Of a stretch of 64,000 bases of DNA, positions 1 to 64,000 are shown in pieces. The stretch is from Bacteroidota bacterium. GTDB lineage: Bacteria; Bacteroidota; Bacteroidia; Chitinophagales; Chitinophagaceae. The stretch spans positions 239,160-303,159 of the forward strand of contig JACPEA010000001.1 in the NCBI GenBank assembly GCA_016183765.1, written 5' to 3'. Made by a program: the position numbers and the translations under genes. Position 1 is the stretch's first letter. Every line of letters begins with the position of its first letter. The notes under the pieces are model-generated. The model saw nothing but the letters and a program-made list of their open reading frames with translations. It was not told the DNA's origin and did no database searches.

Positions 1-2
1 AA

Positions 3-209
3 TCCAAAGAGCGTAACCTGATCATGCATGGCGCAGATGAGATAGACCTGGTACACAGTGGCCTGGAAGAGACCATGATCGGCGCCACCCGCGAGATCAT
101 GGATATCTGGAAAAGCAACCCTGGTATTCCGGATATGCGTACCGCGGCATATGTATGTGCCATCAATAAAGTAGGTACTACTTATGCTGAACTGGGTATT
201 TTCCCATAA
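3..209 (+). CDS. Glu/Leu/Phe/Val dehydrogenase, C-terminal fragment (gene starts before window)
   Basis: Frame open from window start; C-terminus ...SNPGIPDMRTAAYVCAINKVGTTYAELGIFP resembles glutamate dehydrogenase C-termini. Confidence 0.75.
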   Translation, partial: SKERNLIMHGADEIDLVHSGLEETMIGATREIMDIWKSNPGIPDMRTAAYVCAINKVGTTYAELGIFP

Positions 210-277
210 GAACAGATGAATATCGATCAGGGAACAGAAGAATGATGAATTTTCCTTCTGATGGGTTCTGATCACTG

Positions 278-309
278 AAAAAGCCGTTGCAGTTGCAGCG
301 GCTTTTTTA
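278..309. terminator. Bidirectional rho-independent terminator
   Basis: aaaaagccgttgca-gt-tgcagcggctttttt hairpin flanked by A-run and T-run between convergent genes. Confidence 0.75.
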
Positions 310-354
310 TATAGGGAAATGGAGTTGCTCTCCCGGAAACTGCGGGCCGTCTGT

Positions 355-789
355 TTATAGGTATTCGGGAAAATTCGTGAGGGATTCCGCTTTTCCCTGG
401 TTCAAAGAAAAGCCGGCTATATCGGTTCCGTTGGTGATAATGATATAATCAGCCCGGATACTGATATTGTAGTTGAGCACCTGTTTGAGTACGGCTTCGC
501 TTAAGGGTACATTCATTTCCTTGCACTCGATGATCATCCAGGGTGCCGCATTGCGGTATACCAGGATGTCGAAACGTTTTTTGAGTTCTCCCAGCATGAT
601 CTCTTTCTCTACGGCAATGAGCGAGGCGGGATATTGAAGGGTCTTAACCAGGTACTGCAGCATATTCTGCCGCACCCATTCTTCTGGCGTCAGGCGCACC
701 CACTGTTTCCGGAATTCGTCGAATATCCACTCCTTATCAGCTTCCTGTTTAAAGCGGAATTCGTGTTTCGGGTACCTGATAGACAGCAT
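355..789 (-). CDS. Type I restriction enzyme R protein N-terminal (HSDR_N_2-like) domain protein
   Basis: Internal start MLSIRYPKHEF; nuclease-like ...EKEIMLGELKKRFDILVYRNAAPWMIIECKEMNVPLSEAVLKQVLNYN. Confidence 0.7.
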   Translation of the reverse strand: MLSIRYPKHEFRFKQEADKEWIFDEFRKQWVRLTPEEWVRQNMLQYLVKTLQYPASLIAVEKEIMLGELKKRFDILVYRNAAPWMIIECKEMNVPLSEAVLKQVLNYNISIRADYIIITNGTDIAGFSLNQGKAESLTNFPEYL

Positions 790-877
790 GCGGTTTGTTT
801 GAAGCGACGGAATTCTGTATTTTAGCCAATTATCTTGTTCAAAGATACCATTTGGGTATCTGTTAAAAGTAGGGATT

Positions 878-1648
878 ATGAAAACAAAAGAAGAGATCGT
901 CAATAACTGGCTGCCCAGGTATACGGGTGAGCAATTGGAGAATTTTGGGAAGTATGTGTTGCTCACCAATTTCAGCAATTATGTGACCATGTTTGCGGAA
1001 TGGAACCAGGTGGAAGTGGTAGGCGTTGGCAGACCCATGCAATGTGCCACGGCCAACGGTATTACCATCATCAACTTCGGGATGGGTAGCCCGGGTGCAG
1101 CAACCGTGATGGATCTGCTCACCGCCATACAACCGGAAGCGGTCCTGTTCCTGGGTAAGTGTGGGGGATTAAAGAAGCGTAACAAGATCGGTGATTTGAT
1201 ATTGCCCATTGCTGCCATCAGGGGAGAGGGTACTTCTAACGACTATTTCCCGCCGGAAGTTCCGGCCATGCCCGCATTTGCCTTGCAGAAAGCGATCTCC
1301 ACCACGATACGTGATTACCAGGTAGATTACTGGACAGGTACCGTATACACCACCAACCGAAGGGTATGGGAGCATGATGATGAATTCAAGGACTACCTTA
1401 CCAATTTAAGGGCTTATGCCATTGATATGGAAACGGCGACGATCTTTACGGTAGGCTTCTATAATAAGATCCCCACCGGGGCACTGTTATTGGTGAGCGA
1501 CCAGCCCATGGTGCCAGAAGGTGTAAAAACGGAAGCCAGCGACCAGAAAGTTACTTCGCAGTTTGTAGAGAACCATTTGAAGATCGGTATCGATTCATTG
1601 AAGCAGCTGATCAACAACGGGTTGACTGTAAGGCACCTGCGGTTCTAA
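878..1648 (+). CDS. amn: AMP nucleosidase
   Basis: Phosphorylase superfamily motifs (NFGMGSPGAATVMDLL, FLGKCGGL, AIDMETATIFTVG) typical of Bacteroidota AMP nucleosidase. Confidence 0.85.
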   Translation: MKTKEEIVNNWLPRYTGEQLENFGKYVLLTNFSNYVTMFAEWNQVEVVGVGRPMQCATANGITIINFGMGSPGAATVMDLLTAIQPEAVLFLGKCGGLKKRNKIGDLILPIAAIRGEGTSNDYFPPEVPAMPAFALQKAISTTIRDYQVDYWTGTVYTTNRRVWEHDDEFKDYLTNLRAYAIDMETATIFTVGFYNKIPTGALLLVSDQPMVPEGVKTEASDQKVTSQFVENHLKIGIDSLKQLINNGLTVRHLRF

Positions 1649-2304
1649 TCTCTCCAGAGAAAAGGGAAAAGTATTACGGCCAGGGCAATGACCATCAGGT
1701 CGAGCCCGGCCAGCAATCCCACCATTTGCCACCAGCCACCCTGGATTACAGAGGCAAAAGCGGTGGAAGATATCTTCATCAACAAAAGTAATTGGGGAAT
1801 GATGATGGGAAAACCCATGATCGCCATCAATGCAGCCTGTTGCTGTGCTTTGGCGGCAATGGCTGCCAGGAAAGTGAATACCAGGCTCAGGCTTACACCA
1901 CCCAGGCAGGTGATGAACACAAATATGAGCCCGTTCTCAAGTGGGTTGCCCAGTAATACCGTAAATACGCCGAGGCTCAGCAGGCTCATCACGATCATCA
2001 GCAAGGCGTTGAACAGGAGTTTTGACAGTACAAAATCCCTGGCGCCTGCTATGGAGTAGAAATACAGCATACGGCCCCGGTTTTCCTGCAGAAAACTTTT
2101 GGCCACGGCATTGATGCACACAAACAGCTGGATCACCCAGAATAATCCGTTCCATACTTTCTCTTCGGGCTGGTCCATCGACAGGTACACCACAAAAATG
2201 GTGGAAGCCAGGTACAGCAGGATGCCATACAGGGTATATTGCTGCCGGGCTTCCAGCAGCAAATCCTTCTGCATCAATGCCAATATGCGTTGGTTAGCTC
2301 TCAT
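1645..2304 (-). CDS. ccmB: Heme exporter protein CcmB
   Basis: Six-TM ABC-2-like protein beginning [31 protein letters not shown]; internal start chosen over the longer ORF. Confidence 0.75.
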
Positions 2305-2860
2305 GGGCACATTTACGGCATCTGGGTTCGTAGGTTTCTTTTTCGCCGAGTAATACCTGGCCCTCCTGGGCAGTTTTTCGGTAAGAAACATTGGCAATAT
2401 TGCCACATTGCATGCAGATGGCGTGCAGTTTGGTGATATAATCGGCTATGGACAGAAGATAGGGCATCTGGCCAAAAGGTTTGCCCAGGTAATCCATATC
2501 GAGACCGGCTACAATTACGCGTACGCCCCTGAGTGCCAGGGTCTCACATACGTTGCAGATCTCATCATCAAAGAATTGTGCTTCATCAATGCCCACTACA
2601 TCCACGCCTTCGGCCAGCAGCAGGATGGTCTGGGAATTATCGATGGGGGTAGATAATATGGCATTGGCGTCGTGACTTACCACATTGGTCTCATCGTAAC
2701 GCACATCAATGGCAGGCTTGAAGATCTCTACTTTCAGGTTGGCGATCTTGGCCCTTTTCAGCCTGCGGATCAGTTCTTCGGTCTTGCCGCTGAACATACT
2801 ACCGCAGATTACTTCGATCCATCCTCTTCTCTCGCCTGATAAATTCGGTTCAATAAACAT
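2294..2860 (-). CDS. tdk: Thymidine kinase
   Basis: P-loop [28 protein letters not shown], Cys zinc-site motifs. Confidence 0.93.
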
Positions 2861-2939
2861 CCGTAAAATAAATTAAACAGGAAAACGTTGTAACTTTAGA
2901 CATCCCAAGTTCTGGTAACCCCCAAATGTATTACATCCG

Positions 2940-3599
2940 ATGGAAAGAGTGGGCACGTTGATCAACAAACTGAAGGAACAATTTGAGCAGCAGGCAGATG
3001 CCGACAAACTGGCGGTAACGGCACAAATGCTCCTGGCCGAGTTACAGACCAACCAGTCTGCCTTATCGGTGAAAAGTAAGATATCGGTCGTGCTACCTTC
3101 GGTAGCTACCCATGTACACACTACAGTGCCTGAGCCGTCCCCGGCAAAAGAAGCACCTGTTTCCAACTGGTTGTTCGAAACGCCCACAGAAATTCCAACA
3201 CTGGCGCACCAGGTACAGTCTGTTCATGCCGAGGCCCCGGCGGAACGGGTACCCAAAAAAGAGTTGTTTGAATTCAATACCTTACTGTCTACCCCGAAAG
3301 AGAGCCTGAATGAAAAGCTGAAAGAGGAAAGGGTGGAAGTAGCCGCAGTTTTGCAGGGAGCACCGATACGTGATCTGAAAAAAGCCATCGGTATCAATGA
3401 CCGTTTCCTGTTTGTGAACGAATTGTTCAGGGGTGATGAGAATATGTATGAACGCAGCCTGAAAACCATCAACGGTTTCAGCATTTACCCCGAAGCACAA
3501 TACTGGATACAGCGCGAATTAAAAGTAAAACTGAGCTGGTCCGATAACAGCGATGCAGTGAAGATATTCGATCAGCTGGTCAAGAGACGGTTTTCCTGA
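2940..3599 (+). CDS. Conserved hypothetical protein
   Basis: 219-aa ORF; C-terminal IGINDRFLFVNELFRGDENMYERSLKTINGF resembles a domain found in Bacteroidota hypotheticals. Confidence 0.7.
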   Translation: MERVGTLINKLKEQFEQQADADKLAVTAQMLLAELQTNQSALSVKSKISVVLPSVATHVHTTVPEPSPAKEAPVSNWLFETPTEIPTLAHQVQSVHAEAPAERVPKKELFEFNTLLSTPKESLNEKLKEERVEVAAVLQGAPIRDLKKAIGINDRFLFVNELFRGDENMYERSLKTINGFSIYPEAQYWIQRELKVKLSWSDNSDAVKIFDQLVKRRFS

Positions 3600-4843
3600 A
3601 TATAGCCCAATACTTTTTCTGTAGCGCCCGCTTTTGACTGTACATAATCGCCGGCTGCTGATGCCGCTTTGTGGTACAGGTCTTTTTGTTGTAATAACTG
3701 CTGCAACTGTTCTTCCAGCTCCAGCGCATCTTCAATGACAAAAGCGCCTCCGCAGTCAATCATTTCTTCCGCTTCCGCATATTTATCGTAAACCGGTCCG
3801 AAGATCACGGGGATCCGGTACACCGCAGCTTCCAGGATATTGTGTATGCCATCGTCTCCAAAACCACCGCCGATATACCCGATCGTTGCATAATGGTATA
3901 AACGGCTCAGCATGCCCATATTATCAATGATCAGCACATTGATCCTGTCAGGGATAAATGTTCCATTTTCTACTGCATGCCTGTATGCGGAATATAATAT
4001 TGAATTTTTATAAAGCCGGAGGCATTCTTCCAGTCTTTCCGCTTCAATGGCATGTGGTGCAATGATCCAGCGTGTTTCGGGATGGGTATTGGCAAAATGG
4101 TCCAGTTCTTCGTCGTCTTCTGTCCAGGTACTGCCCGCCACAATAGTAGGGTGTCCCTCGCAGAACTGCCCGATCAGTGGGATGGGCTCAAACCTGTTCC
4201 TGATGGTGATGACCCGATCAAAACGGGTGTCACCGCTGATCACCACTTTCTCTTTCAGACCGATCGAGCTCAGCAGACTGGCCGAAGCCGCGTTCTGCAC
4301 CAGCAGGCAGGTAAATGCAGCCAGCATTTTTCGGTGCAGGTAGCCATACCATTTAAAGAAAGGCTGTTCCTCACGAAAGATCCCTGATACCAGCAGCAGC
4401 GGTATTTCCCTGTCGCGGATCTCTTTCAGGTAATAATACCAGAATTCATATTTGATAAAGACCACCAGTGAAGGTTGAACGATATCCAGGAAACGACCGG
4501 CGTTCCTGGGCGAATCCATCGGCAGGTAAAAAATATGGTCGGCCCCCTGGTAGTTCTTCCGGACCTCGTAACCAGAAGGTGAAAAAAAACTGAGCAGGAT
4601 CTTATGACCGGGGTAGGATGTTTTCATCCCCTCCAGTACGGGCAGTCCCTGTTCGAACTCGCCCAGTGAAGAACAATGGATCCAGATCACCGGGTGGGGG
4701 TTCTTATAGAATGCGGAACTCAGTCTTTCGAACAGCTTTTTCCTGCCTGACACCCATAACCGGGCTTTGGCATTACCGACGCTAATGATACGGGCGATGA
4801 GGGGATACAGCCATACAAATAAACGGTAGATCAGCATCAACAA
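3572..4843 (-). CDS. waaA: 3-deoxy-D-manno-octulosonic acid transferase
   Basis: Glycosyltransferase N domain (HCSSLGEFEQGLPVLEGM) and GGGFGDDGIHNILEAAVYRIPVIFGP motif. Confidence 0.9.
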   Translation of the reverse strand: MLMLIYRLFVWLYPLIARIISVGNAKARLWVSGRKKLFERLSSAFYKNPHPVIWIHCSSLGEFEQGLPVLEGMKTSYPGHKILLSFFSPSGYEVRKNYQGADHIFYLPMDSPRNAGRFLDIVQPSLVVFIKYEFWYYYLKEIRDREIPLLLVSGIFREEQPFFKWYGYLHRKMLAAFTCLLVQNAASASLLSSIGLKEKVVISGDTRFDRVITIRNRFEPIPLIGQFCEGHPTIVAGSTWTEDDEELDHFANTHPETRWIIAPHAIEAERLEECLRLYKNSILYSAYRHAVENGTFIPDRINVLIIDNMGMLSRLYHYATIGYIGGGFGDDGIHNILEAAVYRIPVIFGPVYDKYAEAEEMIDCGGAFVIEDALELEEQLQQLLQQKDLYHKAASAAGDYVQSKAGATEKVLGYIQENRLLTS

Positions 4844-4960
4844 AGGTTATACTGCAAAGAAACAAATAAAACGGCTTGTATTACCGGTTGCTTTTATCGG
4901 AGGTTTCGGCGGTATATAACCCTTTTGCAGTAATTTTGCCGCTCCTAAATTCAGATAACT

Positions 4961-6091
4961 ATGCGGCCGATACAAATGGTGGACACAAAGACCCAGTACC
5001 TGAAAATAAAGCCCGAAGTGGATGCGGCTATCCAGGCAGTGCTGGATAGTGCGATATACATCGGAGGCAAGCCGGTGCAGGATTTTGCAACGGCCCTGGC
5101 AGGGTATGTAGGTGTCAAACATGCCATCCCCTGCGCCAACGGCACCGATGCCCTGCAGATAGCCATGATGGCGCTTGCCCTGCAACCGGGCGATGAAGTG
5201 ATCACTCCTTCGTTCACCTATATCGCTACTACGGAAGTGGTGGCGCTGCTGAAACTCAAACCTGTTTTTGTGGAAGTGGATCCCCTTACTTTTTGCATGG
5301 ATCCTGCTGCATTGCGCAAAGCCATCACACCCAGGACCAAAGCCATCGTGCCGGTTCACCTGTATGGACATGCAGCCCCCATGGAAGAGATCATGGCGAT
5401 CGCCAAAGAACATAACCTGTATGTGATAGAAGACAATGCGCAGGCCATTGGTTGTGATTACCGGTTTGCAGATGGGAAAGTTGCCAAAACGGGAAGTATC
5501 GGAACGATCGGGGCCACATCCTTTTATCCCAGTAAGAACCTGGGTGCTTTTGGCGATGGCGGTGCCATTTTCACCAATGATGATACACTGGCACATCAAC
5601 TGAAAATGATTGCCAATCATGGACAGGAAAAAAGGTATTACCATGAACTGGTGGGCTGTAACTCCCGTCTGGATGCCATACAGGCGGCCATATTGGGTAT
5701 CAAACTGACCCGGCTGGACGAATATAACCAGGCAAGAAAACAGGTAGCCGCTTTTTATAACCAGGCATTTGCCGGTAATGAAAAGATCACTACGCCGTTT
5801 GTAGCTTCCTATAGCGATCATGTGTACCATCAATATACACTCGTGCTGAATGATGTAGACAGGGATGGCTTAAGCACCTATCTTGCTGAACAGAAGATAC
5901 CTTCCATGATCTACTACCCCGTTCCCGGGCACAGGCAGAAAATGTTCGGGTCGCTAGCACTGGCGCCACAGAACATGGAAACCACCGATTGGTTAACAGA
6001 ACGGGTGATCTCTTTGCCGGTTCATACGGAAATGGATGAAGAACAACTGGCCTATATAACTGGTCATGTATTGAAATACGTAAATCAGTAA
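4961..6091 (+). CDS. DegT/DnrJ/EryC1/StrS family sugar aminotransferase
   Basis: PLP-lysine context SFYPSKNLGAFGDGGAIFTND; IPCANGTDALQIAMMAL. Confidence 0.9.
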   Translation: MRPIQMVDTKTQYLKIKPEVDAAIQAVLDSAIYIGGKPVQDFATALAGYVGVKHAIPCANGTDALQIAMMALALQPGDEVITPSFTYIATTEVVALLKLKPVFVEVDPLTFCMDPAALRKAITPRTKAIVPVHLYGHAAPMEEIMAIAKEHNLYVIEDNAQAIGCDYRFADGKVAKTGSIGTIGATSFYPSKNLGAFGDGGAIFTNDDTLAHQLKMIANHGQEKRYYHELVGCNSRLDAIQAAILGIKLTRLDEYNQARKQVAAFYNQAFAGNEKITTPFVASYSDHVYHQYTLVLNDVDRDGLSTYLAEQKIPSMIYYPVPGHRQKMFGSLALAPQNMETTDWLTERVISLPVHTEMDEEQLAYITGHVLKYVNQ

Positions 6092-6093
6092 AC

Positions 6094-7404
6094 ATGAAGA
6101 TTGCAGTGGTAGGAACAGGGTATGTTGGACTGGTTACAGGAACCTGTTTTGCAGAAACAGGTAACAAGGTAACCTGCATCGATATAGACCAGCAGAAAGT
6201 AGAAAAATTGGGCAGGGGAGAGATCACGATCTATGAGCCCGGACTTGAAAAAATATTTCTGCGCAACCTGAAGGAGAGCAGGTTGAAATTCACCACCAAC
6301 CTGGCAGAGGGTGTTCAGGATGCAGAGATCGTATTTCTTGCGCTTCCCACGCCACCCGGCGAAGGTGGTGCCGCAGACCTGCGTTATGTGCTGGGCGTTG
6401 CTACCGAACTGGGGAAACTGCTCACCGATTACAAAGTGATCGTGGACAAGAGCACGGTGCCGGTAGGTACTGCAGAAAAAGTACAGGCAGCTATTGCCGC
6501 AAATTATAAAGGCGAGTTTGATGTGGTCAGTAATCCCGAATTCCTGCGCGAAGGAGTTGCTGTGGATGATTTCATGAAACCCGACAGGGTAGTAGTGGGC
6601 ACTGTTTCAGAAAAGGCCAGGAAAGTGATGAGTGATCTGTATGCTCCTTTTGTACGCCAGGGTAACCCGGTCATCTTTATGGATGAAAAATCTGCTGAAC
6701 TCACCAAATATGCCGCCAATTCCTTCCTGGCTACCAAGATCTCTTTCATGAACGAGATCGCTCAATTGTGTGAGAGGCTGGGGGCAGATGTGGATATGGT
6801 ACGAAGGGGCATCGGCAGCGATGACCGTATTGGCAAACGTTTCCTGTTCCCTGGTATCGGGTACGGGGGAAGTTGTTTTCCCAAAGATGTGCAGGCACTG
6901 ATCACTTCAGCAGAAGAAGCGACATATGATTTTAAAATACTGAAAGCAGTAGAACGTGTTAACGACCTGCAGAAACTGCACCTGATGCCGCGGATCAATG
7001 CCTATTTTAAAGGTGACCTGAAAGGGAAACATTTTGCGTTGTGGGGACTTTCTTTCAAACCCAACACAGATGATATCCGCGAAGCGCCGGCATTGTATTT
7101 GATCGATGCCCTGCTTGCCGAAGGCGCAACCCTGTCGGTATTTGATCCGGAAGCCATGAATAATGTAAAAGCTTTGTTAGGAGATAAGGTCATCTACGCT
7201 GATGGGCAATATGCTGCTTTGAAAGAAGCTGATGCATTGATCATTGCCACGGAATGGAGCGAGTTCCGCACGCCCGATTTTGATATGATCAACCAGTCAC
7301 TGAAGAACAAAGTGATCTTTGACGGACGTAACCTGTTTGATGTAAAATATATTTCTGAACTTGGTTATCATTACGAAAGTATTGGTCGCCCCAGTGCCAA
7401 ATAA
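6094..7404 (+). CDS. ugd: UDP-glucose 6-dehydrogenase
   Basis: [26 protein letters not shown]; active site [14 protein letters not shown]. Confidence 0.93.
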
Positions 7405-7405
7405 T

Positions 7406-8392
7406 ATGTCACAGAAACGAATACTGATCACCGGTGCTGCTGGTTTCCTGGGCTCGCATCTTTGCGACCGTTTTATCAAAGAAGGTTATCATGTCATCGG
7501 GATGGATAACCTGATCACCGGCGATATCCGGAATATCGAACACCTGTTTCCGCTGGATAATTTTGAGTTTTATCACCATGATGTGACCAAGTTCATCCAT
7601 GTGTCCGGTGAACTGGATTATATCCTGCATTTTGCATCACCCGCCAGTCCGATCGATTACCTGAAAATACCCATCCAGACATTGAAAGTGGGGGCATTGG
7701 GTACGCATAACTGCCTGGGACTGGCCAAAGAAAAAAAAGCACGTATCCTGGTAGCTTCCACCAGTGAAGTATATGGCGATCCGCTGGTACATCCGCAAAC
7801 GGAAGAGTACTGGGGTAATGTGAATCCGGTAGGCCCCCGCGGCGTGTATGATGAAGCCAAACGTTTCATGGAATCCATCACCCGGGCTTATTATACGTTT
7901 CATGGTGTGGAGACAAGGATCATACGCATCTTCAATACCTATGGCCCCAGGATGCGGCTGAACGACGGTCGCGCCTTACCGGCCTTCATAGGACAGGCTT
8001 TGCGTGGAGAAGACCTGACCGTATTCGGGGATGGCAGCCAGACCCGTTCTTTCTGTTATGTGGACGACCTGGTAGAAGGCATCTATCGTTTATTGATGAG
8101 CGATTACAGCATGCCGGTGAACGTGGGTAACCCCAATGAAATATCATTGAAGGATTTTGCAGAGGAAGTGTTGAAGCTGACGGGTTCTTCTGTAAAAATT
8201 GTTTACAAACCTTTGCCGGCAGATGATCCGAAACAACGCAGGCCGGATATCACAAAAGCAAAAGAGATACTGGGATGGGAGCCCCTGGTTGACCGGGCCG
8301 AGGGACTGAAGCGTACTTATGAATATTTTAAGTCGCTCCCTGAGGAAGAGTGGTCAAAGCAACCGAAAGAATTTATTTCTCTGAAAAAATAA
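7406..8392 (+). CDS. UDP-glucuronate decarboxylase (SDR family)
   Basis: [51 protein letters not shown]; start at internal ATG 7406. Confidence 0.88.
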
Positions 8393-8401
8393 ATAGCTGT
8401 T

Positions 8402-9271
8402 ATGGCAAAACCACTGGTTGTTGTTACGGGAAAAAACGGGCAATTGGGATGGGAAATGCAGCAACTGGTCAGCCAGCAGCCGATGGAATACGATTTCCTG
8501 TTCACCGGCAGAGAAGAACTGGACCTGAGCGACCCGGACCTGATACACACATTCTTCCAAAAACATCATCCTGCCTATTTCATCAATTGCGCAGCGTATA
8601 CGGCCGTGGATAAGGCAGAGACCGAGCAGGCTTTTGCCTATTCCGTGAATGCCGCTTCCGTAGGACTGCTGGCTGCAGAATGTGCCAGGAAAGATTGTGT
8701 TTTCATTACCCTCTCCACGGACTACGTATTTGATGGAAAAGGCACAGAACCTTATTCTACGGACCATCCTACAGATCCCGTGAATTATTACGGGTACACC
8801 AAATTAACAGGTGAGCATCTGGCATTGGCCAATAATTCCAAAACCATCATTATCCGCACTTCCTGGGTGTATAGTGTGCATGGCAACAATTTTGTAAAAA
8901 CGATGCTCCGCCTAATGAAAGACAGGAGCGAATTGAAAATAGTGAGTGACCAGGTGGGGTCACCTACCTATGCTGCAGACCTGGCATCGGCGTTATTACA
9001 GGTGATTGGAGAACTGGCCAAAGGCAACCGGCATTATGGTGTGTACCATTACAGCAATGAGGGCGTGATCTCCTGGTTCGATTTCGCCACTGCCATTCAG
9101 CAGATCGCGGACCTGCATTGTCAGTTGCTGCCGATTCCTACAACAGCGTATCCGACACCGGCCAAACGGCCTGCCTATTCTGCCATGGATACGCAAAAGA
9201 TTGTCAGGGACTTTGGCGTATCCCTTCGAAGCTGGAAAGATAGCCTTGCTGTATGTATCAGCAAATTATAA
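8402..9271 (+). CDS. rfbD: dTDP-4-dehydrorhamnose reductase
   Basis: VTGKNGQLGWEMQ; STDYVFDGKGTEPY; YGYTKLTGE; RTSWVYSVHGNNFVKTMLRL. Confidence 0.9.
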   Translation: MAKPLVVVTGKNGQLGWEMQQLVSQQPMEYDFLFTGREELDLSDPDLIHTFFQKHHPAYFINCAAYTAVDKAETEQAFAYSVNAASVGLLAAECARKDCVFITLSTDYVFDGKGTEPYSTDHPTDPVNYYGYTKLTGEHLALANNSKTIIIRTSWVYSVHGNNFVKTMLRLMKDRSELKIVSDQVGSPTYAADLASALLQVIGELAKGNRHYGVYHYSNEGVISWFDFATAIQQIADLHCQLLPIPTTAYPTPAKRPAYSAMDTQKIVRDFGVSLRSWKDSLAVCISKL

Positions 9272-9274
9272 ATA

Positions 9275-9946
9275 TTACGGGTTGATCAGTTGTAACAGGT
9301 CCTGCATCTTAATTCCTTCATAGTCTTTGATCACCCAATCTGCGTTGCCAAGTTCTTCCGGTGTATGTGTGGTGGTGATCGCTACCACTTTCATACCGGC
9401 GCCACCGGCAGAAGCGACACCTACTGTGGCATCTTCAAAAGCGATACATTTTTCAGCAGGCAGGCCCAGTTCCTTTGCGGCGAGCTGGTACATTTCAGGA
9501 TGTGGTTTTCCATGCGTAATGTCGCTACCCTTGATCACTCTTTTGAAATAGTGTTGGATGGGTATATGTGCAAAGAGAAAATCTATATTGTCCTGTATAC
9601 CGGAAGTGGCGATCACCATCGGAATATTCTGCTGGTGTAGCAACGCCAGGAATGGCAGTAACCCGGGTATGGGTTTGATATGTGCCGCATAGATCTCCCG
9701 GTACAGGCTTTCTTTCTCATTGGTATATTTTTCGATCTCTTCCGCGGACATGTCCGGCTGCTGAAATACGTATTTCACACAATCCGTCATGGTCCGGCCG
9801 TTGAAGTGGGTTTTATATTCTTCAAGGCTCAGTTCCCGGTTTCTCTTCCGATAAAATTCCTGCCAGGTGATGAAGTGGAACTGGTTGTTATCTATGAGTG
9901 TCCCGTCAAGGTCGAAGGCAACGGCAAATGGAGGCATGGGAGTCAT
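9275..9946 (-). CDS. HAD-family hydrolase, beta-phosphoglucomutase-like
   Basis: FDLDGTLIDNNQFH; KGSDITHGKPHPEMYQLAAKELG; FEDATVGVASAGGAGMKV. Confidence 0.85.
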   Translation of the reverse strand: MTPMPPFAVAFDLDGTLIDNNQFHFITWQEFYRKRNRELSLEEYKTHFNGRTMTDCVKYVFQQPDMSAEEIEKYTNEKESLYREIYAAHIKPIPGLLPFLALLHQQNIPMVIATSGIQDNIDFLFAHIPIQHYFKRVIKGSDITHGKPHPEMYQLAAKELGLPAEKCIAFEDATVGVASAGGAGMKVVAITTTHTPEELGNADWVIKDYEGIKMQDLLQLINP

Positions 9947-9991
9947 TTAAAAATCAAAATTTTAAAGTCAAAATTAAAAAAGGGCAATGGG

Positions 9992-10534
9992 TCAGGATTG
10001 TTTGGATTGAGCGGCTTTGATGGAATCGAGGTACTGGGCACTGTTTCCTTTGGGGATGCTGAGTGAGGTCCACTGGCCGTTCCGGATCATTTTCCCGAGA
10101 TAAACGATCTGACCCACATGATAAGGGTAGTGGGCCAGTTGCCGGAGTATGGCATCATATACCAATAAGGGTTCCGTTCTTATGGTAATGGTTTTTGTCA
10201 GGTCTTCGGGTTGCAGTTTTTCCAAACTGTTAAAAAGGCATTTCCAGCCTTCTTCCCAGAACGAAAGCAGATCCTGTTTACTGCAGGATACTACTTCAAA
10301 TTCAGCATCACGCCTGCGCCATTCCTTTTCACCGTCTTCGGTCAACAGGTTGGTCCAGCGGCTCAGCATGTTACCGTACAGGTGTTGAATGATCACGGCA
10401 ATACTGTTGCTTTCACCGGAGGGTTGAAGGAACATATCAGCTTCTGTTAACTGGTCGAATGTTTTATCTCCCAATTCCTTGTAATACCTGAACCGCCTGA
10501 TGGCGTCTTTCAGAAATCCTGCTTCTAATGACAT
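9992..10534 (-). CDS. DinB superfamily / DUF1572-like protein
   Basis: AVIIQHLYGNMLSRWTNLLTEDGEKEWRRRDAEFE; LRQLAHYPYHVGQIVYLGKMIRNGQWTSLSIPKGNS. Confidence 0.8.
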   Translation of the reverse strand: MSLEAGFLKDAIRRFRYYKELGDKTFDQLTEADMFLQPSGESNSIAVIIQHLYGNMLSRWTNLLTEDGEKEWRRRDAEFEVVSCSKQDLLSFWEEGWKCLFNSLEKLQPEDLTKTITIRTEPLLVYDAILRQLAHYPYHVGQIVYLGKMIRNGQWTSLSIPKGNSAQYLDSIKAAQSKQS

Positions 10535-10549
10535 GTTGGGTTTGTTTTA

Positions 10550-12277
10550 TCAGGGCGCAAAACCCGCTACAGAATCGTCTCCTCTCTTATCTGCCACGGT
10601 TTCTTTTTTACCATTATTCAATACGCGGATGGCTTCGGTTCGGCCGATGGCGCCACGTTCTGTTACTTTATAGCCCATTGACTGCAATTGTTTTTTGGTC
10701 TCGGCATTAAAATCTTTTTCAATCATCACTTCATCCGGCAGCCATTGGTGGTGGAATTTGGGTTTGTTGATGGCATCATCTGCGTTCATGTTAAAGTCTA
10801 CCAGGTTCACAATGGCCTGGTATACCGATGTGGGGATGGTGGTTCCGCCCGGGGTTCCCACCACTACGAAGGGTTTGTTGTTTTTCAGCAACAGGGTGGG
10901 GGTCATGGAACTTAACATTCTTTTTCCGGGAACAATGGCATTGGCTTCACCGCCGATGGCGCCGTACATATTGGGCACCCCCGGTTTCACGCTGAAATCA
11001 TCCATTTCATTGTTCAGCAGGAATCCGGCGCCACCTACCACCGTTCTGCTGCCATAACCGCCATTCAAGGTGGTGGTGACCGCCACCATATTACCGGCTG
11101 CATCCATCACACTGAGGTGAGTAGTTTGTTCGCTTTCCTTGATCTGTCCTGCTTTTACGGTAGAGCTGCTGCCTGCTTTATCAGGAGTATAATCGCTCAT
11201 GCGCTGCTGGGCATATTCTTCGCTGGTCAAGGTCTTTACGGGGACATTGTAAAAGTCAGGGTCTCCCATGAATTCTGCACGGTCTGCATAAGCGCGGCGT
11301 TCAGCTTCTACCATCAGTTGCACCGATTTAGCCGTTTGAAAACCGTAACTACCTACAGGAAATTTCTCGATCATTTTCAGCATCTGTGCAATCAGGATAC
11401 CACCGCTGCTGGGTGGGGCAAAACTGATGACCTGGTGGCCACGGTAAGTGAATTCCAAAGGATTGCGCAGTTTGGCCGTATAGTTTTTCAGGTCATCAAG
11501 CGTGATGATACCATTGCCACGCTGCATTTCTTCCACGATCAGTCTGGCGGTCTCACCGGTATAAAATCCGGCAACGCCCTCTTTCTGTACCCTGCGTAAT
11601 GTGGCAGCCAGCTCTTTCTGCACCAGTGTGTCACCAGCTTTCCATTTGCCTTCTTTTACCAGGGCAGTGGGGCGGGTGCTGAATTTGAGAAAACTTTCGC
11701 GGGTGCTGTTCAGACTGCTGGCTTCCTTTTCGGTGATGGCGAATCCTTTTTCAGCCAGGTCTATCGCAGGCTGTATCAGCTCTCTGAATGGAAGTTTGGC
11801 ATAGGGCATGGTAGCAAACAATCCGGCAATGGTTCCGGGAATACCCGAAGCCAGGTGGCCACTTTGCGATAAGTTCAATTGTACATTCCCGTTTTTATCC
11901 AGGTACATATCGCGGTGGGCTTTTTCAGGTGCTGCTTCACGGTAGTCGATGCCGATCAGTTCACCATTGTTTTTCCTGCCCAGTAAAAAACCGCCACCAC
12001 CAATATTACCGGCGCCCGGATATACCACCGCCAGCGTTAGCTGTGTGGCAATGGCAGCATCAAAAGCATTCCCTCCCTTTTTCATCATAGCCGCACCAAC
12101 CAGGCTGGCCAGCGGATGGGCACTGCTGACAGCCGCTTTGCTGAAATCATTCTTCTTGACGATATGGTATTGATAGGGATTAATGGCTTTGCCGGGGCCT
12201 ATGATGGAGCGGACGGACTGTGCATCCAGGGAAAACTGGCTTCCCAATGCCAGTAGGCAGATGATTGTTTTTCTCAT
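10550..12277 (-). CDS. ggt: Gamma-glutamyltranspeptidase
   Basis: AAMMKKGGNAFDAAIATQLTLAVVYPGAGNIGGGGF; catalytic TTHLSVMDAAGNMVAVTTTLNGGYGSRTVVGGAGFLLNNEMDDF. Confidence 0.93.
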   Translation of the reverse strand: MRKTIICLLALGSQFSLDAQSVRSIIGPGKAINPYQYHIVKKNDFSKAAVSSAHPLASLVGAAMMKKGGNAFDAAIATQLTLAVVYPGAGNIGGGGFLLGRKNNGELIGIDYREAAPEKAHRDMYLDKNGNVQLNLSQSGHLASGIPGTIAGLFATMPYAKLPFRELIQPAIDLAEKGFAITEKEASSLNSTRESFLKFSTRPTALVKEGKWKAGDTLVQKELAATLRRVQKEGVAGFYTGETARLIVEEMQRGNGIITLDDLKNYTAKLRNPLEFTYRGHQVISFAPPSSGGILIAQMLKMIEKFPVGSYGFQTAKSVQLMVEAERRAYADRAEFMGDPDFYNVPVKTLTSEEYAQQRMSDYTPDKAGSSSTVKAGQIKESEQTTHLSVMDAAGNMVAVTTTLNGGYGSRTVVGGAGFLLNNEMDDFSVKPGVPNMYGAIGGEANAIVPGKRMLSSMTPTLLLKNNKPFVVVGTPGGTTIPTSVYQAIVNLVDFNMNADDAINKPKFHHQWLPDEVMIEKDFNAETKKQLQSMGYKVTERGAIGRTEAIRVLNNGKKETVADKRGDDSVAGFAP

Positions 12278-12401
12278 GGCAGAAAATTACTGCTTTTTGG
12301 AACACTTCAAAGCCTCTTGGCATAGCTGTGTAAAAAAAACTCAGGGATAATGTCCGCTGGCTTTTTTTCTTGCCTACATTCACTGATTATTTATTACCTA
12401 T

Positions 12402-14897
12402 ATGAAGAGATTATTATCCGTTTTTGCACTCCTGTTGCTGGCTGATATTGTTTTTGCACAGGCTTTGCAAAGTCCAGAACAGTACATGGGTTATAAGATC
12501 GGCACCCGCTACACCCGTCATCATAAAGTGGTTGACTATTTCCGGTCAGTGGCGCAGGCCAGGCCGGATATGGTAAAGATTGAAAAATACGGAGAGACCA
12601 ATGAAGGCAGGGAACTGATCGTAGCGTATATCGCATCGCCGGAGAACCTGCAGAAACTGGAATTGATCCGGACAAATAACCTCGGATTGACAGGCCTTGC
12701 CGCTAACAAAGGGACTACGGAAAATGCACCTGCGATCGTTTGGTTGAGTTATAATGTACATGGTAATGAAACTTCTTCCTCAGAAGCTGCCCTGCTTACG
12801 CTGTGGTCGCTCGTGGATCCGGGGAATACACAGACTAAGGAATGGTTAAAAAATACCGTGGTGATCATGGATCCCTGTATCAACCCTGATGGACGAGACA
12901 GGTATGTGAACTGGTACAACGGTATGGTGGGAACCCATTTTAATCCCGACCCCGCAGCCCGTGAACATGCTGAACCCTGGCCCGGCGGGAGAACGAACCA
13001 CTATAATTTTGACCTGAACAGGGACTGGGCCTGGCAAACACAGGTGGAGAGCCAGCAACGCATCAAAAAATACAACCAGTGGATGCCGCAGGTGCACGTA
13101 GATTTTCATGAACAGGGGATCAACGAGCCTTATTATTTTGCTCCCGCAGCTGACCCGCTGCATGAAGTGATCACTCCCTGGCAGAAAGACTTCCAGGTAT
13201 TGATCGGTAAGAACAATGCCAGGTATTTCGACCGCAATGGCTGGTTGTTCTTCACCAAGGAAAGATTCGATCTGCTGTATCCTTCTTACGGAGATACCTA
13301 TCCCATTTACAACGGCGCCATCGGTATGACTTTTGAACAGGGTGGCGGTTCGCGTGGCGGACTGGGCGTCATCAACGAAGACGGGGATACGCTCACCCTG
13401 CTGGACCGTGCCACACACCATTATACAACGGGCTTGTCCACTATTGAAACCGCTTCGCAGAACCACCAGAAATTGCTGGATGAGTTCAGAAAATATTTTG
13501 ACGACGGCCAGGCCGGTAAGATCGGTGAATACAAGACCTATGTGATGACTTCCCGGGATGAGAACAAGATCAAAGCGGTGATGAAACTGCTGGATCAGAA
13601 TGGGATCGCCCATGCTTCCCTGACCAATAAAAATTTCCGTGGATATAACTATACTACCGGCAAGGAGGATGCATATGCAGATGAGGGCTACCATGTGGCG
13701 GTGAGCGCTTTTCAGCCAAGGTCGGCCATGGCGAAGGTATTGCTGGAACCAAAAACGGTTGTTACAGATTCCAACACCTACGATATTACCGCCTGGAGCT
13801 TGCCATATGCTTACGGTGTTAAAGGGTATGCAGTCAAAGAAAAACTGGAACTGACCCATGCGGTAAAACTGTCCGCTGCACTGAATGAGGCCAGCTCTTC
13901 CTACGGGGTGTTGATCCCGTACCAATCGTTCAATGCTGCCAAAGCATTGGCGTATATGCTGAAGAATGGGGTGAAAGTCCGCTTTGCCGAAAAACCTTTT
14001 ACCTATAAAGGCCGCAGTTTTGATCGCGGTACTTTGATCATCCTGAAAACCAGTAACCCTGCCAACTGGAATGAAGTGGCTAACGAAGCCTGCCAACGCT
14101 TCAACCTGCAGCCAATAGCAGTGGAAACCGGGTTCATGGATAAGGGGAGCGATTTTGGCTCACCGGATGTCAAGATCATCAACAGCGCTTTACGGGTAGC
14201 CATGCTGACCGGCGATCAGACCGCATCCGGCAGTGCGGGGGAAGTATGGCATTTCTTTGAAAAGCAACTGGAATACCCCATCACCCTGCTCAATGCTGCA
14301 GACCTGGCGCGGATCAATATCCGTAATTACCAGGTGCTCATCATGCCTGATGGTAATTACCGCGTTCTTAACGACAAGTCCGTAGCAGATAAACTGAAGG
14401 ATTTTGTCCGCAATGGTGGTAAACTCATTGCTTTGGATAATGCAGTTTCCTTATTGGCTTCTTCGGACTGGGGCATCAAACTGAAAGACGATAAAACAGA
14501 AGAGAAAGGCGAATATGCCCATGTGAAAAAATATGCAGACCGAGAAAGCCAGTACCTGACCAATTCCATCCCCGGGGCTATTTACAAACTGGAGCTGGAC
14601 AATACCCATCCGCTGGGTTTTGGGTACCCGGATCATTATTTTACCCTGAAGCAGGATGGCAATATGTTTGAATTCATGAAAGATGGCTGGAATGTGGGAG
14701 TGATGAAAAAAGATGCCTATGTGACCGGTTTTGCCGGCAGCAAACTGAAGCCGAAACTGAAAGACGGTGTGGTGTTTGGTGTACAGGATATGGGTAGCGG
14801 TAACGTGATCTATTTTGCTGAGAACCCGCTTTTCCGGAACTTCTGGGAGAACGGAAAGTTATTGATCTGTAACGCGGTTTTCCTGGTAGGACAATAA
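12402..14897 (+). CDS. M14-family zinc carboxypeptidase, secreted
   Basis: Signal peptide; NVHGNETSSSEAALL, INPDGRDRYVNWYN, DFHEQG. Confidence 0.88.
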   Translation: MKRLLSVFALLLLADIVFAQALQSPEQYMGYKIGTRYTRHHKVVDYFRSVAQARPDMVKIEKYGETNEGRELIVAYIASPENLQKLELIRTNNLGLTGLAANKGTTENAPAIVWLSYNVHGNETSSSEAALLTLWSLVDPGNTQTKEWLKNTVVIMDPCINPDGRDRYVNWYNGMVGTHFNPDPAAREHAEPWPGGRTNHYNFDLNRDWAWQTQVESQQRIKKYNQWMPQVHVDFHEQGINEPYYFAPAADPLHEVITPWQKDFQVLIGKNNARYFDRNGWLFFTKERFDLLYPSYGDTYPIYNGAIGMTFEQGGGSRGGLGVINEDGDTLTLLDRATHHYTTGLSTIETASQNHQKLLDEFRKYFDDGQAGKIGEYKTYVMTSRDENKIKAVMKLLDQNGIAHASLTNKNFRGYNYTTGKEDAYADEGYHVAVSAFQPRSAMAKVLLEPKTVVTDSNTYDITAWSLPYAYGVKGYAVKEKLELTHAVKLSAALNEASSSYGVLIPYQSFNAAKALAYMLKNGVKVRFAEKPFTYKGRSFDRGTLIILKTSNPANWNEVANEACQRFNLQPIAVETGFMDKGSDFGSPDVKIINSALRVAMLTGDQTASGSAGEVWHFFEKQLEYPITLLNAADLARINIRNYQVLIMPDGNYRVLNDKSVADKLKDFVRNGGKLIALDNAVSLLASSDWGIKLKDDKTEEKGEYAHVKKYADRESQYLTNSIPGAIYKLELDNTHPLGFGYPDHYFTLKQDGNMFEFMKDGWNVGVMKKDAYVTGFAGSKLKPKLKDGVVFGVQDMGSGNVIYFAENPLFRNFWENGKLLICNAVFLVGQ

Positions 14898-14915
14898 ATG
14901 CGTATTGTTTTGTGA

Positions 14916-14945
14916 AAAGTCAGGTCCCCGGACCTGACTTTTTTG
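14916..14945 (+). terminator. Rho-independent terminator
   Basis: aagtcaggtcc/ggacctgactt stem followed by a T-run. Confidence 0.85.
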
Positions 14946-15007
14946 TTAAACGGCTGAGTCAATTACACAACTAAGACTATCTTCGAAAACATTTAAATCC
15001 TGGTTGC

Positions 15008-17500
15008 ATGCGCTTTCAAACAAAAGCATTTTGGGTTCTTCTTGCGATGTGCTGGATATCCGGTACCGACGCTTATTCGCAGACGCCGGTAACAAACAGC
15101 AGCACCGATATCTACCTGCAGTTGAAAAAACTGAATGTGTTGGGCAGTGTATTGTATGTAGCTGCTCATCCGGATGATGAGAACAATGGTTTTTTGCCGT
15201 ACCTGGCTAAAGAAAAACAGTATCGGACAGGATACCTGAGTCTGACAAGAGGTGATGGCGGCCAGAACCTGATCGGCAGCGAACAGGGAATAGAATTGGG
15301 ATTGATCCGTACACAGGAATTACTGGCAGCCAGAAGGATCGATGGGGCTGAGCAGTATTTCAGCCGTGCCTATGAATTCGGGTTCAGTAAGAGTGCAGAG
15401 GAAGCGTTGCGTATCTGGAACAAGGAAAAGATACTGAGCGATGTTGTCTGGATGATCCGCAGGTTTCAGCCTGATATCATCATCACTCGTTTCCCCGGAG
15501 ACGCAAGAGCAGGGCATGGGCATCATGCAGCCTCCTCGATCATAGCCCAGGAAGCTTACTCGGCTGCGGCAGATCCCAAGCGTTTTCCGGAGCAGTTCCA
15601 GTATGGAGTAAAACCCTGGCAGGCCAAACGGATACTCTGGAATACCTTCAATTTTGGCGGGAATAATACGACTTCCAACGACCAGTTTAAAATGGATGTT
15701 GGGGGATACAATGCTTTATTGGGTAAGAGTTACGGTGAACTGGGAGGCGAGGCACGTACCATGCACAAGAGCCAGGGCGAAGGAAGGCCACGCAGGAGAG
15801 GACAGGTATACGAATTCTTCCAGACCCTTGGAGGCGACGCACCCAAAAATGATCTGATGGATGGCATCATCACCGGTTGGAAAAGGATCCCGGGTGGTGA
15901 GCAGGTGGAAGTGCAGGTCAATAAAATTCTTGCGCAATACCAGTTCGAGAAACCAGAAGCTTCTGTTCCGGCGCTGGTGCAATTATACCGTACCATAAAA
16001 AAATTACCTGCAGGTAACTGGCGCGATAAAAAACTGGAAGAGACACAAGCGCTCATTGAAGCCTGTTCGGCGCTGTTTACCGAAGCTACTACTGCGCAGG
16101 AGACCGTTGTACAGGGCGATCTGCTGAACATCAGTTTTTTCCTCAATAAAAGAAGGGAGGTGAATGCCAGTCTGAAACAGGTAGTGCTGGAAAAGTTTGA
16201 CACCACGGTAAATCTGCCACTGGCATTGAATAACAATGTAACGATCAATAAAATGTATCGGGTATCGCCAGATAAAAAGATATCGCAACCGTATTGGCTG
16301 GAATATCCCAAAGCTGAGGGCATATTTGATGTGCGGGATCAGCTACTGATCGGAAAAGCCGAGAACGATCCGGCTTATGAAGCCGTTTATACAGTGGAGA
16401 TAGAAGGGGAGGATTTTATGATCAGGCGACCCATACAATACAAAGTGGTGGATCCCACTAAGGGCGAATTGTATCAGCCACTGGTGATATTGCCCGCCGT
16501 AGAAGCCAACTTTACCAAAGAGAATTTTGTGTCATTGAATGGTTCCCCTGTAAAAGTGGCCGTTCAGATAAAACAGAATACTCCACAAACCGCACAGATA
16601 GAGGCAGACATAGCCGGGGCCCAACTCTTTAAACAGGAACCTTTGGTGATGAACGGACAAGGATCCGGGGGCAATAAAGAGATGGTATCTGTATTCACAC
16701 CATTGAACAAATTGCAGAATCAGAAAGAAGAACTCACGTTGGTTCCTGCCAAGGCCCATGTATTGAATGGGAGCACCCGGGTGATCTCCTATGACCATAT
16801 TCCCACCATCACTTACTTCGCTCCGGCAAAAGCCAACCTCTTGAATTTAAACATCAAGACGGTCGGTAAAAAAGTGGGATATATAGTTGGTGCCGGTGAT
16901 AAAGTGCCGCAGGCACTGGAGCAACTGGGGTATGAAGTAAAGATACTTTCCGAAGAAAACCTCTCGATAGAGCAGCTCGCCCAGTTCGATGCAGTGATAT
17001 TGGGGATACGGGCCAGCAATATCTATGAATTTCTGACCAATAATAATGAGGTGCTGAGCAAGTATGTAGAGAACGGCGGCAATCTGATTGCGCAATACGT
17101 GAAAAGTAATACGGTCGGCAATAAGCGGATCAAACTGGGGCCATATCCCTTTTCGATCAGTTCGGGTTCACGCGTAACGGAAGAAGGTGCCCAGGTCAGT
17201 TTTCTGCTGCCCGAACATCCGGTATTGAATTACCCCAACAAGATCACCGATAAAGATTTCGAAGGCTGGGTTCAGGAACGCAGCACTTACCAGGTTGATC
17301 AGGCCGACCCGCATTATGTGATGCCGCTGGCCATGCATGATACCGGCGAAAAACAAAGCAACGGGAGCCTTGCCATCACCCCCTACGGGAAAGGTAATTT
17401 TGCGTATGTTAGCCTGGTGTTGTTCAGGCAACTGCCGGCGGGTGTGCCCGGCGCTTACCGTTTGCTGGCCAACCTGATTGCCTTACCTAAAAATCCATAA
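15008..17500 (+). CDS. Secreted PIG-L (LmbE) family deacetylase with long C-terminal extension
   Basis: Signal peptide; AAHPDDENNGFLPYLAKEKQYRTGYLSLTRGDGGQNLIG; HGHHAASSII. Confidence 0.88.
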   Translation: MRFQTKAFWVLLAMCWISGTDAYSQTPVTNSSTDIYLQLKKLNVLGSVLYVAAHPDDENNGFLPYLAKEKQYRTGYLSLTRGDGGQNLIGSEQGIELGLIRTQELLAARRIDGAEQYFSRAYEFGFSKSAEEALRIWNKEKILSDVVWMIRRFQPDIIITRFPGDARAGHGHHAASSIIAQEAYSAAADPKRFPEQFQYGVKPWQAKRILWNTFNFGGNNTTSNDQFKMDVGGYNALLGKSYGELGGEARTMHKSQGEGRPRRRGQVYEFFQTLGGDAPKNDLMDGIITGWKRIPGGEQVEVQVNKILAQYQFEKPEASVPALVQLYRTIKKLPAGNWRDKKLEETQALIEACSALFTEATTAQETVVQGDLLNISFFLNKRREVNASLKQVVLEKFDTTVNLPLALNNNVTINKMYRVSPDKKISQPYWLEYPKAEGIFDVRDQLLIGKAENDPAYEAVYTVEIEGEDFMIRRPIQYKVVDPTKGELYQPLVILPAVEANFTKENFVSLNGSPVKVAVQIKQNTPQTAQIEADIAGAQLFKQEPLVMNGQGSGGNKEMVSVFTPLNKLQNQKEELTLVPAKAHVLNGSTRVISYDHIPTITYFAPAKANLLNLNIKTVGKKVGYIVGAGDKVPQALEQLGYEVKILSEENLSIEQLAQFDAVILGIRASNIYEFLTNNNEVLSKYVENGGNLIAQYVKSNTVGNKRIKLGPYPFSISSGSRVTEEGAQVSFLLPEHPVLNYPNKITDKDFEGWVQERSTYQVDQADPHYVMPLAMHDTGEKQSNGSLAITPYGKGNFAYVSLVLFRQLPAGVPGAYRLLANLIALPKNP

Positions 17501-17502
17501 CC

Positions 17503-17655
17503 ATGCAGCCAAGAAAAAGAATCGGTTTTGTAACGTTGATATTACTGGGATTGGGTATCGGTATATTCCTGAAAAATGTAAAGATCGGCCTGATTGTTGG
17601 ACTGATGCTTGGCTTGCTGGCGGGTGGTATCCTCAGCAGCAGCACCAAAAAATGA
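17503..17655 (+). CDS. Small membrane protein (50 aa), not in supplied ORF track
   Basis: MQPRKRIGFVTLILLGLGIGIFLKNVKIGLIVGLMLGLLAGGILSSSTKK; starts 2 nt after the PIG-L stop. Confidence 0.6.
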   Translation: MQPRKRIGFVTLILLGLGIGIFLKNVKIGLIVGLMLGLLAGGILSSSTKK

Positions 17656-17686
17656 GTTGTTCTTGTAAAGCATTCATGTCAATACT

Positions 17687-17806
17687 ATGACCCATAAAGA
17701 CAAAATACCCGTTTTTTCCTCCTGGCGCCGCTGGTATTTCTTTGTGTTGCTGGTACTGGTGCTGCTCATTATCTTTTTTGCCTGGTTTACTAAATTCTTT
17801 TCATGA
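17687..17806 (+). CDS. Small single-TM protein (39 aa) translationally coupled to SSS symporter; not in supplied ORF track
   Basis: MTHKDKIPVFSSWRRWYFFVLLVLVLLIIFFAWFTKFFS; stop overlaps symporter start (ATGA). Confidence 0.65.
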   Translation: MTHKDKIPVFSSWRRWYFFVLLVLVLLIIFFAWFTKFFS

Positions 17807-19530
17807 GCCAACTTGACTGGATAGTACTGGGGATCACACTCACGGCCATCATTGCCTATGGCCTGTACAAAAGCCGGACAGCCAAAAACCTGGAGGGCTA
17901 TTTCCTGAGCGATAGGAGCATGCCCTGGTACCTCGTGCTGTTAAGTATCATGGGAACACAGGCCAGCGCCATTACCTTCCTTTCCGCACCCGGACAGGCT
18001 TTCACAGATGGGATGCGTTTTGTGCAATATTATTTCGGATTACCGATTGCTATGGTGATACTTTGTATCACGTTTGTACCCCTGTTTCATAAAATAAAAG
18101 TGTTCACGGCGTACGAGTTCCTGGAGCAGAGGTTTGACCTGAAGACAAGAACTTTTACTTCCTTCCTCTTCCTGTTGTCGAGGGGCTTGTCAACCGGTAT
18201 CAGTATTTATGCACCTTCCATTATCCTGTCTTCTTTACTGGGCTGGGATATTTTCTGGACCAATATCGTCATGGGTGGTCTGCTCATCATCTATACGGTC
18301 AGTGGCGGTGCCAAAGCTGTGGCGTATACCCAGCAGTTACAACTGCTCATCATTTTTGCGGGTATGTTCGTGGCGGGCTATTGTATTGTTCATTACCTGC
18401 CGGAAGGAGTTGGGTTCACTGATGCATTGAAAGTAAGTGGTGCCTCAGGTAAGTTGAATGTGATCACTACCGGGATCTCTTCGGAAGGATTTGATTGGAA
18501 GGACCGGTACAATATCATCAGTGGTGTGATCGGAGGTTTTTTTCTGGCGCTGTCCTATTTTGGTACCGACCAGTCGCAGGTGGGCCGTTATCTTACGGCT
18601 AAAGATAATACGGAAAGCCGTATCGGTTTGCTCATGAATGGACTGGTAAAAGTGCCGATGCAGTTCCTGATCCTGTTATTGGGTGCCATGCTGTTTACGT
18701 TTTATCAGTTCAATTCTTCGCCGGTGTTTTTCAATAAGGCCGTTGCCGAAAAAGCGATGACCACGGGTTACAGGGATTCGCTCGCCGGTATCGAAAAAAA
18801 ATTCAATGAACAGCAACTGGTGCAGCAAAAGCTGAGCAGGAATTATGTGATTGATAAAAAAGAAAATTACAAGGACAGCCTTCGCGAAGGGTCTGTGAAA
18901 CTTTCTGCCATTCAGAAAGAATATAAGACCGTCCTGAAGAAGGCCCTGCCGGCTGATGATACCAGCGATACCAATTATATCTTTCTCAGGTTTGTGGTCG
19001 ATTTCCTGCCCAAAGGTATCGTGGGCCTTCTCATTGCCATCATTTTCCTGGCTGCCTGGGGGTCTATTGCAGCAGCACTCAACTCACTGGCTTCCTGCAC
19101 CATGATCGATTTTCATGTGCGCTTCCGCGGCTCTGCCTACGATAGTACCAATGCAGTAAAATGTGCTGATGAATACAAACTGTCTAAATATTATACGTTA
19201 GGTTGGGGTATTTTCTGCATCATCACTGCAGAATTCGCCACCGGTATGGGGAGCCTGATTGAGGCGGTGAATGTGCTGGGATCACTTTTCTATGGTGTGA
19301 TACTTGGTATTTTCCTGGTTGCGTTCTACTGTAAAAAAGTAGGGGGTAATGCCGTCTTTATTGCCGCAATCATCGGTGAGCTGGTGGTCATCGCTTTTTT
19401 CCTCATGGACAAATACAATGTGATCGGCCTCGGATTCCTCTGGCTGAATGTGGTTGGCGCCGTGGCGGTGGTATTGCTGGCCTTAGTGCTGCAGCTCTTT
19501 ATGAGAAAGCAATTAGTAACTGCTAATTAA
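17803..19530 (+). CDS. Sodium:solute symporter (SSS family)
   Basis: SDRSMPWYLVLLSIMGTQASAITFLSAPGQAF; YTVSGGAKAVAYTQQLQ; LSYFGTDQSQVGRYL. Confidence 0.92.
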   Translation: MSQLDWIVLGITLTAIIAYGLYKSRTAKNLEGYFLSDRSMPWYLVLLSIMGTQASAITFLSAPGQAFTDGMRFVQYYFGLPIAMVILCITFVPLFHKIKVFTAYEFLEQRFDLKTRTFTSFLFLLSRGLSTGISIYAPSIILSSLLGWDIFWTNIVMGGLLIIYTVSGGAKAVAYTQQLQLLIIFAGMFVAGYCIVHYLPEGVGFTDALKVSGASGKLNVITTGISSEGFDWKDRYNIISGVIGGFFLALSYFGTDQSQVGRYLTAKDNTESRIGLLMNGLVKVPMQFLILLLGAMLFTFYQFNSSPVFFNKAVAEKAMTTGYRDSLAGIEKKFNEQQLVQQKLSRNYVIDKKENYKDSLREGSVKLSAIQKEYKTVLKKALPADDTSDTNYIFLRFVVDFLPKGIVGLLIAIIFLAAWGSIAAALNSLASCTMIDFHVRFRGSAYDSTNAVKCADEYKLSKYYTLGWGIFCIITAEFATGMGSLIEAVNVLGSLFYGVILGIFLVAFYCKKVGGNAVFIAAIIGELVVIAFFLMDKYNVIGLGFLWLNVVGAVAVVLLALVLQLFMRKQLVTAN

Positions 19531-20863
19531 TCCTCCACGGCCATTCCCTATTTCTATAAGACTTGATCAGGTAGGCGATCACTCCCAACCCGATCACGGT
19601 GATTCCACCCATCATCATCTTATGTCCTGTAGAGAAAAAGATATAGCCCCAGATCAGTATGGCCAATATTACAGGCAGGGGATAAAGGGGCATTCGCCAG
19701 GCAAAATGCGACTTCCCTTTCCGTTTTACCAGCCACATCAGTCCGATACCCTGTCCGATGAACTGTATCAGTATCCGCATGGCGAGAATGGCGTCGATCA
19801 CGTCTCTCAGCTTGAACAGGAGACTGAATACAAATGCAATACCGCCGAGGAATAGGAGAGAGATGTGCGGAAAATGTTTGGTAGGATGCAGTTTGGCGAA
19901 GATCTTAAAAAAAGCGCCGTCGCTGGCGGCTGCAAAGGGAATGCGGCTGTAACCCAAAGTGGCCGAAAATACGGAGGCGAATGCCACCCAGAGAATCAGG
20001 ATGGTGGCGATGGTGGCGGAAGTGGATCCCGACAGGTGCTGTACAAATTCACTCACCACGAATTTGCTTTTCTGTATCTGTTCAAGGGGCAATACGGAAG
20101 CCACGCTGATATTCATCATGAGGTAGAGCACGGCGATCCCGGCTATGGAGATGAACATACTTCGCGGGATGTTTTTTTGGGGTTGCACGATCTCTCCACC
20201 TAAATGACAGACATTGTAATATCCGAGGTAACTGTATACGGATTTTACACTGGCAAAACCCAGAGCGGCAGCAAAAGCATGATCTACCTGTAAACCGTTA
20301 TTGATCTGTTGAACCGGTTCGAGAAAATGTCCGTGAAACAGTCCCCCTCCGATGATCCAGGACAAGGTGACCAGCACGCCCACCCATAACAGCACGCTGA
20401 TCTTACCAATGGCTTCTATTTTCCGGTACAGCAGCGCTACGATCAGGATCACCAGGCCTCCGCTGACAGATTTGCTCTGCCATTCTTCGAGATGGGTGAT
20501 ATAACCGGCATACTGTGCAAACCCGATAGCAGCAGACGCAATGACCAGCGGCGCCTGTATCATGGTTTGCCAAACAAACAGAAAACTCATCAGCTTGCCC
20601 CACTTGGGACCGTAGCCTTCTTTTAAAAAGTTGTAACTGCCTCCGGCCAACGGGTAGGTAGCGCCCAGCTGGCTCCAGATCATGGCATCTATGAATGAAA
20701 GAACGGCGCCCGCGATCCAGGCATATAAAAACCAGGGACCCTTCAGGGTCTCTGCCACCACACTTAACACCACGAATGGGCCAATGCCCACCATATCGGT
20801 CATGTTAATGGCCGTAGCCTGTAAAAGGCTTATCTTTCTTTCCAGTTTTGGTTGCTCGCTCAT
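19523..20863 (-). CDS. APC-family amino acid permease
   Basis: MTDMVGIGPFVVLSVVAETLKGPWFLYAWIAGAVLSFIDAMIWSQLGATYPLAGGSYNFLKEGYG. Confidence 0.88.
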   Translation of the reverse strand: MSEQPKLERKISLLQATAINMTDMVGIGPFVVLSVVAETLKGPWFLYAWIAGAVLSFIDAMIWSQLGATYPLAGGSYNFLKEGYGPKWGKLMSFLFVWQTMIQAPLVIASAAIGFAQYAGYITHLEEWQSKSVSGGLVILIVALLYRKIEAIGKISVLLWVGVLVTLSWIIGGGLFHGHFLEPVQQINNGLQVDHAFAAALGFASVKSVYSYLGYYNVCHLGGEIVQPQKNIPRSMFISIAGIAVLYLMMNISVASVLPLEQIQKSKFVVSEFVQHLSGSTSATIATILILWVAFASVFSATLGYSRIPFAAASDGAFFKIFAKLHPTKHFPHISLLFLGGIAFVFSLLFKLRDVIDAILAMRILIQFIGQGIGLMWLVKRKGKSHFAWRMPLYPLPVILAILIWGYIFFSTGHKMMMGGITVIGLGVIAYLIKSYRNREWPWRIN

Positions 20864-20910
20864 ATGCTTGTGAACATAAAACTATTTCTTTGTAAGCAGA
20901 CTAACCCGTT

Positions 20911-22182
20911 ATGCGTAAAAAGTTTTTAACAGTAGCCTGGGCAAAAACTGCCAATATATACGAGGTCAATATCCGGCAGTACACCGTGGAGGGTACATTT
21001 ATGGCCTTCAGCAATCATTTGCCGCGACTGCGTGCAATGGGGGTTGATATCCTATGGCTCATGCCCATCACACCCATCAGTGAAAAAGAGCGGCTGGGTA
21101 GCCTGGGCAGTTATTATGCCTGCAGCAGTTATATGCGTGTGAGTCCCGAATTTGGCAACCTGAACGATTTCAAACACCTTGTACGGGAAGCCCACCTGTT
21201 GGGTTTTAAAGTGATCATCGACTGGGTGGCCAATCATACGGGATGGGATCACGAATGGACCGTTGTTCATCCCGAATGGTACGTGAAAGATGCGCAGGGC
21301 GGTTTTACGGAACGAAACGGATGGAAGGATGTCATCGACCTTGACTATACCAACAGCGCCATGCGTGAAGCCATGATCGAAGCCATGAAGTACTGGGTGG
21401 ACGAATGTAATATCGATGGTTTCCGTTGTGATATGGCACACCTGGTCACACTTGATTTCTGGAAAGAAGCCAGAACGGCCTGCGATGCCATCAAACCCCT
21501 GTTCTGGCTGGCAGAATGCGAAGAGACAAGTTATCATGATGTATTTGATGTTAGCTATGCCTGGAGCTGGATGCACACTACCGGCAAACAGGCAAATGGA
21601 GAAGCCTCTTTGCACGATGTTCGCGAAGTATTACATGCGTATACGCAATATCCGGAAGGCGCCCGAAAACTGTTCTTCACCACCAATCATGATGAGAACA
21701 GCTGGAATGGCACCGAGTATGAGAAATATGGCAAAGCGGCCAAAGCCTGGGCCGTATTTACCGCTACCTGGGAGCGGGGCATGCCACTGATCTATAGCGG
21801 ACAGGAGAGTCCCAATACCAAACGGATAGCATTTTTTCACAAAGACCTGTTTGAATGGAAATACCCGTTGCAGCTGGAAGATTTTTACCGGGAACTGTTA
21901 CACCTGCACAAAACCAACCCGGCAGTGCAGGAGGGCGAAACCTTTATCCTTCCGTCGGCATACGATGACCAGCTGATGGTCTTCCTGCGCCGCAGAAACG
22001 AAGCGATGGTACTTGTTTTGCTCAATATATCCAACCAGGACCGTTTACAGGTGTCTGTGCAGCATGAGTGGCTCACCGGAAAATTCAGGAATATTTTTAC
22101 CGGCCTCGAATTCTACTTCAACGGATCGGAAAGTTTTGAACTACAGTCCGGCGAATATTTTGTTTATGAGAAGATGACTTAG
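20911..22182 (+). CDS. Alpha-amylase family glycoside hydrolase (GH13)
   Basis: VIIDWVANHTGWDHEW; DGFRCDMAHLV; FFTTNHDENSW. Confidence 0.9.
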   Translation: MRKKFLTVAWAKTANIYEVNIRQYTVEGTFMAFSNHLPRLRAMGVDILWLMPITPISEKERLGSLGSYYACSSYMRVSPEFGNLNDFKHLVREAHLLGFKVIIDWVANHTGWDHEWTVVHPEWYVKDAQGGFTERNGWKDVIDLDYTNSAMREAMIEAMKYWVDECNIDGFRCDMAHLVTLDFWKEARTACDAIKPLFWLAECEETSYHDVFDVSYAWSWMHTTGKQANGEASLHDVREVLHAYTQYPEGARKLFFTTNHDENSWNGTEYEKYGKAAKAWAVFTATWERGMPLIYSGQESPNTKRIAFFHKDLFEWKYPLQLEDFYRELLHLHKTNPAVQEGETFILPSAYDDQLMVFLRRRNEAMVLVLLNISNQDRLQVSVQHEWLTGKFRNIFTGLEFYFNGSESFELQSGEYFVYEKMT

Positions 22183-22190
22183 CCCCCCCA

Positions 22191-22231
22191 CAAAAAAAGC
22201 GGCGGTCTCCCAGAAACCGCCGCCTAAAAAA
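22191..22231. terminator. Bidirectional terminator between convergent genes
   Basis: aaaaaaagcggcggt...accgccgcctaaaaaa hairpin. Confidence 0.7.
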
Positions 22232-22235
22232 TACA

Positions 22236-22278
22236 TTCTATCATTCACTCATCCACTCATCCACTCATTCAATCATTG
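22236..22278. repeat. Short-period imperfect repeat (ctatcattcactcatccactcatccactcattcaatcatt)
   Basis: 8-bp period, tca(t/c)(t/c)cac-like units visible directly. Confidence 0.7.
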
Positions 22279-22282
22279 AGTC

Positions 22283-23806
22283 CTAATCCACATCACTCAG
22301 ATCCAACGGATACGGATAAGTGCTTTCAAATCCGGGATACACCCCTTCGATCTTTACTTTTCTTCCTTTATTGATAGAGAGGATCTTGTCCAGCTCATTC
22401 ACACTCTTGATCTCCTGGTCGTTCACGCTGGTGATGATAAAGCCTTCCTGCATCCTTGTTTTCTTCAATAGACCATCGCCGATCTTTTTCACCAGTACGC
22501 CACCGTTGATCTGGTTGACTGCAGCTGTTTTGCTGTCGATGGCAACCAGTTCGGCTCCCAGTTTTTCCAGGATGCCGGTTGTTTTTACGATATCTGTTGT
22601 GCCAGCCTTGTTTTTCAGGGTCAGCGATACGGTATTTTCTTTACCACCACGCAGGTAAGTCAGTGAAATTTTGTCGCCCGGTTTGTAACGGGTAACCTGC
22701 TCCTGCAGTTCAGGACCGGTAGTCACTCCCTTACCGTTGATCCTGGTTACCACATCTCCTTTCTTGATACCGGCAGCTGCGGCAGCGCCATCAGAAGGCA
22801 CGTCGGTAACGTAAACACCTTCACCCTCTTTATAACCAGCGCCAAGTTCTTTTTTCTGCTCATCGGTCAGGTTCTCTTTCGGGTACTGGATACCGATGAA
22901 AGCACGCTGTACCGCACCGAATTTTACGATGTCGGTCACGATCTTCTTCACTATGTTTACCGGAATGGCGTAAGAGTAACCCGCATAAGATCCGGTTGGG
23001 GAAGCGATGGCGGAATTGATGCCGATCAGTTCACCACTGGTATTGATCAGGGCACCGCCACTGTTGCCGGGATTTACAGCAGCATCGGTCTGTATAAAGG
23101 ATTCGATGGCTGTATTGCTTTGCCTGTCATTGATTCCGATGGACCTTGATTTGGCACTGACGATACCCGCTGTAACGGTCACATCCAGGGTAAGCGGGTA
23201 GCCGATGGCCAGTACCCATTGGCCCAGTTTGGTATCATCGCTGTTCCCGTATACGAGGTAGGGCAGGCCCTTACCTTCGACCTTGATCACAGCCAGGTCA
23301 CTGCTTGGGTCGGTGCCTACGATGGTTGCTTTATAGGTTTTTTTATTGGACAGGGTCACGTTGATATCGTCGGCACCATCCACCACGTGGTTATTGGTAA
23401 CAATGTATCCGTCATCGGTAATGATGACACCGCTGCCGCTGGCACGCTGTTCGGGTATGATACGGGGACCGCCACCAAAGACATCGCCAAAATCATCCCC
23501 GAACAGGTCGGAGAAAGGATTGGAGAAACGCTGGCGGGCAGAGTTGCTTACCTGCTTGGCTTTTGTTTTTGTTTTGATATGCACTACTGCAGGGGTGGCG
23601 GTAGTAGCCGCCGGGGTAAAATCAATGGCGCCGGCCGGGGTATTGTTATTGCCAAAAAAACCGGCATAATTTACAGGCAGTTTCCCCGCATCCTGGATAC
23701 CTGCGGTCTGGTGGTCCATAAATTTTCCATAGCCCCATACACTCATAACAGCGGTGCTGGCACTGATGGCCACTACGGCTACAATATTCTTGAGGTTCAT
23801 ATTCAT
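22283..23806 (-). CDS. Deg/HtrA-type serine protease with PDZ domains
   Basis: TNNHVVDGADDINVTL; DPSSDLAVIKVEGKGL; QTDAAVNPGNSGGALINTSGELIGIN; two PDZ regions. Confidence 0.92.
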   Translation of the reverse strand: MNMNLKNIVAVVAISASTAVMSVWGYGKFMDHQTAGIQDAGKLPVNYAGFFGNNNTPAGAIDFTPAATTATPAVVHIKTKTKAKQVSNSARQRFSNPFSDLFGDDFGDVFGGGPRIIPEQRASGSGVIITDDGYIVTNNHVVDGADDINVTLSNKKTYKATIVGTDPSSDLAVIKVEGKGLPYLVYGNSDDTKLGQWVLAIGYPLTLDVTVTAGIVSAKSRSIGINDRQSNTAIESFIQTDAAVNPGNSGGALINTSGELIGINSAIASPTGSYAGYSYAIPVNIVKKIVTDIVKFGAVQRAFIGIQYPKENLTDEQKKELGAGYKEGEGVYVTDVPSDGAAAAAGIKKGDVVTRINGKGVTTGPELQEQVTRYKPGDKISLTYLRGGKENTVSLTLKNKAGTTDIVKTTGILEKLGAELVAIDSKTAAVNQINGGVLVKKIGDGLLKKTRMQEGFIITSVNDQEIKSVNELDKILSINKGRKVKIEGVYPGFESTYPYPLDLSDVD

Positions 23807-23937
23807 GTTATGGCTCTTTTTGGATTAATAGTTCAAATTCTATGCCTTTCTGATAGCAAATAAACGAACCTGTTTAATTGACAGGTCACCGGTTTCACCA
23901 TTTAACAAATGTTTTACGGCAATCCTCGTAGATGGAC

Positions 23938-23993
23938 CGTCAGTCGTCAGTCGTCAGTCGTCAGTCGTCATTCGCCAGTCGTCAGTCGTCAGG
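23938..23993. repeat. Tandem 7-bp repeat (CGTCAGT), 8 units, three of them one base off
   Basis: cgtcagt x4, cgtcatt, cgccagt, cgtcagt, cgtcagg. Confidence 0.95.
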
Positions 23994-24060
23994 CTTGCAC
24001 GAAGTCATACCCTGAGATATTCCCCACTCACTACTGACTACTCACGACTCACGTAGCCAT

Positions 24061-25065
24061 TCACGCCCCCAGCCCCATCAGAAATGCCATCGTATCCACC
24101 CCGTCCGCATAATCCGTTAATCCCGGGCTCTGGGCCTTGCCAAAGGACAGGTAACCGTGACCGACGATACACTGGATATCGTTGTTGTTCTCCAGGCTCA
24201 GGGCCAGTTCTGCTGCATTTTCGTAAAACTGGTAATGCAGCTGGCTTACGGGCGAGAAAGGAGAACTGTTCTCTGTCATCACCACGGTATCGTTGTTCAT
24301 ATAGTATTTGTTACCCATGATCAGCAGGGCCAGGTGGTAATCGTAGTTGTGTTTGTATTTATGGAACTCCATAAAATGCCCGTAATGCCTGAGTGCATCC
24401 AGTAGGGGCATAAAATCGTAGTCTTTGGGAACGAACAGTTGGGTAATATTCCGGCAACCCAGGCCAAAATAGCGTTGGATATCTTCCGAAAGCGCTTCCA
24501 GTTCTGCCGGGGTTTCGGTACCGTCCAGTACGGCCACGGAGGTACGGTTACGGCGGATGATATGGGGATATTTGCCGAAGTAATAGTCAAAATACCGGCC
24601 CGAATTGTTGCTGCCGGTGGCGATATAGGCATCGCAGCCGGTCAGTCTTTCCGCAAAAGAAACTTCATCCTGGATGGTCAGATCCCACTCATATAATTTT
24701 TTTATCAGGTGTTTGATCAGTATTTCGTCTTTAGAAGAAGTTTTGATGGTAGCCACATGGCCGCTGACGAATACGCACAGAAAATCGTGAAAGCCCACCA
24801 GCGGTATGTTTCCGGCCATAACGATGCCGATATTTTTAGGATTGACCTGTTTTTCGGGCACGCCGTAACTGGCTGCCCAGTTCTGCAAAAATGACGGGTC
24901 CAGGAACTGCCGGGCGATATTTTCGGTGGCCCGGTTGATAAATTCAGGGATGAACCACTGGTTTTCGCGGTAGGCGCGGGCTTTTACTTCCTCCCATTCT
25001 TCCGAAGGCTCCAGCAGATACCGGCCCAAGCGGTCCAGTAATATAATTCGTTCTTGTAAAATCAT
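24061..25065 (-). CDS. Acyl-CoA reductase (LuxC-like)
   Basis: NIGIVMAGNIPLVGFHDFLCVFVSGHVATIKTSSKDEILIKHL; GSNNSGRYFDYYFGKYPHIIRRNRTSVAVLDG. Confidence 0.8.
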   Translation of the reverse strand: MILQERIILLDRLGRYLLEPSEEWEEVKARAYRENQWFIPEFINRATENIARQFLDPSFLQNWAASYGVPEKQVNPKNIGIVMAGNIPLVGFHDFLCVFVSGHVATIKTSSKDEILIKHLIKKLYEWDLTIQDEVSFAERLTGCDAYIATGSNNSGRYFDYYFGKYPHIIRRNRTSVAVLDGTETPAELEALSEDIQRYFGLGCRNITQLFVPKDYDFMPLLDALRHYGHFMEFHKYKHNYDYHLALLIMGNKYYMNNDTVVMTENSSPFSPVSQLHYQFYENAAELALSLENNNDIQCIVGHGYLSFGKAQSPGLTDYADGVDTMAFLMGLGA

Positions 25066-25125
25066 TTATCAGCCGTATTTTTGATATGCAAATGTAGAAT
25101 CACTAACTCAACAAACCCATTTTGT

Positions 25126-25473
25126 ATGGCTATCAAAATTACAGAAGAGTGTATCAACTGCGGAGCCTGCGAGCCCGAATGTCCCAACAACGCTATTTAT
25201 GAAGGTGGTGTTGAATGGTCTATCTCCGATGGAACCACTGTAAAAGGCGATTTCACCCTGTTAGACGGAACAGTCGTATCAACTGATCAGCGTTTTGCAC
25301 CGATCAGCGTAGACACGTATTACATTACACCTAACAAATGCACCGAGTGCCAGGGCTTTCATGAAGAACCCCAGTGCGCTGCTGTTTGCCCGGTAGATTG
25401 CTGTGTACCGGATGAAATGTACCGCGAAACCGTAGAGTCGCTGCTTGAAAAGAAAGGCAGATTGCACATCTAA
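25126..25473 (+). CDS. Ferredoxin, 4Fe-4S dicluster
   Basis: CINCGACEPECPNNAI and CTECQGFHEEPQCAAVCPVDCC clusters. Confidence 0.92.
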   Translation: MAIKITEECINCGACEPECPNNAIYEGGVEWSISDGTTVKGDFTLLDGTVVSTDQRFAPISVDTYYITPNKCTECQGFHEEPQCAAVCPVDCCVPDEMYRETVESLLEKKGRLHI

Positions 25474-25510
25474 TGCACATCCCCATGTGCGAAACTTTAA
25501 CACCAAAAAC

Positions 25511-25541
25511 TTGCAAAAAGCCTGTGGCTGGTGTATCTTAG
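25511..25541 (+). promoter_or_regulatory. Candidate Bacteroidota-type promoter in intergenic region
   Basis: TTG-N20-TATCTTAG, one base from TANNTTTG. Confidence 0.4.
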
Positions 25542-25622
25542 AGTTGTTAATCGCAGTATTAATAATTGTTGCCTTCAACCGGTAACAACCAGTAACGGCG
25601 GGTGATATTTCCCGTCAACGTG

Positions 25623-25655
25623 AGGTGAAGAGACAGGCCGTTTCTTCACCTTTTT
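25623..25655 (+). terminator. Rho-independent terminator
   Basis: aggtgaaga...tcttcacct stem then TTTTT. Confidence 0.75.
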
Positions 25656-25680
25656 GTTTCCCCTCCCAATAATTCCCATT

Positions 25681-25744
25681 CTATCATTCTATCATTCTAT
25701 CATTCTATCATTCACTCATTCATTCATTGCCCCATTGCCCCATC
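25681..25744. repeat. Tandem 8-bp repeat (CTATCATT x4, then CACTCATT, CATTCATT, GCCCCATT, GCCCCATC)
   Basis: Eight consecutive octamers kept in register directly upstream of ddl. Confidence 0.92.
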
Positions 25745-25749
25745 CGTCC

Positions 25750-25757
25750 TATATTTG
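25750..25757 (+). promoter_or_regulatory. Candidate -7 promoter element for ddl
   Basis: TATATTTG matches TANNTTTG, 17 nt upstream of ATG; -33 element would fall in the octamer repeat (attg). Confidence 0.5.
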
Positions 25758-25774
25758 TTTCACAAAAACCTGAT

Positions 25775-26755
25775 ATGAAAAAAAGGATCGCCCTGGTTAC
25801 CGGTGGATTAAGCGGAGAAGCACAGATCAGTTATAAAAGTGCTGTTACGGTAGGCAGTAATGTTGACAGGGACAAGTTCGATGTATACCGTATCGATATC
25901 AACCCCGAAGGCTGGTGGTATGAGCCTGTGAACGGTGAACGTTCCAAAGTAAACCGGGATGATTTTTCTGTCACTGATAACGGTTCCGCCATACATTTTG
26001 ATGCCGTATTGCTTTGTATACACGGTACACCCGGCGAAGATGGGAAGCTGCAGGGATATTTCGATATGCTCAAATTGCCTTACACCAGTTGCGATGTTGC
26101 CACATCCGCACTAACTTTCAATAAGCGGTACACCGTTGCCGTGGCTGCTTTTGGCGGTATTCATGTGGCAAGATCCTTACACCTGTTCAAACATACACCC
26201 ATCGCTCCCGAAGCCATACTGTCACAGTTAACACTCCCCGTATTCGTAAAACCCAATAACGGGGGAAGCAGTATCGGCATGAGCAAAGTGAATGAAGCCG
26301 TTGAACTGGCAGCTGCACTGGCCAAAGCTTTTCAGGAAGATGACCAGGTACTGGTAGAAGAGTTTATCAGCGGCCGCGAATTCACCATCGGGGTTTTCAA
26401 GAACAAAGGCGAGATCATAGTATTGCCCATCACAGAGATCGAGACCCATAATGAGTTCTTTGATTTTGAGGCCAAATACCAGGGGAAAAGTAAGGAAACC
26501 ACACCGGCCCTCATTGATGAAGGCATGAAAGCCCAACTGGAAGCCGCTGCCAAACGGGTATACGAAGTGTTGAATTGCCGCGGGGTAGTGCGGATCGATT
26601 TTATTTATAACACTGCCACCTCACAACCCTATATGCTGGAAGTGAATACCGTACCCGGCCAGAGCGAAGCCAGTGTGATACCACAGCAGGTAAGGGCCAT
26701 GGGCTGGTCGCTGAAAGATTTTTATTCCGCAGTGATCGAACAGGCATTTCGTTAA
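25775..26755 (+). CDS. ddl: D-alanine--D-alanine ligase
   Basis: ATP-grasp motifs PVFVKPNNGGSSIGMSKV, VEEFISGREFTIGVF, LEVNTVPGQSEASVIP. Confidence 0.93.
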   Translation: MKKRIALVTGGLSGEAQISYKSAVTVGSNVDRDKFDVYRIDINPEGWWYEPVNGERSKVNRDDFSVTDNGSAIHFDAVLLCIHGTPGEDGKLQGYFDMLKLPYTSCDVATSALTFNKRYTVAVAAFGGIHVARSLHLFKHTPIAPEAILSQLTLPVFVKPNNGGSSIGMSKVNEAVELAAALAKAFQEDDQVLVEEFISGREFTIGVFKNKGEIIVLPITEIETHNEFFDFEAKYQGKSKETTPALIDEGMKAQLEAAAKRVYEVLNCRGVVRIDFIYNTATSQPYMLEVNTVPGQSEASVIPQQVRAMGWSLKDFYSAVIEQAFR

Positions 26756-26782
26756 TTTTTAGATTTAGTCCCGGTTAACCGG

Positions 26783-26826
26783 AACGGAAATTTTGGAATT
26801 GCCTTATCTTTCTCAAAATTTCCGTT
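26783..26826. repeat. 13-bp perfect inverted repeat (aacggaaattttg ... caaaatttccgtt)
   Basis: Arms 26783-26795 and 26814-26826, 18-nt loop, upstream of the PASTA gene. Confidence 0.8.
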
Positions 26827-26846
26827 TCCCAATCCTCAATTCCAAT

Positions 26847-27674
26847 ATGGGTATCATACATAAATACATCACATCGAAGCCGCTTTGGGTGAATATGCTG
26901 GCCGGACTGGGCGTTATTGTGGTACTGGTATTGTTGTTCTTTGCCTCCCTTTCCTGGCTAACAGGTTATGGCAAGAATGAGAAAGTACCTGCGGTTACCG
27001 GTCAGAATGCCCTCGCTGCAAAAAAGATCCTGGAAGACCGTGGTTTTGATGTGGTGATACAGGATTCGGTCTATATAGATACCGTGGCCAAACAGGCGGT
27101 CATACGCCAATCACCCGAAGCAGATGCAACGGTAAAACATGGCCGCACCATTTACCTGACCATTAATCGGACCATACCACCACAGGTAGAAATGCCGAAC
27201 CTGGCCGGTTTTTCTGTAAAAAGTGCGGAAATGTACCTGCAGAGCCTGGGACTGAAAATGGGCGAGATCAGTTACAAACCCGATATCGCACGTAATGCCG
27301 TGCTGGAACAGTTGTTCAACGGTGCCACCATCAAACCGGGAACCCGTATACCAATCGGTTCTGTCATCAGTTTCGTTCTGGGCAGTGGCATGGGCGGCGG
27401 AGAAATGGATGTGCCGAATATTGTGGGGATGACGCTGGAAGAAGCCCGTAATTACCTATTCACCCTCAGTATCAATATCGGCTCCATTGTGGCGATGGGC
27501 CCCATCAAGGACTCTGCCGGCTCTTTTGTGGTAAGGCAGATGCCGGATGTACTCACCGATTCAATTGGTACGGATGGCTTACGGATACCCAATAAAATGC
27601 GGCAGGGACAGGTGATCGACCTGTATATCGGAACCACAGCACCGCCAAAAGATACTGTTACGGTCGCTCATTAA
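26847..27674 (+). CDS. PASTA domain-containing membrane protein (no kinase domain)
   Basis: Single N-terminal TM then repeats VPAVTGQNALAAKKILEDRGF, MPNLAGFSVKSAEMYLQSLGL, VPNIVGMTLEEARNYLFTLSI. Confidence 0.9.
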   Translation: MGIIHKYITSKPLWVNMLAGLGVIVVLVLLFFASLSWLTGYGKNEKVPAVTGQNALAAKKILEDRGFDVVIQDSVYIDTVAKQAVIRQSPEADATVKHGRTIYLTINRTIPPQVEMPNLAGFSVKSAEMYLQSLGLKMGEISYKPDIARNAVLEQLFNGATIKPGTRIPIGSVISFVLGSGMGGGEMDVPNIVGMTLEEARNYLFTLSINIGSIVAMGPIKDSAGSFVVRQMPDVLTDSIGTDGLRIPNKMRQGQVIDLYIGTTAPPKDTVTVAH

Positions 27675-27707
27675 AAAATCATCATAGAATCCTTTAATAC
27701 CCAACAC

Positions 27708-28016
27708 ATGCAAACCATTACCGTTGAAGAACTGAAAGTAAAAATTGATACAGGCGAATCCATACACCTGGTAGATGTGCGTGAACCACACGAGCATACT
27801 GAATTTAATATCGGTGGTTTATTGCTGCCATTGGGTAAAGTTCAGACCATGCAGGTAGAGGAGATCGATGACCTGAAAGAAGATACTGTTTATGTATACT
27901 GTCGCAGCGGTAACCGCAGTGGTCAAGCCTGTTTGATCCTCGAAACCATGGGCTTTAAAAATCTCGTGAACGTAACCGGGGGCATGCTTGCCTGGCAGGA
28001 AAAAATCGCGAAATAG
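27708..28016 (+). CDS. Rhodanese-like domain protein
   Basis: LVDVREPHEHTEFNIGG; YVYCRSGNRSGQA; VTGGMLAW. Confidence 0.92.
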   Translation: MQTITVEELKVKIDTGESIHLVDVREPHEHTEFNIGGLLLPLGKVQTMQVEEIDDLKEDTVYVYCRSGNRSGQACLILETMGFKNLVNVTGGMLAWQEKIAK

Positions 28017-28026
28017 TTCCGAGGAA

Positions 28027-28086
28027 TAAGGAACAGAAGAACAAGGAACAGAAGAACAAGGAACAGATGAACAAGGAACAGAAGAA
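28027..28086. repeat. Tandem 15-bp repeat (caaggaacagaagaa), 4 units
   Basis: taaggaacagaagaa, caaggaacagaagaa, caaggaacagatgaa, caaggaacagaagaa. Confidence 0.93.
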
Positions 28087-28125
28087 TGATGATAGGTATT
28101 TAATTCATCATTCTTCTGTTCCTTG
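28072..28125. terminator. 21-bp perfect hairpin at convergent gene ends (possible bidirectional 3' structure)
   Basis: caaggaacagaagaatgatga (28072-28092) / tcatcattcttctgttccttg (28105-28125), 12-nt loop; no T-run, so terminator role is a guess. Confidence 0.45.
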
Positions 28126-28143
28126 CTCATCATTCATCTGTTC

Positions 28144-30525
28144 TCAGAGTTTGATATTCACCCCCAGCATATAGTTCGTTCCGGCCATCGGGTAATAGCC
28201 ATTATCGGTTGACAGGGTGTTGTTATAGATATAACTGTACGTATACCCGTTGGGCTCATATTTTTTGTTCAACAGGTTGTTTACCTGTCCAATCAGGTTC
28301 CATTCCCTGAACAACAGCTTTTTCATGGTATAAGAAGCGCGTATATTCTGTACAAAATAGGCGTTCAGTTTACGGTTCTCTGCCTGGCTGTTGTCCATAT
28401 GCTGTTTACCCACGTATTTACTGATCAAACTGAGTTCGAGAGACCGAACGGGAATCAGGTTAATTGTGGCACCACCTACCACAGCTGGTGAGAAGGAGAT
28501 ATGGGTGTTCCGGTGTGCCACGGCATTTTGATCGCCGGTATCCCAGTTGTCGATATACTCTACAAAGGAAGCGATCTTATTTTTACTGATGGCGAGGTTG
28601 GCAGCTACATTGATCCATGACGCCAGCACAACACCAGCCTGTAATTCTACCCCCAGGCGGTAGCTATGCGGAATATTGATACGGGTATAAGAGCCCACAT
28701 CGTTGATCTGCCCGGTCAGTACCAACTGGTTATAGTAATACATGTAGTACACATTGGCACCGGCATGAAAACGGCTGTTCCTTTTTTCGATACCCAGTTC
28801 CAGGTCGTGCAGGGTTTCGGCTTTGGGCTGGCTTTTTACACCTGCCTGAAAATCGTCCCTGTTAGGTTCTTTGTGCGCCAGGGCATAACTGAAAAAGGCC
28901 TGCCAGCCGTTGTTGGTATAAGTTACGCCCGCTTTGGGATTCAGGAAGTTGAAACTCCTGTTCACGAACAGGGTCGGGCTGCCCTCAAAACCCTGCATAT
29001 CATGCGTTACATGACGATACTGCAGGTCGGCAAAACTAACCCAGTGTGTACTCAGTTGATGTTGCCATTTGGTATAGATGTTCAAATCCTTTTTGGTGGC
29101 GGGGTATTGGTAATAACGGTAATCTGCAGAAACGGTTCCGGTCTGTAACCAGGGTAGGGTACCATAGTGTTTACCATCGTATTGGGTCCATCCACCGCCA
29201 ATGGTCAATTCGTCTTTGCTGTTCTTGTATTGCAGCGAGAAGATCTGACCGTAGAAATAGTTATCCAGCCAGCGTTGTCTTACCAGGTCCGTTTGGGTGA
29301 TAGTGGTTCCGCTGGTCACTACATCAGGTAAGCCGTATTTGGCAAAAGCCTGTTCTGCTTTGTATTCCTCGTAATATCCTTTGCCCCTTGTTAAAAAAGC
29401 AGCGGTGTTGAACGACCATTTACTGTTGATGGAATGGTTAAAGAACAACTGGTAATGGGTTTGTGTGTAATTGTCGGTCTGGTTATTATAAGGTGTACCC
29501 GGTTTTTCGGTGCCGGCCGGGTTATTGGTCCGGTCGGTATTCAGCAAACTTTCAGCCACACCGTACCAGGCCTGGTAGGTTTTTTCTTTCCCTGAAAAGA
29601 TATTCAGGCGCAGGGATGATTTTTTGGTGAGGTAGGCGGTACTCACATAAAAAGATTTGAGGTCGCTCGTAGCGCGCTGGATATAACCGTCGCTGCTGAT
29701 GCGGCTCAGGCGTGCATCCACCGTAAAATGCCCGCCTATCAGCCCGGTTCCGGCTTTCAGGGTATTTTTCCAGGTGTTGAATGAGCCAAAGCTGTTGTTC
29801 AGTTCGCTGTAGGCTTTTTCGTTGTATTCGTTGGTGGCCAGGTTAATGGTGCCGCCAAAAGCGCCGGCGCCATTGGAGGAAGTACCTACCCCGCGCTGAA
29901 CCTGTATGCTGTTTACGGATGAAGCAAAATCGGGCAGGTCCACAAAATAAGTGCCCATACTTTCCGCATCATTGTAAGGGATGCCGTTCAGGGTCACATT
30001 CACCCGGGTAGCGTCACTTCCGCGGATGCGGATGCCGGTATAACCCACGCCATTGCCCGCATCGGAATTGATCACAACAGAGGGTGTCTGGTCTAACAGG
30101 AACGGGATATCCTGCCCCAGGTTGTTACGCGTGATCTGTTCCTTACTCAGGTTGGCTTTGGCGAATGGAGCCCTGTCAGAGGCCCTTAGCGATTTTACTT
30201 CCAGGGGCTGCAGGTACAGGCTGGTGGCGGTGAGGCGGATAGAAAGATTGAGGTCGGTAGCAGCCACTTGGATGGCCTCACTGTATACGGAAAACCCCAG
30301 GCTGTTCACGGTCAGTTCAAACTGACCGGCTCCGGTCCGGTCAAAAACGAACTGGCCTTTTTCGTTGGTCAGGGTTTGCCGGTTGCCCAGTCTTACAGTT
30401 GCCCCGGCAACGGGCGTTTGTGCATTGTTTTCTGTTACGGTGCCCTGTACCAGGCGCTTACCGGTTTGTGCAACACTGATGCAGGTTACAAATGCCAACA
30501 TCATTGTTCCCAAAAACTTTTTCAT
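28144..30525 (-). CDS. TonB-dependent receptor, probable thiamine-related substrate
   Basis: Carboxypeptidase-like N-domain, plug LGQDIPFLLDQTPSVVINSDAGNGVGYTGIRIRGSDATRVNVTLNGIPYNDAES; TPP riboswitch upstream. Confidence 0.9.
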   Translation of the reverse strand: MKKFLGTMMLAFVTCISVAQTGKRLVQGTVTENNAQTPVAGATVRLGNRQTLTNEKGQFVFDRTGAGQFELTVNSLGFSVYSEAIQVAATDLNLSIRLTATSLYLQPLEVKSLRASDRAPFAKANLSKEQITRNNLGQDIPFLLDQTPSVVINSDAGNGVGYTGIRIRGSDATRVNVTLNGIPYNDAESMGTYFVDLPDFASSVNSIQVQRGVGTSSNGAGAFGGTINLATNEYNEKAYSELNNSFGSFNTWKNTLKAGTGLIGGHFTVDARLSRISSDGYIQRATSDLKSFYVSTAYLTKKSSLRLNIFSGKEKTYQAWYGVAESLLNTDRTNNPAGTEKPGTPYNNQTDNYTQTHYQLFFNHSINSKWSFNTAAFLTRGKGYYEEYKAEQAFAKYGLPDVVTSGTTITQTDLVRQRWLDNYFYGQIFSLQYKNSKDELTIGGGWTQYDGKHYGTLPWLQTGTVSADYRYYQYPATKKDLNIYTKWQHQLSTHWVSFADLQYRHVTHDMQGFEGSPTLFVNRSFNFLNPKAGVTYTNNGWQAFFSYALAHKEPNRDDFQAGVKSQPKAETLHDLELGIEKRNSRFHAGANVYYMYYYNQLVLTGQINDVGSYTRINIPHSYRLGVELQAGVVLASWINVAANLAISKNKIASFVEYIDNWDTGDQNAVAHRNTHISFSPAVVGGATINLIPVRSLELSLISKYVGKQHMDNSQAENRKLNAYFVQNIRASYTMKKLLFREWNLIGQVNNLLNKKYEPNGYTYSYIYNNTLSTDNGYYPMAGTNYMLGVNIKL

Positions 30526-30591
30526 GTTTTTTGCTTTAAAAAGTTAATAATGGGAACAGGGAATAGCTAACGGAGAGGTACGAAAGAAGTG

Positions 30592-30689
30592 TACGCCTTC
30601 CCTTCGCAGGAATTACCCTGTTCAGGTTCAACGGGTATTATCTCAGCCGGCATGTTATGCGTGCACACATAACTGACAGCACCCCGAGG
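30592..30689 (-). promoter_or_regulatory. TPP (THI element) riboswitch
   Basis: Minus strand: cctcggggtgctgtcag...ggctgagataatacccgttgaacctgaacagggtaattcctgcgaagggaagg. Confidence 0.95.
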
Positions 30690-30778
30690 AATGATCTGCC
30701 ACAAAAATAAGGATTCGGGAAATCTTCTGCAACTGTAACTTTATCGAACCAACATCGTTACAAAGAAAAAATACCCCG

Positions 30779-31510
30779 ATGAAGAGGATCTGTATCATTG
30801 TATGCATGCTGCTCGGTCTGTCCCAGTCCTGGGCGCAGAACGAAAAGAACCTGGTAGTCGATGCCAACGCGGAAGTACGCGATATGCGCGGTTTTAACGC
30901 CATTGAAGTATCCGGTGCCATTGATCTGTACATTTCCCAGGGCCATACCGAAGCGGTGGCAGTAAGTGCCAGCAGTGATGAGGTCCGCTCGCGTATCCGT
31001 ACCGAAAACCGTTCCGGCACCCTGCATATCTATTTTGATGCCAGGGGACTGAACTGGAAGGTATGGGGTAACCATAAAATGAAAGCCTATGTTACCTATC
31101 AACAGCTTGGTAAACTGGAAGCTTCGGGAGCCTGTAATGTAAAGGCGACCGACCCCATACGCCAGGCCGAACTGAAAATGGAGATGTCGGGCGCCAGTGA
31201 TTTCAGTGGGGAAGTTGCGGTAACTAAGCTCCGCCTGGGTGCCAGCGGTGCTTCCAATATCAGGGTTTCCGGAAAAACCGTCGATCTGGTGGTGGAAGCT
31301 TCGGGAGCCTGTACGATCAAAGCGTATGAGCTGGTTTCTGATAACTGCAGGGTGGATGCCAGCGGTGCATCCAATATCCGCATTACGGTGAATAAGGAGC
31401 TCAATGCGGTAGCCAGTGGGGGCAGTACCATTTTTTATAAAGGAACTGGCCTGATCAGGGATATCAGCAGCAGCGGGGGAGCCGCCATTAAGAAAAGAAC
31501 AGATGATTAA
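30779..31510 (+). CDS. DUF2807 / head-GIN domain protein (putative adhesin-like beta-solenoid)
   Basis: Signal peptide; RDMRGFNAIEVSGAIDLYISQG; repeats of xSGASNIxxxG. Confidence 0.85.
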   Translation: MKRICIIVCMLLGLSQSWAQNEKNLVVDANAEVRDMRGFNAIEVSGAIDLYISQGHTEAVAVSASSDEVRSRIRTENRSGTLHIYFDARGLNWKVWGNHKMKAYVTYQQLGKLEASGACNVKATDPIRQAELKMEMSGASDFSGEVAVTKLRLGASGASNIRVSGKTVDLVVEASGACTIKAYELVSDNCRVDASGASNIRITVNKELNAVASGGSTIFYKGTGLIRDISSSGGAAIKKRTDD

Positions 31511-31521
31511 TTGAATATTTA

Positions 31522-31553
31522 TTTGGTAGCTACTGTTCGCACCCCTACCTTTG
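31522..31553 (+). promoter_or_regulatory. Bacteroidota-type promoter for tRNA-fMet
   Basis: TTTG (31522-31525) - 20 nt - TACCTTTG (31546-31553), 12 nt before tRNA. Confidence 0.8.
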
Positions 31554-31564
31554 CACTCCTAAAT

Positions 31565-31636
<72 letters not shown>

Positions 31637-31637
31637 C

Positions 31638-31675
31638 AAAAATCAAAGGCCTCATCATGAGGCCTTTGATTTTTG
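31638..31675. terminator. Terminator hairpin downstream of tRNA-fMet
   Basis: aaaaatcaaaggcctcat-c-atgaggcctttgattttt. Confidence 0.9.
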
Positions 31676-31895
31676 CAACGGGTTTACACCCGTTCATGAA
31701 AAGCCAGAAAAGGCTTTTTATTCGGCTGGAGGCTACTCTGGATACTGAATGACAGATACCGTAACATCGGTACCATACTGGCAGGAAGTTCATGTTGTCA
31801 TGAATGCCTGATTTGCCATCTCATTCATTTTTCAGGGTATTATCATTAACAAATTTTCGGGTTTCGGGTTAACCGGACATTCCCGTGCACACAAT

Positions 31896-32768
31896 ATGAA
31901 AGCAGGATTCGTTAACATATTTGGTCGCCCCAATGCGGGTAAAAGCACACTGCTCAATGCATTGATCGGTGAAAAAATGGCCATCGTATCGCCCAAGGTG
32001 CAAACCACGCGCCACCGTATCAAGGCGTTCCTGAACAAACCCGGCGAATACCAGGTGATCTTCTCGGATACGCCCGGTATCATCGATCCCAAATACAAGC
32101 TGCACGAGCGGATGATGGATTCGGTAAAAAGCGCTTTGGAAGACGCGGACCTGGCCCTGTTGCTGGTAGATGCCAATGAGAACCTGGAAGAAGTGGATGC
32201 CATCTTCCAATCGCTTCGATTGAAAGTGCCCGCGATTGTGGTACTGAACAAGATCGACGAAGCGGCCAACGGTAAGATCGCCCTGGCGGAAGCTTTTTTT
32301 GCCGGCAAATCCTATTGCAAACAGCTGGTAAAGATCTCTGCCCTGCAGAAGATACACCTGCACAAACTGCTTGATGCCATATTGACGCTATTACCCGAAG
32401 GTGCCCCTTTTTACAGCGAGGACGATCTGAGTGACCTGCCCATGAAATTCTTTGTGGGTGAGCTGATCCGTGAAAAGATCTACCAGCTGTTCGGTGATGA
32501 GATCCCTTATCATACAGCCGTCCTGGTGAATGAATTCAAGGAAAAAGAATCACTGGTAAAGATCCAGGCCGATATTATTGTCAACCGGGAGACCCAAAAA
32601 GCCATCATCATTGGCGACAGGGGCAGCATGATCAAACAGATCGGAACCATGGCCCGGAAGGATATAGAGGCATTCATACAACAGAAAGTATTCCTGGAAC
32701 TGTTCGTAAAAGTGAGGCCGAAATGGAGAGACAATGAGCATCAGTTGAAGGAATACGGATACAAATAA
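31896..32768 (+). CDS. era: GTPase Era
   Basis: GRPNAGKSTLLNALIGEKMAIVSPKVQTTRHRI; KH-domain GDRGSMIKQIGTMARKDIE. Confidence 0.95.
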   Translation: MKAGFVNIFGRPNAGKSTLLNALIGEKMAIVSPKVQTTRHRIKAFLNKPGEYQVIFSDTPGIIDPKYKLHERMMDSVKSALEDADLALLLVDANENLEEVDAIFQSLRLKVPAIVVLNKIDEAANGKIALAEAFFAGKSYCKQLVKISALQKIHLHKLLDAILTLLPEGAPFYSEDDLSDLPMKFFVGELIREKIYQLFGDEIPYHTAVLVNEFKEKESLVKIQADIIVNRETQKAIIIGDRGSMIKQIGTMARKDIEAFIQQKVFLELFVKVRPKWRDNEHQLKEYGYK

Positions 32769-32833
32769 TTAGTAATTAATTACTAATTGATTTCAAATGG
32801 GTGTATACATTTTTTGATTTTAATACAATAAGT

Positions 32834-34147
32834 ATGAGTTATACAGTAGCAATTGTGGGAAGGCCCAATGTGGGGAAGAGTACTTTGTTCAATCGTTTCT
32901 TGGAGAACCGGAAAGCGATTGTGGATGATGTGAGTGGTGTTACGCGCGACCGCCAGTACGGGCTGGCCGATTGGAACGGGAAAGTGTTCAACCTGGTGGA
33001 TACCGGAGGTTTTGTGCCTTCGAGCGATGATATTTTTGAGACCGAGATCCGCAAACAGGTGCGTATTGCCCTGGAAGAAGCGGATGCCGTCATCTTTATG
33101 GTAGATGTGGCTACCGGCATTACCGACCTGGATGATGCCATGGCCGATATGCTGCGCCGCACCAAAAAACCGGTATATGTGGTGGTGAACAAAGTCGATA
33201 ACGGCACCCGCGAACTGGAAGCCACCGAGTTCTATTCACTGGGCTTTGAAAACAATTTCTTTGTCAGCAGCATCTCGGGCAGCGGCACCGGTGAATTGCT
33301 GGACGCGATCACCGAACCCATCACCGCGGAAGATGTGGAAGAGGCCAAAAAAGAAACCGATCTGCCCAAATTCGCCATCATTGGGCAGCCCAACGTGGGA
33401 AAATCCTCCCTGCTGAATGCACTGATCGGCCAGGAACGTACCATTGTGAGCGATATTTCCGGTACTACCCGCGATAGCATCCATACCCATTATAACCTCT
33501 TCCAGAAAGAGTTTATGCTGATCGATACGGCCGGTATCCGTAAAAAGAACAAGGAAAAGGAAGACCTTGAGTTCTATTCCATTATCCGGGCCATCAAAGC
33601 CATTGACGAGGCAGATGTGTGTTTACTGGTACTGGATGCCGATAAAGGGATCACCGCCCAGGATATCAGCATTTTCAGTCTGGCAGTACGCAAGGGCAAA
33701 GGGGTGGTGGTGCTGGTAAACAAGTGGGATCTGGTGGCCAAGGAAACCAATACCGCCCGGGACTATGAAAAAGTACTGAAACAGAAACTGGCGCCGTTCA
33801 ATGATGTGCCCATCCTGTTCATCTCTGTAAAGGAAAAGACCCGCATTTTCAAAGCCATTGAAATGGCCCTGGAAGTATATGAGAACCGCCAGCGCAAAGT
33901 ACCTACCGCCAAACTGAACGAAGCCATGCTGGCAGCAGTTGCAGCCTACCATGCACCGGTGGTGAGAGGAAATTCAATAAAAATTAAATATGTTACCCAA
34001 CTGCCTACGGTGGTGCCATCCTTCGCCTTTTTCACGAATTATCCCGATGATATCAAAACACCGTATAAAAACTACCTGGAAAACCAGCTAAGACAGAAAT
34101 TCAACTTCCGGGGGGTGCCAATCAGGATATTTTTCAGAAAAAAATAA
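32834..34147 (+). CDS. der: Ribosome biogenesis GTPase Der
   Basis: Two G domains: GRPNVGKSTLFNRF and GQPNVGKSSLLNALIG. Confidence 0.95.
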   Translation: MSYTVAIVGRPNVGKSTLFNRFLENRKAIVDDVSGVTRDRQYGLADWNGKVFNLVDTGGFVPSSDDIFETEIRKQVRIALEEADAVIFMVDVATGITDLDDAMADMLRRTKKPVYVVVNKVDNGTRELEATEFYSLGFENNFFVSSISGSGTGELLDAITEPITAEDVEEAKKETDLPKFAIIGQPNVGKSSLLNALIGQERTIVSDISGTTRDSIHTHYNLFQKEFMLIDTAGIRKKNKEKEDLEFYSIIRAIKAIDEADVCLLVLDADKGITAQDISIFSLAVRKGKGVVVLVNKWDLVAKETNTARDYEKVLKQKLAPFNDVPILFISVKEKTRIFKAIEMALEVYENRQRKVPTAKLNEAMLAAVAAYHAPVVRGNSIKIKYVTQLPTVVPSFAFFTNYPDDIKTPYKNYLENQLRQKFNFRGVPIRIFFRKK

Positions 34148-34163
34148 AAAATATCTGTTAAAA

Positions 34164-34194
34164 TTTGCAAAATTCGAGCCGTTCTCTATCTTTG
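34164..34194 (+). promoter_or_regulatory. Bacteroidota-type promoter
   Basis: TTTG (34164-34167) - 19 nt - TATCTTTG (34187-34194). Confidence 0.85.
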
Positions 34195-34226
34195 CCGCCA
34201 TTAAAAACTCAAAAAACACAAGTACA

Positions 34227-34412
34227 ATGAAAAAAGTATTCGCAATCTTAGCAGTAGCCGGCTTCATGGCTGCTTGTAACTCTGGTGAAAACAAAGCTGC
34301 AGCAACTGATAGCGCCGCTACTACTGTTGATACTGCTGCTAAAGCTGCTATGGACACTACTGCCGTAGCTGCTGACACCACTAAAGCTGCAGCTGATACT
34401 ACTAAAAAGTAA
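34227..34412 (+). CDS. Small Ala/Thr/Lys-rich lipoprotein (61 aa)
   Basis: Lipobox MAAC; low-complexity AADTTKAAADTTKK tail; own promoter and terminator. Confidence 0.8.
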   Translation: MKKVFAILAVAGFMAACNSGENKAAATDSAATTVDTAAKAAMDTTAVAADTTKAAADTTKK

Positions 34413-34460
34413 TACGTAATTCAAGTATTTGGTTACTGAATATTACTTCTTGCAAGAAGG

Positions 34461-34489
34461 TCCTCCCGGTTCCCGGGAGGATTTTTTTT
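34461..34489 (+). terminator. Rho-independent terminator
   Basis: tcctcccgg-ttc-ccgggagga followed by T8. Confidence 0.93.
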
Positions 34490-34605
34490 GCGCGGATGTG
34501 CCAAAATCACCGGTTGGGGGCTAATGGCATCAATATTGACTTTACTTTCGCCAATAGATTTTACTGCAGGCTGTAACGGCTGAGTGACATTTTGACCCTT
34601 GAACC

Positions 34606-37014
34606 ATGAGTAAGATGAAAGAAAAATTATTTTTCCGTTCAGATGAGGATACTGATTTCATGCCGATCATCCCGATCCATGAAAATGAAACTGAGCAGGA
34701 CAAGAACCTGGTGATCCCCGACAGTCTGCCCATTCTGCCATTGCGTAATACAGTACTGTTCCCCGGTGTAGTATTACCCATTACGGTGGGACGTGACAAG
34801 AGCATCAAAGCTGTGAACGATGCCTATAAGCTGGACAAACTGATCGGCGTGGTGGCCCAGAAAGATGCCAATGTGGAGGAACCCGAGCCTAAGGACCTGT
34901 GCAGTATCGGTACAGTGGCAAGGATCGTAAAACTGATCAAAATGCCGGATGGCGGCACCACCATCATCATACAGGGTAAAAAAAGGTTCGAACTGCTGGA
35001 AATGACCAGCGAAGACCCTTATTTCAAAGCTTCCGTACAGGCCTTAGCGGACGATGAAGTACCTGCCAACGAGGATTTTGATGCGTATATCAGCAGCATC
35101 AAAGACCTGGCTACGCAGATCATACAGTTATCGCCCAACCTGCCCACCGAAGCGTCCATTATCCTGAAGAATATAGAGAACCCGGCCTTCCTGATCAATT
35201 TCGTGAGCAGTAACCTGAACAGCGACCTGACCGAAAAACAGTCGTTGCTCGAGATCAACGATGTACACCAGCGGGCTGAGCGACTGATCTTTATCCTGCA
35301 GCGGGAACTGCAATTTGCAGAGCTGAAAGATAAAGTGACCAATAAAACGCGCACCGAGATCGACAAGCAGCAGCGTGATTACTTTCTGCAGCAACAGTTG
35401 AAAAGCATCAAGGATGAGTTGGGCGGCGATACCAACGAACGCGAGATCAATGAAATGAAGAAAAAAGCCGAGGGTAAAAAATGGCCCGAAGCTGCGAAGA
35501 GCCTCTTCAAGAGCGGGATCGAGAAATTGGAAAGGATGCACCCCACCACACCTGATTATTCCGTGGTGTACAACCATCTTGACCTGATGCTGGACCTGCC
35601 CTGGGAGGATTATACTGCTGATAATTACGACCTGAAGAATGCCCAAAAAGTACTGGATACCGACCACTATGGCATGAGCAAGATCAAAAGCCGTATCCTG
35701 GAGTACCTGGCGGTGCTGAAACTGAAAGGGGATATGCGCAGCCCGATCCTTTGTTTCCTGGGCCCTCCCGGGATTGGTAAAACCTCATTGGGACGCTCCA
35801 TTGCGCATGCGATCGGACGTAAATATGTTCGGGTGAGCCTGGGCGGACTGCATGATGAAAGCGAGATCCGGGGTCACCGGAAAACCTATATCGGCGCTAT
35901 GCCGGGCCGGGTCATCCAGAATATCCGCAAATGCAAATCATCCAACCCGGTAATGATCCTTGACGAGATCGATAAGATCGGCAGCGATATGCGCGGCGAC
36001 CCTTCTTCCGCCTTGCTGGAAGTGCTGGACCCGGAGCAGAACCATACCTTTTATGATAATTACCTGGAGCTGGAATACGACCTGAGCAAAGTCCTGTTCA
36101 TTGCTACGGCCAATAACCTCCAGAACATACAACCTGCTTTGCGCGACAGGCTCGAGATCATTGACCTGAGTGGTTACGCGGTGGAAGAGAAGGTAGAAAT
36201 CGCCAAACGCCACCTGCTGCCCAAACAGAAAGAAGCACATGGACTGGGCAAAGTGAATTTCAAGATCAGCGATAAAGTACTCGAAAAGATCATCGAACAA
36301 TATACCCGCGAAAGCGGTGTACGGGAGCTGGACAGGCAACTGGCCAGTATTATGCGTTACCAGGCCAGGGAACTGGCCATGAAGGATAAGGTGAAGTCTA
36401 CGGTTACCGCACATGACGTAGAGAAGATACTGGGACAATCGCGTTACAGTAACGAGATCTACAAAACAGCCAATATGCCGGGCGTGGCGGTAGGTCTTGC
36501 CTGGACCTATGTAGGGGGCGATATCCTCTTTATCGAAACCATCCTGGGCGATGGCAAAGGTGAGCTGAAATTGACCGGTAACCTGGGTAATGTGATGAAA
36601 GAAAGTGCTACTACGGCTTTGAGTTACCTGCAGGCCAATGCCAAAAAACTGGGGGTTGATCCGGAGATCTTCTCCAAAAAGAATATCCATATTCACGTGC
36701 CGGAAGGGGCTGTGCCCAAAGACGGGCCGAGTGCGGGTATTACCATGTTGACCTCCCTTACATCCGCCTTTACCGGCAGAAAGGTAAAACCCTTCCTGGC
36801 AATGACGGGCGAGATCACCCTCCGCGGGCAGGTATTACCGGTAGGGGGTATTAAGGAAAAGATACTGGCCGCAAAAAGGGCCGGACTGAAGGAGATCATC
36901 CTTTGCTGGCAGAATGAGAAGGATGTGAATGAGATCGAAAGCAGTTTCATTAAAGGGGTACAATTTCACTACGTAAAAACGATGCAGCAGGTGATAGACC
37001 TGGCCCTGGTATAA
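34606..37014 (+). CDS. lon: Endopeptidase La (Lon protease)
   Basis: Walker A GPPGIGKTSLGRSIA; catalytic PKDGPSAGITM. Confidence 0.96.
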   Translation: MSKMKEKLFFRSDEDTDFMPIIPIHENETEQDKNLVIPDSLPILPLRNTVLFPGVVLPITVGRDKSIKAVNDAYKLDKLIGVVAQKDANVEEPEPKDLCSIGTVARIVKLIKMPDGGTTIIIQGKKRFELLEMTSEDPYFKASVQALADDEVPANEDFDAYISSIKDLATQIIQLSPNLPTEASIILKNIENPAFLINFVSSNLNSDLTEKQSLLEINDVHQRAERLIFILQRELQFAELKDKVTNKTRTEIDKQQRDYFLQQQLKSIKDELGGDTNEREINEMKKKAEGKKWPEAAKSLFKSGIEKLERMHPTTPDYSVVYNHLDLMLDLPWEDYTADNYDLKNAQKVLDTDHYGMSKIKSRILEYLAVLKLKGDMRSPILCFLGPPGIGKTSLGRSIAHAIGRKYVRVSLGGLHDESEIRGHRKTYIGAMPGRVIQNIRKCKSSNPVMILDEIDKIGSDMRGDPSSALLEVLDPEQNHTFYDNYLELEYDLSKVLFIATANNLQNIQPALRDRLEIIDLSGYAVEEKVEIAKRHLLPKQKEAHGLGKVNFKISDKVLEKIIEQYTRESGVRELDRQLASIMRYQARELAMKDKVKSTVTAHDVEKILGQSRYSNEIYKTANMPGVAVGLAWTYVGGDILFIETILGDGKGELKLTGNLGNVMKESATTALSYLQANAKKLGVDPEIFSKKNIHIHVPEGAVPKDGPSAGITMLTSLTSAFTGRKVKPFLAMTGEITLRGQVLPVGGIKEKILAAKRAGLKEIILCWQNEKDVNEIESSFIKGVQFHYVKTMQQVIDLALV

Positions 37015-37096
37015 GCTTGTCCGTATATAGAAATCAATGCCGGAAAATTTGTTAACGACCCCGGCGCTTCTTCATGACGCGGGTTGTAAGGATAGG

Positions 37097-37123
37097 ATCC
37101 CCCACAGCGTGGGGGATTTTTTT
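37097..37123 (+). terminator. Rho-independent terminator
   Basis: atcccccac-agc-gtgggggat then T-run. Confidence 0.92.
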
Positions 37124-37172
37124 GCCCGCAGGATACAGGCTTCTTGCCTTAGATTTACAAACAATTCAGCGG

Positions 37173-38201
37173 ATGCGTTTTTTTCTTCTCTTATGGGCAA
37201 TGGTCGTTGCAGGATGGCTGCCGGCGCAAACGCTGGGAGGAAATGCCGTTTTCAATTTTGCATCGCAACCCAATACCGCCCTGGTATCCGCCCTGGGCGG
37301 ATATAATATTTCAGCGATCGGGAACGACGTGGGTATGGCCTTCCAAAACCCAGCTCTGCTCCGCGATAAAATGCACCAGCAGGCGGGTGCATCGTTCAAC
37401 TCTTTTCTGGCCGGTATCCGCAATTACAGTCTCACCAGCGCCTGGCACTTGCCAGAAGTCCGTACCAATATTGCGGTGGGTGCCAATTATTTTGATTATG
37501 GAACCCTTGCTCAAACCGATGCCGCAGGAATTGTTATGGGTAGTTTCCGCCCGGTGGATTATGTGGTGCAGGTCATGGCCAGCCGGCAGTACAAGGAACA
37601 TTTCTGGTATGGGCTTACGATGAAGTACCTCAATTCCAACTATGGCCAGTACCGGTCCTCCGGGCTTGCATTTGATTTTGGGTTGAGTTATTACGATACC
37701 CTGAACGGTTTACAGGTGAGCCTGGTGGCCAAAAACATGGGCACCCAATTGAGAACCTATGATGGCAGTAACCGCAGGGAGGAGCTGCCTTTCGATCTGC
37801 AACTGGGTATTACCAAAAGACTGGAGCATGCGCCTTTTCAATTCTCGGTAACGGCACATCATTTACAGCAGCTGAATACGTACTATAACGATACCAGTTT
37901 CCGGGCTTCGGAAGGAGAGGTCGGGTATAGCGGAAAGAATACCCTGCAAAAGATATTCTCGCATCTTGTATTCTCTGCGCAGGTGTTTTTGCACGAGAAA
38001 CTGGAATTGGATGCCGGTTTCAACTTCCAGCGCAGGCAGGACCTGAACGCCTATCAGCTGACCAGCGGACTGAACGGTTTTACGCTGGGTACCGGAATTT
38101 TTTTGCGGAAAACACATATCCGGTATGCCACCGGTTTTTACCAGAGCCATCTTTTTCACCAGTTCTCACTCAATTTTAACTGGAATGGACGCAACATGTA
38201 A
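37173..38201 (+). CDS. porQ: Type IX secretion system protein PorQ
   Basis: NAVFNFASQPNTALVSALGGYNISAIGNDVGMAFQNPALL pattern; outer-membrane beta-barrel. Confidence 0.8.
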   Translation: MRFFLLLWAMVVAGWLPAQTLGGNAVFNFASQPNTALVSALGGYNISAIGNDVGMAFQNPALLRDKMHQQAGASFNSFLAGIRNYSLTSAWHLPEVRTNIAVGANYFDYGTLAQTDAAGIVMGSFRPVDYVVQVMASRQYKEHFWYGLTMKYLNSNYGQYRSSGLAFDFGLSYYDTLNGLQVSLVAKNMGTQLRTYDGSNRREELPFDLQLGITKRLEHAPFQFSVTAHHLQQLNTYYNDTSFRASEGEVGYSGKNTLQKIFSHLVFSAQVFLHEKLELDAGFNFQRRQDLNAYQLTSGLNGFTLGTGIFLRKTHIRYATGFYQSHLFHQFSLNFNWNGRNM

Positions 38202-38212
38202 CACAGCCGGAA

Positions 38213-40660
38213 CTATCTGCCCGTTCCTGTTTTTTTAGGAGGCATCAATACAGCCGGCTTTTTAGGTGTTATGGCTGGTGGTGTTTGTTTTTTTTCTCCT
38301 GCTTTTTTGGGATCTTTTTCTTTCGGGTCCGTAGTTGGGGTGGTGGCAGGGTTTACCAGTGGTTTACCGCCTTCCAATTGCGATTCGGGAATGATATCTT
38401 CTACCTTGATATCCTTGGGTACTTCATAATCGCCCGAGTTGCCGGTGCCCATGTCCACCGCTTCTCCTCCCAGTACCGGTACACCTCCATTGGAATAATC
38501 GATACTGATATCGTTAATACCTTCGGGTTTCATAAAAGTGAGTTTGGTATCGATACCGCAGTTGGGATCCGCTGCGGCTTTTGTCATAAAATAAGCCCAG
38601 ATGGGCATGGCGGCACGTCCGCCCTCACCGTTTTTGCTTTCGGTATTGAAACGGATAAAACGGTCATCGCAGCCTACCCAGCCACCTGCCAGGAATTGCG
38701 GGGTATATCCCATGAACCAGGCATCGCTGTTGTCGTTGGTGGTTCCTGTTTTGCCGGCAATCTCCATATCGCCCGGAACATCATAGCCCCAGATGCCGGC
38801 ACCGGTTCCGTTGGTCATAACGCCCTGCATCATTTTGATCACCGAATAGGCGGTCACATCGCTGATCACTTCTTTGCGGTGTGGTGTAAATGTAGCCAGC
38901 ACATTGCCGTTCCTGTCTTCAATACGGGTGATATACATGGGTTTGGCATTAAAGCCGCGGCCTGGGAACATGCTGTACCCCTGCATCATTTCAATCAGCG
39001 AGAGTTCACAGGCTCCGATACCGATAGAAGGGTAGGCAGGTATGTTGGAAGTAAAATCACATTTACGCAGGAAATCGATCAGCCTTTTGGCCCCTTCATT
39101 ACCGTTATTGTCTAATTGTTTCAGTACATAAGCGGTGGCACAGTTTCTTGATTTAGCCAGTGCCAGCGCCATAGGCATACTGGCGCCTGTGCAGGTTTTG
39201 GAAGTAGCAGGCACCATACCATACCCGCCAAAACTCTGTTGCTGGTCGTATACGGTGGTGTTGGGAGTGAAACCCGCTTCTTCAATGGCCAGGCTATACA
39301 ACAGGGGCTTCATGGTTGATCCCACCTGCCGTTTGGTGTTGATATTGGCGTGGTCGAATTTAAAGGTCTTGAAATCGATACCCCCTACCCAGGCTTTGAT
39401 CTGTCCATCCAGCGGATTCATCACCATAAAACCCGCCTGTAACATCTGGCGGTGGTATTTGATGGAATCAATGGGTGTCATCACGGTATCTTTTCCCCGG
39501 GTATTGTTCCAGGCAAATACCCGCATTGGTGTTTTCTGGTCAAATGTTTTGCGGATATCCTCATCATCCATACCTTCTTTTTTCAGGTTGCGCCAGCGGT
39601 CGCTTTGTTTGGCGGCTGCTTCTATCACGTTCTCATACCCTTTCCAGATCGTTCCTTTTTTTATGTTCTCCTGGTTGTTCAGCAGCTTCTGCATGTAGTT
39701 GATGTGTTTGGCCACAGCTTCCTCTGCATATAACTGCATGCGCGGATTGATGGTGGTATAGATCTTCAAGCCATCGCGGTACAGGTTGTAACTGTCGCCA
39801 TTGCTTTTCTTGTGTTCCTTGCACCATTTTTTCATGTCTTCGCCCAGTATCATCCGGAAATAGGGTCCCAGACCGTTGTTTTCGTTCAGTTTGTGGTAAT
39901 TGAGGTCGATGGGTTTCCGTTTCAGGACATCGGCTTCCGCCGCGGAAAGATCGCCCCTGGTCACCATCCGGTTCAGTACCAGGTTCCTTCTTTCCAGGGC
40001 ACGGCGGGGGTTGGTTCTCGGGTTATAGATACCGGGACCGTTGATCATACCGATCAGTACTGCCGCTTCTTCCACACGTACCCTGTCTGGTTCTTTCTGG
40101 AAAAAAGTATTCGATGCATTGCGGATACCATACACATTATCGCCGAAGGCAACCGTATTCAGGTATAATGTGATGATCTCTTCTTTGGTAAAGTTCTTTT
40201 CGAGTTTGATGGCAATGATCACTTCTTTCAACTTCTGGATGCTGCGCAACAGGAAATTCTTGGTACTCCAGTTCTCGGTAAAAAGGTTCTTGGCGGTTTG
40301 CATGGTAATGGTGCTGGCGCCGCCTTCGCTACCCAGGTACAGGAAAGCACGCATCAGCGAAAAACCGTCGATACCGCTGTGTTCATAAAACCGTTTGTCT
40401 TCCGTGGCCACCAGCGCATTCACCACGTGTTTGCTGATGTCGCGGGTCAGCACATTCACACGATCCTCGATATAATATTTTCCCATTGGGGTACCATCAT
40501 CGGCAAACACCTGGCTGGCCTGTGAAGCAGTAGGGTTTTCAATATCGTCGATGGAAGGCATGTCACCTATCCAGCCCCAGTTGAGCATGAGCAGGAAAAG
40601 GATAACACAGGCAAACCCGCCAAAAAAGATCTTCCAGAAAATGCTTACTGACTTCGTCAT
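38213..40660 (-). CDS. Penicillin-binding protein 1A (bifunctional transglycosylase/transpeptidase)
   Basis: GT51 ATEDKRFYEHSGIDGFSLMRAF; QTAKNLF; transpeptidase RQVGSTMKPLLYSLA and AGKTGTTNDNSDAWFMGYTP. Confidence 0.94.
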   Translation of the reverse strand: MTKSVSIFWKIFFGGFACVILFLLMLNWGWIGDMPSIDDIENPTASQASQVFADDGTPMGKYYIEDRVNVLTRDISKHVVNALVATEDKRFYEHSGIDGFSLMRAFLYLGSEGGASTITMQTAKNLFTENWSTKNFLLRSIQKLKEVIIAIKLEKNFTKEEIITLYLNTVAFGDNVYGIRNASNTFFQKEPDRVRVEEAAVLIGMINGPGIYNPRTNPRRALERRNLVLNRMVTRGDLSAAEADVLKRKPIDLNYHKLNENNGLGPYFRMILGEDMKKWCKEHKKSNGDSYNLYRDGLKIYTTINPRMQLYAEEAVAKHINYMQKLLNNQENIKKGTIWKGYENVIEAAAKQSDRWRNLKKEGMDDEDIRKTFDQKTPMRVFAWNNTRGKDTVMTPIDSIKYHRQMLQAGFMVMNPLDGQIKAWVGGIDFKTFKFDHANINTKRQVGSTMKPLLYSLAIEEAGFTPNTTVYDQQQSFGGYGMVPATSKTCTGASMPMALALAKSRNCATAYVLKQLDNNGNEGAKRLIDFLRKCDFTSNIPAYPSIGIGACELSLIEMMQGYSMFPGRGFNAKPMYITRIEDRNGNVLATFTPHRKEVISDVTAYSVIKMMQGVMTNGTGAGIWGYDVPGDMEIAGKTGTTNDNSDAWFMGYTPQFLAGGWVGCDDRFIRFNTESKNGEGGRAAMPIWAYFMTKAAADPNCGIDTKLTFMKPEGINDISIDYSNGGVPVLGGEAVDMGTGNSGDYEVPKDIKVEDIIPESQLEGGKPLVNPATTPTTDPKEKDPKKAGEKKQTPPAITPKKPAVLMPPKKTGTGR

Positions 40661-40734
40661 AGCTGCTAAGATGAGTATATAAGTTACGGCTGTAAAACTA
40701 AATAAGAGTTATTGAGCCGGTATCATTTGTATGG

Positions 40735-43700
40735 TTAAAATTTATCCGGGAACACCTGGTGCATGAAGGTATGATAACCTTCAATATCCTGGGTGCTGAT
40801 CAGCAGGTCCATATTGGCATTGCTGATCATACTGAAACGGTACTTATCCGTGGTTAGCCAGGGTATAATCCTGGTTTTGGCCAGCGGACGGGTACGGTCG
40901 ATATAGGTTATGGCTTCCCCTGCATTGACAAACGGACCAAACATCAGGAAATTGTACTGGTTATTGATGCGCCGGTTGTAGACCTCTATCCTTTTTTCTG
41001 CATAGGTATCCTGGTTATACCGGTTAAAGGCATTCCGGCTTTCTGATACAAAAATGGGGTCCACATTATTCAACATCAATACCACATATTGGGTATCGGA
41101 TGCGTTAAAGCTGTAGGTTTTATTCAGGGTAGGCGCTGCGGTCACTGCATTCCCGAAATCAATCTTTTTCAGTTCTTTTGGGGCCACCTGTTTTACAGAG
41201 TCTTTTTTGATCACCGCAGCGGTAGAAATGGTTTTGGTATCACTCAGGTCTACCAGTTGTTTGGGTGCGGCATTGAGCTGTTTGGGTGCTGCCATTGCCG
41301 TGTCTTTTTTGCGGTTGATATTGGCCAGGATGGGCGCGGCCGCATTCAGATCAACGGGTCTGCTTGCCATGTTATCTGTTGAGTCCAGTTTCAGGTTGGT
41401 GAGGTAGGCTTCTATCTGTGACCGCCGTTTCAGCACGTCCACCATGGTAGCAGCTTTCTCGGCCAAAGCTGAGCCGCCGAACAGGCCCACAATATTCTCC
41501 AGGCGGTTAATGGCCACACTGTCCTCTTTCTTTTTGATGTAATAAATGGACTCGATATAAAGCAACTGCGGCGTCCAGTAGTTCTTACCGAACTGTTTAT
41601 CAGCTTTCAGTTTGGCTTCCCTGGCTTCTTCAAACCTGCCCGAAAGGAACATGCTGTAAATGTCTTCGTATTGTTTTTGGGCAGGGTCTGTTTTTTTGTC
41701 GCCAGTGAGCAGGGCGGTATTCATCTGTTCTACCGACTTGCTTCCCGGGAAAGCTTTTTGTAACTGGGCCGTGGCAGATTCTGCCTTGTCTGTTTTTCCC
41801 AGTTTCCGGTAACAATAGGCCAGGTTGAACAGGGCTTTTTCCACTTCGGCGCTTTCGGGGAAACGGCGAAGCAGTTCTTCGTAACTGTCCACAGCCGAAG
41901 GATAATCCTCTAACTGGTTCTGGAAAGTCAGTGCATTGGACAGCAACGCATTGATGACCGCCTGGTTGGAACGGCTCTGCTGTTCGGCCGTTACCGGAAT
42001 GTCTTTATTGAGGGCGGAAAGGCTGAGTTCCTGGTCGGCTGTTTTGCGGGCACTGTCTTTCCCGTTCTGTTCAGCAGTAACAGATGTTGTCACGGTGCTA
42101 AGCGAACTGTTTACGGCAGTCTGCCTGCGCCAGTTGTCTACATTGGGCCTGTTGCCCCATTTGGACCTGAATTCCACCAGGCCCTTTGCTTTTAGGGAGC
42201 TGTTCAGGAAATAAAATTCTGATCCGCTGCTGCCAAAGATATCTGCCTGCTGGCCGGTTGGATCCGCCAGTGGGTTACCAAAAGAAAGGTTATCTGTTCC
42301 TGCGTCCTTCAGTCCACGCTCTTTGCGTAACTGTTTCAGCAGTTTTTTCAGGAACAGTTCCCTTTCTTCAGGAGCCAGGTTGGCGAGTCGCAATAAACTG
42401 TCTTCCCGCTGAATGATGTCTTCGTTCTGACTGATGATCTTCAGCGCCGGTTTACGCTCTTCCACACGTTGTTTGTCTTCAGGCTTCAGCAGTGAACTTT
42501 GTATGCTGTCGTAGTACCTGTGCGAAGCCGCATATTTTTTGATCGGGTAATTCATATCACCCAACAGCAGGAAACTGAGTTCGCGTTGTAGGGCGTTGCC
42601 GGTATTGTATTGGATGCTGTTCAGCAATAATTTTTCGGCTGCCGGATAGTTTTTTCTTTTCAGTTCCAATTGTGCGGCTGCGTAATAAATGATGTCGCGG
42701 TTGTTTTCGTACCTGTCGCGTTTTGCCATTTTCAGCAGTTCATCCAGGTTTTGTTGAATGGCGTTCTCTCTTGTGGCTGCTGCCATGGCTACGATATTCA
42801 TCCTGCCGTAGACTTCCAGTAAAGGATCCACAGTATGTTGTATGGCCCTTTCAAAAAGCTGGATGGATTTGGTCTCTTTATGGGCCAGCTGGTATAACTG
42901 GCCGGCCAGGTATTCCCAACGGGCTTTTTCCTGTTTGCTGGTGGCATTATCAAGCGCCTGCAGTAAATGGTCAGCGGCATTTTCGTAATTCTCCTGTTTG
43001 TATAACAGATACGCCATCATTTCGTGGAAATCTGCTTTCAGTCTTTCAGGAAAATTCGGGTCGGTGCGTATCAGTTCCAGTAGACCGGCAGCCTCGGCCA
43101 GCTGGTCCTGTTCAAGATAAGTGCGTGCCTGCCAGATAAAACTTTCATTCCTGCCGGGGGGAAAGCTGGCGATCTTTTTCCAGGTGCTTTTGCTTTCGCG
43201 CGTAGCGATGGTGAACACTCCATTGGTATTGCTGGCATTACTGCCGATAGGGATATCGTATCCATTGTCTTTTGGCGAGAAAGCATAGTTGATATACTGG
43301 AACACCTGTGTGGCCGAGTCAAAATCTTTCCGGTACAGATAGGCTTTTCCCATCAGGAGGTACAGTTTATCCACCCAATCGCTGCGGAGGTCGTGCAGCA
43401 GGATACCGGCCGTACATTTGTAGATGATGGAATCGATCTGTTGCCTGGCAGTCTCGTCGAGACTGTAATTGTAAAAGGAAAGCAATTGCGCGTAGTCATC
43501 CTGGTGACTGGCTTTGGCAGTTTCCAGTGCTTCGTTCAGTTTATGATTCGCGTTGAAATAATAGTTAAAACGGCTTACCAGGTTATTGTAGAAACGCCGG
43601 GGAACCGTAAATTTTTTATTACCGCTTTTTTCGGAGGGAAGGCTGCGGTTTTCGTATATTTTCGGCTTTTTAATCTCAAAAGAAAACCCTGGCTGGCTAT

Positions 43701-43797
43701 GGCCGGGAATGTTCAGTAGTAAGGAAAAGAGGGTCAGACAGCAGGCCACCAACCGCACCGATATCCGTTCGTATGTTTTTAACTGGGTCAGGTACAT
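40735..43797 (-). CDS. TPR-repeat protein, candidate type IX secretion SprE/PorW
   Basis: Multiple TPR-like repeats; C-terminus YVVLMLNNVDPIFVSESRNAFNRYNQDTYAEKRIEVYNRRIN. Confidence 0.65.
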   Translation of the reverse strand: MYLTQLKTYERISVRLVACCLTLFSLLLNIPGHSQPGFSFEIKKPKIYENRSLPSEKSGNKKFTVPRRFYNNLVSRFNYYFNANHKLNEALETAKASHQDDYAQLLSFYNYSLDETARQQIDSIIYKCTAGILLHDLRSDWVDKLYLLMGKAYLYRKDFDSATQVFQYINYAFSPKDNGYDIPIGSNASNTNGVFTIATRESKSTWKKIASFPPGRNESFIWQARTYLEQDQLAEAAGLLELIRTDPNFPERLKADFHEMMAYLLYKQENYENAADHLLQALDNATSKQEKARWEYLAGQLYQLAHKETKSIQLFERAIQHTVDPLLEVYGRMNIVAMAAATRENAIQQNLDELLKMAKRDRYENNRDIIYYAAAQLELKRKNYPAAEKLLLNSIQYNTGNALQRELSFLLLGDMNYPIKKYAASHRYYDSIQSSLLKPEDKQRVEERKPALKIISQNEDIIQREDSLLRLANLAPEERELFLKKLLKQLRKERGLKDAGTDNLSFGNPLADPTGQQADIFGSSGSEFYFLNSSLKAKGLVEFRSKWGNRPNVDNWRRQTAVNSSLSTVTTSVTAEQNGKDSARKTADQELSLSALNKDIPVTAEQQSRSNQAVINALLSNALTFQNQLEDYPSAVDSYEELLRRFPESAEVEKALFNLAYCYRKLGKTDKAESATAQLQKAFPGSKSVEQMNTALLTGDKKTDPAQKQYEDIYSMFLSGRFEEAREAKLKADKQFGKNYWTPQLLYIESIYYIKKKEDSVAINRLENIVGLFGGSALAEKAATMVDVLKRRSQIEAYLTNLKLDSTDNMASRPVDLNAAAPILANINRKKDTAMAAPKQLNAAPKQLVDLSDTKTISTAAVIKKDSVKQVAPKELKKIDFGNAVTAAPTLNKTYSFNASDTQYVVLMLNNVDPIFVSESRNAFNRYNQDTYAEKRIEVYNRRINNQYNFLMFGPFVNAGEAITYIDRTRPLAKTRIIPWLTTDKYRFSMISNANMDLLISTQDIEGYHTFMHQVFPDKF

Positions 43798-43881
43798 AAA
43801 ATCTGTTTAAAAATACAGTTATTTCTCAATTGTGGGTGGTGAAAAGCAGATTGATCGTTACCTTTAACCGGATTTTACGAA

Positions 43882-44277
43882 ATGAACAATCCAGAGATCA
43901 ATAACACCCTGAAGCGCCTCCGTAACAGTTACCGGCTGGTGGTGATGAATGATGATACCTATGAGGAAGTGGTGACTTTCCGCCTGACCCGTTTAAGTGT
44001 ATACATTGGCCTCAGTACCATTTTCGTGTTGCTGGTGGGTCTGACCATTGCGCTGATTGCTTTTTCGCCGATCAAATACTATATTCCCGGTTATGGCACC
44101 CGTGAAAGCAGGACGGCCTTACAGGTGCTGAAGATCCGCACCGATTCGCTGGAGCAGGCCCTGAAGTACAAGGAACAGTACCTGGATGGGGTGAAAAAAG
44201 TGCTGTCGGGTAATTCACCTGCGCAGCTGGACACGATCCCGGTTACCCTTCCGGGAACAGAAGCTTCCACCGATTAA
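43882..44277 (+). CDS. Single-TM protein resembling the N-terminus of Bacteroidota M23 peptidases, without peptidase domain
   Basis: LKRLRNSYRLVVMNDDTYEEVVTFRLTRLSVYIGLSTIFVLLVGLTIALIAFSPIKYYIPGYG. Confidence 0.65.
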   Translation: MNNPEINNTLKRLRNSYRLVVMNDDTYEEVVTFRLTRLSVYIGLSTIFVLLVGLTIALIAFSPIKYYIPGYGTRESRTALQVLKIRTDSLEQALKYKEQYLDGVKKVLSGNSPAQLDTIPVTLPGTEASTD

Positions 44278-44286
44278 CCAGTAGTC

Positions 44287-44502
44287 ATGGCTGCCCCAAA
44301 ACCCTCTTCCTACGATTCATTGATGCGATATGCCGGTTTGGCCACACAGTGGATGATAGTGATGTTGCTGGCGCTGTATGGCGGCAACTGGCTCGATAAA
44401 AAAGTCCATTTTCAGAGCCCTGTGTTTGTTTGGGTATTACCTTTATTTTTTCTCGTAGCAATGCTGATCAAACTGGTCAGGGACCTGTTCAAGAAACCAT
44501 GA
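44287..44502 (+). CDS. AtpZ/AtpI-family protein
   Basis: MRYAGLATQWMIVMLLALYGGNWLDKKVHFQSPVFVWVLPLFFLVAMLIKLVRDLFKKP. Confidence 0.75.
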   Translation: MAAPKPSSYDSLMRYAGLATQWMIVMLLALYGGNWLDKKVHFQSPVFVWVLPLFFLVAMLIKLVRDLFKKP

Positions 44503-44503
44503 T

Positions 44504-44893
44504 ATGAAAACGATGAAGTTCTGGTATGTACCTTTTTTATTGGTGTTCCTGTTGGTCGGTAGCGCCTGTTTCCTGCTGAAAGACCAGCTGGCCACCTGGG
44601 AGATCAGTTGGGAAGTGGTGCTCGGTGCTAACTTTTTCCTGTTTGTTTTTGCATGGATCAACCTGTCGCTTCAGCGCAGGAGCCTCGCCGGTTCCAGGCC
44701 CACATCCATGATATTCGGGGTAATGCTGGGCTCGTTTGTAAAACTGATGGGATTGGCCACCATCACATTGATCTACCTGCTTGCGGCCGGGATTCATAAA
44801 AACACGAATGCCATTTTTGTGGGAATGGGGCTCTATTTCGTATACACATTCCTGGAGGTTCGTATTGCTTTACGGATGAAGCCCAAAGCATAA
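44504..44893 (+). CDS. Four-TM AtpI-like membrane protein
   Basis: Four predicted TM segments; adjacent to AtpZ-like gene. Confidence 0.55.
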   Translation: MKTMKFWYVPFLLVFLLVGSACFLLKDQLATWEISWEVVLGANFFLFVFAWINLSLQRRSLAGSRPTSMIFGVMLGSFVKLMGLATITLIYLLAAGIHKNTNAIFVGMGLYFVYTFLEVRIALRMKPKA

Positions 44894-45525
44894 TGCCTGT
44901 ATCCGAACATCCCATGCAGGCCCTGGCGGCTTTTTTGCCGGAAGGTAGTTTTGACCAGGTGGTAACATATATCCATCATTACAAAGTACATCTCACCATC
45001 AGCAAGCAGCGCAAGTCCGTACTGGGCGATTACCGGCATGCCGGTTGGGGCGGCAACCACCGTATCAGCGTAAATGGCAACCTGAACAAATATGAATTTC
45101 TCATTACGTTATTACATGAACTGGCCCACCTGTTGACCTATGAACTGCACAAAACGCGTGTGGAACCGCATGGCAAGGAATGGAAAGCTAACTACAGCCG
45201 CCTGCTGGCCGATTTTGTGCAGCAGAAAATATTCCCGCCCGATATTGAAAAAGCATTGGCAAGATCCCTTGTAAACCCTTCTGCTACAGCCAATGGCGAA
45301 ACAGAACTGCTGCTGGTGCTGCGTAAATACAACCCGGTGAAAAAGGAAGGTATACTGCATGTGATCGATGTTCCGGAAGGGGCATTGTTCCAGACTGCCA
45401 ATGGCCGTATCTTCCGTAAGGGACCGGTTCGACGGAAACGCTTCGAATGCGTGGAAGTGAAGACCGGGCATCGGTACACGTTCAGCGCCGTGAGTGAGGT
45501 AAAACTGCTGCAGGAACCCCGGTGA
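44893..45525 (+). CDS. SprT-like metalloprotease-domain protein
   Basis: LHELAHLLTYELHKTRVEPHGKEWKANY. Confidence 0.88.
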   Translation: MPVSEHPMQALAAFLPEGSFDQVVTYIHHYKVHLTISKQRKSVLGDYRHAGWGGNHRISVNGNLNKYEFLITLLHELAHLLTYELHKTRVEPHGKEWKANYSRLLADFVQQKIFPPDIEKALARSLVNPSATANGETELLLVLRKYNPVKKEGILHVIDVPEGALFQTANGRIFRKGPVRRKRFECVEVKTGHRYTFSAVSEVKLLQEPR

Positions 45526-45571
45526 TACCAGGTAAGGGCAGATTGTTGTAGATTTAGACAAACAAACCCTT

Positions 45572-45964
45572 ATGAAAAAGATCTTTTTACTTACCTGTGT
45601 CCTATTCACTTCTTTTGTATCTCTTATGGCGCAGCCGGCTTCCGTTAAAAAGGAAAAAGCCGTGTTACGTCATGTGGTATTGTTCAAGTTCAATGACCAA
45701 TCCACCGAGGCCGATGTGAAGAAGATAGAACAGGCTTTTAGGGAACTGCCTGGCAAGATCAGCCTTATCAAAGCTTTTGAGTTTGGTGTCAACAACAGCC
45801 CTGAAAAACTGAACCAGGGACTTACGCATTGTTTCCTGCTGAGTTTCTATTCAGAGAAGGACCGCGATGCATACCTGGTGCATCCCGCACACAAAGCCTT
45901 CACCGATATTGCCGGACCACATATTGATAAGGTGACTGTTGTAGATTACTGGCAACACCAGTAA
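45572..45964 (+). CDS. Dabb-family (stress-responsive A/B barrel) protein with signal peptide
   Basis: LRHVVLFKFNDQSTEADVKKIEQAFRELPGKI. Confidence 0.87.
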   Translation: MKKIFLLTCVLFTSFVSLMAQPASVKKEKAVLRHVVLFKFNDQSTEADVKKIEQAFRELPGKISLIKAFEFGVNNSPEKLNQGLTHCFLLSFYSEKDRDAYLVHPAHKAFTDIAGPHIDKVTVVDYWQHQ

Positions 45965-46028
45965 GACAGTTGAATGAACCTCTTTTGAGAGTTATGACGG
46001 GTCGGATAGGGCCGGGACTTGCACTCAA

Positions 46029-46061
46029 TAAAAAACTCCGGTTGCAATGGCAACCGGAGTT
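46029..46061 (-). terminator. Terminator of sucC
   Basis: 12-bp perfect stem aactccggttgc-aatg-gcaaccggagtt; T-run on minus strand. Confidence 0.88.
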
Positions 46062-46085
46062 CCTGTATGTTTGGCGAAAAGAAAG

Positions 46086-47297
46086 TTAGGCAACCGCTTT
46101 TTTCACCAGTTCGGCAGCTTCGCTTAACTGGATAGCAGATTGTACTTTCAGGCCGCTTTCGTCGATCAGTTTTTTGGCTTCCACCGCATTGGTTCCCTGT
46201 AAACGGACGATGATCGGGATATTGATATTTCCCAGTTTGTTGAAAGCTTCGATCACACCGGCTGCCACACGGTCGCAGCGAACGATACCTCCGAAGATGT
46301 TGATCAGGATCGCTTTAACGTTAGGATCTTTCAGGATGATGCGGAAACCGGCTTCTACGGTCTGCGCGTTGGCAGATCCGCCTACGTCCAGGAAGTTGGC
46401 AGGCTCACCGCCGCTCAGTTTGATCATATCCATGGTAGCCATGGCCAGACCGGCACCATTCACCATACAACCTACGTTTCCGTCCAGTTTAACGAAGTTC
46501 AGGTTGTATTGTCCGGCTTCTACTTCGGTAGGGTCTTCTTCTGTTACATCGCGCAGTGCGGCAATATCAGGATGGCGCATCAGCGAGTTGTCATCGATGT
46601 TCATTTTACAGTCAACAGCAATGATCTTGTCGTCGCTGGTCTTGAACAACGGGTTGATCTCCAGCATGCTGCAATCCAATCCCACGTAAGCATTGTACAG
46701 GTTGGTCACGAATTTGACGCAATTTTTGAACGATTCACCGCTCAATCCCAGGTTAAAAGCGATCTTTCTTGCCTGGAAACCCTGCAGGCCACCACCGGGG
46801 TGAACCCACTCTTTGAAAATTTTCTCAGGTGTATTATGTGCCACTTCTTCAATATCCATACCCCCTTCGGTACTGTACATCACCACGTTCATTCCTTTGG
46901 CGCGGTCGAGCAGGATCGAGAGGTAGAATTCTTTAACAGGGTTGGGGCCGGGATAATATACATCCTGGGCCACCAGGATCTTGTTCACTTTTTTGCCTTC
47001 TGCACCGGTCTGGATGGTTACCAGGGTGCCGCCGAGGATATTCTTGGCGATATTGGTTACGTCTTCCAGGCTTTTACCAACTGCTACGCCTCTCTGTTCC
47101 GATCCGGCGATCTTACCCTTTCCACGGCCACCGGCGTGGATCTGGGCCTTGATTACGGCAAAATTGTTACCTGTTTGGGTTTTGATCTGGCGGTAAGCCT
47201 CTTCTGCGGCCATAACGGTATCTACGGCAATGCCCTCCTGTACGGGAACATTGTATTTTTTCAGTAATTCCTTGGCCTGGTATTCGTGAAGGTTCAT
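46086..47297 (-). CDS. sucC: Succinyl-CoA synthetase subunit beta
   Basis: MNLHEYQAKELLKKYNVPVQEGIA; GGRGKGKIAG; NIFGGIVRCDRVA. Confidence 0.95.
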   Translation of the reverse strand: MNLHEYQAKELLKKYNVPVQEGIAVDTVMAAEEAYRQIKTQTGNNFAVIKAQIHAGGRGKGKIAGSEQRGVAVGKSLEDVTNIAKNILGGTLVTIQTGAEGKKVNKILVAQDVYYPGPNPVKEFYLSILLDRAKGMNVVMYSTEGGMDIEEVAHNTPEKIFKEWVHPGGGLQGFQARKIAFNLGLSGESFKNCVKFVTNLYNAYVGLDCSMLEINPLFKTSDDKIIAVDCKMNIDDNSLMRHPDIAALRDVTEEDPTEVEAGQYNLNFVKLDGNVGCMVNGAGLAMATMDMIKLSGGEPANFLDVGGSANAQTVEAGFRIILKDPNVKAILINIFGGIVRCDRVAAGVIEAFNKLGNINIPIIVRLQGTNAVEAKKLIDESGLKVQSAIQLSEAAELVKKAVA

Positions 47298-47420
47298 GCT
47301 GGAAAATTTTTGCGAAGATAAGCTAAACCGGGATTCAGATTTGCTGATAATTATTATTGTTGTAACATTAATAATCCTATTTTTACGCCTCACTGAAAAA
47401 ACCGATAAAACGACAACAGC

Positions 47421-47975
47421 ATGAAAAAAGCAACCCTCGCCTTTTTAGCAGGCATTTATTCTTTTGCACCGATTAGTGCTAAACAAGATGCTACCCTGAC
47501 CGTAAACACTGAAAAAAGCCGCGTTGACTGGGTAGGTACCAAGAAATCAGATTTTCATACCGGTTTTTTTCCGTTGAAAAGCGGTTCTGTTACCGTTGAT
47601 GGTGGCAAACTCACAGGTGGTAAGTTCGTGATCGACCTGGCTAACCTGAAAGTAACTGATGCAGGTGGTGGCGACAGGCTTACCGGTCACCTGAAGTCAG
47701 GTGATTTCTTCGATGTGGCCAAATTTGCCGAAGCTGCATATGAGATCACTGCTGTGAACTACACCGATGCCAGCAATGCAGAAGTTAGTGGTAACCTCAC
47801 GGTAAAAGGAGTGACCGTACCGGTTAAGCTGAAGGCGCAGATCCGTAATGCAGATGACAAAGGTTTCTTTGCCCAGTCATTCCTGAGCCTCGACAGAACC
47901 CTGCTTGGTATTACTTATGGTGCTGGTAACGTTGCCAACGATGTGCAACTGGCCATCCACCTGTTTGCAAAATAA
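47421..47975 (+). CDS. YceI family protein
   Basis: SRVDWVGTKKSDFHTGFFPLKSGSVTVDGGKLTGGKFVIDLANL. Confidence 0.9.
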   Translation: MKKATLAFLAGIYSFAPISAKQDATLTVNTEKSRVDWVGTKKSDFHTGFFPLKSGSVTVDGGKLTGGKFVIDLANLKVTDAGGGDRLTGHLKSGDFFDVAKFAEAAYEITAVNYTDASNAEVSGNLTVKGVTVPVKLKAQIRNADDKGFFAQSFLSLDRTLLGITYGAGNVANDVQLAIHLFAK

Positions 47976-48000
47976 TTGTGCAACAACTATACAAATAAAA

Positions 48001-48029
48001 ACACCGGCCATCGGCCGGTGTTTTTATTT
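48001..48029 (+). terminator. Rho-independent terminator
   Basis: acaccggcc-atc-ggccggtgt then TTTTA. Confidence 0.85.
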
Positions 48030-48064
48030 GCGGCTTACTGTAACTTGCTGCCTAAAATCATTGT

Positions 48065-48397
48065 ATGCCCAAAGTTGAACTTGCTTCTATTATACCCAAA
48101 GAGATCGTATCCGGTTATTCAGCCCGTTTTATTCATACAGATCATATGACTTTCTCCTATCTTGATGTGAAGGCAGGAGCCGCATTACCCGAACATTCTC
48201 ACCCGCATGAGCAGGTATGTCATGTGCTGGATGGTGAATTTCAACTGACGCTGGATGGAGAACCCCTGCGGTTCGGTCCGGAATCTGTTATCGTGATCCC
48301 ATCCAATGTAAAACACGCAGGACTGGCCATTACAGACTGTAAGTTGCTGGATGTGTTCACGCCGGTGAGGGAAGATTATAGGGAAATGAGTGAATGA
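48065..48397 (+). CDS. Cupin-domain protein
   Basis: GAALPEHSHPHEQVCHVLDGEFQLTLDGEPLRFGPESVIVIPSNVKHAGLA. Confidence 0.9.
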   Translation: MPKVELASIIPKEIVSGYSARFIHTDHMTFSYLDVKAGAALPEHSHPHEQVCHVLDGEFQLTLDGEPLRFGPESVIVIPSNVKHAGLAITDCKLLDVFTPVREDYREMSE

Positions 48398-48422
48398 GTG
48401 GGTGAGTGAATGCAATTGTAGC

Positions 48423-48470
48423 GATGATAAAAAAATCCCGTGCCACTGGTACGGGATTCTTTTATCATCA
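48423..48470. terminator. Bidirectional terminator between convergent genes
   Basis: gatgataaaaaaatcccgt...acgggattcttttatcatc. Confidence 0.8.
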
Positions 48471-48511
48471 TTACTTCATCATTCAAAATTCCTTGTTCAT
48501 CATTCAATATT

Positions 48512-49474
48512 CTAGGAGGCTTTCATTTTGTGGATCTCTTCGGTGAGTTTGGGCACCACTTCAAAGAGGTCGCCAACGATACCATAATCGGCAGCTTTAA
48601 AGAAAGGTGCTTCGGGATCTTTGTTGATCACTACGATCACTTTACTGCGGTTCACACCTGCCAGGTGTTGTATGGCCCCTGAGATACCCAGCGCAATGTA
48701 TAAGTTGGGTGCAATCTGAACACCGGTCTGTCCTACGTGTTCATGATGCGGGCGCCAGTGCGCATCGCCTACGGGGCGGCTGCAGGCTGTGGCGGCATGC
48801 AGCTCCTTGGCCAGGTCCAGCAGAATGCCCCAGTTTTCGGGACCTTTTAAACCACGGCCACCGCTTACCACGATATCGGCTTCGGTCAATGGCACTTCAC
48901 CGCTTACCTTGTTCACCGCAGTAATTTTTACTTTGGATGCATCTACGGCCACGTTCAGCGCCGATACTTCCGCAGTTCCCTCTCCGGCAACGGTCTGGTA
49001 ACTGTTGGGGTTGAGAGAAATGATCCTGACAGGGGAGTTGATGCTGATATTGGCAAATGCCTTTCCGGAAAACACGGTTTTACGTACCACGAAACCGTTA
49101 CTGGTATCGGGCAGGGCACAGGCTCCGGTTACAATGCCTGCTTTGAGGCGGGCCGCAACACGGGCAGCCACTGCCTTACCTGTCTGGTTATGCGAAAAGA
49201 TAAGCACATTGGCTCCGCTGGCCGTAACCGCTTCGGCAATTACTTTGGCGTATAGTTGTGTGTCAACATGGTTCAGGCTTTCGTTGGCCACCTGGTGTAC
49301 TTTGGTGATGCCATATTTACCCAGCGAAGCCAGGTCATCGTTCACCGTGCCCAGCACCAGCGCTTCAGCTGTGGTACCCATTTGTTTGGCTACCTGTGCA
49401 CCATAGGTAAGCACTTCGTAAGAAGCTTTCTTGATATGGTTTTCTGTCTGATCAACAAATATTAAAACTGACAT
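48512..49474 (-). CDS. etfA: Electron transfer flavoprotein subunit alpha
   Basis: VVSGGRGLKGPENWGILLDLAKELHAATACSRPVGDAHW; GISGAIQHLAGVNRSKVIVVINKDPEAPFFKAADYGIVGDLFEVVP. Confidence 0.94.
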   Translation of the reverse strand: MSVLIFVDQTENHIKKASYEVLTYGAQVAKQMGTTAEALVLGTVNDDLASLGKYGITKVHQVANESLNHVDTQLYAKVIAEAVTASGANVLIFSHNQTGKAVAARVAARLKAGIVTGACALPDTSNGFVVRKTVFSGKAFANISINSPVRIISLNPNSYQTVAGEGTAEVSALNVAVDASKVKITAVNKVSGEVPLTEADIVVSGGRGLKGPENWGILLDLAKELHAATACSRPVGDAHWRPHHEHVGQTGVQIAPNLYIALGISGAIQHLAGVNRSKVIVVINKDPEAPFFKAADYGIVGDLFEVVPKLTEEIHKMKAS

Positions 49475-49606
49475 GTGTTACAATTTGAGAATTTGAAAAT
49501 GTGATAATTTGAAATGCGCTGATGCCGCTGAAAGGACCAACCGTACAAGTGTGCGACGCAAGGAAGCTGCCACAGTTGTAGAGATGGGCCACTGAGATCA
49601 GACCCT

Positions 49607-50350
49607 TTATATCACTTTGGCTTCTTCGTGCAATAATCTTACCAGTTCGGCCACATTATCCGCGTCAACCAGTTTTACACCGGCTTTGGCTGGCGGCAGT
49701 TCAAAATTGACCACGCTGGTGAGGGTATCAGCTGCAACCGGCTCCACTACCTGTAAAGGTTTGGTGCGGGCAGCCATGATGCCGCGCATATTCGGGATGC
49801 GCTGTTCGGCCACACCTTTCTGGCAGCTGACTACAACGGGTAAACTTACTTCGGCCACTTCTTCGCCGCCTTCAATCTCGCGGGTGATGGTGGCAGTGGT
49901 GCCATTCAGTTCAAACAGGGTTGCCAGGGAAACATAAGGGATATCTACCAGTTCAGCCACCATGCCGCCAATGGAAGCTCCATTGTAATCGATGGCTTCT
50001 TTTCCGGTGAAGATCAGGTCGTAACCACCTTTTTTGGCCACTTCGGCAATTTGGGCAGCGATAAAATAACTATCAGTGCTGTCGGAATTCACCCGGATGG
50101 CTTCATCGCCACCCAATGCCAGCGCTTTCCGGATAATGGGGTCGCAATCAGCTCCACCCACGGTAACGAGGTGAATGGTGACAGCAGCGTCTTTTTCTTT
50201 TAATTCGATGGCCCGCACCAGCGAATACCATTCGTCGTAGGGGTTGATGATCCACTGTACGCCGGTCTCGTCAAACTTCTTATTGCCGTCCGTAAAGGCG
50301 ATCTTGGAAGTGGTGTCCGGTGTTTTACTGATACACACAAGAATTTTCAT
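49607..50350 (-). CDS. etfB: Electron transfer flavoprotein subunit beta
   Basis: MKILVCISKTPDTTSKIAF; FTGKEAIDYNGASIGGMVAELVDIPYVS. Confidence 0.94.
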   Translation of the reverse strand: MKILVCISKTPDTTSKIAFTDGNKKFDETGVQWIINPYDEWYSLVRAIELKEKDAAVTIHLVTVGGADCDPIIRKALALGGDEAIRVNSDSTDSYFIAAQIAEVAKKGGYDLIFTGKEAIDYNGASIGGMVAELVDIPYVSLATLFELNGTTATITREIEGGEEVAEVSLPVVVSCQKGVAEQRIPNMRGIMAARTKPLQVVEPVAADTLTSVVNFELPPAKAGVKLVDADNVAELVRLLHEEAKVI

Positions 50351-50516
50351 AGCGCAAAAGATTTACCGTTAATTAGTTGCATAAACAACTATTAGCAAAT
50401 ATAGGAAGGTTTTGAGAGTGGCAAAGTTTTGTGTAATAATTTATTTGGTTCTGGGATGGCCGGTACAATATTCCTTGGGTAAGCCAAACTATGAACACTC
50501 TTCCTACCTTTGGCCG

Positions 50517-50828
50517 ATGGACAGAATCGCTAAGATCAGGGAGTTCCTGGCAGCAAATCCCAAGGACAATTTTCTGCGTCATGCATTGGCGCTGGAATAC
50601 ATGAAAGTGGGTGATGACCAGGGTGCCAGGGAATTGTTCGAAGCCATATTGACAGAATTTCCGGACTATATCGGTTCGTATTATCACCTGGCCAAACTGC
50701 TGGAAAAAATGCAGGAGACCGACCTGGCCATCCAATGGTACGAAAAAGGCATGGCGGAAGCTAAAAAAGCAGGTGATAACCATGCATACAATGAATTGCA
50801 GGCAGCTTATGAGGACCTGGTGTATTGA
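50517..50828 (+). CDS. Small TPR protein
   Basis: ALEYMKVGDDQGARELFEAILTEFPDYIGSYYHLAKLLEKMQETDLAIQWYEKGMAEA. Confidence 0.8.
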   Translation: MDRIAKIREFLAANPKDNFLRHALALEYMKVGDDQGARELFEAILTEFPDYIGSYYHLAKLLEKMQETDLAIQWYEKGMAEAKKAGDNHAYNELQAAYEDLVY

Positions 50829-50831
50829 TCA

Positions 50832-50852
50832 TTCAAAATTCAAAATTCAAAA
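50832..50852. repeat. Tandem 7-bp repeat ttcaaaa x3
   Basis: ttcaaaattcaaaattcaaaa, followed by ttttgacttttgactttt. Confidence 0.8.
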
Positions 50853-50892
50853 GTAAAAAAAAGCCTATTTTGACTTTTGACTTTTCCACGAA

Positions 50893-52578
50893 ATGATTGC
50901 CATGAATAAACGTACAAGAACCTATGACCCTGTTGTGTACAAAACGCCTACCGGTACACAATTGAACTGCAAGGGCTGGATACAGGAAGCAGCTTTGCGC
51001 ATGTTACTGAACAACCTTGACCCCGAAGTGGCCGAAAGGCCGGATGACCTGATCGTGTATGGTGGAAGGGGTAAGGCCGCGAGGAATTTTGAGAGCCTGG
51101 ATTTGATCATCAAAGCACTGAAAGATATTGAAGCGGACGAAACCCTGCTGATCCAGAGTGGTAAACCGGTGGGCATCCTGAAAACGCATAAGGATGCGCC
51201 AAGGGTATTGTTGTCGAATTCGCAACTGGTTCCGAAATGGGCTACCTGGGAGCATTTTACCGAGTTGGAAAAAAAGGGATTGATGATGTACGGCCAGATG
51301 ACGGCGGGTAGCTGGATCTATATTGGTTCGCAGGGTATTGTGCAGGGAACCTATGAAACCTTTGCAGCCGTGGCCGATAAACATTTTGACGGGTCGTTGA
51401 AAGGAACTCTCAGTGTGACCGCAGGATTGGGAGGGATGGGTGGTGCCCAACCTTTATCTGTAACCATGTGCGATGGCGTTTGCCTGGTAGCAGAAGTGGA
51501 GGAATGGCGGATCGATAAACGGCTGGAGACAAAATACCTGGATATCAAATGTCTGGATATTGATGAAGCCATTGACCGCGCCCAGGCGGCAAAAGCCGGG
51601 AAAGCAGCTTTGAGCATTGGGGTGCTTTGTAACGCAGTCACATTGCTGCAGCGATTGATCGAAAGAAATATAACGGTGGATGTGTTGACGGACCAGACAT
51701 CTGCCCATGATCCGCTGATCGGCTATGTGCCGCATACCCTGACGAATGAAGCGGCCAATATGCTGCGCGAAAAGGATCCTGCAAAATACATTGAACTGAG
51801 TTACGACAGTATGAAACTTCATGTAACACTGATGCTGGAGCTGCAGAAGCGGGGAGCGGTCACTTTTGATTATGGAAATAATTTACGGGCCCGTGCCCAG
51901 GAAAGAGGGCTGGAAAATGCATTCGATTTCCCCGGTTTTGTGCCTGCGTATATCCGCCCCTTGTTCTGTGAAGGGAAAGGTCCCTTCCGTTGGGTGGCTT
52001 TAAGTGGGGATCCTGCTGATATTGCAGTTACAGACGAAGTGATCCTGAACCTGTTTCCTGAAAATAAAAGCCTGCAGCGCTGGATGAAAATGGCCAGGGA
52101 GCGTATTGCCTTCCAGGGATTACCGGCCCGGATCTGCTGGCTGGGGCAGGGCGAAAGGGAAAAAGCAGGCCTTGCTTTTAATGAACTGGTGAGAACCGGC
52201 AGGGTAAAAGCCCCGATCGTGATCGGTCGCGACCACCTGGATACCGGTTCGGTTGCCTCTCCTAACCGCGAAACGGAAGCCATGCTGGATGGCAGCGACG
52301 CAGTGGCCGATTGGCCCATTTTAAATGCCCTGGTCAATACCGCAGGCGGTGCAAGCTGGGTTAGCCTGCACCATGGTGGTGGCGTAGGCATGGGATACAG
52401 CATTCATGCCGGAATGGTCATCGTAGCCGATGGAACCGAAGATGCTGCTGCTAGATTGGCACGCGTATTAAGAAATGATCCGGGCATGGGCGTCATTCGT
52501 CATGCCGATGCCGGGTATGATATAGCGCTGGATACACTCAGGAAAAACGGGCTATCCATTGTTGAACGTTTATCCTGA
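50893..52578 (+). CDS. hutU: Urocanate hydratase
   Basis: [43 protein letters not shown]-like [38 protein letters not shown]. Confidence 0.96.
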
Positions 52579-52651
52579 CAGGGTGTATTTCTAACGGTTT
52601 CCAGGTATTAATACGTATGGCAACTTAGGTCTGGGTATTTAGGTTTGCAGG

Positions 52652-53179
52652 ATGTTACCTACTGCCCAGCCACTGATGCATATCCAGGATCTCATCTACG
52701 AGATCAGGGAACAACGGGTAATGCTGGACCGTGACCTGGCCAGGCTCTATGGTGTGCCCACCAAATCATTAAATCTTGCCGTCAAAAGGAATATTGACAG
52801 GTTCCCCCTCGATTTCATGTTTCGCCTGAATAAAGAGGAAACCCATTCTTTGAGGTTTCAAATTGAAACCTCAAAAAGGGGCGGAGACAGGTACCAGCCA
52901 TGGGTATTTACAGAATTGGGAGTGGCTATGTTGTCCAGCGTGTTGAACAGTCCCCCGGCCATCCAGATGAATATCCTGATCATGCGGAGTTTTTTCCTAC
53001 TGCACAGGAACAGGCATTCGATAGCTTTTTTTACTACACAAGTAGCTGATATTCAGAAGAAAGTGGGTAATCACCAGGGGCAGATAGCCTTGTTGTATGA
53101 GGCTTTTGAGAAATTCCTGGATACAGAGGCAGAGCAGAAAAGCTGGGCTGAAAGGGAGCGTATCGGGTTTGTGAAATGA
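52652..53179 (+). CDS. ORF6N domain-containing protein
   Basis: IYEIREQRVMLDRDLARLYGVPTKSLNLAVKRNIDRFPLDFMFRLNKEE; FTELGVAMLSSVLNSPPAIQMNILIMR. Confidence 0.93.
   Translation: MLPTAQPLMHIQDLIYEIREQRVMLDRDLARLYGVPTKSLNLAVKRNIDRFPLDFMFRLNKEETHSLRFQIETSKRGGDRYQPWVFTELGVAMLSSVLNSPPAIQMNILIMRSFFLLHRNRHSIAFFTTQVADIQKKVGNHQGQIALLYEAFEKFLDTEAEQKSWAERERIGFVK
52849..52875. repeat. 27-bp perfect inverted repeat inside ORF6N coding sequence
   Basis: TTTGAGGTTTCAA-A-TTGAAACCTCAAA (13-bp arms, 1-nt centre). Confidence 0.97.
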
Positions 53180-53283
53180 ATCTCGGGCTGCCTATCAAAT
53201 AATACAGGGAATACGGGGTGTTTTTTAACATCCTGTATTCCCTGTTGCCTGCTTTTGGGCAGGTTGATGAGTTGTTTGAGGTA

Positions 53284-53442
53284 TCAGCTTCCTCTTGATC
53301 CGCCGGTCTTGATCGGTTTTTTTCCGCCACCCATCGGTTTGGCGGCATTGGGTTTGGCTATGAATTTAGAACCCTGTGGACCACCCTTCAGGCCCTTGTT
53401 ACCGGCTTTGCCGCCGGTTTTATTGTTTACTGGTAATGCCAT
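53284..53442 (-). CDS. Small Gly/Lys-rich basic protein (52 aa), not in supplied ORF track
   Basis: MALPVNNKTGGKAGNKGLKGGPQGSKFIAKPNAAKPMGGGKKPIKTGGSRGS. Confidence 0.55.
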   Translation of the reverse strand: MALPVNNKTGGKAGNKGLKGGPQGSKFIAKPNAAKPMGGGKKPIKTGGSRGS

Positions 53443-53581
53443 AATCGTATGATTTTATGTAAGTAAATCTGCGGGTAAGATAATGAGTTTTCAGCGATTG
53501 TCCAATTGGGAATGGGTTGTTCGGCGGCGATCGATCAATAAGAAATGGAAGATTGTATATTAGTGCCAGTAAAACAAACGT

Positions 53582-54187
53582 ATGGGCAAAGGCAGGCTGG
53601 AAGCATTCAGTGATGGTGTACTGGCCATCATCATCACCATCATGGTACTTGAAATGAAAGTACCGCATGGCATTGGGTGGGCAGATCTGAAACCGCTGGC
53701 CCCGGTATTTCTGAGTTATGTACTCAGTTTCGTGTACGTGGGTATTTACTGGAACAACCATCATCATCTGTTGCATGCTGCACGTAAGATCAACGGGAAA
53801 GTCATGTGGGCCAACAACCACCTGCTTTTCTGGCTTTCGCTACTGCCTTTTTCTTCCGGCTGGATGGGTGAAAATCATTTTGCACCCCTGCCCACGGCAT
53901 TGTTCGGGGTTGACCTGTTAATGGCTGCTATAGCTTATTATATTCTCACCAGGAGCCTGATCAGTTTACATGGAAAAAGATCTGTCATCGGAAGTTCGGC
54001 AGGGATTGAACGCAAGGAAAAGGTTTCCATGTTCATATATGCTGTTTCGGTTCCGCTGGCTTTTATAGCGGGCTGGATCAGCCTGTTATTGTACACGGCG
54101 GTGGCCATTCTATGGCTGATGCCCGATAAACGGATCGAATTGACATTGACCGAAGAATACAAGCCGAATGGGCAGGACCTAAAGTGA
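53582..54187 (+). CDS. TMEM175 / DUF1211 family integral membrane protein
   Basis: RLEAFSDGVLAIIITIMVLEMKVPHG; FLSYVLSFVYVGIYWNNHHHLLH. Confidence 0.92.
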   Translation: MGKGRLEAFSDGVLAIIITIMVLEMKVPHGIGWADLKPLAPVFLSYVLSFVYVGIYWNNHHHLLHAARKINGKVMWANNHLLFWLSLLPFSSGWMGENHFAPLPTALFGVDLLMAAIAYYILTRSLISLHGKRSVIGSSAGIERKEKVSMFIYAVSVPLAFIAGWISLLLYTAVAILWLMPDKRIELTLTEEYKPNGQDLK

Positions 54188-54309
54188 TTAGCGGATTGGC
54201 GAGTGGATGTATCCGCCAATTGCAGTCAGTATTGCTTCAACTTGTTCACATTCAAAATAGGGTCTGCCGATCCGCTCATTCGTTAATTGGCCAATACGGA
54301 ACCCTCCAC

Positions 54310-54876
54310 TCATTCTCCAAGCCTTTGGCTGAGTTCGTTATCTATCTTCTTGAACAGGTGATAAGGTTTGTAAACCCGCCAGTCGGGCAGTTCCATCAGT
54401 TCGATATAGTAGCTTAACTTTTTCTTCCTGAAATCCTGCTGGGTAGCTTCAGGCATATTCAACGAAACGATCCAGCCATTCTGTTCGCTGGTTTCTTCGT
54501 ACCATTCCTGGTAATATTCTTTGTCGCTGCTATGGAAGTTGAGTACGTTCTCGGTAATCAGTATGTATTTGTAGATGCCCTGTTGGTACAGCATGTCCAT
54601 CACTTCCCTCTTCAGTTCCATGATATCGTTCTCGATGGCATCATTCCATTCGCCCAGCATTTCGATGATGGCAAAATTGAGCTCATAATCAACGTAAATG
54701 ATCTTGAGGTAAAGTGTACGACTCCCAAAATCATCCCACTGCGGATGGATATAATAATTGTAGACCGTTTGAGAGAACTCGAATTCGCTGTATTTCCTGC
54801 CAAAGAAAGGCGAACGGGGATCTTCCTCGGAGGTATATATATGACGCCAGTTATAAAAAGGTTCGATCTCGTGCAT
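54310..54876 (-). CDS. Conserved hypothetical protein
   Basis: 188-aa ORF, 8-nt spacing from murQ in same orientation. Confidence 0.75.
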   Translation of the reverse strand: MHEIEPFYNWRHIYTSEEDPRSPFFGRKYSEFEFSQTVYNYYIHPQWDDFGSRTLYLKIIYVDYELNFAIIEMLGEWNDAIENDIMELKREVMDMLYQQGIYKYILITENVLNFHSSDKEYYQEWYEETSEQNGWIVSLNMPEATQQDFRKKKLSYYIELMELPDWRVYKPYHLFKKIDNELSQRLGE

Positions 54877-54884
54877 ACATTATC

Positions 54885-55709
54885 CTAAGAGGCAGCCATG
54901 GCAGCTTCTACTGCTTTTTTTACACTGCCGTGTTTTAACAGTAGGTCTTTGGCTTTCTCATAATCGTTCAGTTGCAAACCATCCATCACCATTTTCACTC
55001 CTCGGTCAACCAGTTTCACGTTGCTGAGCTGCATGTTTACCATCTTGTTATCTTCTACACGGCCCAGCTGTATCATCACGGTGCTGGAGATCATATTCAG
55101 TACCAGTTTTTGTGCGGTTCCGCTTTTCATACGGGTACTGCCGGTGATGAATTCCGGTCCCACCACTACCTCTACCGGGAAGTCGGCCGCTGCCGATACG
55201 GGCGAATTGGGGTTACAGCTGATACTGCCTGTGATGATCCCTCTTTTGCGGCATTGTTTCAGTGCACCAATCACATAGGGTGTGGTACCGCTGGCAGCAA
55301 GTCCCACTACCACATCTTTATCGCTCACAAAATGTTTCTGCAGGTCGGCCCAGCCTTCATCTACACTGTCTTCTGCAAACTCCACTGCCTGGGTAATGGC
55401 TTTTTCGCCGCCGGCGATCAATCCGATCACCAGTCCGTAAGGCACACCGAAAGTTGGCGGACATTCGCTGGCATCCACGATACCCAGGCGGCCGCTGGTT
55501 CCGGCACCGATGTAGAACAGGCGTCCGCCCGCCAGCATTTTATCGCTGATGGCGGCAGTCAGTTTTTCTATCTGAGGAATGGCTCTGTTAACGGCTTCCG
55601 GTACGGTGCGGTCTTCTGTATTGATATTCTGTAATAGTTCCAGTATCGACATCTTTTCCAGGTGCCGGTAAGTAGAGGATTGTTCGGTTACTTTAATAAA
55701 GTCTGACAT
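54885..55709 (-). CDS. murQ: N-acetylmuramic acid 6-phosphate etherase
   Basis: GAGTSGRLGIVDASECPPTFGVP; GLAASGTTPYVIGALK; TGSTRMKSGTAQKLVLNMIST. Confidence 0.95.
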   Translation of the reverse strand: MSDFIKVTEQSSTYRHLEKMSILELLQNINTEDRTVPEAVNRAIPQIEKLTAAISDKMLAGGRLFYIGAGTSGRLGIVDASECPPTFGVPYGLVIGLIAGGEKAITQAVEFAEDSVDEGWADLQKHFVSDKDVVVGLAASGTTPYVIGALKQCRKRGIITGSISCNPNSPVSAAADFPVEVVVGPEFITGSTRMKSGTAQKLVLNMISSTVMIQLGRVEDNKMVNMQLSNVKLVDRGVKMVMDGLQLNDYEKAKDLLLKHGSVKKAVEAAMAAS

Positions 55710-55718
55710 GCCAGTAGT

Positions 55719-56558
55719 TTAACGGTGATACGCTATTAATCCCTGCATCGGGGTCTTGATCACTTTCCCCAGTTCCAGTTCATAGGTGCTGCAAAGGTCC
55801 TTCAATACATCTCTAAAACCAAATGCAATACTGCCGATGAAATGGATGGGTAGTGTCCAGCTTTCGCGGTATTTGTATAAATGGGTGAAAAAAAAGTCGT
55901 TCAGACCATCTTCTATGATATTCTCGATCATATAATGGCCCCGGTTTTCTGCCAGGAAAATGGCAAAAGAAGCGAGGTAACGGTTGGCCAGCGGCTGTTT
56001 GTATACATGTTCAAGTATCTCAATGGTGGATACCTGGAAACGTTTCTCAAAACGGGCTTTCAGTTCCTCGTCGAAAGTATTGTACAGGTAGTATTGTACC
56101 ACTTTCTTACCAAGATAGGCACCACTGCCCTCATCGCCCAGGACATAACCCAGCCCGGGACTGTTCTTCACAATTTTTTTCCCGTCGTAGTAGCATGAGT
56201 TGGAACCCGTACCCAATATGCAGGCAATACCTTTTGATCTGCCGCAAAGTGCCCGGGCTGCCGCCAGCAGATCGGTCTGTACCTCAATGGTTGCTTTTGA
56301 GAACAGTGATGTAAGTACTTTTTTGATGGTGGCGGCATTGTCTTTATTGCTTAAGCCGGTACCATAGAAGTGGATACGGTCAGGCACGGCTGATTTCAGC
56401 TTGGGTAGTAACTCCTTGTTCAGTAAAGCAGTTATCTGAGATGCGTCCAGGAAGTAAGGGCTGATGCCCTGGGTGAGAATGGTCTTATTTTTGCCTCCCT
56501 GTACCAACCGCCATTCGCATTTGGTAGCGCCACTGTCTGCAATCAATATAACGGGCAT
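55719..56558 (-). CDS. BadF/BadG/BcrA/BcrD-type sugar kinase (GlcNAc/MurNAc kinase candidate)
   Basis: ILIADSGATKCEWRLV; CILGTGSNSCYYDG; GYVLGDEGSGAYLGKK. Confidence 0.85.
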   Translation of the reverse strand: MPVILIADSGATKCEWRLVQGGKNKTILTQGISPYFLDASQITALLNKELLPKLKSAVPDRIHFYGTGLSNKDNAATIKKVLTSLFSKATIEVQTDLLAAARALCGRSKGIACILGTGSNSCYYDGKKIVKNSPGLGYVLGDEGSGAYLGKKVVQYYLYNTFDEELKARFEKRFQVSTIEILEHVYKQPLANRYLASFAIFLAENRGHYMIENIIEDGLNDFFFTHLYKYRESWTLPIHFIGSIAFGFRDVLKDLCSTYELELGKVIKTPMQGLIAYHR

Positions 56559-56740
56559 ATTCTCTGGTTGAAAGTGAGATAAAAAGTTCCGGTTGCTAAA
56601 TTACGACAACAATCAAATAGTTGGGGGCATAATCTCGCTTAACTTATATCATTTATCCTAAATCTCAAACCTTTGCGTGCATTCAAATTTTAATATGGAT
56701 ATTTGTGTTTGTATCTAAAAAGCGCCTAAGAATCGATCAT

Positions 56741-58327
56741 ATGGGAAGTAAAAAACTGCAGGTATGGCTGCCCGTTCTTTTTGCCTTGGTAATGGTAATC
56801 GGCATGTCAATCGGCTACCAGTTAAGGGAGAAGAGCCTGGGTAACCGTTTTTTTAACCTTTCACGCAGAACCTCCCTGCAGGAACTGGTGGAACTGATCA
56901 AGGGGAAATATGTAGATAAAGTATCTGCAGACAGCATCAACCAACTGGCGGCAAATGAGCTGCTGTCACATCTCGATCCCCACTCTGTATACATCCCAGC
57001 CGATCACCTGAAAGAAGTGAACGAGGAACTACAGGGTAATTTCCAGGGTATCGGAGTAGAATTTCAGATGCTGGAGGATACGGTACATGTGATGCATGTA
57101 ATTGAGGGTGGCCCCTCTGACAAAGCCGGTATAAAAGTGGGGGATAAGATCCTTACGGTAAATGATTCCGTTGTGATCGCCGGCCGAAAACTGAAGCCGG
57201 ATGATATCCGTAAACAGCTCCGTGGACCGATGGATACCAGGGTAAAAGTAAAAGTTTTGCGGGGCAGTGTTACCAAGGAAGTGGTCATCACCAGGGATGT
57301 GATACCTGTTTCGCCCGTTGATGCAGCTTATATGATTGCACCGGGAACGGGTTATATCCGTATCAATAAATTTGCGGAACGCACTTATGAGGCCTTCATG
57401 CAGAACACCGAAAAACTGCAGAAACAGGGCATGAAACAGCTGATCCTGGACCTGCGGGGCAATGGCGGTGGATTGATGAAGGAAGCCACAGATATTGCAG
57501 ATGAATTCCTGAGCGGCGATAAATTGATCGTGTACACTGTTGGGGAGCACGTACCGCGTTTTGAATACCGTTGTAAACGCGACGGTATTTTTGAAACAGG
57601 AAAACTGGAAGTGTTGGTAGACGAAGGCTCCGCGTCGGCCAGCGAAGTGTTGGCGGGAGCTTTGCAGGATTGGGACAGGGCCACCATCATCGGCCGTCGT
57701 TCTTTTGGCAAGGGACTGGTGCAGCAGCAGTTCCAGTTAAGCGATGGCAGTGCGGTGCGGTTGACCATTGCCCGCTATTATTCACCCCTGGGCAGGAATA
57801 TCCAGAAACCCTATAGTAAGGGCAAGGCCGAATACGAGGAGGAACTGGCAGAACGTTTTCATAACGGGGAAGTGGTAAAAGGAGATACCTCGAAACCCAG
57901 CGGTAAAGCCTATAAAACCCCGGCCGGCAGAACCGTATATGGCGGCGGCGGCATTACCCCCGATGTGTTTGTGCCCTTTGATACCACCCACATGGAACCC
58001 GAACTGCTGAAAATATACTACAAGGGTACCATCGGCAATTTTGTGTACCAGTATTACATGCAGAACCAGCGTTATTTTGATGGAATGAAGTCGGCAGCAG
58101 AACTGGCCGATACATTTATACCCGGTGAAAAGGAATGGTCGGGCCTTGCCGGTTATGCGCGCAGGGATACGGTTGATCTTTCCCGTGTAAGCGCCAAAGG
58201 CAAAGCAGATCTATTAAAGCGGATACAGGTATTGATGGCCCGGCAGATCTGGCGCTCGGAAGGGTATTTTGAAGTCAGTAACCGCCGCGATGAAACCGTG
58301 CAGAAAGCTCTGGAAGCACTGAAATAG
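56741..58327 (+). CDS. S41 family C-terminal processing peptidase
   Basis: DPHSVYIPADHLKEVNEELQGNFQGIGVEF; PDZ; LDLRGNGGGLMKEATDIADEFL; SASASEVLAGALQD. Confidence 0.93.
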   Translation: MGSKKLQVWLPVLFALVMVIGMSIGYQLREKSLGNRFFNLSRRTSLQELVELIKGKYVDKVSADSINQLAANELLSHLDPHSVYIPADHLKEVNEELQGNFQGIGVEFQMLEDTVHVMHVIEGGPSDKAGIKVGDKILTVNDSVVIAGRKLKPDDIRKQLRGPMDTRVKVKVLRGSVTKEVVITRDVIPVSPVDAAYMIAPGTGYIRINKFAERTYEAFMQNTEKLQKQGMKQLILDLRGNGGGLMKEATDIADEFLSGDKLIVYTVGEHVPRFEYRCKRDGIFETGKLEVLVDEGSASASEVLAGALQDWDRATIIGRRSFGKGLVQQQFQLSDGSAVRLTIARYYSPLGRNIQKPYSKGKAEYEEELAERFHNGEVVKGDTSKPSGKAYKTPAGRTVYGGGGITPDVFVPFDTTHMEPELLKIYYKGTIGNFVYQYYMQNQRYFDGMKSAAELADTFIPGEKEWSGLAGYARRDTVDLSRVSAKGKADLLKRIQVLMARQIWRSEGYFEVSNRRDETVQKALEALK

Positions 58328-58417
58328 GCCTCGGCGGAAAAGCTGTTGCTGAATTTGTAGTTTTCTTATTAGATTGCGCCCGGTTTTAAAACGAAACGAT
58401 CAAAACCAACAAGGAAT

Positions 58418-58651
58418 ATGACTATTGAACAGTTCAAGGAATTATCATTTGAGGCAAAACTGAAGGAATTGAAATATTCCGGCGAATTATTGGGTTCTTA
58501 CGAGCGGAACAATGAAAATGGAGGTCCCAAAACACCGGGTGATATTTATGCACTCTACGATTTCTGGGTGTACCTGAGCGATGATGAGGAAACCATTGTT
58601 CCATCACGCAGGAACCCATTGCCGAAGGAAGAAGAAGAGGAGGAAGCGTAA
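58418..58651 (+). CDS. Small acidic hypothetical protein (77 aa)
   Basis: MTIEQFKELSFEAKLKELKYSGELLGSYERNNENGG...KEEEEEEA. Confidence 0.7.
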   Translation: MTIEQFKELSFEAKLKELKYSGELLGSYERNNENGGPKTPGDIYALYDFWVYLSDDEETIVPSRRNPLPKEEEEEEA

Positions 58652-59014
58652 TCCTCTCCCGCTTACGACTCAAACCTGTTCACCCGGGTTGGCCGGTATG
58701 CATACGGGCCAACCTGCAATGGATAGGCTATTTCCCGGATGATCTCCCCTGCAAAGGGGATTTTTCATTTACAGGGGATTCCGCAATGTGAGGTAAAAAG
58801 GATCCCTGTATGTTGCACCGGCTGTTTCTGTACCAACACTGCTTTTTTTCTGCCATTGCCCGGTAAGCAGGGAATATAAGAATGTGTGGTTCCTGCTATA
58901 TCTTCTTGTATCGTTGCCCATACCGCTCATCCCGGCAATGCGTTGTTTTCTTAACGTAACTTTAGAACCCGGGGATATTGCTTACCGTACCTTTGTGTTA
59001 CAAGCTGTAAAGTA

Positions 59015-59887
59015 GTGGTTATGAAAAAATACACGGTTCTTTTTTCTTCGCTCCTGATGAGTGGCCTGATCATCCTGTCTGCCTGTGGTTCATCGCGTAA
59101 CGCAAAGCAATCGGATCTGGTGCAGAACAGCCAATGGCAGAAAGACAGCTTGCAGGCCAATGGTGATGATAACGACTGGACGCAGCCCTTCAGTTTTAGC
59201 GATGAAAAAACGGGATTATCGTATACGGTGTCCAACGACCGGGATAACCTCTATGTACTGGCCGCAACCGCCAATGAAGCAACCATACAGCGGATATTGC
59301 GTGGTGGACTTACGCTTTACATCAACCATCATGGTGTGAAGGAAGAAGCGGGGGCAGCAGGAATCAGTTTCCCGACCGGTAACCGGGTACAGCGGGGAGA
59401 TAAGCTGTTGAATGACCGGCCGGAGTTGCAGCAGAACAAACGGGTAGCGATCGGATCGGTGGAGGATTATTCTCTCTTCGGCTTTAACGGGATCAAAACA
59501 CCGGAAAATTTTGATTATGGTAAACCCAACGCCGAAGGTATCCAGTTGGGTATCGGGTTGAATACTGCCGGTGCACTGGTTTATGAAGCAGCCATACCGC
59601 TGGCTTCGTTCCTGAACAAATCGGCACTGACCAATCCTGGCAGGTCTACGATTGCGGTCGGACTTGTATTGGAAACGCTGCCTGACCAGCCAGGTTCCCG
59701 GGGTGGCGGTGGCGGATTGTCTATTGGCGGCGGTTTTGGTTTTGGCTCTTTTGGCAGGAGTAGCGGTGTAGGCCTGTCTATTGGCAGTGGTTCGCTGGCC
59801 CGCATCGGGGGAGGAGGCAGACAGGGTAAAGCCACCCGTATCTGGAAAGAGGTACAACTGGCAAAACCTGCTTTGGCAGCAAAATAA
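59015..59887 (+). CDS. Lipoprotein with Gly-rich C-terminus
   Basis: Lipobox LIILSAC; C-terminal GGGGGLSIGGGFGFGSFGRSSGVGLSIGSG. Confidence 0.75.
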   Translation: MVMKKYTVLFSSLLMSGLIILSACGSSRNAKQSDLVQNSQWQKDSLQANGDDNDWTQPFSFSDEKTGLSYTVSNDRDNLYVLAATANEATIQRILRGGLTLYINHHGVKEEAGAAGISFPTGNRVQRGDKLLNDRPELQQNKRVAIGSVEDYSLFGFNGIKTPENFDYGKPNAEGIQLGIGLNTAGALVYEAAIPLASFLNKSALTNPGRSTIAVGLVLETLPDQPGSRGGGGGLSIGGGFGFGSFGRSSGVGLSIGSGSLARIGGGGRQGKATRIWKEVQLAKPALAAK

Positions 59888-59973
59888 GTCTTGATAACAT
59901 AATAGCTGTTGCTAATGTGATGCGGTTGCTAATTTGAATTGTTGTACATTGTTACAATTAAAATCCTGTAACG

Positions 59974-61365
59974 ATGGCAACAACCCGTAGAAAATTCTTA
60001 CGCACACTGGGCACTTCCAGTTCCCTGCTTTTAGCCGGCCTGCCTGCTCTGGCAGATCAAACCAAAGTACAACAATTACTTTCTTCTGTTAAAGTGAGCG
60101 CCAACGACAAAGTACGCATTGCTTTGATAGGTGCAGGTATTATCGGGCATTACGATACGGAAACGGCGCTGAAAGTGCCGGGAGTGGAGCTGGTGGCAGT
60201 TTGCGACCTATACCAGGGCAGATTGGACAGAGCCCGTGAAAAATGGGGTAAGGATATTTTTGTTACCAGAGATTACAAAGAAATTCTTTCACGGAAAGAT
60301 ATTGATGCCGTACTGGTCTGCACCTGCGACCACTGGCATGATCATATCACCATCGACGCACTGAAAGCGGATAAGCATGTGTATTGTGAAAAACCTATGG
60401 TACATCATGTGGATGAGGGGCTGGCAGTAGTAGCCGCTCAGAAAGCCAGTGGTAAGGTATTAGAAGTAGGTAGCCAGTCTGCCAGTTCCGCCCTCTTCCT
60501 GGAAGCAGCCAAATATTACAAACAAGGCATTATTGGCGACCTGGCGTATGCAGAAGCGTATACAGACCGGAATTCGGCCAATGGTGCCTGGCAGTACACC
60601 ATTCCGCCGGATGCAAGTCCGAAGACCATCGACTGGGATAGGTTCCTGGGAGATGCGCCGAAAGTGCCGTTCGACCCCGTTCGTTTTTTCCACTGGCGTA
60701 ATTACAAAGCTTATGGCACCGGAGTGGCGGGCGATCTTTTCGTTCACAATTTTACTGCATTACATACCGTAACCGGTTCCAAAGGACCTGATACCATCTA
60801 TGCAGCCGGGGCTTTGAACTATTGGAAAGACGGCAGGGATGCGTACGATATTGTTTCGGGTATCATGCGTTATCCCAAAACAGCTGAGCATAACAACTTC
60901 CAGTTCTTCACCCGGGTGAACCTGGCCGATGGGGCAGGCGGGGGTTCCGGTAACCGTTTTATCGGCACCGAAGGTGTGATAGAAGTCAAGTGGAACAGCA
61001 TCAGCATCAAACATTTTAAAAGACCGGTGGCACCAGGTATCGGCGGGTACGATTCGCTGGAGAGTTTTCCGAAAGCCATGCAGGAATCCCTGCTGGCAGC
61101 ATACAATGCCAAATACAGTGCAGAAGATAAGAAAGCCAAACAGGGCGATGAGATCATTTTCGAAGCCCCCAAGGGGTACGACAGCCGGCTGGATCATATG
61201 ATCAACTTCTTTGAAGCCATCCGTACCAACCAACCGATACCGGAAGATGCTTCTTTTGGGTTACGTGCGGCAGGCCCTGCCATACTCTGTAACACCAGTG
61301 TAGAAAAGAATACGGCCATTCATTGGGATCCGGTTGCCATGAAAGTGTTACCCACTAAAGCGTAA
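59974..61365 (+). CDS. Gfo/Idh/MocA family oxidoreductase, Tat-exported
   Basis: MATTRRKFLRTLGTSSSLLLAGLPALA; GAGIIGHYDTETALKVPGVELVAVCDLYQGRLDRA; YCEKPMVHHVDEGLAVVAAQKASGKVLEVGSQ. Confidence 0.92.
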   Translation: MATTRRKFLRTLGTSSSLLLAGLPALADQTKVQQLLSSVKVSANDKVRIALIGAGIIGHYDTETALKVPGVELVAVCDLYQGRLDRAREKWGKDIFVTRDYKEILSRKDIDAVLVCTCDHWHDHITIDALKADKHVYCEKPMVHHVDEGLAVVAAQKASGKVLEVGSQSASSALFLEAAKYYKQGIIGDLAYAEAYTDRNSANGAWQYTIPPDASPKTIDWDRFLGDAPKVPFDPVRFFHWRNYKAYGTGVAGDLFVHNFTALHTVTGSKGPDTIYAAGALNYWKDGRDAYDIVSGIMRYPKTAEHNNFQFFTRVNLADGAGGGSGNRFIGTEGVIEVKWNSISIKHFKRPVAPGIGGYDSLESFPKAMQESLLAAYNAKYSAEDKKAKQGDEIIFEAPKGYDSRLDHMINFFEAIRTNQPIPEDASFGLRAAGPAILCNTSVEKNTAIHWDPVAMKVLPTKA

Positions 61366-61393
61366 GCGTTGATCTATTAAAATAATCGTGTAC

Positions 61394-62809
61394 ATGTTCA
61401 CACTCTCAAAAAAAACGGGAGCTACCCTGGCAGCCTGTTTGTTGGTAACGGGTTTAGCGGCTCAAAAAAACAATATCCTTGAAACCTGGGTGACGAACCC
61501 TTCGCAGCAGGTGTTCTTTAAAAAACAGCATTCGTCAGTGGTATTTTCGGGAAAGGCAAATCCGGGCAATGCGGTAGTGACGGTAGATGACAAGACCCGT
61601 TATCAATCCATCGATGGTTTTGGTTTTTCACTTACCGGCGGCAGTGCCCTGAACCTGATGAAAATGAAAACTTCTTCGCGTGCGGCATTGTTGAAAGAAT
61701 TGTTTGCCACCGATCAGGCGAATATTGGTACCAGTTACCTGCGCATCAGCCTGGGAGCATCCGACCTGGACGAAAAAGTTTTCTCCTATGATGATCTTCC
61801 GGCCGGAGAAACAGATCCGGAACTGAAAAAATTTGACCTGGGTTACGACAAACAATACCTGATCCCAGTGCTGAAAGAGATCCTGCGGATCAATCCATCG
61901 ATCCGTATCATGGCATCTCCCTGGTCGCCACCCATATGGATGAAGAACAACAAAGACACGCGGGGCGGCAACCTGCTGAAAGAATGGTATCCTGTTTATG
62001 CGCAGTATTTCATCAAATACATTACTGCCATGAAACAGCAGGGCATACGCATCGATGCCGTAACGGTGCAGAATGAACCATTACATCCGGGCAATAATCC
62101 CAGTTTGCAGATGCTGGCGCCCGATCAGGCGGAATTTGTGCGTGATCACCTGGGACCTGCTTTTGCCAAAGCAGGTATCAAGACAAAGATCATTATTTAC
62201 GATCATAACGCCGACAGGCCCGATTACCCCATCTCTATCCTGAACGATGCGGCTGCTAAAAAATATATTGATGGTTCGGCGTTTCACCTGTATGGAGGAA
62301 CGGTAGATGCGATTTCTTCTGTACACGAAGCACATCCGGATAAGAACCTGTATTTCACAGAACAGTGGGTGGGAGCTCCGGGTAATTACCAGACGGATAT
62401 CAGCTGGCATATAGAGACCCTGGTGATCGGTGCCACGCGCAACTGGTGTAAAACCGTTCTTGAGTGGAACCTGGCTTCAGATACGGCCTACCGGCCCTTT
62501 ACCGATCGTGGGGGATGTACCAGTTGCCTGGGTGCAGTCACCATCGATCAGGCACAGGATAGGGTTAAACGTAATCCTGCTTATTATATCATTGCACATG
62601 CAGCAAAATTTGCCAGGCCGGGTTCTGTGCGGATTGCATCAAACCTGGTAGAGGGTTTACCTAATGTAGCGTTTAAAAGCCCGGCTGGAAAATATGTACT
62701 GGTGGTACTGAATAAACAGGAAACGGCAAGAAGTTTCACGATCCGCTGTAACAACCGGTTCGCAGATGTTGTTGTGCCGGCAGGATCAACCGTTACCTAT
62801 ACCTGGTAG
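61394..62809 (+). CDS. Glycoside hydrolase family 30 (glucosylceramidase-like)
   Basis: QSIDGFGFSLTGGSALNLM; ASPWSPPIWMKNN; VTVQNEPLHPGNNPSLQM; YFTEQWVG. Confidence 0.9.
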   Translation: MFTLSKKTGATLAACLLVTGLAAQKNNILETWVTNPSQQVFFKKQHSSVVFSGKANPGNAVVTVDDKTRYQSIDGFGFSLTGGSALNLMKMKTSSRAALLKELFATDQANIGTSYLRISLGASDLDEKVFSYDDLPAGETDPELKKFDLGYDKQYLIPVLKEILRINPSIRIMASPWSPPIWMKNNKDTRGGNLLKEWYPVYAQYFIKYITAMKQQGIRIDAVTVQNEPLHPGNNPSLQMLAPDQAEFVRDHLGPAFAKAGIKTKIIIYDHNADRPDYPISILNDAAAKKYIDGSAFHLYGGTVDAISSVHEAHPDKNLYFTEQWVGAPGNYQTDISWHIETLVIGATRNWCKTVLEWNLASDTAYRPFTDRGGCTSCLGAVTIDQAQDRVKRNPAYYIIAHAAKFARPGSVRIASNLVEGLPNVAFKSPAGKYVLVVLNKQETARSFTIRCNNRFADVVVPAGSTVTYTW

Positions 62810-62810
62810 A

Positions 62811-63821
62811 TCACCGGGAGCTGTTTCTCTGTATCAGGCTGCTGTTCAGTACGATTTTATCTACCCGGTTACCATACACTTTTTTCTCGATCATCCGGAA
62901 TAACAAAGAGGCGGCTTCTTTGCCTATTTCGAATGCCGGAGGCGTAATGGTGGATAGGGAAGGTGATAACAGCGAAGCGGTACGGAGACAGGAGAAGCTG
63001 ATCACTTTCAGGTCTTTCGGGATCTTCAGGTTAATCTCGGTGCAGGCATAATACATGGAAACGGCGAGTTTTTCTACTGATGAAAGGATGCCATCAGGCC
63101 TGCCCCGCATCTTCAGTATTTTTTTGATCAGTTCCTGGTTGGCATCGTCATCATTACTGCATTCAACGATCATTTTAGGGTCCTGCGGGATCCCGTACTT
63201 CTGTAAAGCCGCCAGGTATCCATTCATCCGGTTCACTGTTGTGGACAAATAACCGCTTACCCGTAAATAAGCGATCTTTTTACAGCCCGATGTAATGAGT
63301 TGTTCCGTGGCTTTAAAACCACCGTCAAAATCATCCGTAGTAACAGTGGGGCAGCCTGGCGCATCCGGAACGCGATCAAAGAATACTACGGGAAAACCGG
63401 CATTCTGTAATTCGGAAAGCTGCTCTCCTGTAGAGGTATCGCTGCAAAGGGAGATCAGAACACCATCTACACGACCACCCTGCAGGTGTTTGATGGTAGA
63501 CTCCTGGTCTTTGGCATTTTCGTGTGTGAGGTAAGTGAGAACATGATACCCTTTTTGCTGTGCAACGGTCTGTATACCGTTGATGGCAAGGACGAAATAG
63601 TTATTGGCGATTTCGGGGATCACTACGGCAACGGTAAGGCTCTTTTTCCTGCGCAGGCTGCTGGCGAAGGGATTGGGCTGGTAGTTCAGCTTTTCTGCCA
63701 TCTCCATTACCCGTTTCTTTGTTTCGGCACTAATCTCGTAACTATCGCGCAATGCTTTGGATACTGAGGAGATCGATAACCCCAGTTCTTCCGAAAGCCG
63801 TTTTAGGTTAATACTGCTCAT
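62811..63821 (-). CDS. LacI family transcriptional regulator
   Basis: INLKRLSEELGLSISSVSKALRDSYEISAETKKRVMEMAEKLNYQPNPFASSLRRKKS. Confidence 0.94.
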   Translation of the reverse strand: MSSINLKRLSEELGLSISSVSKALRDSYEISAETKKRVMEMAEKLNYQPNPFASSLRRKKSLTVAVVIPEIANNYFVLAINGIQTVAQQKGYHVLTYLTHENAKDQESTIKHLQGGRVDGVLISLCSDTSTGEQLSELQNAGFPVVFFDRVPDAPGCPTVTTDDFDGGFKATEQLITSGCKKIAYLRVSGYLSTTVNRMNGYLAALQKYGIPQDPKMIVECSNDDDANQELIKKILKMRGRPDGILSSVEKLAVSMYYACTEINLKIPKDLKVISFSCLRTASLLSPSLSTITPPAFEIGKEAASLLFRMIEKKVYGNRVDKIVLNSSLIQRNSSR

Positions 63822-63873
63822 ATAGCATTAGATCGGTTGGTGTAGTGCCGTAAGACAACCATCTAATATACAA

Positions 63874-63909
63874 TTTTTACGAAAATGACAGAAAACGTTT
63901 TCGTAAAAA
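63874..63909. promoter_or_regulatory. Candidate LacI-family operator (nested inverted repeats)
   Basis: Outer arms tttttacgaaaa / ttttcgtaaaaa; inner palindrome GAAAACGTTTTC at 63891-63902. Confidence 0.6.
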
Positions 63910-63935
63910 AGGCCTGTTTTTGCGTAAAATGCTAC

Positions 63936-63967
63936 TAAAAAACGGGTTCCGGTTTAGCCGGAACCCG
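63936..63967 (-). terminator. Terminator for a leftward transcript entering from the right edge
   Basis: cgggttccgg-tttag-ccggaacccg with T-run on minus strand. Confidence 0.7.
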
Positions 63968-64000
63968 CTGTAATCTCTTTGAAAACACCTTAGTTCTTTT

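Follow-up and report, generated by a model that had tools for sequence, protein, structure and literature searches.

A one-helix membrane protein encoded next to a SiaT/SGLT-like sodium symporter, a probable accessory subunit in the Bacteroidota

Introduction

A 39-residue membrane protein (ORF39), encoded immediately upstream of a solute:sodium symporter (SSS) gene in a member of the Chitinophagaceae, is probably an accessory subunit with a single helix that serves this SiaT/SGLT-like transporter in trans. The gene lies in a window of 64,000 nucleotides, the whole stretch of DNA that was analysed, where gene finders had missed it. Profile matches indicate that the family is Bacteroidota-wide and that it is covered by neither a Pfam nor an NCBIfam model, and our literature search found no paper on the protein. 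A second small gene at the same locus (ORF50) is a separate matter; it accompanies a deacetylase and, going by its matches, is essentially confined to one bacterial family.

Results

The locus and its neighbours

The initial annotation had placed two short reading frames, of 50 and 39 codons, in the interval that separates a PIG-L deacetylase gene from an SSS symporter gene, the first starting 2 nt past the deacetylase stop and the second overlapping the symporter start by ATGA. The coordinates bear this out (Table 1), as do the Pfam assignments of both flanking genes. The deacetylase scores 69.4 bits against PF02585 (cut-off 28.2) and both zinc motifs, AHPDDE and GHGHH (HxxH), are found in its translation, as in PIG-L enzymes; the symporter scores 102 bits against PF00474 (cut-off 22.8), which places it in the SSS/SLC5 family. 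Exactly the same type of 4-nt overlap is seen in 61 of the 73 named loci with ORF39, so that translational coupling of the two genes is probably real.

Table 1. Features of the locus, in positions of the window
Feature	Coordinates	Strand	Basis
M14 zinc carboxypeptidase, C-terminal ThuA/GATase-like region	12402..14897	+	PF00246, 75 bits
PIG-L/LmbE-type deacetylase, 830 aa, probable signal peptide	15008..17500 (stop TAA 17498-17500)	+	PF02585
ORF50, 50 aa, probable two-helix hairpin membrane protein	17503..17655 (ATG 17503)	+	frame conservation, dN/dS
ORF39, 39 aa, single-helix membrane protein, probable symporter accessory subunit	17687..17806 (ATG 17687, stop TGA 17804-17806)	+	
ATGA overlap of ORF39 stop and symporter start	17803..17806	+	read as translational coupling
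SSS (solute:sodium symporter) transporter, 575 aa, SiaT/SGLT-like	17803..19530 (ATG 17803)	+	PF00474

The M14 gene is probably the upstream member of an operon shared with the PIG-L, ORF50, ORF39 and SSS genes. The order M14-(PIG-L)-ORF50-ORF39-SSS is seen again in relatives, and 26 of 80 named loci have an M14 gene nearby. Beyond it, on the opposite strand, comes a gamma-glutamyltransferase gene; that this gene, the M14 carboxypeptidase and the deacetylase adjoin (positions 10550-17500), as they do in about one third of the named loci, hints at a common periplasmic breakdown pathway. A DUF2911 gene is also often found near the operon (L126, L130, L137, L142, L225-L236), and in Pedobacter and Chryseobacterium it lies on the same strand, directly 3' of the symporter. 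In two loci a small insertion of two genes, similar to a PIN-domain toxin-antitoxin pair, separates deacetylase and ORF39 (L130:3978-4677 and L137:3452-4181), ORF39 remaining with the symporter.

Two genuine small genes

All 13 aligned loci of the same genus retain both frames, the closest named relatives being Sediminibacterium. Against the nearest relative (G226), dN/dS is 0.08 for ORF39 and 0.03 for ORF50, while other comparable pairs mostly give 0.06-0.35 (the ORF50 values against L003 and L004 were set aside, as their alignments are off by two residues). Kept frames, ratios well below 1 and the phylum-wide presence of ORF39 take the two frames beyond chance, and by these measures they are genuine genes under purifying selection. 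Lack of conservation, frameshifts or a dN/dS near 1, which would have spoken against them, were looked for and did not occur. Two loci of the same genus (L014, L015) have neither gene, the deacetylase stop abutting the symporter start.

Spread of ORF39 and its tie to one symporter

A search profile built from 21 sequences finds ORF39 in 128 of 249 genomes of the order and in 57 of 297 across the phylum. Among named loci it is present in at least 73 of 80, including those of Chitinophaga, Pedobacter, Chryseobacterium, Dyadobacter and Spirosoma. Within the 249 genomes, 120 of 131 matches lie on the same strand as an ortholog of the symporter and 0-335 nt upstream of it, with the two genes overlapping in 50 of the 120. 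The other 11 comprise three weak, false matches inside long genes (in G268, a Wzc-like protein; G162:C86; and G047:C426), six on fragmented contigs and two real exceptions (G265 and G078), discussed below. No fusion of ORF39 with the symporter was found among the matches, the long open frames being either false matches or out of frame with the symporter.

Counted by genome, and without correction for phylogeny, which the Fisher test on this co-occurrence likewise does not take into account, 124 of the 249 have both genes, 25 the symporter only, three ORF39 only and 97 neither. The three genomes with ORF39 only are all draft MAGs with a contig broken at the locus, and apart from them genomes without this symporter gave no convincing match; nor did a search with a broader profile (A4) turn up ORF39 in 19 genomes that lack the symporter. 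When the regions of the 25 symporter-only genomes were read, 13 proved to have a more divergent ORF39 in the same place, about 11 are truly without it and one is cut by a contig end. The symporter-positive loci L014, L015, L178 and L180 also have no recognisable ORF39. Since the symporters of such lineages are no different in length, which leads us to reject the idea that the loss is offset by a longer transporter, ORF39 is dispensable in some lineages. The association is specific to this symporter clade, because no ORF39-like frame precedes any of the other five SSF genes of the source genome.

A converse case may be mentioned on its own account: at L142:3454-3893 deacetylase and ORF39 are present while the symporter is reduced to an N-terminal remnant, and this genome has probably lost its transporter recently.

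One conserved face on a single helix

Members of the family are 31-56 aa long and have one hydrophobic stretch, with the core (P)xxxSWxxWYxxVxxxLxxxIxxFxxxTxxF. In the core alignment of 155 sequences (effective number about 117) the best-conserved positions are 13, 17, 20, 24, 28, 31 and 35 (W13-Y17-V20-L24-I28-F31-T35), and their spacing of three to four residues places them on one face of an alpha helix. Y17 is invariant and W13 is kept in 95% of sequences, figures that are somewhat inflated at these two positions as the placement score favours the motif. At 100 degrees per residue the conservation moment has its maximum; the permutation test gives p = 0.001 over residues 17-35, 0.0001 over residues 13-35 and, when residues 19-33 are taken alone, 0.02. 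Lysine and arginine number 2.7 before the helix versus 0.8 after it, and a topology with the N-terminus inside and the C-terminus outside is therefore likely. A bound subunit would be expected to show just this, a helix with a single conserved face, and to be found beside a single transporter.

The symporter

The solved chains nearest to the symporter by sequence are SiaT (5nv9), SMVT, SMCT1, NIS and SGLT1/2. An ortholog was modelled with AlphaFold, confidently over the symporter itself; its best fold match is SiaT, with NIS and SGLT also at the top. The construct came from a natural in-frame locus (L185) with the ORF39 stop read through, an artificial tether that we do not claim to exist in the cell; ORF39-only rows were excluded from its alignment, since in a mixed alignment they fell inside the symporter. 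In this tethered model the ORF39 helix has a pLDDT of only about 50-62, too low to place it on the symporter. Taking the PIG-L neighbour together with the SiaT-like fold, we would guess that the substrate is an N-acyl amino sugar or its deacetylated product. One symporter helix, with FLAAWGSIAAALNS (window about 19046-19100), has diverged: the genus has AAWGSIAAALNS where the clade consensus is ASMSSxAxELNA. The divergent stretch AAWGSIAAALNS lies about where the Na2 site is usually found, and the change may have altered ion coupling.

Comparison with known small partners of transporters

Neither ORF39 nor ORF50 gave a convincing match to a Pfam or NCBIfam family. Small membrane proteins whose genes immediately precede an SSS gene are familiar, as DUF485 (YjcH with ActP), YhdT with PanF, DUF3311 and DUF4212. 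These are longer, two-helix proteins, whereas ORF39 has a single hydrophobic stretch, and none of the four families matched ORF39 or 20 of its homologues in the Pfam and NCBIfam searches. Nearer in size is NF045580, the 33-aa 'symporter small accessory protein' of NCBI, a tiny single-helix protein annotated as a symporter accessory protein, the genes of which adjoin SSS genes just as those of ORF39 do (120 of 131 matches). The likeness is one of presumed function only: the motifs differ, no sequence match links the two families, and the NF045580 profile (cut-off 35 bits) hit none of 21 ORF39 family members at E<=0.1 while a control peptide gave 78 bits. The profile finds nothing above its cut-off in 148 Bacteroidota genomes, and does match in Methanosarcina acetivorans.

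A eukaryotic parallel to the proposed role is MAP17 (PDZK1IP1), which likewise crosses the membrane with one helix, sits on a transporter of the same SLC5/SSS superfamily as the symporter and touches TM13 of human SGLT2 (PMC10803289). The modelled fold of an ORF39-associated symporter matches the SGLT2-MAP17 structures. Homology with MAP17 is another matter, the ORF39 profile having found no PDB chain up to E=1 in a set that included the SGLT-MAP17 entries. The bacterial modulators of fewer than 50 residues described in the portion of a 2023 review drawn on here (AcrZ with AcrB, MgtS, MgtU, MntS; PMC10710835) resemble ORF39 in size, in having one helix and in their inferred action on a transporter, but they act on other transporter superfamilies, and that portion of the review names no small protein for a bacterial SLC5-type symporter (PMC10710835). 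As a kind, small SSS accessory proteins are thus already known; the ORF39 family itself is new, lying, to judge from these searches, outside every described family. There is a good probability that ORF39 works as they do.

ORF50

ORF50 has two hydrophobic stretches separated by KNVK, the second with a glycine zipper (GxxxGxxxGG), a pattern which suggests a tightly packed hairpin. It was found in 39 of the 249 genomes of the order, essentially within the Chitinophagaceae; in 34 of the 39 it lies within 1 kb upstream of the symporter, typically right behind the deacetylase. One genome (G228) retains deacetylase and ORF50 without symporter or ORF39. Within this family the hairpin accompanies the secreted deacetylase, of which, more tentatively, it is perhaps a membrane partner. 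At L210:7849-8003 an ORF50-like frame stands where ORF39 would be, overlapping the symporter start.

Discussion

We infer for ORF39 its translation, its binding, the site of that binding and its effect, along the following lines. The gene would be translated into a protein that spans the inner membrane once, its N-terminus on the inside to judge from the charges, and this protein would bind in trans to the SSS symporter of the next gene. Coupling through ATGA would provide the two proteins in matched amounts. The face W13-Y17-V20-L24-I28-F31-T35 would pack on a transmembrane helix of the symporter, and ORF39 would then support the stability, the membrane insertion or the transport cycle of its partner, as MAP17 does for SGLT2. 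A more ambitious picture would make ORF39 a phylum-wide subunit of a Na+ symporter, consisting of one helix and equivalent in bacteria to MAP17 on SGLT2, and would have ORF39 and ORF50 in the Chitinophagaceae keep the secreted deacetylase and the symporter together, the deacetylated product passing straight into the importer; taken as a whole, it strikes us as improbable.

The role of the protein could also be conceived otherwise. ORF39 might be a turnover adaptor, shielding the symporter from a membrane protease such as FtsH or delivering it there, rather than a stoichiometric subunit. The same genomic pattern would be compatible with this, and such a mode is known at this size, as with MgtR and MgtU for MgtB in the part of the review used here (PMC10710835). 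A subunit accounts better than a conditional degradation tag for the coupled, roughly equal synthesis and for the constitutive co-inheritance, and we hold the adaptor to be quite improbable.

We consider it more doubtful still that ORF39 serves the deacetylase, or a deacetylase-transporter complex, and not the symporter itself. Deacetylase, ORF39 and symporter are usually consecutive and, as the deacetylase is present in 155 of the 249 genomes and the symporter in 149, nearly the same set, linkage alone cannot separate the candidate partners. The separation is possible where the genome has been rearranged: ORF39 is still directly upstream of the symporter in 25 genomes that have the deacetylase elsewhere, on which ground we reject the deacetylase as its partner, and six genomes that have the deacetylase and no detected symporter ortholog (G034, G228, G246, G135, G173, G243) are without ORF39. 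The proposal in the initial annotation, an accessory subunit of a de-N-acetylation and uptake system, thus divides in two: the conservation of ORF39 and its tie to the symporter are what one would expect of an accessory subunit, while the de-N-acetylation part does not stand, given these same genomes. Physical association of ORF39 with the symporter is what we infer from the pattern.

Least probable is a cis-acting leader frame, the translation of which would open the symporter start while the peptide itself has no function: the widely kept ATGA overlap would suit it, but selection acts on the amino acids of ORF39 themselves, many copies have no start overlap (with gaps of up to 335 nt), and conserved copies exist away from the symporter in three lineages, so that as a main explanation it is rejected. 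In two of these lineages (G265, G078) ORF39 is on another contig than the symporter; in the third, from another part of the phylum (G544), a lone ORF39 has kept its sequence with the symporter elsewhere in the genome. A purely cis-acting leader is therefore excluded in those genomes, and the unlinked copies are the strongest sign that the ORF39 peptide would work in trans.

The accessory subunit, if this is what ORF39 is, would matter beyond the locus described here. As a model of Na+-coupled transport the SSS/SLC5 family is central, and its bacterial members are as a rule produced and examined on their own; for this clade, functional or structural study without the one-helix subunit would be incomplete. 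The pair of ORF39 and symporter would also offer a simple bacterial system in which to ask what subunits of the MAP17 type do. As the gene is shorter than common length cut-offs allow and lacks a family model, a curated one built on the present sequences could make it annotatable in a good number of Bacteroidota genomes.
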